64,000 nucleotides of DNA, from assembly GCF_003063665.1 (NCBI RefSeq), contig NZ_NESF01000004.1:62001-126000 (forward strand), read 5' to 3'. A program made the position numbers and the translations under genes. Positions 1 to 64,000 of this stretch are shown one piece after another. Below the pieces are notes generated by a model, which searched no databases, had not been told where the DNA came from, and saw only the letters and a program-made list of their open reading frames with translations. How positions within the stretch are numbered: position 1 is the stretch's first letter; every line of letters begins with the position of its first letter. Source of the stretch: Limnohabitans sp. Hippo3. Its GTDB lineage: Bacteria; Pseudomonadota; Gammaproteobacteria; Burkholderiales; Burkholderiaceae_C.

Positions 1-479
1 TCGGGGTGGACTCGCTCAAGATCGAAGGCCGCACCAAGAGTTTGTATTACGTGAGCCGCACCGCGCAGGTGTACCGCCGGGCCATCGACGACGCGGTGGC
101 CGGTCGCCCCTTCAACCCCGAGCTGATCAGTGAACTCGACGGTCTGGCCTCACGCGGCTACACCTCGGGCTTTCTGGAGCGCCGCCCCGCGCAGTACTAC
201 CAGAACTACGAAACCGGCCACTCGGTGGGGCACCGCAGCCAATTTGTGGGCGAGGTGCGTGAGGTGGGTGATGGCTGGGCGCTGGTCGAGACCAAAAACC
301 GTTTCGCGGTAGGCGACACGATCGAGGTGATCCACCCCAGCGGCAACCGCAAACTGCCGCTGACGCACATGAAAAGCGAATCCGGCGAAGCCATCGAGGT
401 GGCTGCGGGCAATCCGCTCAAGGTGTGGATTCCGCTGGACGGCCCGGCCGAGGGTGCTTTGATCGCTCGGATGTTCTGA
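1..479 (+). CDS. trhP: tRNA 5-hydroxyuridine synthase TrhP (YegQ), U32 family, C-terminal part
   Basis: The window opens inside this gene; about 158 C-terminal residues are visible and the start lies upstream. The fragment begins with DSLKIEGRTKS and contains YRRAIDDAV, both typical of YegQ-type peptidase-U32 proteins. The small beta-barrel tail of the family follows (EVREVGDGWALVETKNRF, DTIEVIHPSG). In enterobacteria TrhP acts in prephenate-dependent hydroxylation of U34 in certain tRNAs; that role is family knowledge and not visible here. A GTG at position 6 is an internal codon and not a start. The N-terminal catalytic half cannot be assessed. Confidence 0.85.
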   Translation, partial: GVDSLKIEGRTKSLYYVSRTAQVYRRAIDDAVAGRPFNPELISELDGLASRGYTSGFLERRPAQYYQNYETGHSVGHRSQFVGEVREVGDGWALVETKNRFAVGDTIEVIHPSGNRKLPLTHMKSESGEAIEVAAGNPLKVWIPLDGPAEGALIARMF

Positions 480-500
480 CCCGCATCCGCGCCTGCGATG

Positions 501-548
501 CAGGCGCAGGCACAGGCACAGGCACAGGCGCAGGCGCAGGCGCAGGCG
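501..548. repeat. CAGGCR hexanucleotide tandem repeat, eight units
   Basis: Eight consecutive hexamers alternate between CAGGCG and CAGGCA (one G, three A, four G) directly after the trhP stop and just before the stop of the convergent PIN-domain gene. The array is noncoding. Such a short perfect tandem array is prone to slippage, so copy number may differ between strains. No function is evident. Confidence 0.85.
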
Positions 549-554
549 CAAGTT

Positions 555-944
555 TTAAGTACCCATTAACACCGGCAAGCCCTGCACCGCAGAAAAGTCG
601 CGGTCATGTGTGACCAAGGCCGCTGCGCCGATCTGCAGCGCCGAAGCCAGCTGCACCGCATCGGGCAGCTTGAGGCGGTACTGCACCCGCAACTGCGCCG
701 CCAGACTGGCCACCGCTGCGGACAAGGGCACCACCTGGTAAGCGCCCAGCGCCGTCTCGTAGCGCTTAGCCAGGGCCGTCTGGCCCGCCTTGAAAGGACC
801 GGTCAGCACTTCGGCCAAGGTCACGGTGCTCAAGGCCAGCTGAATCTGGCCGCGATCTGCGGCTTCGAAAAGACCCACAAAACGGGGCGCGAATTCGGCA
901 TGGTCTTCGAGCAGGTAAATCCAGGGCGCGGTGTCCACCAGCAC
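555..944 (-). CDS. VapC-like PIN-domain ribonuclease toxin
   Basis: PIN-domain protein of about 129 residues and probable toxin of a type II toxin-antitoxin pair. The acidic residues of the PIN active site are in the expected order: D4 in VLVDTAPWIYLL, E45 in TLAEVL, D95 in KLPDAVQLASAL, and D114/D116 in THDRDF. Family members cleave RNA with Mg2+; the target here is unknown. The frame is open back to a GTG at 1010, three bases after the antitoxin stop. I prefer the GTG at 944 because GAGGGG lies six bases before it and PIN proteins normally begin one or two residues before this aspartate. It is co-transcribed downstream of the antitoxin gene. Confidence 0.8.
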   Translation of the reverse strand: MLVDTAPWIYLLEDHAEFAPRFVGLFEAADRGQIQLALSTVTLAEVLTGPFKAGQTALAKRYETALGAYQVVPLSAAVASLAAQLRVQYRLKLPDAVQLASALQIGAAALVTHDRDFSAVQGLPVLMGT

Positions 945-1013
945 GGTGGCCCCCTCGCTCAGGCCGCACCACAGCGATGCCGAAGCACGGACTCGGCCAC
1001 GGGTTCCCACCGC

Positions 1014-1274
1014 TCAAGCCCACTCATCGCGCAGCTGGGCGACCGCCGAGGCCGCACCCTCCGGCCACAGGCCTCGGCCCGAGCCACGCAAGGCTAGAAC
1101 ACCCCCTTGCCTGGAGCGGATCTGCTCCTCACGCCACTGCGCCACCGGCACCACCACCGCCACCGGCTTGCCGTGGCGCGTGATCACACTGCTGTAGCCC
1201 GCCACCGCCTCGGAGGCGATGAGCGGCAGCTGCGCCCGGGCTTGTTCGAGGCCGTATTGCGGGGTGTCTGACAT
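1014..1274 (-). CDS. Phd/YefM-family antitoxin
   Basis: An 86-residue protein with the Phd/YefM fold signature: an N-terminal part (YGLEQARAQLPLIASEAV), then SSVITRHGKPVAVVVPVAQW, where the ITRHGKPVAV strand-turn-strand is diagnostic. The C-terminal 35 residues would wrap the toxin. Antitoxins of this family bind DNA as dimers and repress their own operon. A perfect GTACAG/CTGTAC inverted repeat lies 20 bases upstream of the start. The toxin gene follows with a short gap or overlap depending on its start. The start at 1274 (ATG) has GGAG about nine bases upstream. Confidence 0.85.
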   Translation of the reverse strand: MSDTPQYGLEQARAQLPLIASEAVAGYSSVITRHGKPVAVVVPVAQWREEQIRSRQGGVLALRGSGRGLWPEGAASAVAQLRDEWA

Positions 1275-1293
1275 GGCGAACTCCTTGATTTCC

Positions 1294-1306
1294 GTACAGA
1301 CTGTAC
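1294..1306. promoter_or_regulatory. Palindromic operator of the toxin-antitoxin operon
   Basis: GTACAG-A-CTGTAC is a perfect 6-bp inverted repeat with a one-base spacer, centred at 1300 and about 20 bp upstream of the antitoxin ATG. The position fits autorepression by the Phd/YefM antitoxin. The assignment is inference from position and symmetry. Confidence 0.55.
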
Positions 1307-1389
1307 AGAAACTCAGAGGCGTTTGTCAATCACCCCATTGGCGCATCGATGCCCACTGCAACCGTCAGAGGCCAACACACACGCGGATT

Positions 1390-2385
1390 TCAGCGCCCGT
1401 TCAAAGGGTAAGAAGGGTCGTTGTAACCGGGCGTCGACGGATGCCCGGGCGCCACGAGGCTGTTGACCAAGGCTTCGTCTTCGGCGGTGATCGTCACCTC
1501 CAAAGCGCCCGCATAGTCTTGCCACTGCGCCAGCGTGCGCGGCCCGGCGATGACCGCGCTCACATGGGGGTTGGCCAGCACCCAGGCGGTAGCAAAGTGC
1601 GCCAGCGACACGCCCTTGGCCTCGCAATGCTGGCGCAGCGTTTGGGCAATCTGCAGCGACTCTTCGCGAAATTCGGTTTCCATGATGCGCTTGTCACCAC
1701 GCGCTGCGCGGCTGCCCTGGGCGGGGGCCTGACCGGGTGCATATTTGCCTGTCAACACGCCACGCGCAATCGGGCTGTAGGGCACCACACCCAGACCGTA
1801 ATGGCCGCAGGCTTCCAGAATTTCCACCTCGGGCAAGCGGTTGAGCAGGTTGTAATAAGGCTGGCACACCACCGGGCCGGGCATGTTCATCTGGCGGGCC
1901 AAGTTGACCATCTCGGCGATGCGCCACCCCCTGAAATTGGACACGCCCCAGTAACGGATCTTGCCGTCGCGCAGCAAAGCCTCGATGGCCCGCAAGGGCT
2001 CCTCCAGGTCCATGCCGTTGTAGTCGCGGTGCAGGTAATAAATGTCCAAGTGGTCGGTGCCCAGGCGGTGCAAACTGTCTTCGCAGGCACGCATCATCCA
2101 GCTGCGCGAGTAGCCTTGGCAGTTGAGTTGGTCCGACATCGGATTGCCGACCTTGCTGGCCAGCACCCAACGGTGGCGATGCCCCTGAAGGACCTGGCCC
2201 ACCATGTCTTCAGACTTGCCGAGGGTGTAAATGTCGGCGGTGTCGATGAAGTTGCAGCCTTTTTCCTGTGCATCGGCCACAATGCGCCGGGCATCTTCCA
2301 GCAGCGTCTGGTCGCCGAACATCATGGTGCCCAGGCACAGGCGGGACACTTTCAGAGGGCTTTTGCCCAGGGTGGTGGTTTTCAT
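1390..2385 (-). CDS. Aldo/keto reductase
   Basis: NAD(P)H-dependent oxidoreductase of 331 residues. The AKR catalytic tetrad can be placed: D48 and Y53 in FIDTADIYTLGKSE, K78 in VLASKVG, H119 in IYYLHRD. Downstream, YWGVSNF and the PYSPIARGVLTGKY loop are the usual cofactor-side signatures, and the N-terminus LGKSPLKVSRLCLGTMMFG is typical of the YajO/Tas-like branch. The natural substrate cannot be told from sequence. The gene stands alone: a terminator-bearing gap separates it from acnB upstream, and an approximately 115-bp gap separates it from the toxin-antitoxin pair. The start is the ATG at 2385. Confidence 0.85.
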   Translation of the reverse strand: MKTTTLGKSPLKVSRLCLGTMMFGDQTLLEDARRIVADAQEKGCNFIDTADIYTLGKSEDMVGQVLQGHRHRWVLASKVGNPMSDQLNCQGYSRSWMMRACEDSLHRLGTDHLDIYYLHRDYNGMDLEEPLRAIEALLRDGKIRYWGVSNFRGWRIAEMVNLARQMNMPGPVVCQPYYNLLNRLPEVEILEACGHYGLGVVPYSPIARGVLTGKYAPGQAPAQGSRAARGDKRIMETEFREESLQIAQTLRQHCEAKGVSLAHFATAWVLANPHVSAVIAGPRTLAQWQDYAGALEVTITAEDEALVNSLVAPGHPSTPGYNDPSYPLNGR

Positions 2386-2464
2386 GGCGGGGTCCTTGGC
2401 ATGACAAGTAGAAGTGCAAAGCCTAAAGCCAAGGGGTCAGCCCGTCTGTCACCTGTGTAGACGA

Positions 2465-2500
2465 CAAAAAAGCCCCCGGGCTTTTCAGCGCGGGGGCTTG
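2465..2500 (-). terminator. Rho-independent terminator downstream of acnB
   Basis: Read on the minus strand, AAGCCCCCG and CGGGGGCTT form a 9-bp stem around a short loop and are followed by TTTTTT. It lies 22 bp past the acnB stop, in the correct orientation to end the acnB transcript before the aldo/keto reductase gene. Confidence 0.8.
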
Positions 2501-2521
2501 AAGACTCGCTTTCGAAGGCGA

Positions 2522-5113
2522 TCAGGCGGTCACGCCCTTGGCGTTCTCCACGTACTCCTCAATCTGGTTGAAGTTCATGTACTTGTAGATCGCCGCGCCA
2601 TCCTTGTTCACAATGCCCATAGCTTCGTGGTACTCGGCCACGGTGGGGATGTGTCCCAACTTGGACGCGATCGCCGCCAGCTCGGCGCTGGCCAGGAACA
2701 CGTTGGTGTTCTTGCCCAGACGGTTGGGGAAGTTGCGGGTGGAGGTGGACACCACGGTGGCGCCTTCGCGCACCTGGGCCTGATTGCCCATACACAGGGA
2801 GCAGCCGGGCATCTCGGTGCGGGCACCGGCTGCGCCGAAGTTGGCGTAGTGGCCTTCCTTGATCAACTCGCTCTCGTCCATCTTGGTCGGTGGGGCGACC
2901 CACAGCTTGACGGGGATGTCGCGGCTGCCGCCGAGCAGCTTGGCCGCAGCGCGGAAGTGGCCGATGTTGGTCATGCACGAACCGATGAAGGCTTCGTCGA
3001 TCTTGGTGCCAGCGACTTCGGACAGGAACTTGGCGTCGTCCGGATCGTTGGGGCAGCACAGGATCGGCTCTTTGATCTCGTTCATGTCAATCTCGATGAC
3101 GTGCGCGTATTCGGCGTCCTTATCGGCTTCGAGCAGCTCGGGCTTGGCCAACCAGGCCTCGACCTTCTCGATGCGGCGGGCCAGGGTGCGGGCGTCAGCG
3201 TAACCGTCGGCGATCATGTTCTTCATGAGCACGACGTTGGACTTCAGGTACTCCTCGACCGGCTCTTTGTTGAGCTTGATCGTGCAACCCGCAGCCGAGC
3301 GTTCGGCAGACGCGTCGGACAACTCAAACGCCTGCTCGACCTTCAGGTTGGGCAAGCCTTCGATTTCCAGGATGCGGCCCGAGAACTCGTTGATCTTGCC
3401 GGACTTGGCCACGGTGAGCAGGCCCTTCTTGATGGCGAACAAGGGAATGGCATGCACCAAATCGCGCAGGGTCACGCCGGGCTGCATTTCGCCTTTGAAG
3501 CGGACCAGGATCGATTCAGGCATGTCCAGAGGCATCACGCCTGTGGCGGCACCGAAGGCCACCAAACCGGAGCCCGCTGGGAAGCTGATACCAATGGGGA
3601 AACGGGTGTGCGAGTCGCCACCGGTACCGACGGTGTCAGGCAACAACAGGCGGTTGAGCCAGCTGTGGATCACGCCGTCACCGGGGCGCAGCGACACGCC
3701 ACCGCGGTTGCTGATGAAGGCGGGCAGTTCGCGGTGGGTTTTGACGTCCACAGGCTTGGGGTAAGCGGCGGTGTGGCAGAACGACTGCATCACCATGTCG
3801 GCGCTGAAACCCAGGCAAGCCAGGTCTTTCAGCTCGTCGCGGGTCATTGGGCCGGTGGTGTCTTGCGAGCCCACGGTGGTCATCTTGGGTTCGCAATAAG
3901 TGCCGGGGCGCACGCCTTGGCCTTCTGGCAGGCCCACAGCGCGGCCAACCATCTTCTGGGCCAATGTGAAACCGGCCTTGGTGGCGGCTGGTGGCGTGGG
4001 CAGACGGAACACAGTGGAAGCGGGCAAGCCCAGGAACTCGCGGGCCTTGGCGGTCAAGCTGCGGCCAATGATCAGGTTGATACGTCCGCCGGCGCGCACT
4101 TCGTCAAACAGCACGTCGCTTTTGAGTTTGAACTCGGTGACGGTGGCGCCGTTTTTCACGATCTTGCCGTCGTAGGGCAGGATGTCGATGACGTCGCCCA
4201 TCTCCAGCTTCGTCACGTCCACTTCAATCGGCAAAGCGCCAGAGTCTTCTTGGGTGTTGAAGAAAATGGGAGCGATCTTGCCGCCCAAAGTCACGCCACC
4301 AAAGCGCTTGTTGGGCACAAACGGGATGTCTTGGCCGGTGGCCCAGATCACGCTGTTGGTGGCCGACTTGCGGCTGGAGCCGGTGCCGACCACGTCGCCC
4401 ACGTAGGCCACCAGATGGCCTTTTTTCTTCAGGTCTTCGATGAACTGCATGGGGCCGCGCTTGCCGTCTTCTTCGGGCTTGAACGCCGCGCCGGGGCGGG
4501 TGTTCTTGAGCATGGCCAGGTAGTGCAGCGGGATGTCGGGACGGCTCCACGCGTCGGGCGCGGGCGACAAGTCGTCGGTGTTGGTCTCGCCGGGCACCTT
4601 GAACACGGTGACGGTGATTTTTTTCTCGACTTCGGGGCGGCTGGTGAACCACTCGGCCTCGGCCCAGCTTTGCATGACTTCTTTGGCTTTGGCGTTGCCG
4701 GCCTTGGCTTTTTCGGCGACGTCGTTGAAGAAGTCGAACATCAACAGGGTTTTCTTCAGGGCCTCAGCGGCCACACCGGCCACTTCGGCGCTGTCGAGCA
4801 ACTCGATCAGGGGATGCACGTTGTAGCCACCCACCATGGTGCCCAGCAGTTCCGTGGCTTTGGCTTTGGAGATCAAGCCAACTTGGACTTCACCATGGGC
4901 CACAGCGGCCAGGAAAGACGCCTTGACCTTGGCGGCGTCGTCCACGCCAGGTGGCACGCGGTGGGTCAACAAATCCATCAGGAAGGCATCTTCACCAGCG
5001 GGTGGGTTCTTGATCAGTTCGATCAACTCGGCCACTTGCTTGGCATCCAGCGGCAATGGCGGGATACCCAGAGCAGCGCGTTCTGCTGCATGTTCACGGT
5101 AAGCTTTCAACAT
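2522..5113 (-). CDS. acnB: Aconitate hydratase B
   Basis: Bifunctional aconitase (citrate to isocitrate; also 2-methylisocitrate dehydration in many bacteria), 863 residues, the normal AcnB length. The N-terminal HEAT-like domain begins [20 protein letters not shown]. It is followed by the swivelling domain 4 ([20 protein letters not shown]) and then the three catalytic aconitase domains. The [4Fe-4S] ligands are C713 ([10 protein letters not shown]), C771 and C774 (GCSLCMGNQ). The ribosome site AGGAG lies upstream of the ATG. It is the last gene of a minus-strand series mdh, CoA-ester lyase, secreted protein, acnB, which faces the sdh-gltA series; together they give most of the oxidative TCA cycle. 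Confidence 0.97.
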
Positions 5114-5146
5114 GGTTTTTTCTCCTGTCAGTCAAAGTTTCAAGTT

Positions 5147-5677
5147 TTATCGACCCATGCCTGTCGTATCGATCAGGCTGGGCGGGGGATTGGTTTTCAT
5201 GTTCTCGGCAAAGGCCACCTGTTCGGCGTTGGCGCATTCATCGGCCAAGCGGCGGCCTTTGTTTTGATCCATCAACATGGATTTGTTGGCCAGTTGCAAC
5301 CAGACAGCGCCCGCTTTGCGGTCTTCCAGACGGATCGCGCCTGTGCTGGTGGCCACGGGGTGCATGCGGTAGCGAAAGCCTTTGCCGTGCAAATAGAAGT
5401 AGCCAGGCTGCGAGGCGTCAGCCTCCAGACGCACCGTGGCACCCAGCTCGCAAGGCAATTGGCCTTTGTGCACGCGCTCGGCAATGGCCAGCTCTTCCGG
5501 GCCCATCGGGGTGTCGGGTTCGGGCTTGGGGGCCTCGGCCAGTTTGGATTTGGGCGCCGCTTTGGCGGCGGACGTCTTGGGTTTGGTTGGCGTTGCTTTG
5601 GAGGAAGCTGCAGGGGCTTGTGACCATGCCGGCAGCGCCAGCAGGGAGAACACCAGTGTCGCCATCATGTTTCGCAT
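5147..5677 (-). CDS. Uncharacterised secreted protein, possibly MliC-like
   Basis: A 176-residue protein not firmly recognised. The chosen ATG (5677) has AAGGAG at six bases; an upstream in-frame ATG would add 11 residues before the signal peptide. Residues 1 to about 20 (MRNMMATLVFSLLALPAWSQA) are a clear Sec signal with an AxA-type cleavage region. A Lys/Pro/Ala-rich linker to about residue 60 follows, then a compact domain with two cysteines (LPCELG near 80 and LADEC near 155) and aromatic beta-strand segments (YFYLHGKGFRYRMHP, AVWLQLANKSMLMDQ). The spacing of Cys and the W-x-K-x-x-L segment faintly recall C-type lysozyme inhibitors (MliC); this is a weak guess. It sits 29 bp after the CoA-ester lyase and 33 bp before acnB. 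Confidence 0.7.
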   Translation of the reverse strand: MRNMMATLVFSLLALPAWSQAPAASSKATPTKPKTSAAKAAPKSKLAEAPKPEPDTPMGPEELAIAERVHKGQLPCELGATVRLEADASQPGYFYLHGKGFRYRMHPVATSTGAIRLEDRKAGAVWLQLANKSMLMDQNKGRRLADECANAEQVAFAENMKTNPPPSLIDTTGMGR

Positions 5678-5706
5678 CTCGATCTCCTTCGCACGAATGT
5701 TCTTCA

Positions 5707-6714
5707 TCATGAAACAGATCGGGCTGGCTTGCCGTCACCCGAAAAGAAAAACTGAATCCCGGAAGGCAAACGACAACCGGTGTGGTGCGCACGCTCGATC
5801 AACTGCCAGAAAAACCGGTAGCTGGCCCGGTCGTGCAGTTGACCTGCGTGGCTGATGGGCGCCCACTGGGCCGCCTGCGCGGCCAGAATGATCTCACTGG
5901 CTTGTTCAATTTGCGCCTCGCTGGGCGCCATGGCCTGCAGGATCGGCCGAATCTGGTCAGGGTGGATACTCCACATGCGGGTGTATCCCAGCTCACGGGC
6001 CGCTTTTTGGGCGGCCATGCGGATCGCTTCGGTGTTTTTGAACTCGGTGACCACACAATGCGAGGGCACTTTCCCGTGGGCGTGGCACGCGCTGGCAATC
6101 TCGAGTTTGGCGCGCAACACCAGCGGGTGGGTGAACTGCCCCTGAATACCCATGCCATCGGCGGGAATCGCCCCGCCATGGGCCGAAACAAAGTCCATCA
6201 GGCCAAAACTGATCGATTGCACTCGCGGGTGCGCCGCAATGTCGAAGGCACGGTTCAAAGCAGCGGGGGACTCGATGAGCACATGCAAAGGCAAATCGTG
6301 GGCACCGGCCTCATTCAAGGCCTGCTCGGCCAGCTGCACATCGGCCACCGACTCGACCTTGGGCACCATGATGTGCGTCAAGCGCTTCGCCGCCTGGCCT
6401 GCAATGGTGGCCATGTCGGCTTGGAAACTGGGGTGGTCCACGGGGTGCACACGCACGCCCACACGGGCACCGGGTGCCGCGCCAAGGGCCAGCTCGGTGA
6501 CCAGCGCGGCATGCTCTACCTCGCCACCCACAGGGGCGCCGTCTTCGCAATCGAGGGTCACATCAAAGACGCAGGTTCCAAACTCCTGCGTCATTTCGAC
6601 TTGCAGCTGCAAGCTTTTGCGCATCCTCGCGTCGACACCGCTGTAATGGTCACAAACCGGCAGCTGAACGCTTCCGGCTTGCGCACCCAACAGGACGTCG
6701 CGAGGATGGCTCAC
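5707..6714 (-). CDS. CoA-ester lyase, HpcH/HpaI-CitE family (malyl-CoA lyase-like)
   Basis: TIM-barrel lyase of about 335 residues related to CitE, malyl-CoA lyase and malyl-CoA thioesterase. Recognisable elements are LDCEDGAPVGGE near residue 54, a GVRVHP strand, MVPKVES, and the metal/acid residues E148 (VLIESPAAL) and D174 (SFGLMDFVSAHG). SIHPDQIRPIL near the C-terminus belongs to the family's CoA-contact region. Family enzymes cleave or hydrolyse malyl-, methylmalyl- or citramalyl-CoA; which substrate is used here is not readable. The start is most likely the GTG at 6714, 20 bp after the mdh stop, with AGAGA before it. Lying between mdh and acnB, it is probably co-transcribed with both. 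Confidence 0.8.
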   Translation of the reverse strand: MSHPRDVLLGAQAGSVQLPVCDHYSGVDARMRKSLQLQVEMTQEFGTCVFDVTLDCEDGAPVGGEVEHAALVTELALGAAPGARVGVRVHPVDHPSFQADMATIAGQAAKRLTHIMVPKVESVADVQLAEQALNEAGAHDLPLHVLIESPAALNRAFDIAAHPRVQSISFGLMDFVSAHGGAIPADGMGIQGQFTHPLVLRAKLEIASACHAHGKVPSHCVVTEFKNTEAIRMAAQKAARELGYTRMWSIHPDQIRPILQAMAPSEAQIEQASEIILAAQAAQWAPISHAGQLHDRASYRFFWQLIERAHHTGCRLPSGIQFFFSGDGKPARSVS

Positions 6715-6734
6715 TGAATGTCTCTGGGAGGCAA

Positions 6735-7721
6735 TCAGATCAGGTGAGCGACGCCAGCTTGCTCGTCGGTCAGCTCTTTCAGGGTCTTGTCGATGCAAGC
6801 CTGGCTGAAGGCGTCGATCTCCAGACCTTCAACGACCTTGTACTCGCCGTTTTCGCAGGTGACGGGGAAGCCAAACATGACATCCTTGGGGATACCGTAC
6901 CAGCCTTGCGACGGGATACCCATGGTGACCCACTTGCCGTTGGTGCCCAGGGCCCAGTCGCGCATGTGGTCGATGGCGGCGTTGGCAGCCGAAGCGGCCG
7001 AGGACAGGCCACGGGCTTCGATGATGGCCGCGCCACGCTTGCCCACGGTGGGCAGGAACACGGTTTCGTTCCAGACCTGGTCGTTGATCATGGCCTTGAC
7101 GGATTCGCCCTTGATGGTGGCGAAACGGTAGTCGGCGTACATGGTGGGCGAGTGGTTGCCCCAGACGCACAGTTTTTCGATGTCGGCCACGGCCTTGCCG
7201 GTCTTGGCGGCGATTTGCGAAGCAGCGCGGTTGTGGTCCAGACGCAACATGGCGGTGAAGTTGCCGGGCTTGAGGTCAGGCGCAGACTTCATCGCGATGT
7301 AGGCGTTGGTGTTGGCGGGGTTGCCCACGACCAGCACCTTGACGTTGCGCGAAGCCACGGCGTTCAGGGCCTTGCCCTGGGCAGTGAAGATGGCACCGTT
7401 GATGGCCAGCAGCTCGGCACGCTCCATGCCTGGGCCACGAGGACGCGAGCCGACCAGCAGGGCGTAGTCGGTGTCCTTGAAAGCGGTCATGGGGTCGGAG
7501 TGGGCTTCCATGCCGACCAACAGCGGGAACGCGCAGTCTTCCAATTCCATCATCACGCCCTTGAGGGCTTTTTGGGCCTTTTCGTCAGGGATCTCCAGTA
7601 GCTGCAAGATGACGGGCTGGTCTTTGCCCAGCATTTCGCCGGAGGCGATGCGGAACAACAATGCGTAACCAATTTGACCTGCTGCACCGGTGACGGCAAC
7701 GCGGACGGGCTTTTTGCTCAT
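6735..7721 (-). CDS. mdh: Malate dehydrogenase (NAD+)
   Basis: A 328-residue MDH of the two-domain, cytosolic-like type common in Betaproteobacteria. The NAD-binding loop GAAGQIG spans 12-18. Substrate arginines are in [11 protein letters not shown] (R95, R101), and the catalytic pair is D162/H190 with R165 ([23 protein letters not shown]). It interconverts malate and oxaloacetate in the TCA cycle. The ATG at 7721 follows TGGAG at nine bases; an open frame extends further upstream but has no start signal. It is the first gene of the minus-strand TCA series and is transcribed divergently from the GntR regulator, with a good sigma-70 promoter in the shared gap. Confidence 0.97.
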
Positions 7722-7856
7722 GATGGAAAACTCCAGAAGGTTGAAAACAAGGGTTGCAGGCGCTGACCAACCATCGGCCAGGGGGTCTGCCCGGCACGCC
7801 GGACCCGCGCGCCGCACCCAGATTCATGAGCGCGAAACGCAAGCAAACAGCTTGGA

Positions 7857-7886
7857 AGTGTACCCGCGAAAACCCTGATTCGTCAA
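7857..7886 (-). promoter_or_regulatory. Sigma-70 promoter of mdh
   Basis: On the minus strand TTGACG (7886-7881) and TACACT (7862-7857) are separated by 18 bp, pointing at mdh and giving an expected 5' leader of roughly 130 nt. The GntR-site palindrome lies just upstream of the -35 box. Predicted from consensus only. Confidence 0.6.
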
Positions 7887-7894
7887 TTTGTCTT

Positions 7895-7912
7895 ATGTCT
7901 TATATAAGATAT
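7895..7912. promoter_or_regulatory. Palindromic operator between mdh and gntR, likely GntR site
   Basis: ATGTCTTAT/ATAAGATAT is an 18-bp inverted repeat with a single mismatch pair; its core TCTTATATAAGA is perfect. It lies upstream of the mdh -35 box. It also falls between a plausible gntR -35 (TTGTCT, 7888-7893) and -10 (TATCAT, 7910-7915, 16-bp spacer). A regulator bound here could therefore block its own promoter and influence mdh. The assignment to the adjacent GntR protein is inference from position and the usual GntR operator size. Confidence 0.6.
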
Positions 7913-7959
7913 CATGTGCCACCTGACGCGCAACTGACCCGCACGCCAGAATTCAACCT

Positions 7960-8745
7960 ATGAACAACACTTCCCCATTGGCCGACAACAGCTCTACCGC
8001 GACCGAGACGTCTGTGCCGACGCCGGCATTCAGCCCGCTGTACCAGCAGATCAAAGGCCTGATTCTGCAGAACCTGCAGTCTGGCGAGTGGAAGCCTGGC
8101 GAATCCATCCCCAGCGAAATGGAGCTCGCCGCCCGTTACCGGGTCAGCCAGGGCACTGTGAGAAAAGCCGTCGACGAACTGGCCAGCGACAACCTGCTGG
8201 TCCGTCGCCAGGGCAAGGGCACTTTTGTGGCCACCCATGCCGAACACCATGTGCAATACCGGTTCCTGAAACTGGTCCCTGACCGCGGCGACCTGGACAC
8301 CGAGGGCCCCGCCCAGCGCGAAATCGTGGATTGCAAACGGCTTCGGGCCACAGCCGACATTGCCCGGGCGCTGACCTTGAGAACCGGAGACACGGTTTTG
8401 CAGGTCCGCCGTGTACTTTCATTTGCAGGAACTCCCACCATTTTGGAAGACTTGTGGCTGCCTGCCGCGCCCTTCAAAGGCCTGACCGCAGAAAGACTGG
8501 CCGACTACCACGGCCCCATGTACGCACTGTTCGAAACCGAGTTTGGTGTGCGCATGGTCCGCGCTGACGAGAAAATTCGCGCAGTCCTGCCCGATGCCAC
8601 CCAAAGCGAGCTGCTCAAAGTGACTCCCGGCACCCCCTTGCTGAGCGTGGAAAGGGTGGCATTCACCTACAACGACACCCCCATGGAGCTGCGCCGGGGC
8701 TTTTACCGCACCGAAAGTCACCACTACCACAACGCCTTGAGCTGA
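7960..8745 (+). CDS. GntR-family transcriptional regulator, HutC/UTRA subfamily
   Basis: A 261-residue regulator. A winged helix-turn-helix spans about residues 27-92 (LYQQIKGLILQ, GESIPSEMELAARYRVSQGTVRKAV, RRQGKGTFV). A UTRA ligand-binding domain follows, about 110-255 (RVLSFAGTPTILEDLWLP, LLSVERVAFTYNDTPMELRRGFY). UTRA domains sense small metabolites. Its place between mdh and sdhC, in the middle of a TCA block, suggests an organic acid or related signal; the ligand is unknown. No strong ribosome site precedes the ATG. The predicted promoter overlaps an 18-bp palindrome, consistent with autoregulation. Confidence 0.88.
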   Translation: MNNTSPLADNSSTATETSVPTPAFSPLYQQIKGLILQNLQSGEWKPGESIPSEMELAARYRVSQGTVRKAVDELASDNLLVRRQGKGTFVATHAEHHVQYRFLKLVPDRGDLDTEGPAQREIVDCKRLRATADIARALTLRTGDTVLQVRRVLSFAGTPTILEDLWLPAAPFKGLTAERLADYHGPMYALFETEFGVRMVRADEKIRAVLPDATQSELLKVTPGTPLLSVERVAFTYNDTPMELRRGFYRTESHHYHNALS

Positions 8746-8876
8746 GCCACCCGAAATGTGCAGAAGATCTCCCAGCGCAGCCCGTGTGCAATGCTCATGT
8801 CAGTTTGTTGCGTTGCAATAGAATCCACCGGTTTGTCATCCAAATTACGAACGCGTTACACCCAGAAAGTACCCAC

Positions 8877-9308
8877 ATGACTGAACTCGCCCGAAAGCGG
8901 CCTGAATTCCGCAACATCAACGCCTTGAAAGACTTGCCCACTTACCGCCTCCCGGCGGCCGGTATTGTCTCCATCTTGCACCGCATCAGCGGTTTCCTGA
9001 TGTTTTTGCTGATGCCACTAATCATCTGGATGTTTGACAGTTCGATCACTTCGGAGATTTCCTTCGCCAAGCTGTCGGCCGCCTTCAATGCCGGTCTCGG
9101 TTTTGTGCCCGGCTGGTTCATGAAACTGGTGGCGCTGGCGCTGATCTGGGCCTACCTGCACCACTTCATTGCCGGCCTGCGTCACCTGTACATGGACATC
9201 TGCCATGCGGTCACCAAAGAGTTTGGCAAATCCTCCGCCATCGTCACCCTGGTGCTCAGCATCGGCCTGACCGCCGTGCTCGGCGCCAAGATGTTTGGTT
9301 TGTACTGA
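8877..9308 (+). CDS. sdhC: Succinate dehydrogenase cytochrome b556 subunit
   Basis: A 143-residue membrane anchor of complex II. It has three predicted membrane spans (around 30-50, 70-100 and 118-140). The N-terminal motif LPAAGIVSILHRISGFLMF carries the conserved HRxSG used in quinone binding. The conserved HHFIAGLRHLYMD after the second span would supply the haem-ligand histidine. The start at 8877 follows a weak AGAAAG; a longer open frame upstream has no signal. It is the first gene of sdhCDAB-sdhE, and the 130-bp upstream gap should hold the operon promoter, though no strong -35/-10 pair is obvious. Confidence 0.93.
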   Translation: MTELARKRPEFRNINALKDLPTYRLPAAGIVSILHRISGFLMFLLMPLIIWMFDSSITSEISFAKLSAAFNAGLGFVPGWFMKLVALALIWAYLHHFIAGLRHLYMDICHAVTKEFGKSSAIVTLVLSIGLTAVLGAKMFGLY

Positions 9309-9339
9309 TCTGCCCCATAACAACAAAGGAAACTGACCT

Positions 9340-9705
9340 ATGTCCGTGAACTACGGCTCCAAACGCATCGTCACCGGTGCTGGCTACGGCTTCCGTGACT
9401 GGCTCGCGCAACGCGTGACCGGCACTCTGATGGCCCTTTTCACCGTGATCTTGCTGGCCCAGGTGATCTTCACCGCTGGCCCCATCGGCTACGAAGAATG
9501 GGCTGGCATTTTTGCTTCCCAGTGGATGAAGGTCCTGACCTTCTCCGTCATCCTTTCCCTGCTTTACCACGTCTGGGTGGGCATGCGTGACATCTGGATG
9601 GATTACGTCAAGCCACTGGCCGTGCGTCTGGTCTTGCACGTCTTCACCCTCGTCTGGCTGGTCGGCTGTGCCGGCTGGGCTGTTCAGGCCCTGTGGCGCC
9701 TGTAA
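9340..9705 (+). CDS. sdhD: Succinate dehydrogenase hydrophobic membrane anchor
   Basis: A 121-residue second membrane subunit of complex II, with three membrane segments (about 27-48, 55-80 and 92-117). YHVWVGMRDIWMDYVKP is the family's conserved stretch with the His and Asp near the quinone and haem sites. AAAGGA lies ten bases before the ATG. It starts 31 bp after sdhC, as expected for the operon. Confidence 0.92.
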   Translation: MSVNYGSKRIVTGAGYGFRDWLAQRVTGTLMALFTVILLAQVIFTAGPIGYEEWAGIFASQWMKVLTFSVILSLLYHVWVGMRDIWMDYVKPLAVRLVLHVFTLVWLVGCAGWAVQALWRL

Positions 9706-9759
9706 CGCGTCAGCCCTTCGCCTGTCATTGCGCTGAAACCACACCAACCAAGTTAAACC

Positions 9760-11565
9760 ATGAGCTATACCAAAGACAAAATCACCACCCGCAAGTTTGA
9801 CGTCGTGATCGTCGGCGCCGGTGGTTCGGGCATGCGTGCCTCGCTGCAGCTGGCCCGCGCCGGCCTGAACGTGGCCGTGCTGTCCAAAGTGTTCCCCACC
9901 CGCTCGCACACCGTGGCGGCCCAAGGCGGCATCGGTGCCAGCTTGGGCAACATGTCCGACGACAACTGGCACTACCACTTCTACGACACCATCAAAGGCT
10001 CCGACTGGCTCGGCGACCAGGATGCGATCGAGTTCATGTGCCGCGAAGCGCCCAAGGTCGTGTACGACCTGGAGCACATGGGCATGCCTTTTGACCGCAA
10101 CCCGGACGGCACGATTTACCAGCGTCCATTTGGCGGCCACACCGCCAACTACGGCGAAAAGCCGGTGCAACGCGCTTGCGCTGCGGCTGACCGTACTGGC
10201 CACGCCATGCTGCACACCCTGTACCAGCAAAACGTGGCAGCCAAAACCAGCTTCTTTGTGGAGTGGATGGCGCTGGACCTGATCCGCGACGCCGAAGGCG
10301 ACGTGGTGGGAGTGACTGCCCTTGAAATGGAAACCGGCGACCTGCACGTCCTGCACGCCAAGACCGTGCTGATGGCCACCGGTGGCGCTGGCCGCATTTA
10401 TGCGGCTTCCACCAACGCCTTCATCAACACAGGCGACGGCCTGGGCATGGCAGCACGCGCTGGCATCCCACTGGAAGACATGGAGTTCTGGCAATTCCAC
10501 CCCACAGGCGTGGCCGGTGCTGGCGTGCTCTTGACCGAAGGCTGCCGTGGTGAAGGCGCGATCTTGCTCAACAGCAATGGGGAGCGCTTCATGGAGCGCT
10601 ATGCGCCCACCCTGAAAGACCTGGCCCCGCGCGACTTCGTGTCCCGCTGCATGGACCAGGAAATCAAGGAAGGCCGTGGCTGTGGCCCGAACAAAGACTA
10701 CGTGCTGCTCAAGCTGGACCACCTGGGTGCTGACACCATCCACAAGCGCCTGCCCTCGGTGTACGAAATCGGCGTCAACTTCGCCAACGTCGACATCACC
10801 AAAGAGCCGATTCCCGTCGTGCCCACCATCCACTACCAGATGGGCGGTATCCCCACCAACATCAACGGCCAGGTCGTGACGCAAAACGCCACCGACCACA
10901 ACGCCGTGGTCAACGGTTTGTATGCCGTGGGCGAATGCTCTTGCGTGTCGGTGCACGGCGCCAACCGCCTGGGCACCAACTCGCTGCTCGACTTGCTGGT
11001 ATTCGGTCGTGCTGCCGGCAACCACATCGTCGACTTCGCCTCCAAGACCAAGTCGCACAAGCCTTTGCCCGCCGACGCTGCAGACTACACCCTGAGTCGC
11101 TTGAACAAGCTTGAAGGCCGTGGCGGTGAATACGCCCAGGACGTGGCCAACGACATGCGCGCCACCATGCAACAACACGCAGGTGTGTTCCGCACCCAAG
11201 CCTCCATGGACGAAGGCGTGCAAAAAATCGCCGCCATCCGCGAGCGCGTCAACGCGATCGGTCTGAAGGACACCTCCAAAGTGTTCAACACCGCCCGCAT
11301 TGAAGCCCTGGAAGTGGACAACCTGATCGAAGCCGCGCAAGCCACCATGGTGTCTGCCGCTGCCCGCCGCGAGTGCCGTGGTGCCCACACCGTCAGCGAC
11401 TACGAGCGTCCAGTGGACGACGCCGTGGCACCATTGGGTCGTGACGATGCCAACTGGATGAAGCACACCCTGTGGCACAGCGCATCCAACAGCCTGACCT
11501 ACAAGCCTGTGAAGCTCAAGCCCCTGACTGTGGACTCGGTGCCACCCAAGGTCCGCACGTTCTAA
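9760..11565 (+). CDS. sdhA: Succinate dehydrogenase flavoprotein subunit
   Basis: A 601-residue catalytic subunit oxidising succinate to fumarate at the inner face of the membrane. The FAD dinucleotide fold is at 18-35 (IVGAGGSGMRASLQLARAG). The histidine for covalent FAD is H50 in RSHTVAAQGGIGA. Active-site segments FWQFHPTG and LLTEGCRGEGA are present, as are HGANRLGTNSLLDLLVFGRA and the C-terminal RGAHTVSDYERP. It lies 54 bp after sdhD and 63 bp before sdhB. A long open frame on the opposite strand of this gene is a codon-bias shadow. Confidence 0.97.
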   Translation: MSYTKDKITTRKFDVVIVGAGGSGMRASLQLARAGLNVAVLSKVFPTRSHTVAAQGGIGASLGNMSDDNWHYHFYDTIKGSDWLGDQDAIEFMCREAPKVVYDLEHMGMPFDRNPDGTIYQRPFGGHTANYGEKPVQRACAAADRTGHAMLHTLYQQNVAAKTSFFVEWMALDLIRDAEGDVVGVTALEMETGDLHVLHAKTVLMATGGAGRIYAASTNAFINTGDGLGMAARAGIPLEDMEFWQFHPTGVAGAGVLLTEGCRGEGAILLNSNGERFMERYAPTLKDLAPRDFVSRCMDQEIKEGRGCGPNKDYVLLKLDHLGADTIHKRLPSVYEIGVNFANVDITKEPIPVVPTIHYQMGGIPTNINGQVVTQNATDHNAVVNGLYAVGECSCVSVHGANRLGTNSLLDLLVFGRAAGNHIVDFASKTKSHKPLPADAADYTLSRLNKLEGRGGEYAQDVANDMRATMQQHAGVFRTQASMDEGVQKIAAIRERVNAIGLKDTSKVFNTARIEALEVDNLIEAAQATMVSAAARRECRGAHTVSDYERPVDDAVAPLGRDDANWMKHTLWHSASNSLTYKPVKLKPLTVDSVPPKVRTF

Positions 11566-11628
11566 AGATTGTCTGGACCGCGCACTCCAAGTGGCGGTCC
11601 ACCACCCGAATACACCAGGAGTTCTTTC

Positions 11629-12333
11629 ATGACCCTACGCACTTTCCAGATCTACCGCTACGACCCTGACAAGGACGCCAAGCCCTACATGCAAACCATC
11701 CAGGTCGAACTGGACGGCAATGAACGCATGCTGCTCGACGCCCTGATGAAGCTCAAGGCTGTGGACCCCAGCATTTCCTTCCGCCGCTCCTGCCGCGAAG
11801 GCGTGTGTGGCTCTGACGCGATGAACATCAACGGCAAAAACGGCCTGGCGTGTCTGACCAACATGAACACCCTGCCCGGCACCATCGTTTTGAAGCCCCT
11901 GCCTGGCCTGCCCGTGATCCGCGACGTGATCGTGGACATGACCCAGTTCTTCAAGCAGTACCACTCGATCAAACCCTACTTGATCAACAGCACCATCCCG
12001 CCCGAAACCGAGCGCCTGCAAAGCCCGGAAGAGCGTGAAGAGCTGAACGGTTTGTACGAATGCATCCTGTGCGCCAGCTGCTCGACCAGCTGCCCCAGCT
12101 TCTGGTGGAACCCCGACAAGTTCGTGGGTCCTGCCGGTTTGCTGCAGGCCTACCGCTTCCTGGCCGACAGCCGCGACGAAGCCACGACCGAGCGTCTGGA
12201 CAACCTGGAAGACCCTTATCGTTTGTTCCGCTGCCACACCATCATGAACTGCGTCGATGTCTGCCCCAAGGGTCTGAACCCCACCAAGGCCATCGGCAAG
12301 ATCAAAGAGATGATGGTTCGCCGCGCTGTCTGA
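11629..12333 (+). CDS. sdhB: Succinate dehydrogenase iron-sulfur subunit
   Basis: A 234-residue electron-transfer subunit. The [2Fe-2S] ligands are in CREGVCGSDAMNINGKNGLAC near 58-78. The [4Fe-4S] and [3Fe-4S] ligands are in CILCASCSTSCP near 146-157 and CHTIMNCVDVCPKGLNP near 203-219. The ATG at 11629 has CAGGAG at eight bases; the open frame continues upstream only by chance. Its TGA overlaps the sdhE ATG by one base (TGATG), indicating translational coupling of the subunit to its assembly factor. Confidence 0.97.
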   Translation: MTLRTFQIYRYDPDKDAKPYMQTIQVELDGNERMLLDALMKLKAVDPSISFRRSCREGVCGSDAMNINGKNGLACLTNMNTLPGTIVLKPLPGLPVIRDVIVDMTQFFKQYHSIKPYLINSTIPPETERLQSPEEREELNGLYECILCASCSTSCPSFWWNPDKFVGPAGLLQAYRFLADSRDEATTERLDNLEDPYRLFRCHTIMNCVDVCPKGLNPTKAIGKIKEMMVRRAV

Positions 12334-12641
12334 TGCCCGTCACCCCCATCCTGGAAGACGCGTCACTGGTCGGCGCCGACCGCCTCGCTCCTTTGAGCGA
12401 GCGGTCGCTGAGCAAGCTGCGCTGGCGCAGCCGACGCGGTCTGCTCGAAAACGATTTGTTCATCGAGCGCTTCTTCAACCGCTACGCCGCTGCGCTGACG
12501 GTTGGCCAGGCTCGGGGCATGTACGTGCTGATGGACCTGTCAGACAACGATCTCATGGACTTGTTGTTGCGCCGCAAGGAGCTGCAGCCCGAGATCAGCA
12601 CCGAAGAGGTGCGTGAAGTCCTGGACCTGCTAAGAAGTTGA
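12333..12641 (+). CDS. sdhE: FAD assembly factor SdhE
   Basis: A 102-residue small helical protein of the SdhE/SDHAF2 family, which promotes covalent attachment of FAD to SdhA. The RGxxE signature is visible as [38 protein letters not shown] follows, as in characterised members. The start overlaps the sdhB stop, so it is the last cistron of the sdh operon, 41 bp before gltA. A frame open further upstream inside sdhB is not used. Confidence 0.93.
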
Positions 12642-12682
12642 CCCATCACGGGTCGAGCACGGATTTATTGAGGAAACCCACC

Positions 12683-13981
<1,299 letters not shown>

Positions 13982-14002
13982 TCGGTTTTCAACCGAACCC
14001 GA

Positions 14003-14028
14003 AAGCCCGCCCATGTGCGGGCTTTTTT
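14003..14028 (+). terminator. Rho-independent terminator after gltA
   Basis: AAGCCCGC and GCGGGCTT form an 8-bp stem with a six-base loop followed by TTTTTT, 21 bp past the gltA stop. It ends the sdh-gltA transcript. Confidence 0.85.
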
Positions 14029-14043
14029 CATGCCCACTGCGCC

Positions 14044-14121
14044 TGTAGGTCGGCACCTTCAGGTCCGACGTGGTGAGCGTCGGCGCGGGTGGTACGCCGG
14101 GGCTGAAGCGACCTACCGACA
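14044..14121. repeat. Imperfect long palindrome in the gltA-leuC gap
   Basis: The outer arms TGTAGGTCGgcacCTTCAG and CTGAAGcgACCTACcgACA pair over most of their length. An inner hairpin CCGACG/CGTCGG (14064-14082) sits between them. The composition is unlike the flanking coding DNA. Together with the next palindrome it fills most of the 315-bp noncoding gap; apart from these and a possible leuC -10 (TAAAAT at 14313-14318) I see nothing else there. Confidence 0.6.
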
Positions 14122-14139
14122 AGACACCACAACTGGCAT

Positions 14140-14216
14140 GGCTGTGGCCCGGGGCTGTCAGGCCGATTTGCTGGCGCGAAGCGACTGATGAGGCCTGGCA
14201 GCCCCGGGCCACAGCC
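14140..14216. repeat. 25-bp inverted repeat with 27-bp loop
   Basis: The arms 14140-14164 and 14192-14216 (GGCTGTGGCCCGGGGCTG with a CAGGCC end, and its complement) match at 24 of 25 positions, the exception being a G-T wobble. The resulting hairpin is very stable and lacks a T-run, so it is not a terminator. It resembles REP-type intergenic elements. It lies 128 bp upstream of leuC. Confidence 0.75.
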
Positions 14217-14344
14217 GCGCAAGTCCCTGCGACGGCGGCATCACGGTCACGCAAGTCCCCACAGAGACCTCAGACCCTCAATGAATGGCAGGGATACAGC
14301 GCTCTAACCGCATAAAATGGCAGGCTGCACAGCAAGGAAGCTCC

Positions 14345-15766
14345 ATGGCACGTACGCTTTACGACAAGATCTGGGATGAACACGTCGTCCACACCGAAGA
14401 AGACGGCACCTCCGTCCTCTACATCGACCGCCACCTGGTGCACGAAGTCACCAGCCCCCAGGCCTTTGAGGGTCTGCGCCAAGCCGGCCGCAAAGTCTGG
14501 CGCGTCAGCTCCATCGTGGCGACTGCCGACCACAACACCCCCACCACCGGCTGGGAACTGGGCTACGACGGCATCACCGACCCGATCAGCAAAGAACAAA
14601 TCACCACGCTGGATGCGAACATGAAGGAATACGGCTCGGCCGCCTTCTTTCCGTTCTTGTCCAAGCGCCAGGGCATCGTGCACGTCATTGGCCCAGAAAA
14701 CGGCGCCACCCTGCCCGGCATGACTGTGGTCTGCGGCGACTCGCACACCTCCACCCACGGCGCGTTTGGCGCACTGGCCCACGGCATCGGCACCTCCGAA
14801 GTCGAGCACGTCATGGCCACCCAAACCCTGCTGGCCAAAAAAGCCAAGAACATGCTGGTCAAGGTCGAGGGCACGCTGGCCAAAGGCCTCACGGGCAAAG
14901 ACATCGTGCTGGCCATCATCGGCAAGATCGGCACCGCAGGCGGCACCGGTTACACCATCGAATTCGCAGGCTCAGCCATCCGCGCGCTCAGCATGGAAGG
15001 CCGCATGACGGTCTGCAACATGGCCATCGAAGCAGGCGCACGCGCAGGTCTGGTGGCGGTCGACGAGAAAACCATCGAGTACGTCAAAGGCCGTTTGCTC
15101 TCGCCCACGGGTGTGGAGTGGGACCAGGCCGTGGCCTACTGGAAGACCCTGCAGTCCGACCCGGGCGCGCACTTTGACGCGGTGGTCGAGCTGGACGCCA
15201 GCGCCATCGTGCCCCAAGTCACCTGGGGCACCTCGCCCGAGATGGTGCTGGACATCGACGGCCACACGCCCGACCCGGACAAGGAAAAAGACGACGTCAA
15301 GCGCGATGCCATCGAACGCGCCCTGACCTACATGGGCCTGCAGCCCGGCAAGGCGCTGTCTGACATCACCATCGACAAGGTCTTCATCGGTTCGTGCACC
15401 AACAGCCGCATCGAAGACATGCGCGAAGCCGCCGCGATCGTCAAGAAGCTCGGCCAAAAAGTGGCCAAGAACGTCAAGCTGGCCATGGTCGTGCCCGGTT
15501 CGGGTCTGGTCAAGGAACAAGCCGAGCGCGAAGGCCTGCACGAGATCTTCAAGGCCGCAGGCTTTGAATGGCGCGAGCCCGGCTGCTCCATGTGCCTGGC
15601 CATGAACGCCGACCGCCTCGAGCCCGGTGAGCGCTGCGCCTCGACCAGCAACCGCAACTTCGAAGGCCGTCAGGGCGCGGGTGGCCGCACCCACCTGGTC
15701 AGCCCCGCCATGGCCGCTGCTGCTGCAGTGCACGGCCACTTTGTCGACATCCGCAAATTCGCCTGA
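14345..15766 (+). CDS. leuC: 3-isopropylmalate dehydratase large subunit
   Basis: A 473-residue subunit that, with LeuD, isomerises 2- to 3-isopropylmalate in leucine synthesis. Aconitase-family signatures are [20 protein letters not shown] and the [4Fe-4S] cysteines in [14 protein letters not shown] and [17 protein letters not shown] precedes the ATG at 14345. It is the first gene of the leuC-ecn-leuD-leuB group; leuA is not in the window. Confidence 0.97.
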
Positions 15767-15783
15767 ATCCAAGGAGCCTGGTC

Positions 15784-15912
15784 ATGAAAACACTGATTCG
15801 CCTGACCCTGATTGCCAGCCTGCTGAGCCTGGCCGCGTGCAACACCGTGCGCGGCATTGGCCAGGACATCGAAAAACTGGGCTCCACCATCGAAGGCGCT
15901 GCCAAGAAATAA
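15784..15912 (+). CDS. Entericidin A/B-type small lipoprotein
   Basis: A 42-residue gene lying in the 150 bp between leuC and leuD. The product starts [19 protein letters not shown], a signal peptide ending in a lipobox (LAAC), so it is predicted to be acylated at that Cys. The mature part ([23 protein letters not shown]) matches the entericidin/EcnAB pattern GxGxDIxxxGxxIxxAA. AAGGAG lies nine bases before the ATG. Entericidins are small envelope lipoproteins, in E. coli an antidote/toxin pair; the role here is unknown. It is 17 bp after leuC and 4 bp before leuD, so it must be co-transcribed with leucine genes. Confidence 0.85.
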
Positions 15913-15916
15913 AGCC

Positions 15917-16564
15917 ATGCAAAAATTCACTTTACTCAAAGGCCTGGTGGCCCCGATGGACCGCGCGAACGTGGACACCGACGCCATCATCCCCAAGCAA
16001 TTCCTCAAGTCGATCCGCAAAACCGGCTTTGGCCCCAACCTGTTCGACGAATGGCGCTACCTGGACGTGGGCTACCCCGGCCAGGACCCGGCCAGCCGCA
16101 AGCCCAACCCGGACTTCGTGCTGAACCAGCCGCGCTATCAGGGCGCCAGCATCCTGCTGGCCCGCAAAAACTTCGGCTGCGGTTCATCGCGTGAACACGC
16201 CCCCTGGGCCATCGACCAGTACGGCTTTCGCTGCGTGATCGCACCCAGCTTTGCCGATATCTTCTTCAACAACTGCTTCAAAAACGGCCTGCTGCCCATC
16301 GTGTTGTCCGAAGCCGTGGTGGCCCAACTGTTTGACGAAGTGGCCGCCTTCCCCGGCTACGAACTGACGGTGGACCTGGAGCGCCAGGTCATCGTGCGCC
16401 CGCAAGGCGAAGAAATCCCGTTCGAGGTGCAAGCCTTCCGCAAGTACTGCCTGCTCAACGGTCTGGACGACATCGGCCTGACCCTGCGCCATGCCGACAA
16501 GATCAAGGCGTTTGAAGCCGAACGCCTGGCCACCAAACCCTGGCTGGCCCACACCGCCCACTGA
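15917..16564 (+). CDS. leuD: 3-isopropylmalate dehydratase small subunit
   Basis: A 215-residue swivelling-domain partner of LeuC. Family marks are [23 protein letters not shown] at the N-terminus and the substrate-loop [38 protein letters not shown] follows. The ATG at 15917 begins four bases after the entericidin stop, with little room for an independent ribosome site, suggesting coupled translation. Confidence 0.96.
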
Positions 16565-16587
16565 ATATCCACACCGAAGCACCCCTT

Positions 16588-16650
16588 GTGGGAGGCTGCC
16601 CCTGCAGCCGAATGCACGCACACATTTCGGCCGCAGGGGCGGCCTCCTAC
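16588..16650. repeat. 25-bp palindromic element between leuD and leuB
   Basis: The arms 16588-16612 (GTGGGAGGCTGCCCCTGCAG...) and 16626-16650 pair at 22 of 25 positions; the other three are G-T wobbles, so the RNA hairpin is complete. The loop is 13 bases. There is no T-run. It occupies almost the whole 102-bp gap inside the leu operon and could act as a transcript-processing or stability element. The general design matches the palindrome at 14140. Confidence 0.75.
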
Positions 16651-16666
16651 CTGCAGACCCGACATC

Positions 16667-17737
16667 ATGAAAATCGCAGTCCTCCCCGGTGATGGCATCG
16701 GCACCGAAATCGTCGCCGAAGCCGTCAAAGTCCTGAACACACTCGACCTGAAGTTCGAGATGGAAACCGCCCTGGTCGGCGGCGCCGCGTACGACGCCTA
16801 TGGCCACCCCCTGCCCGAGGCCACGCTGAAGCTGGCGATGCAGTCTGATGCCGTGCTGTTTGGCGCGGTCGGCGACTGGAAATACGACAAGCTCGACCGC
16901 CCCCTGCGCCCTGAACAAGCGATTTTGGGCCTGCGCAAAAACATGGGCTTGTTCGCCAACTTCCGCCCCGCCATTTGCTACGAGCAGCTGGTAGGCGCCT
17001 CCAGCCTCAAGCCCGAGCTGATTTCGGGTCTGGACATCCTGATCATCCGCGAGCTGACGGGCGACATCTATTTTGGCCAGCCACGCGGTCGCCGCGTGGC
17101 CACAGACGGGCACTTCCCCGGCGCCGAAGAAGCGTTTGACACCATGCGCTACAGCAAGCCCGAGATTGAGCGCATCGCCCATGTGGCCTTCCAGGCCGCC
17201 CGCAAACGCAACAAGCGCCTGACCAGCGTGGACAAGGCCAACGTGCTCGAAACCTTCCAGCTTTGGAAAGACGTGGTCACCGAAGTCGGCCGGCAGTACC
17301 CCGACGTGGCGCTGGACCACATGTATGTGGACAACGCGGCCATGCAGCTGGTCAAGGAACCCAAGCGCTTTGACGTGGTGGTCACCGGTAATATGTTCGG
17401 CGACATCCTGAGCGACGAAGCCTCGATGCTGACCGGCTCGATCGGCATGCTGCCCTCGGCCAGTCTGAACACGAAAAATCAGGGGCTGTACGAGCCCAGC
17501 CACGGCAGCGCCCCCGACATCGCAGGCAAAGGCGTGGCCAACCCACTGGCCACCATCCTGAGCGCCGCCATGATGCTGCGCTTCAGCCTGAACCAGGAAG
17601 AAGCCGCCCAGCGCATCGAAGCGGCGGTACAAAAAGTACTGGCCCAGGGCCTGCGCACAGGCGACATCTGGAGCGAAGGCACCACCAAGGTGGGCACCGC
17701 GCAAATGGGCGATGCGGTGGTCAAGGCCCTCGGCTGA
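16667..17737 (+). CDS. leuB: 3-isopropylmalate dehydrogenase
   Basis: A 356-residue NAD-dependent oxidative decarboxylase of the third leucine step. [23 protein letters not shown] opens the isocitrate/isopropylmalate dehydrogenase fold. Substrate arginines fall in [22 protein letters not shown] and [12 protein letters not shown], the catalytic Lys in SVDKANVLE, and metal Asp residues in [18 protein letters not shown]. The adenine-binding [20 protein letters not shown] is intact. The only nearby start is the ATG at 16667, 17 bases after the palindrome, without a clear ribosome site. A terminator follows. Confidence 0.96.
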
Positions 17738-17756
17738 TCCGACCACTCCAAAAAAG

Positions 17757-17790
17757 ACCCGGCACCTGCGAAGGTGGCCGGGCTTTTTTT
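17757..17790. terminator. Bidirectional terminator between leuB and the convergent deacylase gene
   Basis: CCCGGC-ACCT and AGGT-GGCCGGG pair with one bulged base around a GCGA loop. TTTTTTT follows on the plus strand and an A-run lies on the other side, so it can work for both converging transcripts. Confidence 0.8.
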
Positions 17791-17813
17791 CGTTCAAAAC
17801 ACCGTGCAGCGGG

Positions 17814-19568
17814 TCAGTGCTGCCCCATGCGCACCAACCGCCCGGGGCGTGCTTCGGTGATCGCACCGCCCTGCTGAACCGCCTCACCCGCGACCCAGGT
17901 GGCCACATAGCCTTCGGCCTTTTGCACAAAGCGTTTGCCGCCTGCGGGCAAGTCGCGCACCAATCGGGGCAAGCCCACGCTCAGGCGGGCCGGGTCGATG
18001 GCATTCAGATCGGCCCGCATGCCTTCGGCAATCACGCCCCGGTCTGACAAGCCCAGGTAACGGGCATTGCGGCGGGTCAGCATTTCCACCGCGGTTTCGA
18101 GCGGGATCGCGTCCCGCCCCCGGTCCCGGACCCAATGGGTGAGCATGAAGGTGGGAAAGCTGGCATCGCACACCGTGCCCACGTGCGCGCCCGCATCGCT
18201 CAAGCTGCTGAGCGCCCGGGGATGGTCCAGCATGCGGCGTACCGTGTCGAGCGAGCCCTCGTTGTAGTTGAAGATCGGGAAATAAATCAGCCCCTCGCCG
18301 TTTCCCGCGCACAGGTGGTCGTAAATCACGGCCAGCGGCGAGACACCCGCCTGCTTGGCACGCACCAGAAAACTCTGCATCACCGAGGGCTCGTAGTTGA
18401 GGTTGCCCTCGAGCGCAAACATACGCCCACTGATCAGGTCAATCTTGGCCAACAAAATGTCCACCAACGGCGGGATTGCGCTGCCGTCTCCGGCCAGGCG
18501 TTCGGACTTTTCAGACAGGATGCGCGCCTTGCGGGCCGGATCGCGCAAGGCTTCGGCCCGCTGTGCCAGCGGCAGATGGGCCACTTCTTTGTAGGACGGG
18601 AACCCCATAAAAGGGTGAAAGCTCGCGTCCAGCCCATTGATCACGCCGATGCCGCGGACAGCGGTTTGCAGGAACAAGGGCAGCCCCGCCTTCACGGCCG
18701 CCTCGACCCGCTGCTGGATCTTCAGGTATTGCTCGCCGCCCGGATCGCGCTGCAACCAGGTCAGCGACACGTGCCTGCCGCTCGCACGCGCGAGCGCCTC
18801 CACACAATCGAACTCGGCATCAAACTGCTCCGGACCGCTGAGCAAGTTGTAATCGCTCACCACCTGGATCACCCCGTGGTTCAGCCCTTCAAAAGCCTGC
18901 GCCAGCCCGGTCAACTCGTCGTGGCCCGCATTGGCCGCAGGCGTGTCCTTGCCCTCGGACGTGCGGTGGTTGTCGCTGCGCCCGGTGCTGAAGCCGGCAG
19001 CGCCCGCCTGCAGGGCCTCGCGCAGCAGGGCCTGCATGACCCGGATGTCGTCGGCATTGGCCTGCTCATGGGCCTGCGCCCGCTCGCCCATCACATACAT
19101 GCGCAAGGGGTCATGCGGCACCTGCACCAGGTAGTCCAGGCTGCGCGGCGTGGCTGCCAGCGCGTCCATGTACTGCGGAAAGGTCTCCCAGTTCCAGCGG
19201 ATGCCTTCGTGCAAAGCCGCGCCCGGGATATCCTCCACACCTTCCATCAGCTTGATCAAATCATCCTCATGGCCGGGGCGTTTGGGGGCAAAACCCACGC
19301 CGCAGTTGCCCATGACCAGCGTGGTCACACCGTGGTAAATGCTGGGCGTGAAGCATTCGTCCCAGGTCACTTGCCCGTCGTAGTGGGTGTGGATGTCCAC
19401 AAAACCCGGGGTGATCCACAAGCCCGTCGCATTCAGGGTTTGCCGGGCGGGCTCGTCCACCTGGCCCACCGCCACAATGCGGCCGCCGCGCACCCCCACA
19501 TCGGCCACGCGCGCAGGCGCGCCCGTGCCGTCGACCACGGTGCCATTTTTAATCAACCAATCGAGCAT
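17814..19568 (-). CDS. N-acyl-D-amino-acid deacylase-like amidohydrolase
   Basis: A 584-residue metal-dependent hydrolase of the D-aminoacylase branch of the amidohydrolase superfamily. It begins MLDWLIKNGTVVDGTGAPARVADVGV. The HxH metal motif is in GFVDIHTHYDGQVTWD, and TTLVMGNCGVGFAP carries the bridging Cys typical of D-aminoacylases. SDAGAHVGTVCDASFPTFMLTHWVRDR and a C-terminal ADLNAIDP complete the fold. It would hydrolyse N-acyl-D-amino acids or a related amide; the substrate is not certain. GGAGAAAAAAAG precedes its ATG, which lies inside the end of the transporter gene (20-bp overlap), so the two are one operon. Confidence 0.85.
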   Translation of the reverse strand: MLDWLIKNGTVVDGTGAPARVADVGVRGGRIVAVGQVDEPARQTLNATGLWITPGFVDIHTHYDGQVTWDECFTPSIYHGVTTLVMGNCGVGFAPKRPGHEDDLIKLMEGVEDIPGAALHEGIRWNWETFPQYMDALAATPRSLDYLVQVPHDPLRMYVMGERAQAHEQANADDIRVMQALLREALQAGAAGFSTGRSDNHRTSEGKDTPAANAGHDELTGLAQAFEGLNHGVIQVVSDYNLLSGPEQFDAEFDCVEALARASGRHVSLTWLQRDPGGEQYLKIQQRVEAAVKAGLPLFLQTAVRGIGVINGLDASFHPFMGFPSYKEVAHLPLAQRAEALRDPARKARILSEKSERLAGDGSAIPPLVDILLAKIDLISGRMFALEGNLNYEPSVMQSFLVRAKQAGVSPLAVIYDHLCAGNGEGLIYFPIFNYNEGSLDTVRRMLDHPRALSSLSDAGAHVGTVCDASFPTFMLTHWVRDRGRDAIPLETAVEMLTRRNARYLGLSDRGVIAEGMRADLNAIDPARLSVGLPRLVRDLPAGGKRFVQKAEGYVATWVAGEAVQQGGAITEARPGRLVRMGQH

Positions 19569-20424
19569 CTTTTTTTCTCCAATACAGGGCCAGGCCCATG
19601 CCGCTCACGATGTGCCAAATGCCCCATAGGCTGGCCAGCGTGACCATGCCCAGATCGCTGCCAAACTGCACCGCGATGATGCCCAGCGCCAGGCCCGAGT
19701 TCTGCATGCCGCCTTCGATCATGATGGCCCGGCGGTCCCGCTCGCTCACGCGCATGGCCAGGCTGGTGGCCCAACCCAGAAACAGGCCGCTGGCGTTGTG
19801 CATCACCACCAGCAGCAAAGTGGGCAAGAGGCCCAGTGTCAGCAACTGCCGCTCCTTGATGAGCCCCGCCACGATGAACAAAATCAAAGCGCCCACCGCA
19901 AAGTGGCCCAGCGGCTTGCGGATGCGCTCGGTCAACGCAGGCAGTCGGTGCGAGAAGACCAAACCCAGCGCCAGGGGGATGCCCAGCAGCAGCACCAGAC
20001 TCAGCCAGATGCCGGACGGGTCGATCGACAACTGGCGCAACCAGGACGCGGTTTCAGGGTTGGCCGCGATCATCCAGCTGAAGTTGAAGGGCGTGGCAAA
20101 GAGCGCGATCACGCTGGCCACGGCCGAGATGCTCACCGACAGCGCGGTGTTGCCCCGCCCCATGTGGGTCACCACATTGCTCAGGCTCCCGCCCGGGCAG
20201 GCGGCCACCAAAATCATGGCCGCCTCGATGTTGGCGGGCAAATCCAGCGCCAGCGTGGCCAGCCAGGTGCCCACGGGCAACAAGATGAACTGGGGAATCA
20301 GCCCGCAGACCACCGCACGGGGGGTTTGGGCCACGCGGCGGAAATCCTCGATTCGCAGCTCCAGTGACACCGAAAACACCATGGTGGCCAGCACCAGGCT
20401 CAAAACCAGTTGTTGTGAAGTCAT
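19549..20424 (-). CDS. Bile acid:sodium symporter (BASS)-family transporter
   Basis: A 291-residue membrane protein with about nine hydrophobic segments. The family core is visible as ACPGGSLSNVVTHMGRGNTALSVSISAVASVIALFATP, the two-sodium-site region, and later EGGMQNSGLALGIIAVQFG. Members move bile acids, pantoate, 2-keto acids or other organic anions with Na+; the cargo here is unknown. It is the first gene of a two-gene operon with the D-aminoacylase-like protein, which suggests uptake of a compound the hydrolase then splits. AAAGGACAT precedes the ATG. Confidence 0.85.
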   Translation of the reverse strand: MTSQQLVLSLVLATMVFSVSLELRIEDFRRVAQTPRAVVCGLIPQFILLPVGTWLATLALDLPANIEAAMILVAACPGGSLSNVVTHMGRGNTALSVSISAVASVIALFATPFNFSWMIAANPETASWLRQLSIDPSGIWLSLVLLLGIPLALGLVFSHRLPALTERIRKPLGHFAVGALILFIVAGLIKERQLLTLGLLPTLLLVVMHNASGLFLGWATSLAMRVSERDRRAIMIEGGMQNSGLALGIIAVQFGSDLGMVTLASLWGIWHIVSGMGLALYWRKKDARLVD

Positions 20425-20552
20425 TCGTATGTCCTTTCAAAAAGTATAGACAACGCCAGACCTCTGACCACAAAGGGTTTACGCGCAGGCGTGCCTGCAC
20501 GGCGACAACCCGGTGCCCACCGCACCCGTCAGGCACGCACAAGGCAATCCGG

Positions 20553-20558
20553 TACAAT
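20553..20558 (+). promoter_or_regulatory. -10 element for the asd leader transcript
   Basis: TACAAT lies eight bases before the leader-peptide ATG; there is no good -35 box at 16-18 bp. If it is used, transcription would start at or within two or three bases of the ATG, making the leader peptide mRNA essentially leaderless. Confidence 0.45.
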
Positions 20559-20566
20559 GCCACCCC

Positions 20567-20668
20567 ATGTTCTACGCCCGCCTGTTCTCCCTGAACCCGA
20601 TCACTGCCGCTGCAGCGACGGCCGGTGCGCGTGCAATCACCACCAAAACCACGACCATTAAGGGCTGA
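20567..20668 (+). CDS. Putative Thr/Ile-rich leader peptide of asd
   Basis: A 33-codon reading frame ending 92 bp before asd. Its last eleven residues are AITTKTTTIKG, with five Thr and two Ile in ten codons, followed by TGA. The pattern matches amino-acid attenuation leaders such as E. coli ThrL, and Asd is on the threonine/isoleucine/methionine/lysine pathway. It has no Shine-Dalgarno and sits eight bases after a TACAAT, so it may be translated from a leaderless start. Downstream, mutually exclusive stems can be drawn, though without a classic T-run terminator. Attenuation is inferred; no homologue was checked. Confidence 0.65.
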   Translation: MFYARLFSLNPITAAAATAGARAITTKTTTIKG

Positions 20669-20676
20669 TCCGGCCT

Positions 20677-20738
20677 GGTTCGTCGTGCGCCCCTCCCGGC
20701 CAGACGAGCCGGGCAAACAGTCAGGTCAAACACTGTTT
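20677..20738 (+). promoter_or_regulatory. Possible attenuator structures upstream of asd
   Basis: Hairpin A is CCCGGC (20695-20700) with GCCGGG (20708-20713), loop of seven. The alternative pairing B, GGTTCGTC (20677-20684) with GACGAGCC (20703-20710), uses part of the same bases, so A and B exclude each other. Hairpin C is AAACAGT (20715-20721) with ACTGTTT (20732-20738), running into TTTT. C is weak for an intrinsic terminator, so the control could be Rho-dependent or translational. Drawn by eye; energies were not computed. Confidence 0.35.
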
Positions 20739-20760
20739 TAAAAACTGAAAGGGCGTTGAA

Positions 20761-21891
20761 ATGAGCAAGTTAGTAGGTTTGGTCGGCTGGCGCGGCATGG
20801 TCGGCTCGGTATTGATGGACCGCATGGTTCAGGAAAAAGACTTCGACCTGATCGAACCGGTCTTCTTTTCCACATCCAACGCAGGCGGCAAAGCCCCCGC
20901 GATGGCCAAGAACGAAACCACGCTGCAAGACGCACATAACATCGACGCCCTCAAGCGCTGCGAGATCATCATCACTGCCCAAGGCGGCGACTACACCTCT
21001 GAAGTCTTCCCCAAGCTGCGCGCGGCTGGCTGGACTGGCCACTGGATTGACGCGGCTTCGACCCTGCGCATGGAAAAAGACGCGGTCATCATCCTGGACC
21101 CGGTGAACATGCCCGTGATCCAAAACGCCCTGGCCCACGGTGGCAAGAACTGGGTGGGCGGCAACTGCACCGTATCCTGCATGCTGATGGGCGTGGGCGC
21201 ACTCTACAAAGCCGGCTTGGTGGAGTGGATGAGCACCCAGACTTACCAGGCGGCATCGGGTGGCGGCGCACAACACATGCGCGAGCTGCTGACCCAATAC
21301 GGCACATTGAATGCCGAAGTCAAAGCCTTGTTGGACGACCCCAAGAGCGCCATTCTCGAAATCGACCGCAAGGTGATCGCCAAGCAGCGCGCCCTGACCG
21401 GTGCCGAGACCGCCAACTTTGGCGTGCCGCTGGGTGGCTCGCTGATCCCCTGGATCGACAAGGATCTCGGCAACGGCATATCCAAAGAAGAGTGGAAGGG
21501 CATGGCCGAAACCAACAAGATTCTGGGCATGGGTGAGTCTTTTGGCACTTCCGCTATCCCCGTGGACGGTTTCTGCGTGCGTGTGGGTGCCATGCGCTGC
21601 CACAGCCAGGCTCTGACTTTCAAGCTGAAAAAAGACGTGCCCGTGGCCGACATCGAAGCCATGATCGCCGCCGACAACGAGTGGGTCAAAGTGGTGCCCA
21701 ACACCCGCGAAGCCACCATCCGCGACCTGACCCCCGTGGCCGTGACCGGCACCATGACCATTCCCGTGGGCCGTGTGCGCAAGCTGGCCATGGGCCCCGA
21801 GTACGTGGGCGCGTTCACCATCGGTGACCAGCTGCTGTGGGGCGCGGCCGAGCCGCTGCGCCGCATGCTGCGCATCCTGCTCGACGCTTGA
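20761..21891 (+). CDS. asd: Aspartate-semialdehyde dehydrogenase
   Basis: A 376-residue NADP-dependent enzyme reducing aspartyl phosphate to aspartate semialdehyde, the branch point for lysine, methionine, threonine and isoleucine. [18 protein letters not shown] is the cofactor loop. The catalytic Cys is C136 in [10 protein letters not shown], and the His/Arg active-site segment is [16 protein letters not shown]. It belongs to the Gram-negative (E. coli-like) class. GAAAGGG lies before the ATG. A Thr/Ile-rich small frame precedes it and fimV follows after 30 bp. Confidence 0.97.
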
Positions 21892-21921
21892 TATTGACCC
21901 GACCCACGGCCCCCTGACGCC

Positions 21922-23361
21922 ATGTCCAGCACGCGCCGCTCCAAGACCCGCCCCCCTGCACTGCTCAGGTCTTGGGCCGTGGCCTCGGTGCTGGTCTGCG
22001 CCAGCTGGTCTGCCCAAGCCCTGAGCCTGGGCCAGGTTGCCGTGGAATCTGGCTTGGGCCAGCCCCTTCGTGCAGCCGTTGAAATCACGCAATACAAGGT
22101 CGAAGACCTGCGCAGGCTCCAAGTGCAACTGGCCGAGCCCGCCCGTTTTGAACAAGCGGGCATGGCTTTTCACCCGGCCCTGAGCGGGCTGCAGGTCCGC
22201 CTGGAGTTTCGCGGCGACGGCAAGCCTTACATCGCCTTGTCCGGCCAAACGCCCGTCAACGAGCATTTCATCGATGTCATCGTGGAGGCCCAGTGGCCCT
22301 CAGGGCGTCTGGCCATGAATTACACGCTGTTGGTTTCACCCGTCGGCGCTGGCAAGACCCAGCCCGAAAAAGCCTCGGGTGATGCGCCCATCACAGCCCC
22401 GGTGGTCTCTCCGCAAGCCTTGGCCTCCAGCGTGCTACCCACGGTCGACAACGGCTCACCGAAAGACTTCATCACGGTGCAAGCAGGCGACACGGCTTCG
22501 AAGTTGGCCTCGCCTCGCCTGCCCCAAAGTGTCTCGCTGGAGCAGATGCTGTTGGCCATGGTGCGGGCCAACCCGGAGGCTTTCATCGAGGGCAATGTGA
22601 ACCTGTTGCGCGAAGGCGCGCAAGTGCGCCTGCCCCTTGCGCAAGAGGCCACTCAGGTTTCGGCCGAAGAAGCGCGGCAAACCGTGATTGCGCAGACTGT
22701 GGACTTTGCGGCCTATGCACGCCGCTTGGCCCAATCCGCGCTGAAAGCCCAGGACAGCCCCAGCCGTGAGATGACCGGCAAACCCGGCCCAGCGCTGCCC
22801 CCCACAGCGCCCTCGCCGCCTGAGCGTGATCAACTGATCCTGAGCCAACGCGATGTCACTGTGCGCAGCGCAGAGGCACAACTTGCCATAGAGCGAGAAA
22901 TCCAGGACAAAACCGAGCAACTGGCTGCGCTGAAAAAAAATCTGGAATCCCTCAAATCCTTGTCGGCTGCGACCGATGCCACATTGGACTCGCCCACGCA
23001 GACCTCGTCCCTGAAGCCCAGCTTGCCTGCTGCAGTGGCCGAGTTGCCCACCACCTCCTGGCTGGACCGGCTCCGCCACAGCCCCTCTATAGGGGTATGG
23101 GCGGCGGCACTTTTGGCGGGCATGGCGGCTTGGGTGTGGTGGGCCAGACGCCGCCCCGACCGTGAAGAAAATTTGTTTGGCTCGCACGCAACCCTGAGCC
23201 CTGGATGGACATCCACGCAGTCGCAGGACAAGGCCACGACCTTGCCGCCACTGCCCTCCGGCTTGCCCCCGCAATTTGCCAACCTGGACTTGAACCTGAC
23301 GCCCGCACCGGACGCCCAAGCCGCGCCACCTGCGCCGTCACCACAGGGCCCCAAGACGTGA
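21922..23361 (+). CDS. fimV: FimV/TspA-like protein, short form lacking the C-terminal TPR part
   Basis: A 479-residue protein. The signal peptide is in the first 34 residues (VASVLVCASWSAQA), followed directly by the FimV N-terminal domain, LSLGQVAVESGLGQPLRAAVEI. A LysM-like segment at about 178-235 (ITVQAGDTASKLA to LREGAQVRLPLA) would bind peptidoglycan. A short coiled coil (about 315-345) and one membrane span (SIGVWAAALLAGMAAWVWW, about 392-410) follow. The cytoplasm-side tail is only about 70 Pro/Ala-rich residues; classic FimV proteins carry a long acidic TPR region here. The stop overlaps the truA GTG by four bases. Confidence 0.8.
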   Translation: MSSTRRSKTRPPALLRSWAVASVLVCASWSAQALSLGQVAVESGLGQPLRAAVEITQYKVEDLRRLQVQLAEPARFEQAGMAFHPALSGLQVRLEFRGDGKPYIALSGQTPVNEHFIDVIVEAQWPSGRLAMNYTLLVSPVGAGKTQPEKASGDAPITAPVVSPQALASSVLPTVDNGSPKDFITVQAGDTASKLASPRLPQSVSLEQMLLAMVRANPEAFIEGNVNLLREGAQVRLPLAQEATQVSAEEARQTVIAQTVDFAAYARRLAQSALKAQDSPSREMTGKPGPALPPTAPSPPERDQLILSQRDVTVRSAEAQLAIEREIQDKTEQLAALKKNLESLKSLSAATDATLDSPTQTSSLKPSLPAAVAELPTTSWLDRLRHSPSIGVWAAALLAGMAAWVWWARRRPDREENLFGSHATLSPGWTSTQSQDKATTLPPLPSGLPPQFANLDLNLTPAPDAQAAPPAPSPQGPKT

Positions 23362-24143
23362 GACTCGCGCTGGGCATTTGCTATTCGGGCACGCGTTACC
23401 AAGGCTGGCAAAGCCAGGCCACGGGCCTGACGATTCAGGACAAACTCGAAAAAGCCCTGACGCAATTTGCCGATGTGCCCCGCGTCAGCACCTTGTGCGC
23501 AGGCCGCACCGATGCGGGCGTGCATGGCCTCATGCAAGTGGTGCACTTTGACACCGAGATCGAGCGCGACACGCACTCCTGGGTGCGTGGCACCAACCGC
23601 TATTTGCCCCCCGACATCGCGGTGCAATGGGCGCAGGTGGTGCCTGAGACCTTCCATTGCCGTGGCAGCGCCACCGGCAGGCGCTACATCTATGTGCTGC
23701 TCGACTCGGTCGTGCGCCCCAGCCTGGAAGCAGGTCGTGTGGGCTGGGTGTACCGCCCATTGGCGGAAGCACCCATGCGCGAAGCCAGCCAGCACCTGCT
23801 GGGCGAGCACGATTTTTCATCGTTTCGGGCCAGCAGCTGCCAGGCGCTGTCACCTGTCAAAACGCTGCGGCACATCGGCATCACCCGCCACGGCGCTTAT
23901 TGGCGCTTCGAGTTCGAGGGCAACGCCTTTTTGCACCACATGATCCGCAACATCATGGGTTGCCTGGTCACCATTGGCCAAGGCAACCAGACGCCCGACT
24001 GGATGCGCGAGGTGCTGCTGGCCCGAAGCCGGGATGCGGCAGCACCCACGTTTTCGCCCGATGGCTTGTACTTCGCCGGGCCCATCTACAGCCCCGAATG
24101 GGGCCTGCCCGACACCACCCCCGCTTTTGATTGGTTGCCATGA
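23358..24143 (+). CDS. truA: tRNA pseudouridine(38-40) synthase
   Basis: A 261-residue enzyme converting U38-U40 of the anticodon arm to pseudouridine. LALGICYSGTRYQGWQSQ is the family N-terminus. The catalytic Asp is D52 in CAGRTDAGVHG. FHCRGSATGRRYIYVL and FLHHMIRNIMGCLVTIGQG are further conserved blocks. I take the GTG at 23358 as start: it forms GTGA with the fimV stop and puts the fold at the correct distance from the N-terminus. The stop overlaps the trpF ATG (ATGA). Confidence 0.95.
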   Translation: MRLALGICYSGTRYQGWQSQATGLTIQDKLEKALTQFADVPRVSTLCAGRTDAGVHGLMQVVHFDTEIERDTHSWVRGTNRYLPPDIAVQWAQVVPETFHCRGSATGRRYIYVLLDSVVRPSLEAGRVGWVYRPLAEAPMREASQHLLGEHDFSSFRASSCQALSPVKTLRHIGITRHGAYWRFEFEGNAFLHHMIRNIMGCLVTIGQGNQTPDWMREVLLARSRDAAAPTFSPDGLYFAGPIYSPEWGLPDTTPAFDWLP

Positions 24144-24859
24144 GCACAAGCCACACAGCCACCCACGCGCCGACACACCCCGCCCCGCAGCAACGCACGC
24201 GCATCAAGATGTGCGGCTTCACCCGCGAGGCCGATGTCTTGGCCGCCTGTGCCGCCGGGGCTGACGCCATTGGTTTTGTGCTGTATCCGCCCAGCCCGCG
24301 CAACGTGAGCATCGAGCGTGCAGCCGAGTTGGCCCGCCTGCTGCCCGCTTTTGTGACGCCCGTTTTGCTCTTCGTCAACGAGACGTCCGAGCGCATCGAG
24401 GCGGCTTGCGCGGCCGTGCCCGGCGCATTGCTGCAGTTTCATGGCGACGAATCGGCCGAATTTTGTGCGGCCATGACCCAGCGCACAGGCCGCCCCCACC
24501 TCAAAGCCGCCCGAATCCCCCTGTCAGAGGTCCATGACTTCGACTTGCTAGAATTTGCCTACCTTCATCATGCAGCCCAAGCCCTCTTGCTCGACGCCCA
24601 TGTCGACGGATACGGCGGCGGCGGAAAAACATTCCATTGGTCACGCCTGCCACCAAACGTCAATGCTCACCTCGTTTTGTCTGGTGGACTCACACCTGCA
24701 AACGTGGGCGATGGCATTCGGGCGCTGCGCACGCACGGCCTGTCTCTGGCCGTTGACGTGAGCTCGGGCATCGAAGCAGGTAAGGGCCTCAAAGATGCCG
24801 ACAAAATGCGGCAGTTTGTCCAGGCGGTGCGCGCCGCTGACAACGCCTCTCCCCTTTGA
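24140..24859 (+). CDS. trpF: Phosphoribosylanthranilate isomerase
   Basis: A 239-residue beta/alpha-barrel enzyme of tryptophan synthesis. The general base Cys is C25 in [10 protein letters not shown], after a 20-residue His/Thr/Pro-rich N-terminal extension. The acid Asp is in [35 protein letters not shown] and [15 protein letters not shown] bind the substrate phosphate. The ATG overlaps the truA stop (ATGA). It is followed after 82 bp by trpB. Confidence 0.95.
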
Positions 24860-24941
24860 ATTCAACCCCGGGTCCGTTCGGGCCGCACAGGCAACACCCC
24901 CTGCGTGGCCAACACCGAACGACCCCAACCGATTGAGCACC

Positions 24942-26225
24942 ATGTACGAGTACCAACAACCCGATGCCAAAGGCCATTTCGGCGTGTATGGCGGCAGTTT
25001 CGTCAGCGAAACCCTGACCCACGCCATCAACGAGCTCAAAGCCGCCTACGCCCAGTACCAGCACGACCCGGCCTTCATCACCGAATTCAAGTCCGAGCTG
25101 GCGCACTTTGTGGGCCGCCCCTCGCCCGTTTACCACGCGGCCCGCATGAGCCGTGAAATGGGCGGAGCGCAGATCTTCCTCAAACGCGAAGACCTGAACC
25201 ACACGGGTGCCCACAAGATCAACAACACCATCGGTCAGGCCATGCTGGCCAAGCGCATGGGAAAGCCGCGCATCATTGCCGAGACCGGTGCGGGCCAGCA
25301 CGGCGTGGCCACCGCCACCATCTGCGCCCGTTATGGCCTGGAATGCGTGGTCTACATGGGTGCCGAAGACGTCAAACGCCAAAGCCCCAACGTCTACCGC
25401 ATGAAGCTGCTGGGCGCGACCGTGGTGCCTGTCGAGTCCGGCAGCAAGACGCTCAAGGACGCTCTGAACGAAGCCATGCGCGACTGGGTGGCCAATGTGG
25501 ACAACACCTTCTACATCATCGGTACCGTGGCAGGACCCCACCCCTACCCCATGATGGTGCGCGACTTCCAGAGCGTGATCGGCGAGGAATGCCTCACGCA
25601 GATGCCCGAGATGTTCAAGTCACTCCAAATGGCAGAGCAGCAGCCCGACGCCGTGATCGCCTGCGTGGGCGGTGGCAGCAACGCCATGGGCATCTTCTAC
25701 CCCTACATTCCTTACGAGAAAACCCGCCTGATCGGCGTGGAAGCCGCGGGTGAAGGCATGGACACGAACAAACACTCCGCCTCGCTGCAACTGGGCTCGC
25801 CCGGCGTGCTGCACGGCAACCGCACCTACATCCTGCAAGACGAAAACGGCCAGATCACCGAGACGCACAGCGTGAGCGCGGGCCTGGACTACCCCGGCGT
25901 GGGCCCCGAGCACGCCTTCTTGAAGGACATCGGCCGCGCGGAGTACGTGGGCATCACCGACAAGGAAGCGCTCGAAGCCTTCCACTACCTGTGCCGCACC
26001 GAAGGCATCATCCCCGCCCTCGAATCGAGCCACGCGGTGGCCTACGCCATGAAACTGGCCAAAACCATGCGTCCGGACCAAAGCATTCTGGTCAACCTGT
26101 CGGGCCGTGGCGACAAGGACATCGGCACCGTGGCCGATTTGTCGAACGCCGACTTCTACTGCCGCCCCAGCTGCCAAGGCCAATCGGTCAAAGGTGGCGA
26201 GCAGCCTGTGAACTTTGTGAAGTAA
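24942..26225 (+). CDS. trpB: Tryptophan synthase beta chain
   Basis: A 427-residue PLP enzyme joining indole and serine. The Schiff-base Lys is K92 in [18 protein letters not shown], and the PLP phosphate loop is [14 protein letters not shown]. The ammonia/indole-side segment [13 protein letters not shown] is intact. The ATG at 24942 starts the conserved [17 protein letters not shown]; a longer open frame overlaps the end of trpF but lacks family similarity. The ribosome site is weak (TTGAG). trpA follows after ten bases, as usual for channelling partners. Confidence 0.97.
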
Positions 26226-26235
26226 AGGCCAGATC

Positions 26236-27045
26236 ATGAGCCGCATCGACGCCACCCTCTCTGCCCTCAAAGCCCAGGGCCGCAAAGCCCTGATCCCGTA
26301 TGTCACGGCAGGCTTCCCCCAAAAAACCACCACCGTGCCCCTGATGCACGCCATGGCCAATGCCGGGGCTGACATCATCGAACTGGGGGTGCCGTTTTCC
26401 GACCCCTCGGCCGACGGCCCGATCATCCAGAAGGCCGGTGACAAAGCCCTGGCCTTGGGCATCGGCACCGTGCAGGTGCTGGCCATGGTGCACGAATTCC
26501 GCCAAACCAACACCACCACCCCGGTGGTGCTGATGGGTTACGCCAACCCGGTGGAGCGCTACGACCAAAAACACGGCGCTGACAGCTTCATCCGCGACGC
26601 CTCGGCTGCCGGAGTGGACGGCGTGCTGATCGTGGACTACCCACCCGAAGAATGCGTGGAATTTGCCTCCAAGCTGCGCGCCCACAGCATGGACTTGATC
26701 TTTTTGCTGGCTCCCACCAGCACCGACGAGCGCATGCAGCAGGTGGCCCAAGTGGCCAGCGGCTATGTGTATTACGTGTCGCTCAAGGGCGTGACCGGCT
26801 CGGGTGCGCTCGACACCGACGCGGTCGAGGCCATGCTGCCGCGCATCCGTCAGCATGTCAGCGTGCCCGTGGGCGTGGGCTTTGGCATCCGCGACGCTCA
26901 GACGGCCAAGGCGATCGGCCGGGTGGCCGACGCGGTGGTGATCGGTTCGCGCCTGATCCAGCTGATTGACGCAGCCCCGGAAGCCCAAATCAACACCGTG
27001 GCATCGGACTTTTTGCATGGCATCCGCCAGGCCCTGGACGCCTGA
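26236..27045 (+). CDS. trpA: Tryptophan synthase alpha chain
   Basis: A 269-residue TIM barrel cleaving indole-3-glycerol phosphate. The catalytic acids are E49 ([12 protein letters not shown]) and D60 (SADGPIIQ). [12 protein letters not shown] and [15 protein letters not shown] bind the phosphate. It starts ten bases after trpB and precedes accD by 51 bp, the common betaproteobacterial order. Confidence 0.97.
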
Positions 27046-27096
27046 ACAGGCCTGCCGACGTTTCAACGATAATTCGCCGCACAAGGAGAACCCCTC

Positions 27097-27969
27097 ATGA
27101 GTTGGCTCGAAAAACTGCTCCCCCCCAAGATCCAGCACACCGACCCAGCCGACCGCCGCTCGGTGCCGGAAGGCTTGTGGGTCAAGTGCCCCAGCTGCGA
27201 GACGGTGCTGTACAAAACCGACTTGGAAGAAAACCAGAACGTCTGCCCCGGCTGCTCGCACCACCTGCGCATCGGTGCGCGTGCCCGTCTGAATGCCTTC
27301 CTGGACGGTGAAGGCCGCTACGAAATCGGCCAGGAAGTGGTCCCAGTCGATGCACTGAAGTTCAAGGACAGCCGCAAATACCCCGAGCGCCTGAAAGAAG
27401 CCATGAACAACACGGGCGAAACCGACGCCTTGGTGGTCATGGGTGGGGCTGTGCACAACATCGAGGTCGTGGCTGCTTGCTTCGAGTTCGACTTCATGGG
27501 CGGCTCGATGGGCTCGGTCGTCGGTGAGCGATTTGTGCGCGGCGTGGAAACCGCCATCGCTCAAAAAGTGCCTTTTGTTTGCTTCACGGCCACAGGCGGT
27601 GCCCGCATGCAAGAAGGCCTGCTCTCGCTCATGCAAATGGCCAAGACCAATGCCGCCCTGACCCGACTGGCGAAAAAAGGCCTGCCCTACATCAGCGTGC
27701 TGACCGACCCGACCATGGGTGGCGTGTCGGCTGGTTTCGCCTTTTTGGGTGACGTGGTCATTGCCGAGCCCAAGGCCCTGATCGGCTTTGCTGGCCCCCG
27801 CGTGATCGAAAGCACCGTGCGCGTGACTTTGCCCGAAGGCTTCCAGCGGGCGGAGTTTTTGCAAAGCAAGGGCGCGGTGGACTTCATCTGCGACCGCCGC
27901 GAACTGCGCAAAACCATCGCCAGCACCCTGGCCATGCTGCAACGCCAGCCGACAGACGCGGTGAGCTGA
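27097..27969 (+). CDS. accD: Acetyl-CoA carboxylase carboxyltransferase subunit beta
   Basis: A 290-residue beta half of the carboxyltransferase that makes malonyl-CoA. The N-terminal zinc ribbon uses C31, C34, C50 and C53 ([18 protein letters not shown]). The crotonase-like domain carries [32 protein letters not shown] and [22 protein letters not shown] precedes the ATG, and GATAAT (27068-27073) may be a -10 for its own promoter. In many Burkholderiales folC follows accD; here the convergent yggT follows instead. Confidence 0.96.
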
Positions 27970-27975
27970 TCGGCA

Positions 27976-28148
27976 TGGATACCCGCATTCGCGGGTATGA
28001 CAGAAGCGGCATCAACCCCGACTTGACTGTCTGGTCCCCTTCGATTTGACTTTCTGATCACCTTCGACTTACCCGCCTCGTCACCCCCGACCAGATCGGG
28101 GGTCTAGGCCTCCGGCAGTCATGAATGCCCACGTGCGCGGGCATGACA
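27976..28148. repeat. Three REP-like hairpins between accD and yggT
   Basis: There are three short palindromes. TGGATACCCGC-attc-GCGGGTATGACA (27976-28002) is perfect. GTCACCCCCGA-ccaga-TCGGGGGTCTAG (28080-28105) is near perfect. A variant around ATGCCC-acgtgcgc-GGGCATGACA (28125-28148) is weaker. All share the ends TGTCAT/ATCCA of a family found elsewhere in this window. They fill the accD-yggT gap; the first may serve as a processing or termination stem after accD. Confidence 0.75.
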
Positions 28149-28157
28149 GAGGGCTGA

Positions 28158-28706
28158 TCAGTGCATCCAGCTCATCTGCAAGCCCGACAACAACATGCCC
28201 ACGATCTGCAACAGCAGCAACAAGGCCAAAGGCGAGAGGTCAATGCCACCAATCAAGGGCACCGCGCGCTGAAACAGGCGCAAAAAAGGGTCGCACAAAC
28301 GCACGGTCAGGGCGTACATGGGTGAGCCCGGGTTGACCCAGGACATGATGGCCAGGACCAAAACCAAAGCGCTCAGGGCCGAGACCACCAACTGCGCCAA
28401 GCCCACCAGACTGACCAAGGGCAACAAACTCAAAGACCCCTGCCCACCCGCCAGCAACCACAGCAGCAAAAACTGCAGCAACTTGACCAACCAGGCGGCC
28501 ACCCAACTCGACAAATCCCACTGGGTCCAGGCGGGGATGACCTTGCGCAAGGGCAAAACCAGCCAATCGGTCATGGCAAACACGAAGCGGCCCAGTGGCT
28601 GGTGAAAGGAAATGCGCTGCCATTGCATCAAAAACCGCAGCAAACAAGTGCCTGCGACCAAGCCCGCCACCACGTCCAAGACCATACTGACCATCTGGAA
28701 CCACAT
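28158..28706 (-). CDS. YggT-family membrane protein
   Basis: A 182-residue protein with two YggT repeats. Each repeat has a pair of hydrophobic spans and a conserved NP-type turn. In the first, RFLMQWQRISFHQPLGRFVFAMTDWLVLPLRKVIP is diagnostic; in the second, IMSWVNPGSPMYALTVRLCDPFLRLFQRAVP. Four to five membrane segments are expected. Function is poorly known; family members have been linked to osmotic/turgor stress and, in other phyla, to cell division or chloroplast biogenesis. AGGAG lies nine bases before the ATG. The start is 33 bp from that of the divergent Lon-domain gene. Confidence 0.9.
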   Translation of the reverse strand: MWFQMVSMVLDVVAGLVAGTCLLRFLMQWQRISFHQPLGRFVFAMTDWLVLPLRKVIPAWTQWDLSSWVAAWLVKLLQFLLLWLLAGGQGSLSLLPLVSLVGLAQLVVSALSALVLVLAIMSWVNPGSPMYALTVRLCDPFLRLFQRAVPLIGGIDLSPLALLLLLQIVGMLLSGLQMSWMH

Positions 28707-28739
28707 CGTTTTTTCTCCTGCTCGTGCGATGATACCCAG

Positions 28740-29417
28740 ATGCCCGATCGCGACACCCTACACCCACAAGCCCTGACCGAATTGCCCCTGTTCCCTTTGG
28801 GCACAGTGCTGTTTCCGGGGGCTTTGCTGCCCCTGCAGCTGTTTGAGCTGCGCTACCTGCAGATGATTGGCGAATGCGAGCGCCAAGGCACGGGCTTTGG
28901 GGTGGTGACGCTCACCCAAGGCCGCGAAGTGCACCGCCCCGGTGCAGCGGCCGAACAGTTTGAGGCCATGGGCACCCGGGTGCAGATCGAGCGCATCGAA
29001 CGGCCTCAGCCGGGCCTGGTGATGGTCTGGTGCCGGGGTGTAGAGAAGTTTTGCATCGAAGCCACGCAGCAGCGCAGCGACGGCCTGTGGTTGGGACGGG
29101 TGGAGCTGCTGCCGCCCGAGCCTGCGGTACAGGTGCCCGAAGACCTGCAGCACCTGTCGGCGCAGATGCACAAGGCCCTGACCCAGCTGAGCGAACAGCC
29201 CAGCGTGGTGCCACCCTGGAACGAAGCCTGGCGGCTGCAGGACTGCAGCTGGCTGTCCAACCGCTGGGGTGAGCTGCTGCCCTTGCCCCTGCAGATGAAA
29301 TACCGGCTGTTTGCCCTGCAAGAGCCCTTGATGCGGCTGGAGCTGGTGGGTGACATAGTGGCCCCTGCCGGAGCGACGGAACAACAATCCGACCAGAAGC
29401 CGCCCGCAAACTCTTAA
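28740..29417 (+). CDS. Lon N-terminal (substrate-binding) domain protein
   Basis: A 225-residue stand-alone LON-N domain protein lacking the ATPase and protease domains. ELPLFPLGTVLFPGALLPLQLFELRY near residues 15-40 is the family signature, followed by GTGFGVVTL and GTRVQIERIE. Such proteins occur widely beside unrelated genes; their role is unproven, possibly substrate recognition. The ATG at 28740 begins 33 bp from yggT on the other strand. TTAAAAT at the gene end (29414-29420) may be the lysS -10. Confidence 0.85.
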   Translation: MPDRDTLHPQALTELPLFPLGTVLFPGALLPLQLFELRYLQMIGECERQGTGFGVVTLTQGREVHRPGAAAEQFEAMGTRVQIERIERPQPGLVMVWCRGVEKFCIEATQQRSDGLWLGRVELLPPEPAVQVPEDLQHLSAQMHKALTQLSEQPSVVPPWNEAWRLQDCSWLSNRWGELLPLPLQMKYRLFALQEPLMRLELVGDIVAPAGATEQQSDQKPPANS

Positions 29418-29500
29418 AATAGAGGGCTTTGCGCCCTCGCGCACCCCACAACCCCGGATCGGGCGGCGTCCATGCGCCACGGTCCCCACCGCACCTTGCC

Positions 29501-31045
<1,545 letters not shown>

Positions 31046-31062
31046 GCGATCCAAGCTCCAAA

Positions 31063-31093
31063 AACAAACCCGGCCAAGGCCGGGTTTGTTATT
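31063..31093. terminator. Terminator after lysS, probably bidirectional
   Basis: AACAAACCCGGCC and GGCCGGGTTTGTT are perfect 13-bp complements separated by two bases; some inner pairs must open to form the loop. TTATTT follows on the plus strand and an A-run lies on the left. It serves lysS and possibly the convergent small membrane gene. Confidence 0.8.
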
Positions 31094-31109
31094 TCATGCA
31101 GGCAGATCG

Positions 31110-31421
31110 TCAGCCCTGTTGCCGGGGTGGCAGACGGGGCGCATCGTCCACCACCTCGCGCACTTCCACATCCAAGATGTCGTCCTGGCGCGGTGTCTGA
31201 AAGCCGGATGGCGCTCCCGATTGAGGACCAGGCTGGCCGCCCCAGCGAGCGCCCTTGCGCAGAGCACTGAACTGTTGCCAAACCAGCACCACCTGGGGCT
31301 TGCGGCCCGTGAGCAGCCAGCGCACGGTGGCAAACACGGTGTAGACCGCCAGCGCCAGCAGCAAGCCCGCCAACAGGCCCAGGCCGATCAGGCCCATGAA
31401 AATTTTGCCAATCCAGTTCAT
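31110..31421 (-). CDS. Small single-span membrane protein, uncharacterised
   Basis: A 103-residue protein I do not recognise. One strong membrane helix spans about residues 5-35 (MGLIGLGLLAGLLLALAVYTVF), then a basic stretch (RWLLTGRKPQVV). A hydrophilic tail rich in Pro/Arg/Asp contains DDILDVEVREVVDD. GGGAG lies ten bases before the ATG at 31421. It is last in the minus-strand direction after nagZ, with a REP-like hairpin in the gap. Orientation and start signal support it as real; no function can be proposed. Confidence 0.65.
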   Translation of the reverse strand: MNWIGKIFMGLIGLGLLAGLLLALAVYTVFATVRWLLTGRKPQVVLVWQQFSALRKGARWGGQPGPQSGAPSGFQTPRQDDILDVEVREVVDDAPRLPPRQQG

Positions 31422-31445
31422 CGAAGAGTCACTCCCTTTTTTGCA

Positions 31446-31473
31446 TGTCATGCCGGACTTGATCCGGCATCCA
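31446..31473. repeat. REP-like hairpin TGTCATGCCGGA-cttga-TCCGGCATCCA
   Basis: A perfect palindrome with the TGTCAT/ATCCA ends of the family seen at 27976, 32624 and 56229. It lies between nagZ and the small membrane protein gene. Confidence 0.75.
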
Positions 31474-31516
31474 GGTGTTTGCCACCCGAACCCGGCTCAC
31501 ATTAGCCTGAGCTTGT

Positions 31517-32596
31517 TTATGGCAGGCGGTCGAGCGCCTGCATGTAGTCGGCCGAGCGCACCAGCTCGTCCCAGGGGCGAGCGGGCGAGCGGGGCAAGAG
31601 GTTCAGGCGTCGCTCTTCGCTGATCTCGCTGGGCGTCCAGTGCCCTTTGACGGCCGCTTCGGCCAGGCCGTCCAGCACCTCATCGAGCTCGGCACCTCCG
31701 TTGTGGGCCGAGCGGTTGCACAGCAAGGCCAGGTCGCACCCGGCCTGCAGCGCGGTCAGGATGGCTTCGGTGTAGCTCAGCGTGCGTCCGTCCAGCTGGC
31801 GTGCAGCGGCCATCGACAGGTCGTCGGTGCAGACCACGCCTTGAAAGCCCAGCTGGGCGCGCAGTATGTCCTGCAACCAGCGCGACGAAAAGCCGGCCGG
31901 GCGGCTGTCCACCTTGCTGTAAATGACATGGGCGGGCATGACGGCGGTGAGCACGCTGCCCAACCAACGGTAAGGCTGCGCGTCGTCGGCCAGGATGGTT
32001 TTGAGGCTGCGCTTGTCCACGGGCAGCGCCACATGCGAGTCGGCCTTGACGGCGCCGTGCCCGGGAAAATGCTTGCCGCAATTGCCCAAGCCCGCCTGCA
32101 GCAGGCCCTGCATCAGGCTGCGGGCCAGCAGACTCACCACACGCGGGTCGCGGGCAAAAGCGCGGTCACCGATGACGCCACTCTCGCCGTGGTCCAAATC
32201 CAGCACGGGCGTGAAGCTGAAGTCCACGCCGCAAGCGCGCAGCTCGCTGGCCAGCACAAAGCCTGCCGAGGTGGCCGCCTCGCAAGCCTTGAGCACGCCC
32301 GAGCCGGGCTGGCCTTTGTCATCCTGCCCCCACAGCGCGCCCAGGGCGCGCATGGGTGGCAGATGGGTGAAACCGTCGGTGCGAAAGCGCTGCACACGAC
32401 CGCCTTCGTGGTCGACGGCGATCAAGAAGTCGGGGCGGAGGCTTTTGATCTCGGCGCACAAGTCGGTCAGTTGCGAACGGCTTTGCCAATTGCGGCCAAA
32501 CAGGATCATCCCACCCACCAGTGGATGCGCCAGGCGGCGGCGGTCCACGGCGGTCAGCGTGGTACCGGCAATGTCAATGATCAGGGGGGCGTGCAT
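31517..32596 (-). CDS. nagZ: Beta-N-acetylhexosaminidase, peptidoglycan recycling
   Basis: A 359-residue family-3 glycosidase removing N-acetylglucosamine from recycled muropeptides in the cytoplasm. Family signatures are AVDHEGGRVQRFRTDGFTHLPPM, the flexible loop GKHFPGHGAVKADSHVALP with the unusual His/Asp acid-base pair, and VCTDDLSMAAA with the nucleophile Asp. I prefer the ATG at 32596, with AAAGG six bases upstream; another in-frame ATG lies two codons earlier. It starts directly after acpS in the same orientation. Confidence 0.95.
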   Translation of the reverse strand: MHAPLIIDIAGTTLTAVDRRRLAHPLVGGMILFGRNWQSRSQLTDLCAEIKSLRPDFLIAVDHEGGRVQRFRTDGFTHLPPMRALGALWGQDDKGQPGSGVLKACEAATSAGFVLASELRACGVDFSFTPVLDLDHGESGVIGDRAFARDPRVVSLLARSLMQGLLQAGLGNCGKHFPGHGAVKADSHVALPVDKRSLKTILADDAQPYRWLGSVLTAVMPAHVIYSKVDSRPAGFSSRWLQDILRAQLGFQGVVCTDDLSMAAARQLDGRTLSYTEAILTALQAGCDLALLCNRSAHNGGAELDEVLDGLAEAAVKGHWTPSEISEERRLNLLPRSPARPWDELVRSADYMQALDRLP

Positions 32597-32598
32597 GG

Positions 32599-33087
32599 TC
32601 ATCCTTTGGGGGTCATGGGCGAGTGGATGCCTGCGTGTGCGGGCATGGCAACTTGGCTGGTTTGGATTGGCGGCTGATCTGGCATGCCTTGCAGCGTTTT
32701 GGTCTCGACCACGCAAAAACTGGCGGCGTACTCGGACTCGTCGGTCACGGTGATGTGGACACTCAGGCCCTTGGCCTCAAACCACGCTTTCAGCCTCCCG
32801 TGCAACACGATGACCGGCTGGCCGCTGGGCAGCTTGCCGATCTCGCACAGCCGCCAGGTCATGGGCATGCGCATGCCCAAGCCAATGGCTTTGCTGAAGG
32901 CCTCTTTGGCCGAAAAGCGCGTGGCCAAATAACGCACCCCTCGCTCGGGCCAGCGGGCGCTGCGGGCCCTCCAGGTGGCCATTTCGGCATCGCTCAAGAC
33001 CTTGGCGGCAAAGCGCTCGCCGTGCCGATCCAAGCTGGCCCGGATGCGGCGGATGTCGCAGATGTCGGTGCCGATGCCGTAGATCAT
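32599..33087 (-). CDS. acpS: Holo-[acyl-carrier-protein] synthase with repeat-derived tail
   Basis: A 162-residue enzyme that transfers 4'-phosphopantetheine from CoA to ACP. The metal Asp is in [14 protein letters not shown] and the Glu in [33 protein letters not shown] ends the conserved fold near residue 128. The last 30 or so residues are extra and contain MPAHAGIHS, which is the translation of a REP-like palindrome (32624-32650). The ATG overlaps the pdxJ stop (ATGA). The tail probably has no role, but the repeat cannot move or expand here without altering the protein. Confidence 0.93.
32624..32650. repeat. REP-like palindrome inside the acpS 3' end
   Basis: TGGATGCCTGC-gtgt-GCGGGCATGGCA is a one- to two-mismatch member of the TGTCATnCCCGC family and is read through by acpS as MPAHAGIHS. 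Confidence 0.7.
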
Positions 33088-33833
33088 TTTTTCAGGCAAT
33101 CCAGATACGCCTGCACGGTGGCGGCGTACCCCATCTCCAGCGCATCGGCCATGAAGGCGTGGCCAATCGAGACTTCTTGCAGGCCCTTCACTGCCGCCAC
33201 AAAGGCGGGCAGGTTGTCACGGTTCAGGTCGTGGCCCGCATTCAGGCCCAGGCCCGCCTGCGTGGCGGCTGCGGCGGCTTCGGCGTAGCGCTGCAGCTGC
33301 ATGGCTTGTGCTGGCGTGCCAAAGGCTGCGGCATAAGGCTCGGTGTACAGCTCCACCCTGTCGGCCCCCACAGCGCGGGCAGCGGCCATTTGCTCCGGGA
33401 TCGGGTCCATGAACAGGCTCACCCGCACACCCAAGGTCTTGCACTCGTCGATCAGGGGTTTGAGGCGCTCGGCGTCTTGCGGAAACGTCCAGCCATGGTC
33501 GCTGGTGAACTGGCCTTCGCTGTCAGGCACAAAGGTCACCTGGTGCGGGCGCACGGCCCGCACATGGTCCATCAGGTTGTGGAAGGGATTGCCCTCGATG
33601 TTGAACTCGCGGTCGGACCAGGCTTGCATGAGGGCGTGCAACTCGGGCACGTCGCTCGCGCGGATGTGGCGCTCGTCCGGGCGGGGGTGGATGGTGATGC
33701 CCTGCGCCCCGGCTTGCAAACACAGCTGTGCCGCACGCGTAACGCTGGGGATGCCCAGGTGGCGCGAATTGCGCAGCAAAGCAACTTTGTTGACGTTGAC
33801 CGAGAGGGCAACGCGTTCGGAAGAGGTGTTCAT
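33084..33833 (-). CDS. pdxJ: Pyridoxine 5'-phosphate synthase
   Basis: A 249-residue TIM barrel condensing 1-deoxyxylulose 5-phosphate with 3-amino-2-oxopropyl phosphate, the last step of de novo vitamin B6 synthesis. [56 protein letters not shown] and [14 protein letters not shown] are all family marks. The ATG at 33833 overlaps the recO stop (ATGA); a longer upstream frame lies inside recO and is not used. Confidence 0.96.
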
Positions 33834-34579
33834 AAAGTTTGCAAGTCCAGCATCATTTGGCGAGTGCGCAAAGCGCCCACGCCGCAATGGTAGTTGAGCA
33901 AAAGGCGCAAGGGGCGCTGCAGCTGCACCAGCAGGTCGGCGCATTCCCGCAGCAAAGCGGCCAAAGGGCTGGGCGAAGCCAGCGCCGCGTGCAGCGCCAG
34001 CCACTGTTCGCCGCGCAAGGCGTGGCGCGGGTCATCGCTCACCCACTGCAGCCCCGCCTCGGGCACCAGCGCATAATTGTCGTCGGGCAACAACGGTTTG
34101 AGGGTCAGGGTTTGTTGGTTCAGGGCGGGCAACAGGCCCATTTCCTTGAGCAGCAGCAGCTCAAAACCGCGCAAGGCCCACTGCAAGGCGTCCGGGTCGC
34201 CACTGGCCAGCAGGCGCACGGCGGCGGCATACACCTCAAACAGCTCAGGATGCGGGTCGTCACGCGCGGTCAGGCGCATCAGCAATTCATTGAGGTAGTA
34301 ACCTGACAGCAGCGCCTCGCCCGTGGGCATGACATGACCGCCCACCCATTCGGCCGACTTGAGGGTGCGGATGTCGCCGTCGCCCCCAAACGCCAGCGAC
34401 AAAGGCTGCAGCGGCAAGAGCACCGGGCGAAAGCTGGACGTGGGCCGTTTGGCCCCTTTGGCGACCAGCGCCACCCGACCATGGTGACGGGTGAAGACCT
34501 CCAGAATCAGGCTGGTCTCGCTCCAGTCGTAGCGGTGCAGCACATAGGCTGGCTCGTCTGCGATCCGCTTGGCCGCCAT
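33830..34579 (-). CDS. recO: DNA repair protein RecO
   Basis: A 249-residue mediator that loads RecA with RecR at gaps. The N-terminal OB fold is [35 protein letters not shown]; a helical domain with [22 protein letters not shown] follows. The zinc-finger cysteines seen in some RecO proteins are absent, as in many proteobacteria. It starts nine bp after era and overlaps pdxJ by four. Confidence 0.93.
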
Positions 34580-34588
34580 GTTGCGTGT

Positions 34589-35644
34589 TTACTCGTAGCC
34601 GAAGCTGCGCACACGGGCTTCGTCGTCGGCCCAGCCCGAACGCACCTTCACCCACAGCTCGATGAACACCTTGGCGTCCAGCAGTTTTTCCAGCTCCATG
34701 CGGGTTTCGGTGCCGATGCGCTTGAGCTTTTCGCCTTTGTCACCGATCACCATGGCCTTGTGCCCCTCGCGCTCGACCACGATGGTGGCCGCAATGCGCA
34801 GCATGCGCTTGGCGGTGCGACCAGCTTCTTCTTCGAACTTGTCGATCACCACGGTGGAGGTGTAGGGCAGCTCGTCGCCCGTCAGGCGGAACAGCTTTTC
34901 GCGCACCATTTCGCTGGCCAAAAACTTCTCGCTGCGGTCGGTGAGTTCGTCTTCGGCATGCCACCAGGGCTGCTCAGGCAGGTACTTTTCGCAAATGCCC
35001 AGCAGACGCTCGATGTCCTTGGGCTGCTTGGCCGACATGGGCACAAACTCGGCAAAAGCATGGCGCTCTTGCATGCTTTGCAGCCAAGGCGCGATGTCAC
35101 CACGGCGGTACACGTTGTCGAGTTTGTTGGCCACCAGCAAGACGGGAATACCGGGTTTGAGCAGGGCCAGCACCTTGGCGTCCGCCGTGGTGAAGCTGCC
35201 CGCCTCGACCACAAACAGCACCAGGTCCACATCGCTCACGGCACCGACCACGGTTTTGTTCAGCGACTTGTTCAAGGCTGTGCCATGGATGGTCTGAAAA
35301 CCCGGGGTGTCCACAAACACATACTGGGCAACGCCCTGGGTACGGATGCCAGTGATGCGGTGGCGCGTGGTTTGCGCTTTGCGCGAGGTGATGCTGATTT
35401 TTTGGCCGACCAAGGCGTTGAGCAAGGTGGACTTGCCCACGTTGGGTTTCCCCACAATGGCCACCAGCCCGCAGCGCTGGCCTTCAACAGGCACGGGCGC
35501 GGAGGCTGCAGCGACCGGGGGCAAGGCCGCGTCTTCTGTGGCATCGCGTGGCTGGATGGTCACGCCCGCGATTTGGACCGGACGGCGAAGGGTTGGCTCT
35601 TGCGGCGTGCGTTCAGTTTCAGGCGTTTTCTTGTCGGTGCTCAT
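34589..35644 (-). CDS. era: GTPase Era
   Basis: A 351-residue GTPase assisting 30S subunit maturation. G1 is [12 protein letters not shown] at about 65-76, G3 DTPGF, G4 NKLD. The C-terminal KH domain carries [21 protein letters not shown]. Compared with E. coli Era it has an extra 50-residue charged, Pro/Ala-rich N-terminus before [12 protein letters not shown]. The ATG at 35644 overlaps the rnc stop (ATGA). The extension is common in related genera to my recollection and is probably disordered. Confidence 0.96.
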
Positions 35645-36333
35645 GCGGCGCTTTCGGATTTCAGGGTCTGCAGCATGGCGGCGGCCGCTGCTTGTTCGGC
35701 GGCGCGACGCGATGCGCCTGAGCCTAGTTGGGTTTGGCGCAATTCGGTCACTTCGCAAGAGACCTCGAACTGCTGGCGATGCGCCGCGCCGGAGGTGCCG
35801 ACCACGGTGTATTTGGGCAGCGCGAGCTTGCGCCCTTGCAACCACTCTTGCAATTCGGTCTTGGGGTCTTTGCCCACGGCCTGCATGTCGGGTTTGATGT
35901 CGACCTGGGCAAACAAGCGCTCGACCAAGGCTTGTGCGTTCTGGTAGCCGCCGTCCAGGTACACCGCGCCAATGATGGCCTCCAGGGTATCGGCCAGGAT
36001 GGAGGGTCGGTTTTGACCACCCGAGCGCATCTCGCCTTCGCCCAAGCGCATCACGGCGGGCAAATCCAGCGTTTTGGCCAGTTGGTGCAGCGTGTCTTGT
36101 TTGACCAGATTGGCCCGCACCCTGGACAAGTCACCCTCGGGCAAACTGGCCAGCTGGGCATACAGCAGGTGCGCCACTGACAGGTTGAGCACCGAATCAC
36201 CCAGAAACTCCAGGCGCTCGTTGTGGTCAGCGCTGAAGCTGCGGTGCGTCACGGCTTGCTGCAGCAAGCCCGCTTGGAGAAAGGCATAGCCCAAGCGAAT
36301 TTGCAATTCAGACAGTGCAGGCGATGTGGCCAC
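35641..36333 (-). CDS. rnc: Ribonuclease III
   Basis: A dsRNA endonuclease of about 230 residues. The catalytic signature is [13 protein letters not shown] with the second acidic site in [17 protein letters not shown]; a dsRNA-binding domain fills the C-terminal 75 residues ([20 protein letters not shown]). No ATG precedes the fold. I take the GTG at 36333 because GAGG lies five bases upstream. A GTG two codons earlier and a TTG at 36375 are alternatives. It lies between lepB and era, the conserved order. Confidence 0.93.
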
Positions 36334-36340
36334 GTTCACC

Positions 36341-37305
36341 TCAGTCAAAAGCGCCAACGCGCTGGAGGTTGCCAAAGTTCATCCAGACAAAAAAGGCTTT
36401 GCCCACGATGTTGGCGTCGGGCACAAAACCCCAGTAACGCGAGTCCAGCGAATTGTCGCGGTTGTCACCCATCATGAAGTAGTGGCCCGCAGGCACTTTG
36501 CAGGTCACGCCCTCAACGGTGTAGTTGCAGTTTTCCCGCCCGGCGAACTGATCGGCACCAGGGATGAACGCCGGACGCTCGTCGTCCTGGATGGTCTGGT
36601 GGGGCTTGGCGCCCAAGCTCTCGCGGTGGTGCTTGAAGTAGCGCATGGTCGACTCGTCAAAAAAGTCGGGCAAGGACTGCGTCGGCACAGGCTGACCATT
36701 GACGGTGAGCTTCTTGTTCAGGTAAGCCACTTCGTCGCCGGGCACCCCGACCACCCGCTTGATGTAGTCCACGCTGGGTTTGGGCGGGTAGCGGAACACC
36801 ATCACATCGCCGCGCTGCACGGGCGTGCCCTCGGTTAGTTTGGTGTTGGCCACGGGCAGGCGAATGCCGTAGTGGAATTTGTTCACCAGAATCAGGTCGC
36901 CGATGTGCAGCGTCGGGATCATCGAGCCCGAGGGGATCTTGAAGGGCTCGAACAAGAACGAACGCAGGACAAAAACCACCACAATGACAGGGAAGAGCCC
37001 CGCCGTCCAATCCAGCCACCAGGGCTGCATCAGCAGCTTCTCGCGCGACTCGCGGATGTCGGTGTCCACCTTGTCGATGCCCATTTTGGCCAACTCGGCG
37101 CGGCGCTGGGCGGTTTCGGCTTCAAGTTGCGCCACCGCTTTTTGGCGCTGAGGCAAGAACACCAAGCGTTCGGCCAGCCAGTAAATGCCGGTGATCACCG
37201 TGGCCAGCAGCAAGAGCAGCGCAAAGTTGCCCTCGATGACCCCCAGATACCAGGCACCGGCATAGCCGACAAAAGCGGCCAACACCAAAGAAGTCAGGAA
37301 CTGCA

Positions 37306-37306
<1 letters not shown>
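36341..37306 (-). CDS. lepB: Signal peptidase I
   Basis: A 321-residue membrane protease removing Sec signal peptides. Two N-terminal membrane spans occur at about 2-22 and 28-45 and a third at about 102-118. The catalytic dyad is S128 ([12 protein letters not shown]) and K183 ([11 protein letters not shown]). [22 protein letters not shown] is box E. The ATG shares one base with the lepA stop (TGATG), so translation is coupled. It is followed closely by rnc. Confidence 0.96.
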
Positions 37307-39114
<1,808 letters not shown>

Positions 39115-39153
39115 CAAACAACGTCTGCAAGTATTTGTGGATCAAGGATCCGT

Positions 39154-39190
39154 AAAAGAAAAAAGGGCGCGTCTGGTGTTGACGCGCCCT
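39154..39190 (-). terminator. Strong intrinsic terminator upstream of lepA
   Basis: On the minus strand AGGGCGCGTC and GACGCGCCCT make a perfect 10-bp stem with a seven-base loop, followed by TTTTTTCTTTT. It lies 40 bp before lepA and more than 400 bp after mucD, so it ends something transcribed within the intergenic region, or works as a lepA attenuator. Confidence 0.85.
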
Positions 39191-39223
39191 GAACCAACAA
39201 TCATTGGCAACTGCGATAGTTGG
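39155..39223 (-). ncRNA. Candidate small RNA or lepA leader RNA
   Basis: Minus-strand TACAAT (39235-39230) could serve as a -10, giving an RNA of about 70 nt that ends at the terminator. Before the terminator stem the RNA can fold CCAAC with GTTGG, enclosing AACT/AGTT. There is no convincing -35 box, so the 5' end is a guess. No known RNA family was recognised. Confidence 0.3.
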
Positions 39224-39305
39224 GACTTCATTGTAGGCAAATTGGCCCACGCGCACAGCCCCAAAAATACGTTTGACAGGTCGTTGCTGCTATGCAACAT
39301 GGAAT

Positions 39306-39544
39306 TTATCCACAACTTATACACAAGATCACGAACATCTTGCTGAACAACTTGTGGGCCATCTGTGGATCACCGGTGGACTCCTGCAAGGAATCTCGCA
39401 TCGTGAACTCAGCCCTGCGCTTTATGCCATCAATCATGGGTCAAGACCGTTGATTTTAGCCAAATTCGTTATGAGAGATGAATAAAGTTAGTTGGCACAA
39501 ACTTTAAAAATCTTTTTCATTGGATTCGAATTTTTCAAAAAAAA
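39306..39544. other. Tandem DnaA boxes beside an AT-rich stretch
   Basis: TTATCCACA (39306-39314) and TTATACACA (39317-39325) both fit the DnaA box TTATnCACA, in the same orientation and 11 bp apart. TGTGGATCA, one mismatch from the reverse complement of the first box, occurs at 39364-39372 and again at 39136-39144. The stretch 39481-39544 is markedly AT-rich. The remainder of the 500-bp lepA-mucD gap shows no supported gene. Confidence 0.5.
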
Positions 39545-39613
39545 CCCTTCACAGCCTTGCCAGAGACCCCAAAGCCCCGCAGGACACTGAGGACTCTTGA
39601 CAAGTCCCCAGCC

Positions 39614-41080
39614 TCACTGGGCAGGGCGGATCAGCACGTATTGCGCGCCATCACCGCGTCGGATCAAAACGCTGGTGGGGCGATTTTTGTCCACACGCGA
39701 CATGATCAGCTCAAACTCCCGCAGCGAAGTAACCTCGGTGTTGGCAATCGCCACAATCAAATCCCCTTCACGGATGCCTGCCCGTGCGGCTGCATCGGCG
39801 ACCGCATCCACCCGAACACCCCCGCGCACGCGGAATTCCCGCTTCTGCGCTTCGGTCAGGTCACTGACCGTCAATCCCCAATGCTGTGCGCTGGCTGCTG
39901 GCGCTTTCTTTTCCGGGCTTGCTGCAGCCACTTTTTCGGCTTCCACCTCGGCCACCGTGATGCTCAGGTCTTTGTGACCGCCGCGGCGGAACACCGTGAT
40001 GCCGACTTTGCTGCCAGGTTTGGTGTTGCCCACGGCCCGAGGCAAGTCGGCAGGCTTGTCGATGGCTTTCCCATCAAAGCGCGTGATGATGTCGCCCGCC
40101 TCAAGGCCCGCTTTTTCCGCAGGCGATCCTTCTTCAACACCGCGCACCAGCACACCCTGCGCCTTGCCCAAGCCAATCGACTCGGCAACGTCCTTGGTCA
40201 CAGGCGCAATCTGAACCCCAATGCGCCCCCGGCTGACACGGCCACTGGTTCGCAGCTGTTCACTGACCCGCATGGCCTCGTCCATGGGGATCGCAAACGA
40301 AATGCCCATGAAGCCCCCCGAACGGGAATAGATCTGGCTGTTGATGCCCACCACTTCGCCGCGCATGTTGATGAGGGGGCCGCCGGAGTTGCCCGGGTTG
40401 ATCGCCACATCGGTCTGGATGAAGGACAAATAATCGCCCGTGTCGCGCTGCTTGGCGCTGACAATGCCTGCCGTGACGGTGTTCTCCAGGCCAAAAGGCG
40501 AACCAATCGCCATGACCCATTCCCCGACGCGCAAGCGGCTGACATCCCCCACCTTCACGGCCGGCAGACCTGTGGCCTGGATTTTGACCACCGCCACATC
40601 GGTACGCTTGTCGGCACCCACGATGCGGGCCTTGAATTCGCGCTTGTCGGTCAGCGTGACCATCACTTCATCCGCACCCTCCACCACATGGGCGTTGGTC
40701 ATGATGAAACCGTCCGAGCTGAGGATGAAGCCAGAGCCTACACCCCGAGGTTGCGCTTCTTCCTGGGACCTTGGTTGGCGCGGTGCCTGTCTGGGCGCAT
40801 TGGGCATAGGCACCCCGAAAAAGCGCCTGAAGAGCTCCTGCATTTCCTCGTCGGGTGTTGCACCGCTCTGCGCGCTCTGGCGGACTTTTTCGAGCGTGCG
40901 AATATTGACCACGGAAGGGCCCACCTGCTCCACCAGGTCAGTGAAGTCAGGCAAGCCACGTGCGCCTGCGCTGGTGGTCTGGGCCATCACAGCGCCCGTG
41001 GGCACCCCGACCAGCCCCAGCGCCAAGCCACTGGCCAGGGCAAACGATGCAGCCGTTTTTATCCAATGTTGCTTCAGCAC
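39614..41080 (-). CDS. mucD: Periplasmic serine protease, DegP/MucD (HtrA) family
   Basis: A 488-residue envelope quality-control protease. The start is GTG 41080, with AAGGAG six bases upstream; longer in-frame starts exist but would place residues before the signal peptide (KTAASFALASGLALGLVG...AQ). The catalytic triad is H131 (MTNAHVV), D161 (RTDVAVVKI) and S232 (INPGNSGGPL). Two PDZ domains follow (GRIGVQIAPV, about 286-375, and a second near 395-480). In relatives the upstream genes are rpoE, rseA and rseB; here they are missing. Confidence 0.94.
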   Translation of the reverse strand: MLKQHWIKTAASFALASGLALGLVGVPTGAVMAQTTSAGARGLPDFTDLVEQVGPSVVNIRTLEKVRQSAQSGATPDEEMQELFRRFFGVPMPNAPRQAPRQPRSQEEAQPRGVGSGFILSSDGFIMTNAHVVEGADEVMVTLTDKREFKARIVGADKRTDVAVVKIQATGLPAVKVGDVSRLRVGEWVMAIGSPFGLENTVTAGIVSAKQRDTGDYLSFIQTDVAINPGNSGGPLINMRGEVVGINSQIYSRSGGFMGISFAIPMDEAMRVSEQLRTSGRVSRGRIGVQIAPVTKDVAESIGLGKAQGVLVRGVEEGSPAEKAGLEAGDIITRFDGKAIDKPADLPRAVGNTKPGSKVGITVFRRGGHKDLSITVAEVEAEKVAAASPEKKAPAASAQHWGLTVSDLTEAQKREFRVRGGVRVDAVADAAARAGIREGDLIVAIANTEVTSLREFELIMSRVDKNRPTSVLIRRGDGAQYVLIRPAQ

Positions 41081-41172
41081 AAAAATCTCCTTGTGGTGTT
41101 CCATCACGACCATGGACCGTCTGGAAGATGTGGCCAAAAGTGACCAATTCAAGCCGTGCCCATCATGCCCCG

Positions 41173-41643
41173 TCAAAGGTGTAACGGCAGGGTGTCTGTC
41201 CTGGGGCGCGAATATACAGCGCATCTAAATCCGTGCCACTTTGAGGGTATCGCGGCCGCGCTCAGCCAGGCGCAGGCCCAGGAGCCATGGCTTGCGCCTT
41301 GAGCATCCTGAAAACGGACAAAAAGCAGCAGTACATCCCCCGCATCCCAACCCACCAACACGTCCAGGCCTTGGTGTTCACCATCCACGGGCTGCCAAAA
41401 CCAGGCCTGCCCGCTCCAGAACAAACGCCCACCTGTCAGCGTTTGCCGCGGCGCCCACACCGCAGCGCCGCCGACACAAAGGCACCAGAACGCCCAAGCG
41501 GCAAGCACCTCTGCGGTCGATGTCTGCGCCTGCATGGGCCAAGCCAACAAACCGATGGCAGACAACAAGGCCATCAGCAGGCCTAACGCACGGCCCCAAA
41601 CAAAACGCCCCACCGGGAAAGCCACAGGTGGGGCGTTGTGCAT
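41173..41643 (-). CDS. Small membrane protein, possibly YgfX/CptA-like
   Basis: A 156-residue protein. Two membrane helices (about 18-40 and 46-64) are followed by a Trp-rich soluble part: GGRLFWSGQAWFWQPV, DVLLLFVRFQDAQG, ACAWLSAAAIPSKWHGFRCAVYS. The arrangement of two spans, a W-x-L/F-G-x-x-W strand pair and a terminal RCAVYS resembles YgfX-type proteins, but the match is by impression only. It begins 14 bp after fabF and ends 92 bp before mucD, where the sigma-E genes would be expected. The ribosome site is weak. Confidence 0.55.
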   Translation of the reverse strand: MHNAPPVAFPVGRFVWGRALGLLMALLSAIGLLAWPMQAQTSTAEVLAAWAFWCLCVGGAAVWAPRQTLTGGRLFWSGQAWFWQPVDGEHQGLDVLVGWDAGDVLLLFVRFQDAQGASHGSWACAWLSAAAIPSKWHGFRCAVYSRPRTDTLPLHL

Positions 41644-41657
41644 GGTGGTAACCCGGA

Positions 41658-42902
41658 TCAGATGCGTTTGAACACCAGCGAGCCGTTGGTGCCGCCGAAA
41701 CCGAAGTTGTTCTTCAGGGCCACATCGATTTTCATATCGCGGGCCGTGTTGGCACAGTAGTCCAGATCACACTCAGGGTCGGGGTTGACCAGGTTGATCG
41801 TGGGCGGCACTTTTTGGTGGTGCAGCGCCAGCACGGTGAACACGCTCTCAATGCCGCCCGCGCCACCCAACAGGTGACCGGTCATGGACTTGGTGGAGCT
41901 GACCACGGTTTTGTACGCGTGATCACCCAAAGCCGCTTTGATGGCATTGGTTTCGTTGATGTCGCCCAGCGGCGTCGAGGTGCCGTGCGCGTTCAGGTAG
42001 TCGATCTGGTCGGCGTTGACACCGGCATTGCGCATGGCATTGAGCATCGCGCGGCGTGGGCCGTCCATGTTCGGCGCGGTCATGTGACCGGCGTCAGCGC
42101 TCATGCCGTAACCACCCAACTCGGCGTAAATCTTGGCGCCACGCGCTTTGGCGTGTTCGTACTCTTCGAGCACCATCACACCTGCGCCCTCGCCCAGCAC
42201 AAAACCGTCGCGGTCCTTGTCCCAGGGACGCGATGCCGCTGTCGGGTCGTCGTTGCGGGTCGACAAGGCGCGCATGGCGGCGAAGCCACCCACGCCCAGT
42301 GGCGACACGGTGCCTTCGGAGCCACCGGCAATCATCACATCCGCGTCGCCGTATTCGATCAGACGACCGGCTTCGCCAATGCTGTGCAAACCTGTGGTGC
42401 AAGCGGTCACCACGGCCAGGTTGGGGCCTTTGAAACCACTGCGCATCGACACATGGCCCGAGATCATGTTGATGATCGAGGCCGGGACGAAAAATGGGGA
42501 AATGCGACGCGCGCCGCGCGCCGTGTACTCGATGTGGGTGTCCTCGATCAGCGGCAAGCCACCAATGCCCGAACCGATCACCACACCGATGCGGCAGGCC
42601 TCTTCTTCACTCAGTGCATCGCCTGTGGGCAGCCCGGAGTCCTGGATGGCCTGGGCGGCTGCGGCAATGCCGTAATGAATGAAGCGGTCCATCGTCCGCG
42701 CCTCTTTGGCGCTGATGTAGGACTCGAGGTCAAAATTCTTGATTTCACCCGCGATGCGGCACGACATCGCCGAAGCGTCGAAACGGGTGATGGGACCAAT
42801 GCCGGACTGGCCGGCTAGCAGGTTGGACCATGCGTCGGCGACCGTGTTGCCCACGGGGCTGACGCATCCCAAACCCGTGATAACAACGCGGCGCCGGGTC
42901 AT
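41658..42902 (-). CDS. fabF: 3-oxoacyl-[ACP] synthase II
   Basis: A 414-residue condensing enzyme of fatty-acid elongation. The active-site Cys is in [15 protein letters not shown]; the two His are in [12 protein letters not shown] and [16 protein letters not shown], and [14 protein letters not shown] closes the protein. [17 protein letters not shown] is the usual start. It is six bp after acpP. Confidence 0.97.
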
Positions 42903-42908
42903 CGTCGA

Positions 42909-43947
<1,039 letters not shown>

Positions 43948-43951
<4 letters not shown>

Positions 43952-44898
43952 GCGAGGAGTCCTTTCACTTCAGCCAGGGTGGCGGGGTCGTACAGCGCCA
44001 CGCCGTTCAATTCAGCGTCAATCCGCTTGGTCATGCCCGCCAGCACTTTGCCGGGGCCGCATTCGACCAGGGTCGTCACGCCACGGGCCTTGATGGCCTG
44101 CACGCACTCGACCCAGCGCACCGGGCCAAAGGCCTGGCGGTACAGCGCATCGCGGATGCGGTCAGCGTCGGTTTCGATGGCCACGTCGATGTTGTTCAGC
44201 ACCGGGATCTGCGGCGCGCCCAAATTCAGGGTGGCCAGCTTTTCGCGCAGCTTTTCGGCGGCGGGCTTCATCAGGCTCGAATGGAAAGGTGCCGACACGG
44301 GCAAAAGCAGCGCGCGCTTGGCGCCCATGCCCTTGAGCACTTCACAGGCCTTGTCCACGGCCGCCTTGCTGCCCGCGATCACGGTTTGCGCGGCGTCGTT
44401 GAAGTTCACGGCTTCGACCACTTCGGCGCTACCCGCCGCAAAAGTGGCTTGCGCCGCTTTGCAGCCTTCGATGACTTTGTCCGAGGCCAAGCCCAAAATG
44501 GCGGCCATGGCCCCCACGCCCACAGGCACAGCTTCTTGCATGGCGGCGGCGCGCAGGCGCACCAGCGGCGCGGCTTGTGTGAGCGTCAAAACGCCCGAGG
44601 CCACCAAAGCGCTGTACTCGCCCAGCGAGTGACCAGCCACCACGGACGGCTTGGCACCACCTTCGGCCAGCCAGGCGCGGTAGGCGGCCACGGCCGACAC
44701 CAGCATCACGGGCTGGGTGTTGGTGGTCATGGCCAGCGCTTCCTTGGGGCCTTCGTGGATCAGTTGGGCCACGTCTTCGCCCAGAGCGTCCGAGGCTTCC
44801 TTCAAGGTTTCAAGCACGGCGGGGTGGTCGCCCCACGCGTCCAGCATGCCCACCGATTGGGAGCCTTGGCCGGGAAAAACAAAAGCAAATGTGGTCAT
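43948..44898 (-). CDS. fabD: Malonyl-CoA:ACP transacylase
   Basis: A 316-residue enzyme loading malonate on ACP. FAFVFPGQGSQSVGML starts the fold, and the nucleophile is S91 in VAGHSLGEYSALVASG. QPVMLVSAVAAYRAW and VSAPFHSSLMKPA are further marks; the latter holds the catalytic His. The ATG at 44898 is preceded by TTG-CAC in frame; ATG is preferred. It is 68 bp after fabH. Confidence 0.96.
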
Positions 44899-44966
44899 GT
44901 GCAAATTCAGAGTCTGAAAAGAATGGGGATCAGCGTGCTGCGCACCGCTGGCCCGGGCCTGTCACA

Positions 44967-45944
44967 TCAATAACGCAATAGCACCGAACCCCAGGTGAAG
45001 CCGCCGCCCACGCCTTCGAGCATGAGGGTCTGGCCACGCTGGATGCGCCCGTCGCGCACGGCGGTGTCCAGCGCCAGCGGGATCGAGGCGGCCGAGGTGT
45101 TGCCGTGCTGGTCGACGGTCACCACCACCTTGTCAGCGCCCAGCTTGAGCTTTTTGGCGGTGCTTTGCATGATGCGGATGTTGGCCTGGTGCGGAATCAA
45201 CCAGTCAATGTCGGCATCGGTCAGATTGGCCTTGGCCAGGCTGGCGCGGGCGGTGTCTTCGAGCACACCCACGGCCAGCTTGAAGACGGCCTGGCCGTCC
45301 ATTTTCAGGACGGGGTCGCCCAGAATACCGCCCCGGTTGACGTGGCCGGGCACGCACAAGATGTCCTTGTACTTGCCGTCGGCGTGCAAATCGGTGGCCA
45401 AAATGCCGGGTTGATCCGAGGCTTCGAGCACCACCGCGCCTGCGCCATCGCCAAACAACACGCAGGTCGTGCGGTCCTTGAAGTCGAGGATGCGGCTGAA
45501 AATCTCTGAACCAATGACCAAAGCGCGCTTGGCCGAACCGGACTGGATCATCGAATCGGCAACGGTCAGGGCATAAACGAAACCACTGCACACGGCCTGG
45601 ACGTCGAATGCTGGGCAACCTGCTGCGCCCAGTTTGTGCTGCACCATGGTGGCCACCGACGGGAACACCATGTCGGGGGTCGAGGTGGCCACGATGATCA
45701 GATCGATGTCTTGCGCAGCCAAGCCCGCAGCGCTGAGTGCCTGGCGGGCGGCTTCGGTGGCCAGATCGCTGCAGCCTTGCTCATCGGCCGCGAAGTGCCG
45801 GGCGCGGATGCCGGTCCGCTCCACAATCCAGTCGTCGGAGGTTTCCACCCCCTGCTGCGCCAATTCGGCGGCCAAGTCGGCGTTGCTCAGGCGTCTGGCG
45901 GGCAGGTAGCTACCAGTGCCCAAAATGCGTGAATAAATTCTCAT
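44967..45944 (-). CDS. fabH: 3-oxoacyl-[ACP] synthase III
   Basis: A 325-residue enzyme starting fatty-acid chains from acetyl-CoA and malonyl-ACP. The Cys is C119 in [14 protein letters not shown], the His in [11 protein letters not shown] and the Asn in [12 protein letters not shown]. The C-terminal [19 protein letters not shown] is conserved. The ATG overlaps the plsX stop (ATGA). Confidence 0.97.
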
Positions 45945-47005
45945 ACAGATGTGACCGCAGGTTCAGATCGCTCGGCCTGCGCACCCATCAGCAAAGGTGC
46001 AGCATGGGCGATGCGGTCTCGAACGCGGTCCAGCAATTGGTTTCGGGCTGCATCATAAGCCCGGATCAGGGCATTCTCAAAAGCCAACTCGTCGGCCGAG
46101 CCGTGGCTTTTGAAGACCAGTCCACGCAAGCCCAGCAAAGCAGCGCCGTTGTAACGGCGATGATCTACACGGTTTTTAAATGCAGTTAAGACCGGATAAG
46201 CCAACAAAGCGACTGTTTTCGTGAAAATGTTGCGAGAAAACTCAGCTTTTAAAAAGCCGCCGACCATGGTCGCCAGGCCTTCGCTGGCCTTCAAGGCCAC
46301 ATTGCCGACAAAGCCGTCGCAGACCACGATGTCCACCGTGCCTTTGAAAATATCGTTGCCTTCCACGTTGCCATGGAAGTTCAAATCTTCGGAGTTGGCC
46401 GCAGATCGCAACAATTCACCGGTTTTTTTGATGATTTCATTGCCCTTGATGGCCTCTTCACCGATGTTGAGCAAGCCTACAGAAGGCTGATCCTTGTCTT
46501 GCAGGACCGACACCAGCGCCGAACCCATGACGGCAAACTGCAACAAATGCTCGGGCGTACAGTCCACATTGGCCCCCAGATCAAGCATGGTGGTACCACC
46601 ACCCTTGAAGTTGGGCATCTGGCCCGCGATGGCCGGCCGGTCAATGCCGTCCATGGTTTTGAGCACATAACGGGCGATGGCCATCAAGGCCCCGGTGTTG
46701 CCCGCCGACACCGCAGCAGCGGCCTTGCCGTCGCGCACCTGCTCGATGGCCACACGCATGGAAGAATCTTTCTTCTTGCGCAGCGCCACCTCCAGTGGAT
46801 CGTCCATTTCGACCACTTCGGTGGCCGCCACCACCACGGCACGGGGATCGGCAAAGGACGCGAGAGCATCCGCACGCCCCACCAGCAACAAACGTGCATC
46901 AGGGTGGGTGGCCAGAAAATGGCGGCAAGCCGCCAGCGTGACGCGAGGGCCGTGGTCGCCACCCATGCAATCGACAGCCAGGGTGATCGGGATGGGCGAG
47001 GTCAT
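45941..47005 (-). CDS. plsX: Phosphate acyltransferase PlsX
   Basis: A 354-residue enzyme making acyl-phosphate from acyl-ACP for phospholipid synthesis. [18 protein letters not shown] is the N-terminal signature. [23 protein letters not shown] and [19 protein letters not shown] follow. It lies between rpmF and fabH; a hairpin with a T-run separates it from rpmF, probably lowering its expression relative to the ribosomal protein. Confidence 0.96.
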
Positions 47006-47048
47006 GGATTCCTAGAGCTCAAAACCGTTTTAAAAATCCCCAGCCATA

Positions 47049-47094
47049 AAAACAAAAGCCCGAGGCTACTTGCAAAGTAGCGCCGGGCCTTTTG
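47049..47094 (-). terminator. Intercistronic terminator between rpmF and plsX
   Basis: On the minus strand the two-part stem GCCCG...GCTACTT / AAGTAGC...CGGGC, with a three-base loop and flanking A/T runs, is followed by TTTTGTTTTT. It lies 20 bp after the rpmF stop, inside a conserved operon, so it is likely a partial terminator. Confidence 0.7.
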
Positions 47095-47114
47095 AGGCTT
47101 GGGGCTGACGCCGA

Positions 47115-47297
47115 TCAGGCTTCAGATTTGTTTTTCAACACCTGGCGGCCACGGTAAAAACCGTTGGGGCTGATGTGGTGACGCAGGTGGGTTTCGCCTG
47201 TGGTGGGCTCGACTGCGATGCCGGGCACGTTCAGGGCGTTGTGCGAACGGTGCATACCGCGCTTGGAAGGCGACTTTTTGTTTTGCTGAACAGCCAT
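47115..47297 (-). CDS. rpmF: 50S ribosomal protein L32
   Basis: A 60-residue basic protein starting [20 protein letters not shown] and containing [20 protein letters not shown], as in other betaproteobacterial L32 proteins. It has no zinc cysteines, which is normal for this lineage. GGAG lies nine bases before the ATG. It sits between yceD and plsX, the standard order. Confidence 0.97.
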
Positions 47298-47389
47298 GAT
47301 GGCTCCTTGGAAGCTGGGAGGCCGCGCAAATGAAGACGCAGCGTCTGGTTAATGAGAATGTCACCCAGGATTGCTGAGCGAAGCCATTG

Positions 47390-47395
47390 ATTATA
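47390..47395 (-). promoter_or_regulatory. -10 box of a likely rpmF promoter
   Basis: A perfect TATAAT on the minus strand, about 95 bp before the rpmF start, in the yceD-rpmF gap. There is no strong -35 box at the usual distance. It would allow rpmF and downstream genes to be expressed apart from yceD. Confidence 0.45.
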
Positions 47396-47434
47396 GCCTA
47401 AGACAAGCCCCACGGGAAGGGGACTATGACAGGC

Positions 47435-47986
47435 TCATTGGGGCTTGCCGGTTTTCAAGCCCGCCAGAACACCAAACGGGTTCGGCCGCTCGGCGGCCAC
47501 TTCAAACGCCGGATCCACCGCCGACATGGGCACGGCCTGCGGGCAAACTTCGTGCAAAGGCACCAGTGGCAAAGACAAAATCAGCTCATCCTCGACCAAG
47601 GCCAAGGCATCGAAGTCGCGGCTGATGACCAAAATATCCTCTTCGGCCTCATCGTCCAGAGCCGCGGCGGTGGCTTCGTCGGCCACAAAGCGAAATGAGC
47701 GCTCGGCCTCCACCGTTTCCAGCACCGGGGTCAGGCACCGCTGGCACTGCATGGGCAAATCCACGGTCGCATGCAAATCCAGCCAAATCTGGTCTGCCCC
47801 GCCCGATTGAGGCACCGTGTGGCCTTGCAAGCGCCAAACCACCCGGCCAGCGGCCAGCTGCGCTTGGCCCCATTGCTCCTCGGCTAAACGTGGCCAATCG
47901 GCCAAGGCCCCTTCGCCCTCCAGGTGCATGGCGTCACGGGCAAAAGACAGCAAGTCCAAGTGTTGGGGGTCCAATTTTTTTTCCAT
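47435..47986 (-). CDS. yceD: YceD family protein (DUF177), large ribosomal subunit accumulation factor
   Basis: A 183-residue protein of the YceD/DUF177 family, linked to 23S rRNA/L32 metabolism in plants and bacteria. The central Cys pair region is PMQCQRCLTPVLETV near residues 79-93. An acidic stretch (ALDDEAEEDILVI) and EDELILSLPLVPLHEVC follow. It lies upstream of rpmF as in most bacteria. The ATG is six bases after a TACACT box, so its mRNA could start at the ATG itself. Confidence 0.92.
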   Translation of the reverse strand: MEKKLDPQHLDLLSFARDAMHLEGEGALADWPRLAEEQWGQAQLAAGRVVWRLQGHTVPQSGGADQIWLDLHATVDLPMQCQRCLTPVLETVEAERSFRFVADEATAAALDDEAEEDILVISRDFDALALVEDELILSLPLVPLHEVCPQAVPMSAVDPAFEVAAERPNPFGVLAGLKTGKPQ

Positions 47987-47992
47987 GGCTGC

Positions 47993-48023
47993 AGTGTAAG
48001 AGAATCACCCATCCGAATTTCAA
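47993..48023 (-). promoter_or_regulatory. Promoter of yceD, possibly giving a leaderless mRNA
   Basis: On the minus strand TTGAAA (48023-48018) and TACACT (47998-47993) have a 19-bp spacer. Only six bases separate the -10 box from the yceD ATG, so the +1 should coincide with the start codon. Consensus reading only. Confidence 0.45.
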
Positions 48024-48037
48024 CGGGGATTTGCGCC

Positions 48038-48649
48038 TTGACACCGACATCTGCTGCCACACCCGCCCTCAGCCGCCCTGTGGTGCTGGGCTCGACCTCG
48101 CGCTACCGGCGCGAATTGCTGGAGCGCTTGCGCATCCCTTTCAGCGTGACCGCACCCGAAGTAGACGAAACCCCCATGACGGGTGAAAGCCCCAGGAATC
48201 TGGCCTTGCGCCTGGCTTTGGCCAAAGCACAGGCCGTTGCCGCCTTGCACCCGGAAGCGGTGGTGATTGGCTCGGACCAGGTGGCCGATTTGGCGGGTCA
48301 GCCCTTGGGCAAGCCGGGCGAGCACGCGCGCGCGGTGCAGCAACTGCGCCAGATGCGTGGACAGACGGTGATTTTTCAGACCGCGCTGGCGGTGGTGTGC
48401 CGTGTCATAGGCTTTGAAGCGGTCGATCTGGCCGAAGTCCGGGTGGTCTTTCGTGACCTGAGCGATGCTGAAATCGAGGCGTACCTGCAGGCAGAAAAGC
48501 CTTACGACTGTGCCGGCAGCGCCAAAAGCGAAGGCTTGGGCATTGCCTTGCTCGAGTCGATTGACAACGATGACCCCACGGCCTTGGTCGGTCTGCCCCT
48601 CATCCGCACCGCACGCCTGTTGCGTCAGGCTGGAGTGAAACTGCTGTGA
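48038..48649 (+). CDS. Maf-like nucleotide pyrophosphatase (YceF type)
   Basis: About 203 residues. Members hydrolyse noncanonical or modified nucleoside triphosphates (YceF prefers m7GTP). VVLGSTSRYRRELLERLRIPF is the family N-terminal loop. EVDETPMTGESPRNLALRLALAKA, VIGSDQVADLAGQPLGKPG and YDCAGSAKSEGLGI are intact. No ATG is available; I take the TTG at 48038, with GGGGAT upstream, and a GTG nearer the fold is possible. It is divergent from yceD, a conserved pairing. The stop overlaps the next gene by four bases. Confidence 0.88.
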   Translation: MTPTSAATPALSRPVVLGSTSRYRRELLERLRIPFSVTAPEVDETPMTGESPRNLALRLALAKAQAVAALHPEAVVIGSDQVADLAGQPLGKPGEHARAVQQLRQMRGQTVIFQTALAVVCRVIGFEAVDLAEVRVVFRDLSDAEIEAYLQAEKPYDCAGSAKSEGLGIALLESIDNDDPTALVGLPLIRTARLLRQAGVKLL

Positions 48650-49419
48650 ACGCCCCCCAACCACGCCAAGGCTGCCTGTTTTTGGTGCCCACCCCACTCG
48701 ACTTTGCTTGCACCGAACAAGCCCCCATCGCCGATGTCTTGCCCACCAAAACCTTGGCCACGGCTGCCGGCATCCAGCACTGGGTCTGCGAAAACGCCAA
48801 AAGCACCCGCGCTTTTTTGAAGCGCGTGGGCGAAACCCACCCCTTGATCGCCCCGCTGGCCGAGCAAAGCATCACCGAATTACCCCGCCATGTGCACAAA
48901 AAAGGCGACCATCAATCGGGTTTTGATGGCAAACCGCTGCTGACAGCCGCTTTGCAGGGGCACGATGTGGGCCTGATCAGCGAAGCGGGCATGCCCGCCG
49001 TGGCTGACCCCGGCAGTTCGGTCGTGCGGGCAGCGCACGATCTGGGCATCGCCGTGGTGCCGCTGGTCGGCCCGGTGTCCTTGCTGCTGGCCTTGGCCGC
49101 CAGTGGCCTCAATGGCCAGAACTTTGCCTTTGTGGGCTACCTGCCGCAAGATGCGGGGGAGCGAACAGCCCGCCTGAAACAACTGGAGTCACTGGCCCTC
49201 AAAACCGGCCAGACCCAGCTGTGGATCGAAACCCCCTACCGCAATGCCGCCATGCTCAGCGGCTTGCTGCAAAGCCTGAACGCCAACACGCGCCTGGCAA
49301 TCGCCAGCGGCTTGACGCTGCCGTCGGCCAGCATCCAGAGCCACACCGTGGCGCAATGGAAAAAGGGCAGACAAGGCCCGGATGGTCACACGCCCGCGGT
49401 TTATGCCATCGGGCCTTGA
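48646..49419 (+). CDS. RsmI-like tetrapyrrole-methylase-fold methyltransferase
   Basis: A 257-residue SAM-dependent methylase related to RsmI (16S rRNA C1402 2'-O-methylation) but distinct. GCLFLVPTPLDF replaces the RsmI LYIVPTPIGNL, and the DTRHT loop after it is absent. The SAM-side blocks GLISEAGMPAVADPGSSVVRAA and VVPLVGPVSLLLALAASGL with FVGYLP are clear. The target is unknown. It starts with a GTG overlapping the maf stop (GTGA) and ends convergently with sppA. Whether a true rsmI exists elsewhere cannot be seen here. Confidence 0.8.
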   Translation: MNAPQPRQGCLFLVPTPLDFACTEQAPIADVLPTKTLATAAGIQHWVCENAKSTRAFLKRVGETHPLIAPLAEQSITELPRHVHKKGDHQSGFDGKPLLTAALQGHDVGLISEAGMPAVADPGSSVVRAAHDLGIAVVPLVGPVSLLLALAASGLNGQNFAFVGYLPQDAGERTARLKQLESLALKTGQTQLWIETPYRNAAMLSGLLQSLNANTRLAIASGLTLPSASIQSHTVAQWKKGRQGPDGHTPAVYAIGP

Positions 49420-49440
49420 TGTGGGGTGAGGCCTTGCGAC

Positions 49441-50436
49441 TCAGCGCAGGCCTGTGCTGGCGCGCAAGGCACGCACCGTGCCTTCGCCCACGGCAGCGCC
49501 AAAGCGCTTGACCAGACGCTCGGCCACGTTTTCGCGCTGGGTGTAATCGATCACATCCGGGGCCTTGACCACCTCACGTGCGACGCCGTCCAGACTGCCC
49601 AGGCTGTCGGCCAAGCCCAGATCCACCGCCTGCTGCCCACTCCAGAAAAGGCCGCTGAACATCTCGGGGGTTTCCTTCAGGCGATCGCCACGCCCTTTTT
49701 TCACCACCTCGATGAATTGGGTGTGGATTTGGTCCAGCATCGCCTGGGCGTGCTTGCGCTGCGCCTCGGTTTGTGGGCTGAACGGGTCCAGGAAACCCTT
49801 GTTGACCCCAGCAGTCATCAAGCGGCGCTCCACGCCCAGTTTGTCCATCAATTCGGTGAACCCAAAACCGTCCATCAGCACGCCAATGCTGCCCACGATG
49901 CTGGCCTTGTCGACATAAATCTTGTCTGCCGCAGCCGCAATGTAGTAAGCGGCTGACGCGCAGGACTCTTCCACCACGGCATAAATGGGCTTGTTGTGCA
50001 AAGCCCGCAAGCGAACAATTTCGTCGTTGATGAGGCCCGCCTGCACCGGGCTGCCGCCGGGGGAATTGATCAGCAACACCAAGGCCTGCGAGCCCGAATC
50101 CTCCAAAGCCAGGCGCATGGACGACATGACGTTTTCCGCGCTGGCCTCGGTCTCTGAGCCGATCTCACCCACGATGGACACCATGGCCGTGTGCGGCATG
50201 GTGGGGTTACTGGTCGGTGCGCTGTAACTGAAGAGCTGCCAAAACACCACTGCCAAAAACACCAACCAAGCCACGCGCAAACCCACTTTCCAGCGGCGGG
50301 CTGTTTTCTGCTCGTTCAAATTGGCAAACGCCAGCTGCTCCAAGGTCTGGCGTGCCCAGCCTTCATCCGGGGCCATGACGGCATGGACGGGTTCACTGGC
50401 GGCCGAAGCGGACACGGGGTCCTGAGGGTCTTGCAT
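49441..50436 (-). CDS. sppA: Signal peptide peptidase SppA-like S49 protease
   Basis: A 331-residue membrane-anchored serine protease. One membrane helix spans about 50-70 (VGLRVAWLVFLAVVFWQLF), then the S49 domain. LVLLINSPGGSPVQAGLI and AVVEESCASAAYYIAAAAD precede the nucleophile Ser in KASIVGSIGVLMDGFGF, and FSGLFWSGQQAVDLGLAD follows. It is the half-length single-domain form. The ATG at 50436 is chosen over a TTG two codons earlier. It begins two bases after the Rieske gene stop. Confidence 0.92.
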   Translation of the reverse strand: MQDPQDPVSASAASEPVHAVMAPDEGWARQTLEQLAFANLNEQKTARRWKVGLRVAWLVFLAVVFWQLFSYSAPTSNPTMPHTAMVSIVGEIGSETEASAENVMSSMRLALEDSGSQALVLLINSPGGSPVQAGLINDEIVRLRALHNKPIYAVVEESCASAAYYIAAAADKIYVDKASIVGSIGVLMDGFGFTELMDKLGVERRLMTAGVNKGFLDPFSPQTEAQRKHAQAMLDQIHTQFIEVVKKGRGDRLKETPEMFSGLFWSGQQAVDLGLADSLGSLDGVAREVVKAPDVIDYTQRENVAERLVKRFGAAVGEGTVRALRASTGLR

Positions 50437-50438
50437 GG

Positions 50439-50804
50439 TCAAAATTCAAGGGGTTTCAAGTTGTAGGCAGTATGCCAGTGAACCACGCCGTCCCGCTCTG
50501 AAAGGTCTATTTTGACCAGGCCGCCACGACAGGGGCCACCGGCACAAGCGCCCGTATCGGGCTGGTAAGTCGCGCCGTGCGTGGCGCACATGAGCCACCG
50601 CCCGGTGTCGTCAAAAAAACGGTCTGGCTGGTAGTCCATTTCCATGGCCACATGGGTGCAGCGGTTCAGGTAGGCGTGCACTTGGCCCTGGTAACGGATG
50701 GCAAAAGCCCGGCAGGTCTGTCCGGCGTACACGATGTCAAAGGGCACCGCCCGTCCGGCGTTGACCAGATCGGCGCTGTTGCACAAGGGAATCATCTGCT
50801 CCAT
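50439..50804 (-). CDS. Rieske [2Fe-2S] domain protein
   Basis: A 121-residue stand-alone Rieske ferredoxin-like protein. The cluster ligands are C-x-H in NRCTHVAMEMDY and C-x-x-H in LMCATHGATYQPDTGACAGGPC. Such proteins supply electrons to oxygenases or have unknown redox roles; no oxygenase is nearby. The ATG at 50804 has GAGG seven bases upstream; a TTG further upstream overlaps gph. It is part of the rluC-gph-rieske-sppA series. Confidence 0.9.
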   Translation of the reverse strand: MEQMIPLCNSADLVNAGRAVPFDIVYAGQTCRAFAIRYQGQVHAYLNRCTHVAMEMDYQPDRFFDDTGRWLMCATHGATYQPDTGACAGGPCRGGLVKIDLSERDGVVHWHTAYNLKPLEF

Positions 50805-50818
50805 GGGGGCCCCTCGTT

Positions 50819-51496
50819 TCAAGCGTGCTGCAACAACCAGTCGTGCAATTCACGCACGCTGTGCGCCACATGGCGCGGCTTCAGCACATGAAAAGCCTCA
50901 GGCTCGTGGGCCCCGTAACTCACGCCCACGCTGGCACAACCTGCATTCAGGGCCATCTGCAGGTCATGCGTGGTGTCGCCAATCATCAAGGTGCGCTCGG
51001 GCTCTGCGCCAAATTCGCGCATCAACTCGTGCAGCATCAAAGGGTTGGGCTTGCCCGCTGTCTCGTCGGCCGTGCGCGAACCATCGAACACACCGCGCAG
51101 CTCCACAGCCTGCAAGGCTTCATTTAGACCATGGCGGCTTTTGCCGGTGGCCACCGTCAGCCAGTGGTGCCGGGCTTTGAGGGCGTCGAGCAAATCCAGC
51201 ACGCCCTCAAACAGGCTGATGTCGTTCTGGTGCTGCAGGTAATGGTGGCGGTAACGCTCGCCCAGGGCCGGGTATTTGTCTTTCGGCACATCGGGCGCGG
51301 CGTGGGCCAGCGCGGGCAACAGCGACATGCCGATCACATAAGAGGCCGTCTCGCGTGTGGGCTCCTGCCCGCCCACATCCACCACCGCCCGCTGGATGCA
51401 GCGGGTGATGATGGCGGTGGAGTCAAACAAAGTGCCATCCCAATCGAAAGCGATCAGGTCAAACTGGCGGGGTCTGAAGTGGGGCATGGTCGACAT
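50819..51496 (-). CDS. HAD-family phosphatase, phosphoglycolate phosphatase-like
   Basis: A 225-residue haloacid dehalogenase-type phosphatase. Motif I is IAFDWDGTLFDSTA, motif II WLTVATGKS, motif III in GKPNPLMLHELM and motif IV TLMIGDTTHDLQMA. This variant (WDGTLFDS, GDTTHDL) is usually annotated as Gph; the substrate is unproven. The ATG at 51496 lies inside the rluC 3' end (38-bp overlap); a second in-frame ATG is three codons later. Confidence 0.85.
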   Translation of the reverse strand: MSTMPHFRPRQFDLIAFDWDGTLFDSTAIITRCIQRAVVDVGGQEPTRETASYVIGMSLLPALAHAAPDVPKDKYPALGERYRHHYLQHQNDISLFEGVLDLLDALKARHHWLTVATGKSRHGLNEALQAVELRGVFDGSRTADETAGKPNPLMLHELMREFGAEPERTLMIGDTTHDLQMALNAGCASVGVSYGAHEPEAFHVLKPRHVAHSVRELHDWLLQHA

Positions 51497-52460
51497 ACGC
51501 TTTCAATTCGGGGGGTAAATCGGCCTGCAGGGCGACACGCTCGGCAGTCACCGGGTGGTTGAACTGCAAGCGCCAGGCATGCAAAAACATGCGTTTGAGG
51601 CCTGGGCTGGCGGACGGCTTCTGGAGTTGGCGATTCCACTCGAAATCGCCGTACTTGTCATCGCCCGCGATCGGATGCCCTTGCGAGGCCAGGTGCACCC
51701 GGATCTGGTGGGTGCGTCCGGTCTTGATGGTGACCTCCAACAAAGTGGCGCCAGGCAAGCGCTGCGCCATTTTGACCAAGGTGATCGAACGCATGCCGTC
51801 CAGGTCTTCAGGGGTGGTGACCCTGACCCGACGCTCACCGTCAGGCAGCAAAAACTTGTGCAGCGGCTGGTCGATCACCTTGAGTTTGGCGGGCCAGTCG
51901 CCCTTGACCAGCGCCAAATAGGTCTTGCCCGTTTCACGCTCACGGAACTGGTCTTGCAGGTGCTTCAGGGCGCTGCGCTTTTTGGCCACCAGCAAAATCC
52001 CGCTGGTGTCGCGGTCCAGCCGATGCACCAATTCCAGCAGCTTGGCCTGGGGTCGGGCTTGGCGCAGCTGCTCAATCACGCCAAAACTCACCCCCGAGCC
52101 GCCATGCACCGCCACCCCGGCCGGTTTGTCAATCGCCATCAGGCTGTCGTCTTCCAAAAGCACCGGAAATTCACGCCCAGGCGCTGGGCGCTCGGCTTTT
52201 TCGGCGACTTTTTCAGAAATACGCACGGGCGGCAAACGCACCTCGTCGCCGTTTTCGACCCGGGTCTCGGCCGACGCACGGCCTTTGTTGATGCGCACTT
52301 CGCCGCTGCGGATGATGCGGTAGACGTGGGTTTTGGGCACACCCTTCAAGTGACGCATCAAAAAGTTGTCCAATCGCTGCCCGGCCGACTCCTCGTCCAC
52401 CAACAACCATTTGACGGCGGGCGTCGCAGCAGCGGACTTGGACCCTATAATGTGATTCAC
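51459..52460 (-). CDS. rluC: 23S rRNA pseudouridine(955/2504/2580) synthase
   Basis: A 333-residue RluA-family enzyme. The N-terminal S4 RNA-binding domain is GQRLDNFLMRHLKGVPKTHVYRIIRSGEVRINKGR, about 26-60. The catalytic Asp is in LLELVHRLDRDTSGILLVAKK. KTGRTHQIRVHLASQGHPIAGDDKYG completes the fold. The start is GTG 52460 (VNHIIGSKSA); an open frame further upstream has no signal. It is divergent from rne, as in E. coli, with about 600 bp between the genes. Confidence 0.95.
   Translation of the reverse strand: MNHIIGSKSAAATPAVKWLLVDEESAGQRLDNFLMRHLKGVPKTHVYRIIRSGEVRINKGRASAETRVENGDEVRLPPVRISEKVAEKAERPAPGREFPVLLEDDSLMAIDKPAGVAVHGGSGVSFGVIEQLRQARPQAKLLELVHRLDRDTSGILLVAKKRSALKHLQDQFRERETGKTYLALVKGDWPAKLKVIDQPLHKFLLPDGERRVRVTTPEDLDGMRSITLVKMAQRLPGATLLEVTIKTGRTHQIRVHLASQGHPIAGDDKYGDFEWNRQLQKPSASPGLKRMFLHAWRLQFNHPVTAERVALQADLPPELKAYVDHAPLQTPPV
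52423..52451 (+). promoter_or_regulatory. Probable rne promoter
   Basis: A perfect TATAAT at 52446-52451 on the plus strand. A 17-bp spacer leads back to a poor -35 (GTCGCA, 52423-52428). The box overlaps the 5' end of rluC on the other strand. If used, the rne leader would be about 600 nt. Confidence 0.5.
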
Positions 52461-53055
52461 TGGCAATTGGCTGTAAGTGGTTGATTCAAATGGAAATGAA
52501 TTCCTGAAGAACTGGAGTTTAGTCCACCACCACCGCGTCAAACCAGATGGTCGATGCCACCCCCGGCACGATTTGCAGACTGAAGGCCAGCGCCGACAGT
52601 GGCCAATCGCCCCGGAGGTTGGGCCGACGCCCTGAAAACCCAGATACGGAATACCCCAAGTCCAGCAGCCCCAACATGGCTGTTGGACGGATCAAAGCGA
52701 GATGGTTGTGTTGTTCGGAACTTTGCTGATGTGCTTGGAGTGGCTCACGAAGCCATTCTGCACAGTCACGCCTCGTGCCGGGCAGTTGGTCCTGGACACC
52801 GGGGGAAGCCCCCGGCAGTGGACGAATGCTTGCACGCCTTTCCCCTCGCCCCATCCACGCGCCACGATCCCCATTCCTGTGCTCACGCACAGCTGAATGG
52901 CGATCACCTTCGGCAATTCCCTTCGTTTCAGGCGTCAGCTCCGGCAACGGAGGCTTTGAGATTCCCAGGAATCCAGAGCCAGTTGTGTAAACAGGTTCCA
53001 GACAGCAGGCATTTTTCTGCACTGGGGCCAATGCTGACAAGAGAAGGAACGCATC
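52458..53055 (+). promoter_or_regulatory. Long 5' untranslated leader of rne
   Basis: The approximately 600 bp between the putative rne promoter and its ATG contain no supported gene on either strand. Several hairpins can be seen; the clearest is CCGGGGG-aag-CCCCCGG at 52799-52815. In E. coli the 361-nt rne leader folds into hairpins through which RNase E shortens its own mRNA, and rne/rluC are divergent there too. The same arrangement here suggests similar feedback; the sequence is not recognisably alike by eye. Confidence 0.5.
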
Positions 53056-56000
53056 ATGAAACGGATGCTGATCAACGCCACGCAAGCTGAAGAGCGCCGC
53101 CTGGCCATCGTCGATGGACAAAAACTCCTCGACTACGAAATCGAAATAGAAGGCCGCGAACAGCGCAAGGGCAACATCTACCAAGCGGTGGTGACCCGCG
53201 TCGAGCCCTCGCTCGAAGCCTGCTTTGTGGACTACGGCGAAGACCGCCACGGCTTTTTGCCCTTCAAGGAAATCTCGCGCCAATACTTTGCCGAAGGCGT
53301 GTCCGTCAGCCAGGCCCGCATCCAGGACGTCATCAAAGAAGGCCAGTCCCTCTTGGTGCAGGTCGAGAAAGAAGAGCGCGGCAACAAAGGCGCAGCGCTC
53401 ACCACCTTCGTCAGCCTGGCTGGTCGTTATGTGGTGCTCATGCCCAACAACCCCCGTGGTGGTGGCGTCAGCCGCCGCATCGAGGGCGACGACCGCGCAG
53501 AGCTCAAAGAAGCCATGGACCAGCTGGAGTACCCCAAGGGAATGTCGATCATTGCGCGTACCGCAGGCATCGGCCGCTCCGCGCCCGAGCTGCAGTGGGA
53601 CCTGAACTATTTGCTCAAGCTCTGGAGCGCCATCGATGGCGCCTCCAAAGGCGGCAAGGGTGCCTTCCTGATTTACCAGGAATCCTCGCTGGTCATCCGC
53701 GCGATTCGTGACTATTTCAACAACGACATCGGCGACATCCTGATCGACACCGACGACATCTACGACCAGGCTCAGCAGTTCATGAGCCACGTGATGCCCG
53801 AATTTGCGCCCCGCGTGAAACGCTACCGCGACGACGCGCCGCTGTTCAGCCGTTTCCAGATCGAGCACCAGATCGAATCGGCCTATGCCCGCACGGTGCA
53901 ACTGCCTTCGGGTGGCGCCATCGTGATCGACCACACCGAAGCCTTGGTGTCGGTCGACGTCAACTCCGCCCGCGCCATCAAGGGCGGTGACATCGAGGAA
54001 ACCGCTACCCGCACCAACCTGGAAGCCGCCGACGAAGTGGCCCGCCAGATGCGCTTGCGCGACCTCGGTGGCCTGATCGTGATCGACTTCATCGACATGG
54101 AAGAGTCGAAAAACCGCCGCGAGGTGGAAAACCGCCTGCGCGACGCCTTGCGCCAGGACCGTGCACGCGTGCAGTTCGGCACCATCAGCAAATTCGGCCT
54201 CATGGAAATGAGCCGCCAGCGCTTGAAGCCTGCCCTGTCTGAAGGTGCGTCCATCCCCTGCCCCCGCTGCGGCGGCGCGGGCCACATCCGTGACACCGAA
54301 AGCTCGGCATTGCAGATCCTGCGCATCATCCAGGAAGAGTCCATGAAGGACAACAGCGCCGCCGTGCACGCGCAAGTGCCCGTCGAAGTGGCCTCCTTCC
54401 TGCTAAACGAAAAGCGCTCCGAGATCGCCAAGATCGAACTGCAGCAACGCATCAACGTGCTGCTGGTGCCCAACAAGTCGCTGGAAACCCCGCACTACAA
54501 ACTCGAGCGCCTGAAGCACGACGACCCGCGCCTGGACCGCATCGAAGCCAGCTACAAGATGGCCGAAGAGATCGAAGATGCAACCACCGTCACGCGCCGT
54601 TCGCAAGAGCCCACCAACAAGCAAACGCCTGTCATCAAGGGCGTGTTGCCCGATGCACCTGCGCCGATTGCCCCGGTCAAGCCCGAAGCCCCGGTGGCTG
54701 CGGCCAAGCCTGCACGCAAAGCCGCAGCAGCCCCCGTGGTCGCTCCAGCAGCCTCCGGCGGTTTCTTTGGCTGGTTGAAAAACCTGTTCGGTGGCAGCGC
54801 CCCTGAAGCAGCCCCCGCAACTGTGGGCAAGAAAGACGACAAAGCACGCGAAGGCCGCAACGGCGAGCGCCGCAACGAGGCCCGCGAAGGTGGCCGCGAT
54901 GGCGAACGACGTGAAGGTGGCCGTGACGGCCGCCGTGGTGGACGCGATGGCCGCCGTGGCGAGCGCAGCGAAAACGCCACAAGCGAAGTCCGCGCACCCC
55001 GCGAAGGTGGTCGTCGTGGTGAAGGCCGCGGCGAGGCACGTGCCGAAGGTCGAAACGAATTACGTGAAGGCGAAGCCCGCCCCGCACGCGGCGAACGCGC
55101 TGAGCGGGGTGAGCGCGCAGAACGTCCTGCAGGCGAGCGCGCACCGCGCGAAGGCCGCCGCGACGGTCGTGGCGAGAACCGCAATGAAGGCAGAAACGAA
55201 GGCCGCAGCGATGCAACACCCGAGTTGAACGCCGATGGCACTGAAGTGCGCAGCGAGCGTGCACCCCGTGGCGAAGGCCGTGGTGAGGGGCGCCGCGAGC
55301 GTGGCGAGCGCAACGGTGAAGGCCGTCGTGAGCGCGGCGAACGCGGTGGTGAACGCCGCCCAGCAGACGCTGCAGCCAGCGATGCCCAGGCTGCTGAGAC
55401 CGAGGTGATCACCGCCGAAGGACAAGAAGGCAACGCGACGCAAGAAGGCGGTGCGCCGTCTGAGAACAACGGCGAGCGCCGTGAACGCCGCTCTCGTGAC
55501 CGCTACGGCCGTGACCGCCGCGAACGTGCTGGCGAACCCCGCCAGGACAACCTGGGCGAAGAAGCTCAAAGCAACCTGAATGCCGACTCAGCCACCGCAC
55601 CCAGCGCAGAAACCACGGCTGAAGACCGGCCAGCGCCACGCTCGTACTTTGAACGTGCACAGCAAGCTGCTGCAGCGCCCGTTGCTGCCGCAGCCGAAGC
55701 CCAGTCCGCCAGCACCGAAGCGCCCGCAGCACCTGTGGTCACAGCTTCGGCTGTGTCTGCTCCGGTTGAGGCCCCAGCAGCCCCCGCAGCCGCTCCTGTG
55801 GTGGTCACGCCGCCCGCAGCACCTGCTGCGGCACCCCAAGCGGCTGCACGCACGGGTCTGCCTTCCGTGGCGAACTACACCCTGGAAATCGACAGCTTGC
55901 AGCAAGTGGCGCAAAGCTCTGGCTTGATTTGGGTGAACTCTGACGCCGCCAAAGTGGCCGCTGTCCAGGCTGCCATTGCCGCTGAACCCCAACCGGTTCG

Positions 56001-56100
56001 CGTGCCACGCGAGCGTCCGCCCGCTGTGGTGCTGGACGAGGGCCCGCTGGTGTTGGTGGAAACACGCAAAGACCTGAAAGACATGAACTTGCCTTTCTGA
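53056..56100 (+). CDS. rne: Ribonuclease E
   Basis: A 1014-residue endoribonuclease and scaffold of RNA decay. The S1 domain is at about 38-120 ([23 protein letters not shown]). The DNase I-like catalytic core has Asp residues in [22 protein letters not shown] and [12 protein letters not shown]. The Zn-link is CPRCGGAG near 402-409. After residue 540 the protein is low-complexity. An amphipathic [13 protein letters not shown] near 567-580 resembles the membrane-targeting helix, followed by some 250 residues of Arg/Glu/Gly repeats ([17 protein letters not shown]) and an Ala/Pro region. The C-terminus ends [25 protein letters not shown] precedes the ATG. Confidence 0.96.
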
Positions 56101-56110
56101 TCCACGGGTC

Positions 56111-56142
56111 AAAAAAACCGGGCGATTTGCCCGGTTTTTTTT
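56111..56142 (+). terminator. Terminator after rne
   Basis: AAAAAACCGGGC-gattt-GCCCGGTTTTTTTT: a strong stem with eight T, ten bp past the rne stop. The left A-run would allow action on the other strand too. Confidence 0.9.
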
Positions 56143-56228
56143 CGCCTGTGCCCCGCGAGCTTGGGGTTCACAGGCATGGAAACTCGGTCAAGCCGGGTGT
56201 GGCCGAGTCGGGCGGAATGAGCTGCTTG

Positions 56229-56399
56229 TGTCATGCCCGCGAGCGCGGGCATCCATCGCACACGGGGCCAGGGGGCACGGGCCCTCACTCAGACTTGTCA
56301 TACCCGCGAAGGCGGGTATCCATGTTGGCTTGACCACACAGCCCAGCAATCGCACTGCAGGCACACACGGGTGGATACCCGGTCAAGCCGTGTATGACA
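56229..56399. repeat. Three REP-like palindromes between rne and hemY
   Basis: TGTCATGCCCGC-gagc-GCGGGCATCCA (56229-56255) and TGTCATACCCGC-gaag-GCGGGTATCCA (56296-56322) are perfect members of the family. TGGATACCCG-gtcaagc-CGTGTATGACA (56372-56399) is an imperfect inverted copy. They occupy the roughly 300-bp gap between the converging rne and hemY genes, which otherwise holds nothing I can support. Confidence 0.8.
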
Positions 56400-56446
56400 A
56401 AGCAAGAAGCCCGGTGGACTGGGCCAGGCCGCTTGGGCGTGGGCTC

Positions 56447-57742
56447 TCAGGGCTGCGCCACCAGGGCGGCCTGTTTCCAGGCGGCCGTGGCCGCTGCGGG
56501 CTCCTGCCGCTGCTCGGCCAATTCGGCCAAAGCGCACCAAGCGCTGCGTTGGAGTACAGGCGCCTGCAAACCCTTGACAGCTTGCGACAACAGGCCTTGC
56601 GCCTTGCCCCACAGCTGGTGACGCAAGCACAGCATACCGGCCAGGTACTGCCAGCGCGCATCCTGCGGATGGGCTAGCTGGGCCGCCTCCACCCGGGCCA
56701 ACCATTGGCGCGCATCGCTGGTTTGCGCATCGGCCAACGCCGCGTCCAAGGCTTGCACCATGCGCGCTAGCTGATCGGGTGTCCAGCTGGATGAAAGAGA
56801 CTGCAAAGCCCCCCAAACAGGCTGCAACCACTGCCTGGCCATGACCGCTGAGCCACCCACAGCCAGCAGTCGCCAGGCGGCCTCGGCGGCCAGATCGGGC
56901 ATTTCACGTTGGGCCGCACTCAAGCCCAACCACAAACGCTGCACGCCATCTGCATCGTGCGTGTGCGACAGCCACTCCAGTATCAAGCTGCGCACCAGAC
57001 TGTTGGCGGTGGCTGGCGTGAAGGCCCGATGCTTGGCCAGCAAAAGTGCCGTGTCCAGCGCCTGAGCAGGTTGCCCGGCCAGGCGGGCGGCCTTGAGCTG
57101 CAGCCGCATGGCCACCATGCGGCGGGCTGTCGCAGGGGGCAAGGACTGCAAAAGTTCCAGACTGCCGGCAGCATCACGGTCATCCAGCAGCCAGCGCGCG
57201 GCGCGAAGCTGGGCGCCTTCGGTCAAGGTCTGGCGCTCGGCCGATGGCCCGCTGCGCGCGGCTTCCAGCGCCGACTGCCCATGGCCTTGTCGCAGATCGC
57301 GGTCCTGCAAAGCGTGGGCCGACTCGGCCACCATGATGTGCGCCACGGTGCGCAAAGAAACCGCATGGTCCAGCTCCAGTCCCGCATCGCGCAGCAACGC
57401 TTCTTTTTCCAGCGCCATTTGCGCGGCCTTGCGGGCCCGCAAAAAACGCCCGGCCATGAACTGGCTGATGGATTCCAGCAGGGCGGCATGGGTAGCCCGT
57501 TCTTTTTGCTGCATGCGCCAGCGTCTGGCTTGCTGAGGCAAAGACAACAAAGCCGACAAAGCCTGCTGGGCCAGCACCACCACCAGCACGACCAAGCCCA
57601 AAACCAGCAAAACCAGATTGAGCGACAAATCAATCCGGTACGGCGTGAGGAACAAGGTCACGGTGCCCTGGTTGTTCCCCGCCAGCCATGCCGCAGCCGC
57701 AGCCAAAGCGAACAAGCTGATGAGCCAAAGTGCTGCACGCAT
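56447..57742 (-). CDS. hemY: HemY-type haem biosynthesis-associated membrane protein
   Basis: A 431-residue inner-membrane protein with TPR-like repeats, the proteobacterial HemY (not protoporphyrinogen oxidase). Two N-terminal membrane helices (about 3-20 and 40-62) flank NNQGTVTLFLTPYRIDLSLN. A helical-repeat domain follows with LRDAGLELDHAV, ARWLLDDRDAAGSLELLQSL and QYLAGMLCLRHQLWGKAQGLL. The exact role in tetrapyrrole synthesis is unproven. It is last in the hemC-hemD-hemX-hemY series. Confidence 0.88.
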   Translation of the reverse strand: MRAALWLISLFALAAAAAWLAGNNQGTVTLFLTPYRIDLSLNLVLLVLGLVVLVVVLAQQALSALLSLPQQARRWRMQQKERATHAALLESISQFMAGRFLRARKAAQMALEKEALLRDAGLELDHAVSLRTVAHIMVAESAHALQDRDLRQGHGQSALEAARSGPSAERQTLTEGAQLRAARWLLDDRDAAGSLELLQSLPPATARRMVAMRLQLKAARLAGQPAQALDTALLLAKHRAFTPATANSLVRSLILEWLSHTHDADGVQRLWLGLSAAQREMPDLAAEAAWRLLAVGGSAVMARQWLQPVWGALQSLSSSWTPDQLARMVQALDAALADAQTSDARQWLARVEAAQLAHPQDARWQYLAGMLCLRHQLWGKAQGLLSQAVKGLQAPVLQRSAWCALAELAEQRQEPAAATAAWKQAALVAQP

Positions 57743-57749
57743 GCGGACC

Positions 57750-58775
57750 TTACCTTCCGGCCGCCGCCGTGGCCAGGGCCGTCAAGGAACCCTCCAGGCG
57801 TGGCGTTTCACTGGCTTTCAACTGCACCGCGGATTGGTCCAGCAACTGCAGCATCTGGGTGGTCTTGCGAGAAGACCCGTCGGCATAGCGGCGCACGATC
57901 ACCGCCGCAGACGCCAGGTCGGCACGCGCCGCATCTTTTTGCCGTGCGAGCAAACCCAGGCGGGCGTTGAGCAGTTTCAGCTTGAGGTTTTCACGCAGGA
58001 AAAACCCCTGCTCGGGTGTCAACAGGGCGGCCTCGGGTGACTCGATGCGGCTGACCCGCACCAAGCCCTTGAGCTGGTCTGCAAACTGGTTCAGACCCGC
58101 CATCCACCAGGAAGGGGCCGCGGTCTGCCCTGGGGCCAAAGAACGGTTCATGGCCGCTGCCGGCAACTCCTGGTTGGCCAGTGTCAAACCGTCGACCAAC
58201 GCCACGCCTTCGTCCAACTTGATCAACAAACCCGGCAAATCGAAGGTCTGCGCCGTGCTCAGACGCTCCAGATCTTTTTCAAGCGCCCGCAGCACCGGGG
58301 CCAGGCGCGGCTGAGCGGCCCGCTGCACGCGCGTCTGCGCCGATTTGAGCGCAGCGATCAACGGTTCGGCACTGCCCGTCAGTTGGGCCTGTTGCTGGGC
58401 CATGCGCAGCGCCGCTTCAATGTCCACCACCAGGTTTTCGTCGCGCGAACGCGACAGGCTTTGCATCAATTCTTCCAGCTGACCCCGCTGCAAAGCCACC
58501 TCGCCCAGACGGGCCTCGACCAAAGCCAAGCGGGCGGCGCTGTCCTTCACCGTTTCTTGCGCCTGCTTGGCCCACGCTTTGGCTTCCAGGGATTGCTGGC
58601 CCGCATCGGCACTTTGGCGCGCCAGTTGTTCCTGAATGCGTGCCAACTTCTGCCAGAGCAACACAGACACCAGCAAAGCCAAACCCGCCAGCGCCACAGG
58701 CAGCCAACGTAGCCAGGCGCGCCGCACCGACCTGGGTGGTGCAGAAATGGCGTCGGTCTCAGGTGTGGGTGTCAT
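57750..58775 (-). CDS. hemX: HemX-like membrane protein
   Basis: A 341-residue protein with one N-terminal membrane helix (about 23-42, WLPVALAGLALLVSVLLW). A long coiled coil (about 45-105) and a helical domain follow with NLVVDIEAALRMAQQQAQLTGS and FFLRENLKLKLLNARLGLLARQ, typical of HemX. Although sometimes named uroporphyrinogen-III methylase, it lacks a methylase fold and its function is unclear. The ATG overlaps the hemD stop (ATGA). Confidence 0.88.
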   Translation of the reverse strand: MTPTPETDAISAPPRSVRRAWLRWLPVALAGLALLVSVLLWQKLARIQEQLARQSADAGQQSLEAKAWAKQAQETVKDSAARLALVEARLGEVALQRGQLEELMQSLSRSRDENLVVDIEAALRMAQQQAQLTGSAEPLIAALKSAQTRVQRAAQPRLAPVLRALEKDLERLSTAQTFDLPGLLIKLDEGVALVDGLTLANQELPAAAMNRSLAPGQTAAPSWWMAGLNQFADQLKGLVRVSRIESPEAALLTPEQGFFLRENLKLKLLNARLGLLARQKDAARADLASAAVIVRRYADGSSRKTTQMLQLLDQSAVQLKASETPRLEGSLTALATAAAGR

Positions 58776-59596
58776 GCCAGCGATTTTATAGACTCGGCCT
58801 GCGCATCCACAGCCGCAGGCACCAGATCCACCCGCCCCCAGCCTGCTTGTTGCAAGCGCTGTGCGATGCGCGGGTGCGTGGCCAAGGCCCGCGCCTGCGC
58901 CAAAGGCAAGTCAGGACAGGCCTGCACGAGGTGTTGCGCCGCCTCGGAACTGCTGAACAGCCACGCGCGGCCCTCGCGCACAGCCTGGCGGGCACGGCTT
59001 TGCTCTGCAGGCGTCAACTCTGGGGCCTGGCGCACATAGGCCACGGCTTGTAACACCTGCAGGCCCGCGCTTTCGAGCTGCAGCGCCAGCCAATCACGCC
59101 CTGCGAGCTGCCCCCGGGCATCGGCGCCACGCACGATCAGCACCGAAGGCCTGGACGGGGAAGCCGCCACTGCGGCTTGCACCCGCTGCGCCACCAAGAC
59201 CCACAAAGCTTCCGAATCGAACTGGGGCGCGTCTTCATCGGGTGAATCGATCAGGCCCTCAGGCCAGCCCGCCGCGAGCAATGCAGCCCGGGTGCCCGGG
59301 CCGGTCGACCAGGCGCGGCAGCTGGGCATCGGCAGGCCCGCAGGCCGGGCCGCCATGAAAAAACGCACCGCATTGGCGCTGACAAACATCAGCGCCAAAT
59401 GGCCAGGCACCGCCTGCCAGACCGACTCCAGTGCCGAAGGCTCGGGCAAGGCCGCGATCTCGATCAGGGGAAACGTCTCGCAAGGCACACCCCGCGCCTG
59501 CAAGGCGTCGGCCCAAGTCTGGGCCTCACGCGCAGGACGCGTCACGATCACCCGGCAAGGGGCTGCGGCAGCAGAAATGGCAGACGCCAGCGCCAT
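58772..59596 (-). CDS. hemD: Uroporphyrinogen-III synthase
   Basis: A 274-residue enzyme closing hydroxymethylbilane to uroporphyrinogen III. The family is poorly conserved, but CRVIVTRPAREAQTWADALQ at the start, LMFVSANAVRFFM and VLIVRGADARGQLAGRDWL are typical, as is WLFSSSEAAQHLV. The ATG at 59596 is 14 bp after the hemC stop; a longer open frame inside hemC is not used. Confidence 0.93.
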   Translation of the reverse strand: MALASAISAAAAPCRVIVTRPAREAQTWADALQARGVPCETFPLIEIAALPEPSALESVWQAVPGHLALMFVSANAVRFFMAARPAGLPMPSCRAWSTGPGTRAALLAAGWPEGLIDSPDEDAPQFDSEALWVLVAQRVQAAVAASPSRPSVLIVRGADARGQLAGRDWLALQLESAGLQVLQAVAYVRQAPELTPAEQSRARQAVREGRAWLFSSSEAAQHLVQACPDLPLAQARALATHPRIAQRLQQAGWGRVDLVPAAVDAQAESIKSLA

Positions 59597-59610
59597 GTCA
59601 GCGCCAGACC

Positions 59611-60528
59611 TCAATGCGCTCCGCCGTCGCGCAAAGCCTGCGCCACACTCAGGCCCAGCGCTTCTGCGGCTTGCAAGCCCTCGGCGCTGGCCTGCGCATC
59701 GGCGGTGACCAGGGTGGTCGCGCCTTCCGGGTCGCCCCAGGCCGCTTGCAGCTTGAGCACACCCGCCTCGATGGTGGCGTGCGCGGCCAAAGGCATGGAG
59801 CAGCTGCCGCCCAGGGCGCGGCTCACCGCCCGCTCGGCCGCCACGCGCCGCCACGACGGCGCATCGGCCAGCTGCGCCAGCAGGGCACGCAAATCGGCCC
59901 GGTCGCTGCGGATTTCAATGCCCAAAGCGCCCTGCCCTGCGGCGGGCAGCATTTGGTCGGTTTCAAAAATGTGGCGAATCCGCTCGGACAAGCCCAGGCG
60001 CTTGAGGCCCGCTGCTGCGAGCACGATGCCCGCGTACTGGCCTTCGTCGAGTTTGCGCAGGCGCGTGTCCAGATTGCCGCGCAAGGGTTCGATCTTCAAA
60101 TCCGGGCGCAAGGCGCGCAGCAACACGGTGCGGCGCAGGCTCGATGTGCCGACCACCGCACCTGGCGGCAAGTCTTCCAGCCGGGCGTATTGCGGCGAGA
60201 CCCAGGCGTCACGCGGGTCTTCGCGCTCCATCACACAGGCCAACTCAAAGCCCTCGGGCATGTCCATGGGCACATCCTTGAGCGAATGCACCGCGATATC
60301 GGCGTGGCCTTCCTGCAAGGCCACTTCCAGCTCTTTAACAAACAGGCCTTTGCCGCCGACTTTGGACAGGCTGCGGTCCAGAATCTGGTCGCCCTGGGTG
60401 GTCATGCCCAGCAGCCGGACCTGGCAACCACGGGCCTCGAGCAGGGACTTGACATGTTCGGCCTGCCACAGAGCCAGGCGGCTTTCTCGGGTGGCGATGA
60501 CGATGGCGGGCTGGTGGGTCTCGGTCAC
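59611..60528 (-). CDS. hemC: Porphobilinogen deaminase (hydroxymethylbilane synthase)
   Basis: A 305-residue enzyme polymerising four porphobilinogens. [22 protein letters not shown] opens the fold. The substrate Arg/Asp region is [19 protein letters not shown], with [17 protein letters not shown]. The dipyrromethane cofactor Cys is C243 in [13 protein letters not shown]. The start is GTG 60528. It is divergent from ppc; the 136-bp gap contains an inverted repeat. Confidence 0.96.
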
Positions 60529-60548
60529 GACGGGCTTTCTGAAAAATT

Positions 60549-60565
60549 TTTTGATCCCATCAAAA
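60549..60565. promoter_or_regulatory. Inverted repeat between hemC and ppc
   Basis: TTTTGAT-ccc-ATCAAAA is a perfect 7-bp inverted repeat, 21 bp from the hemC start and about 100 bp from ppc, in an AT-rich part of the gap. It may be an operator for either gene; no regulator can be named. Confidence 0.35.
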
Positions 60566-60664
60566 TGAAATCAATTGGTCATTTTGTCTCTCCGGGCGAT
60601 GCTAGCATGATGTCAAGGGAAATTGACACCCCCGCACAACCCCCTCCAGATCCCCGAGCACACG

Positions 60665-63517
60665 ATGAAACAGGCCGCACCAGACAACGCCTTGCCCCCC
60701 AAAGCCGCTCCAAGCAGTACCCCCCAGGAAAAACGCGACAGCGAACGCCCCTTGGTCGAAGACATCCGCTTGCTCGGCCGCATCTTGGGCGACGTGATCC
60801 GGGTGCATGAAGGCGCCGAGGCTTACGAGCTGGTCGAACAGATCCGCAAACTTTCGGTGGCCTTCCGGCGCGACGCCGACCACGAAGCCGATAAGGCCCT
60901 GAAAAAACTGCTCAAGGGCCTGCCCGGTGACCGCGCCGTGAGCGTGATTCGTGCCTTCACTTACTTCAGTCACCTGGCCAACCTGGCCGAAGACCGCCAC
61001 CACATCCGCCGCCGCGCCATCCACGAGCGGGCGGGCCACACGCAAGAAGGCAGCATCGATGTGGCGCTGCAGCGCCTGCGCTGGGCGGGCATCACGCCGC
61101 GCAGCATCTCCGACATGCTGGCCACCAGCTATGTCTCGCCCGTGCTCACCGCCCACCCGACCGAAGTGCAGCGCCAAAGCATCCTGGACGCCGAGCGCGA
61201 CATCGCCCACCTGCTGACCGAGCGCGACGCCATCAAGGCCCGTGCCGCCGCCGTGAATGCCGCCAAAGACGCGCTCAGCCCCAAAGAGCTGGCCGCCAAC
61301 GAGCTGCAAATCCGCGCCCGGGTGATGCAGCTGTGGCAAACCCGCCTGCTGCGCTTCACCAAGCTCACCGTGGCCGACGAGATCGAAAACGCGCTGAGCT
61401 ACTACGAAGCCACCTTTTTGCGCGAGATCCCCAAGCTCTATGCCGAACTCGAACACGCCCTGCCCGGCCAGCCGATTGCCAGCTTTTTGCGCATGGGCCA
61501 GTGGATTGGCGGTGACCGCGACGGCAACCCCAACGTGACCGCCCAGACGCTGGAGCACGCCCTGACCCGCCAATGCGACGTGGCCCTGCGCCACTACCTG
61601 ACCGAGGTGCATTACCTGGGCAGCGAGTTGTCGCTGTCGGCCATGCTGGTACCCTTTGGCCCCGAGATGCTGGCCCTGGCCGAGCGCTCGCCCGACACCA
61701 ACGAACACCGCCAGGACGAGCCCTACCGCCGGGCGCTGACGGGCATGTATGCCCGGCTGGCGGCCACGCTGAAAAAGCTGACCGGCGGCGACGCAGCCCG
61801 CCACGCCGTGGCCCCGCAAAACCCTTATGCCAGCGCCGAAGCGTTTCTGGCCGACCTGCGGGTGATCGAAGCGTCGCTGTGCAGCCACCACGCCGAAGCC
61901 CTGGCCGCCCAGCGTCTGCACCCGCTGATCCGCGCCGTCGAGGTGTTTGGCTTCCATCTGGCTACGGTGGACCTGCGCCAAAGCTCGGATCAACACGAAG
62001 CCGTGGTGGCCGAGTTGCTGACTGCTGTCCGCGTCGAGAAAAACTACCGCCAGCTCGAAGAGCACGCCAAGCAAGCCCTGCTGCTGGGCCTCTTGAACGA
62101 CGCCCGCCCGCTGCGTGTGCCGGGGGCCGACTACAGCGCCCACACCGTGTCCGAGCTGGCCATTTTCGAGACCGCGCAACGCTTGCTGCGCAGCTTCGGT
62201 CGGCAGGCGATTCGCCACTACATCATCAGCCACACCGAAAGCGTGAGCGATCTGCTGGAAGTCCTGCTTCTGCAAAAAGAAGTGGGCCTGCTGCGCGGCA
62301 CGCTGGACGCGCAAGCCCGCAACGACCTGATCGTGGTGCCGCTTTTTGAGACGATTGAAGACCTGCGCAACGCCGCGCCCATCATGCGCGACTTCTATGC
62401 CCTGCCCGGCATGGCCGCGCTGGTCGCACGCTCGGGCGGCGAGCAGGACATCATGCTGGGCTACTCCGACAGCAACAAAGACGGCGGCATCTTCACCAGC
62501 AACTGGGAGCTGTACCGCGCCGAAATCGCCTTGGTGGAGTTGTTCGACAAACTCCAGAGCAGCCACGGCATCACCTTGCGCATGTTCCATGGCCGGGGCG
62601 GCACCGTGGGCCGGGGCGGCGGTCCGAGCTACCAGGCCATTCTGGCTCAACCCCCGGGCACCGTGCGCGGCCAAATCCGCCTGACCGAACAAGGCGAAGT
62701 CATTGGCTCCAAATACGCCAACCCCGAGATCGGCCGCCGCAACCTCGAAACCCTGGTCGCCGCCACTTTGGAGGCCACGCTGCTGCAACCGACCAAACCC
62801 GCCACGCGGGCCTTTCTGGATGCGGCGGCCGAGCTGTCCGAGGCCAGCATGGGCGCTTACCGCGCACTGGTCTACGACACCCCCGGCTTCACCGACTACT
62901 TTTTTGGGGCCACCCCACTCAAGGAACTGACTCAGCTGAACATTGGCTCGCGCCCCGCCTCGCGCAAGGCGCTGGAAAAGATTGAGGACCTGCGCGCCAT
63001 CCCCTGGGGCTTCAGCTGGGGCCAGTGCCGCCTGACTTTGCCCGGCTGGCTGGGCTTTGGCTCGGCGGTGGCCACCTTTTTGGACAAACCCGACGCCGCC
63101 GAGCGCAAAGCCGCACTGGCCCTGCTGCAAAAGATGTACCGCCAGTGGCCGTTTTTCCGCACCCTGCTCTCCAACATGGACATGGTGCTGGCCAAGAGCG
63201 ATTTGGCCCTGGCCTCGCGCTACGCAGAACTGGTGGGCGACGCCCGCCTGCGCAAAAAAATCTTCACTCCCATCGAGGCCGAATGGCACCGCACGGCCGA
63301 CGCGCTCACGCAAATCACGGGCGAGAAAAAACGCCTGGCCAGCAACCCCGCGCTCGACCGGTCCATCCGCCACCGCTTTCCCTACATCGATCCGCTGCAC
63401 CACCTGCAAGTCGAGCTGATCCGCCGCTATCGCGAGGGCAAGGCCGACGAGCGCGTGCAGCGCGGCATCCACATCTCGATCAACGGGATTGCGGCGGGCT
63501 TGCGGAACACGGGTTGA
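60665..63517 (+). CDS. ppc: Phosphoenolpyruvate carboxylase
   Basis: A 950-residue anaplerotic enzyme making oxaloacetate from PEP and bicarbonate, feeding the TCA genes of this region. The catalytic His is H164 in [13 protein letters not shown]. The second signature is [19 protein letters not shown] and the glycine loop is [16 protein letters not shown]. The C-terminus [11 protein letters not shown] is the conserved ending. The ATG at 60665 is chosen; the frame is open 14 codons further upstream to a non-ATG start. Confidence 0.97.
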
Positions 63518-63528
63518 CGGCTGATTTT

Positions 63529-63556
63529 CGGGCGACAGCTGGTCGCCCGATAAAAT
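63529..63556 (+). promoter_or_regulatory. Hairpin and -10 box between ppc and argH
   Basis: CGGGCGAC-agctg-GTCGCCCG (63529-63549) is a perfect 8-bp stem without a T-run. TAAAAT (63551-63556) follows at once and lies eight bases before the argH ATG. The hairpin may act as a weak or Rho-aided terminator for ppc; the box would start argH mRNA almost at its ATG. Confidence 0.45.
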
Positions 63557-63564
63557 CGGGGGCT

Positions 63565-64000
63565 ATGACAAATCAACTCGACAAAAAATCCCAAGCCTGG
63601 TCCGCGCTCTTTTCTGAACCCATGAGCGAGTTGGTCAAGCGCTACACTGCCAGCGTGTTCTTCGACAAGCGCCTGTGGCAAGCCGACATCCAGGGCTCGT
63701 TGGCCCATGCCGAGATGCTGGCGGCGCAAAACATCATTGGCGCCAGCGACCTGGCCGACATCCAGCGCGGCATGGCGCAGATCACCCAAGAGATCGAATC
63801 CGGCGCGTTTGAATGGAAACTGGACCTGGAAGACGTGCACCTGAACATCGAGGCTCGCCTGACCCAATTGGTGGGCGACGCGGGCAAACGCCTGCACACC
63901 GGACGCAGCCGCAACGACCAGGTGGCCACCGACGTGCGCTTGTGGTTGCGAGGCGAGATGGACCTGATCATCGACTTGCTGACCGACCTGCAACAGTCGC
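63565..64000 (+). CDS. argH: Argininosuccinate lyase, N-terminal part
   Basis: The first 145 residues of a gene cut by the window end. The N-terminus ([44 protein letters not shown]) and [14 protein letters not shown] followed by [24 protein letters not shown] are clear ArgH marks, with the substrate-binding HTGRSRNDQ. It releases fumarate and arginine. The start lies eight bases after a TAAAAT box with no true Shine-Dalgarno room. No other gene separates it from ppc. Confidence 0.95.

Follow-up and report, generated by a model that had tools for sequence, protein, structure and literature searches.

In the window, the 64,000-nucleotide stretch of Limnohabitans sp. Hippo3 DNA analysed here, the short reading frame directly ahead of asd is probably the leader of a ribosome-mediated attenuator that senses charged threonine, isoleucine and lysine tRNAs. 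We read it as a leaderless, multivalent attenuator responsive to the aspartate family of amino acids and acting mainly on translation. The comparative data support an amino-acid leader of asd, apparently leaderless and with a read-out that would be unlike that of E. coli. The first-pass annotation of this DNA had described a 33-codon frame rich in threonine and isoleucine just before asd, and the frame was confirmed. The locus contains the following features.

leuB: ATG at 16667, stop codon at 17735-17737, TIGR00169 match.
20553-20558, forward strand: TACAAT, a −10-like box 8 nt upstream of the leader ATG, conserved in relatives.
20567-20668, forward strand: leader peptide frame MFYARLFSLNPITAAAATAGARAITTKTTTIKG, ATG at 20567, TGA at 20666-20668, 33 codons.
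20636-20662, forward strand: candidate sensor codons ATC ACC ACC AAA ACC ACG ACC ATT AAG (I T T K T T T I K), a segment that is Thr/Ile/Lys-rich in all four lineage groups.
20747-20756, forward strand: Shine-Dalgarno (SD) region of asd, GAAAGGGCGT, the GGGCGT of which can pair with an anti-SD element.
20761-21891, forward strand: asd, aspartate-semialdehyde dehydrogenase, TIGR01745 (asd_gamma), E 1.1e-181.

Judged from their translations, the frames upstream of leuB are taken to be putative leuC and leuD. Two reverse-strand genes (17814-20424), by eye putatively amidohydrolase-like and sodium/bile-acid-symporter-like, sit between leuB and the asd leader, unlike the arrangement in many relatives, where the end of leuB lies within a few hundred bases of asd. 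The nearest named relatives of the locus belong to Limnohabitans and other Comamonadaceae.

The start of the leader has the features expected of a leaderless frame, namely a −10 box placed for transcription to begin at the ATG and no SD sequence, with a −35 element lacking. As the annotation had it, the ATG follows TACAAT by eight bases. The exact TACAAT-N8-ATG pattern occurs once in the window and, with one mismatch allowed, twice against 3.84 expected, which is not above chance, so that the weight of the argument rests on the relatives. Among 83 leaders with an N-terminus of the window type, TACAAT is found upstream of 73, the best −10-like hexamer lies 6-9 nt 5' of the ATG in 81, and an SD-like motif precedes only one. 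This spacing in the absence of an SD appears to be the geometry of a leaderless transcript. Transcription is predicted to start at, or adjoining, the A of the ATG, and we infer that the leader RNA probably begins with the first base of the frame and is translated without an SD. The box is strongly conserved (for example, within window positions 20520-20558) in surroundings where no −35 consensus was found (mean best score 2.56 of 6 over 82 sequences, compared to 2.70 in shuffles) and where an extended −10 was sought 5' of the leaders without success.

The comparison draws on the best 80 of 595 named asd loci, on upstream regions from 100 of the 200 listed genomes of the window's family, and on an order-level sample of 69 of 150 genomes (29 loci and 40 regions), two of which fall within that family. 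A leader was called free when its frame ended 60-185 nt before the asd match and its last 12 residues held at least 3 Thr and at least 4 Thr plus Ile, and fused when the LeuB tail was 7 or more residues long and included 2 or more Thr. Labelled in this way by composition, the 183 family loci (distinct upstream sequences, some of them near-copies; L203 removed and L199 added by hand) comprise 107 with a free leader, 58 with a LeuB tail and 18 with neither, two of the 18 having too little upstream sequence; the sequence was too short at L025 and L074. Within the best 80 of the named loci, 77 carry the run (66 as a free leader and 11 as a LeuB tail), and two of the other three have no upstream sequence.

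The window leader ends in ITTKTTTIKG, with 5 Thr and 2 Ile among its last ten codons, and this ending is what the relatives preserve. In the 83 free leaders with the window-type N-terminus (MF.AR.F.LN-like), Thr occupies codons −6, −5 and −4 in 80, 82 and 78 cases, respectively, Ile occupies −3 in 82, and Lys is found at −2 in 77 and at −7 in 72. The remaining 24 free leaders have other N-termini and nearly all end in the same kind of run. Across the four lineage groups, Thr accounts for 27-39%, Ile for 13-22% and Lys for 15-20% of the last 12 codons, where the Thr and Ile percentages of free leaders are partly given by construction because the definition requires these residues, whereas Lys was not required. 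In the same 12 codons Met is not enriched, and Met, Asn, Pro and His are rare. By sequence, the Lys codons thus appear to belong to the sensor set along with those for Thr and Ile. Since Asd acts upstream in the synthesis of all three amino acids, a multivalent sensor is plausible.

Outside the window's family the same make-up recurs in different sequences. In family f31, where at least 5 Thr plus Ile in the last 14 residues were demanded, the 30 best loci from 57 matched genomes include 23 at which a free leader with another N-terminus precedes asd, and these leaders contain 33.5% Thr, 25.2% Ile, 17.4% Lys and no Met; in family f13, leaders with N-termini unlike that of the window are present in all three genomes. 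The 67 loci from elsewhere in the order include 5 with a leader (two from f31 and three from f13) and 62 without. The annotation had attached an amino-acid leader to asd and held that a lack of conservation of the frame or of its Thr/Ile run in relatives would count against it; both are conserved, and the comparative data support such a leader, with Lys added to Thr and Ile.

The codon argument has to be separated from one based on nucleotide composition. The stretch is A- and C-rich in all groups, and within the leader clade its 3' end is constrained at the DNA level, synonymous sites included, as would be expected if it were an unstructured translation enhancer or a Rho site in which the codons are incidental. 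The synonymous-change comparison, which the annotation had proposed alongside a search for conserved Thr and Ile codons, did not separate these possibilities: within that clade, pN/pS is 0.69 in the leader frame and 0.66 in a shifted frame, so that selection on the peptide is not shown in this way and the codon argument rests on comparison between lineages. There, the Thr and Ile codons are indeed conserved, and in strict phase: Thr, Ile and Lys are in frame 0, Thr makes up at most 1.4% of the two other reading frames, and there are almost no Asn (AAY), Pro or His codons in frame 0, Asn and Met being nearly absent from the run although their codons are A-rich as well. Moreover, diverged tails and the other families keep the amino acids with other orders and codons. 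We accordingly regard a purely compositional role as very improbable.

The near invariance of KTTTIKG among window-type leaders could also point to nascent-chain arrest of the SecM type, whereby the conserved end of the peptide would itself stall the ribosome on another signal. In the fused tails and the other families, however, order and length vary (9-23 residues in the tails) while the Thr/Ile/Lys content is kept, which fits a codon sensor but not a fixed arrest motif. In addition, the last residue follows the pairing of the RNA. An arrest peptide is, on balance, very unlikely, and we retain the reading of the run as a codon sensor.

A second form of the same sensor appears to be attached to LeuB. 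An ordinary LeuB ends in GDAVVKALG or GDAVVAAL, whereas the fused proteins run on in frame, for example with GDAVVAAITKTITKG, GDAVVAAITTTTKTIKS or GDAVVAAVQSGTAAGATSTTKTTKTIKS. The 58 tails, for which composition was recalculated on the 183-locus set, contain 27.0% Thr, 17.6% Lys and 14.7% Ile, compared to 4, 5 and 5% in the body of LeuB. Fused LeuB frames stop 75-127 nt upstream of the asd match, at distances similar to those of the free leaders, and the two forms are never combined in the 70 loci where a free leader accompanies a visible LeuB, the longest LeuB ending among them being 6 residues. On a tree of LeuB sequences from which the tail had been left out, the fused and free labels require 5 and 4 changes, whereas shuffled labels require 40.3 and 37.5 on average; each form is therefore mostly confined to one side of the sampled family. 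Support for this tree is weak, with 44 of its 115 internal branches open and an unsettled bootstrap, and it does not fix the direction between fused and free.

C-terminal tails can serve as degradation or sorting signals, and the tail might accordingly be a feature of the LeuB protein (stability or assembly) with its likeness to the free leader secondary. Such a feature would not account for the tail and the leader never occurring in one locus, for the matching distance to asd or for the company that both keep: of 165 loci that have a leader or a tail, 150 show the downstream stem motif, against 1 of 16 loci that have neither. We consider this explanation to have hardly any probability. It seems instead rather likely, with somewhat less confidence than we attach to the leader itself, that in dozens of genera the C-terminal tail of LeuB is an attenuator peptide for amino-acid sensing, that ribosomes finishing LeuB set asd expression, and that the free leaderless leaders are a detached form of this tail or its source. 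Apart from this, the last 130 bases before asd at locus L115 contain the stem motif with neither a leader nor a LeuB tail, possibly as a relic.

The RNA between the leader stop codon and asd contains several elements that can pair with one another.

20663-20675, forward strand: small hairpin over the stop codon, GGCUG(AUC)CGGCC, in 160 of 161 sequences against a shuffled mean of 81; the set was chosen via a list of allowed last codons, so that the test is informative on the partner base and not on the last codon.
20673-20684 with 20703-20714, forward strand: hairpin H1 (strand a with strand c), inner pairs 20686-20687/20701-20702 and 20689-20691/20698-20700, predicted ON state.
20687-20692, forward strand: anti-SD element GCGCCC, predicted partner 20751-20756.
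20695-20713, forward strand: hairpin B (strand b with strand c), CCCGGC(CAGACGA)GCCGGG, in which 20695-20700 pairs with 20708-20713, predicted OFF state.
20715-20738, forward strand: hairpin T, AAACAGU/ACUGUUU (20715-20721/20732-20738), possible weak terminator.

The two competing stems of the annotation (20677-20684 with 20703-20710, against 20695-20700 with 20708-20713) were found where it had placed them; the first, GGTTCGTC with GACGAGCC, is part of the 12-bp helix 20673-20684/20703-20714, and H1 and B are mutually exclusive because both use strand c. In folding, segment 20660-20745 outperforms all 200 of its dinucleotide shuffles (z −3.61), and 20660-20775 outperforms 196 of 200 (z −2.45). 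An anti-SD element with core GCCC lies between strands a and b; its complementarity to the SD reaches at least 5 bp, with G-U allowed, in 95 of the 103 free sequences and 26 of the 54 fused ones, and is retained despite sequence changes (GCGCCC/GGGCGT, ACGCCC/GGGCGT, TCGCCC/GGGCGA, TGCCCTT/AAGGGTG and GCGCCT/AGGCGT). In the own genome of the window, the stem pattern occurs once, as does a backward control, and similar leaders were sought ahead of hom and lysC without any being found.

Covariation, which the annotation had expected in the stems, is borne out in part. In the hairpin over the stop codon, AGC is accompanied by U (25 sequences), GGC by C (81) or U (52) and CGC by G (2). In the group in which strand c is GCCAGG, strands a and b both read CCUGG, and one column of c shows two-sided changes toward a in 11 of 88 sequences and toward b in 9 of 88. 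Elsewhere the a:c and b:c cores are nearly invariant, hence covariation is sparse there and clearest in the stop hairpin and the SD pairing. An RNAalifold run on 78 rows, spoilt by gaps, returned 8 pairs, covering part of H1 only and none two-sided, and a scan for mutual information picked up mostly lineage signal.

Folding with the ribosome in different positions predicts a switch in the window. All the structures are thermodynamic predictions; in the free state the RNA was open from six bases before the stop codon, and in the masked state it was hidden to 12 bases past the start of that codon. Between the free RNA and the ribosome at the stop codon, H1 falls from 1.00 to 0.00, a loss of a:c pairing that is partly built into the folding model, while B rises from 0.00 to 1.00 and pairing of the SD from 0.00 to 0.97. 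When the ribosome front was moved in steps of three, the window flipped only between first free bases at stop+9 and stop+12, which in the model corresponds to a ribosome at the stop codon with all the sensor codons decoded. Among the 106 members of the 161-sequence set in which all elements could be located (window included), masking the strand raised SD pairing in 72 and lowered it in none. Loss of access to the SD by more than 0.3 was seen in 19 of 40 sequences drawn from 118 usable ones as the set for the shuffle control, and the reverse in 0 of 40, compared to 6 and 11 of 240 shuffles. Accessibility of AAAGG showed no trend (38 up and 34 down of 161), after which we adopted a measure based on the actual pairing bases, GGGC; its access is 0.31 on average and 0.51 in the window with the 5' strand free, and 0.04 and 0.0, respectively, at stop+12.

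The exclusive structures set by ribosome position that characterize leaders of the thrL type are thus predicted in the window and many relatives, but no SD switch is predicted in the 36 fused relatives outside the Hydrogenophaga-like group, and the 16 Hydrogenophaga-like fused sequences show only a weak one, largest with the ribosome front just at the stop codon. The fused read-out may therefore differ. In a number of fused loci (L129, L143, L145, L149, L150, L152 and similar ones), strand b (CUGGACCCC) may, by eye, also pair with a GGGGUCCGG located between it and the asd SD; this alternative stem is absent from the window.

The read-out could also be intrinsic termination at hairpin T, as in a thrL-like transcription attenuator, and not pairing to the SD. 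T does respond to ribosome position, rising from 0.01 to 0.83 in the window and increasing in 45 of 56 sequences with no decreases, and in some Acidovorax, for example L028, a stronger T stem stands, by eye, before a U-rich stretch. In the window, however, the T stem is AU-rich and is not followed by a U-tract, and a terminator scan called neither T nor any other terminator-like site on the forward strand between the leader and asd, in agreement with the annotation, which had found no classic terminator T-run; the intrinsic terminator of the thrL type is thereby lacking, T being weak. Furthermore, T is missing, by eye, from the fused and some of the free rows of the alignment, and the anti-SD complementarity is the broader feature. 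Termination as the main read-out is unlikely, although we leave it a real minority share of the probability, and the predicted read-out that we prefer is sequestration of the asd SD, in line with the suggestion of the annotation that the mechanism may differ from that of E. coli.

From these elements we infer both the stalling and the direction of the response. The front of a ribosome lies about 15 nt beyond the first base of its P site. With ample Thr, Ile and Lys, the sensor codons would be decoded fast, and the ribosome would arrive at the stop codon and cover the start of strand a (20673-20678); strand c would then pair with b to form hairpin B, and the freed GCGCCC would pair with GGGCGU in the asd SD and turn asd down. 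In the free-leader group, hairpin T may add transcription termination. A ribosome stalled on a Thr, Ile or Lys codon would keep its front short of strand a, so that H1 would form, hold the anti-SD element inside and allow asd to be translated. Because H1 is the more stable fold, the OFF state must either be brought about by a ribosome at the stop codon or be decided kinetically. In the fused relatives, ribosomes finishing LeuB would do the sensing, and the RNA read-out is less clear there.

Several known systems share parts of this design. The closest is thrL, which precedes thrABC in E. coli and Vibrio and consists of a frame with Thr and Ile codons followed by competing stems, as described in PMC12925634. 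The asd leader resembles thrL in its short frame with end-product codons near the end, in the competing stems and in a target within the aspartate pathway; it differs in that it targets asd, includes Lys codons, has no SD and no clear terminator, and can be fused to LeuB. For E. coli, ArgP is reported to stimulate asd transcription, with Lys counteracting this effect (PMC12925634). The predicted leaderless start has a counterpart in trpL of Sinorhizobium meliloti, where the attenuator RNA is described as beginning at the ATG of the leader peptide (PMC7298713), although that system belongs to an alphaproteobacterium and another gene and relies on Trp codons and a transcription terminator. Leaderless leaders, including a thrL before thrS, are also described in Streptomyces lividans, several of them without a clear terminator (PMC8079986); the asd leader is similar in its leaderless organization, its amino-acid codons and the lack of a clear terminator, whereas the S. 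lividans leaders have other genes and sequences, and no enzyme fusion is mentioned in the available part of that source. The LEU element of Actinobacteria, described from computation in PMC1262725, likewise has a leader peptide with end-product codons and a target-gene SD that is engaged in base pairing. Its SD partner is the codon run, whereas in the asd leader this role is predicted to fall to a separate GCGCCC past the stop codon.

Database searches returned no match of the leader in Pfam or NCBIfam and none in Rfam, the threonine leader included, even at E up to 10 for 20540-20780. The lysine riboswitch (RF00168) was found in 0 of 60 genomes of the family (53 of them at least 90% complete; stricter filters), with 4 of 14 control genomes positive. 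In the main text of a survey of premature terminators, asd and threonine are absent (PMC2965389). At the level of titles and abstracts, the literature yielded no recognised asd attenuator, no report of the LeuB tail and no amino-acid attenuator fused to an enzyme; an earlier prediction in the comparative attenuator studies Lopatovskaya 2010 or Vitreschak 2004 is possible.

If this reading is correct, a single sensor at a branch-point enzyme would serve three end products of the aspartate pathway in a family without a detected lysine riboswitch. The LeuB tails would show regulatory codons inside a metabolic enzyme, moving between a free leader and a protein tail, and through this exchange one could trace how an attenuator leader arises or is lost; extra enzyme tails without an explanation in other genomes might be read likewise.

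Two further observations concern Asd and LeuB individually. At L110 and L208 (both from genus g3 of family f1), Asd shares only about 70% identity with the Asd of the window, yet the same type of leader and stems precedes it, as though the leader had been conserved while the gene behind it diverged or was exchanged. At L215 and L241 (family f22), LeuB contains an internal run, ATKTTK, shortly before its normal C-terminus, which may be due to chance or represent a related device.
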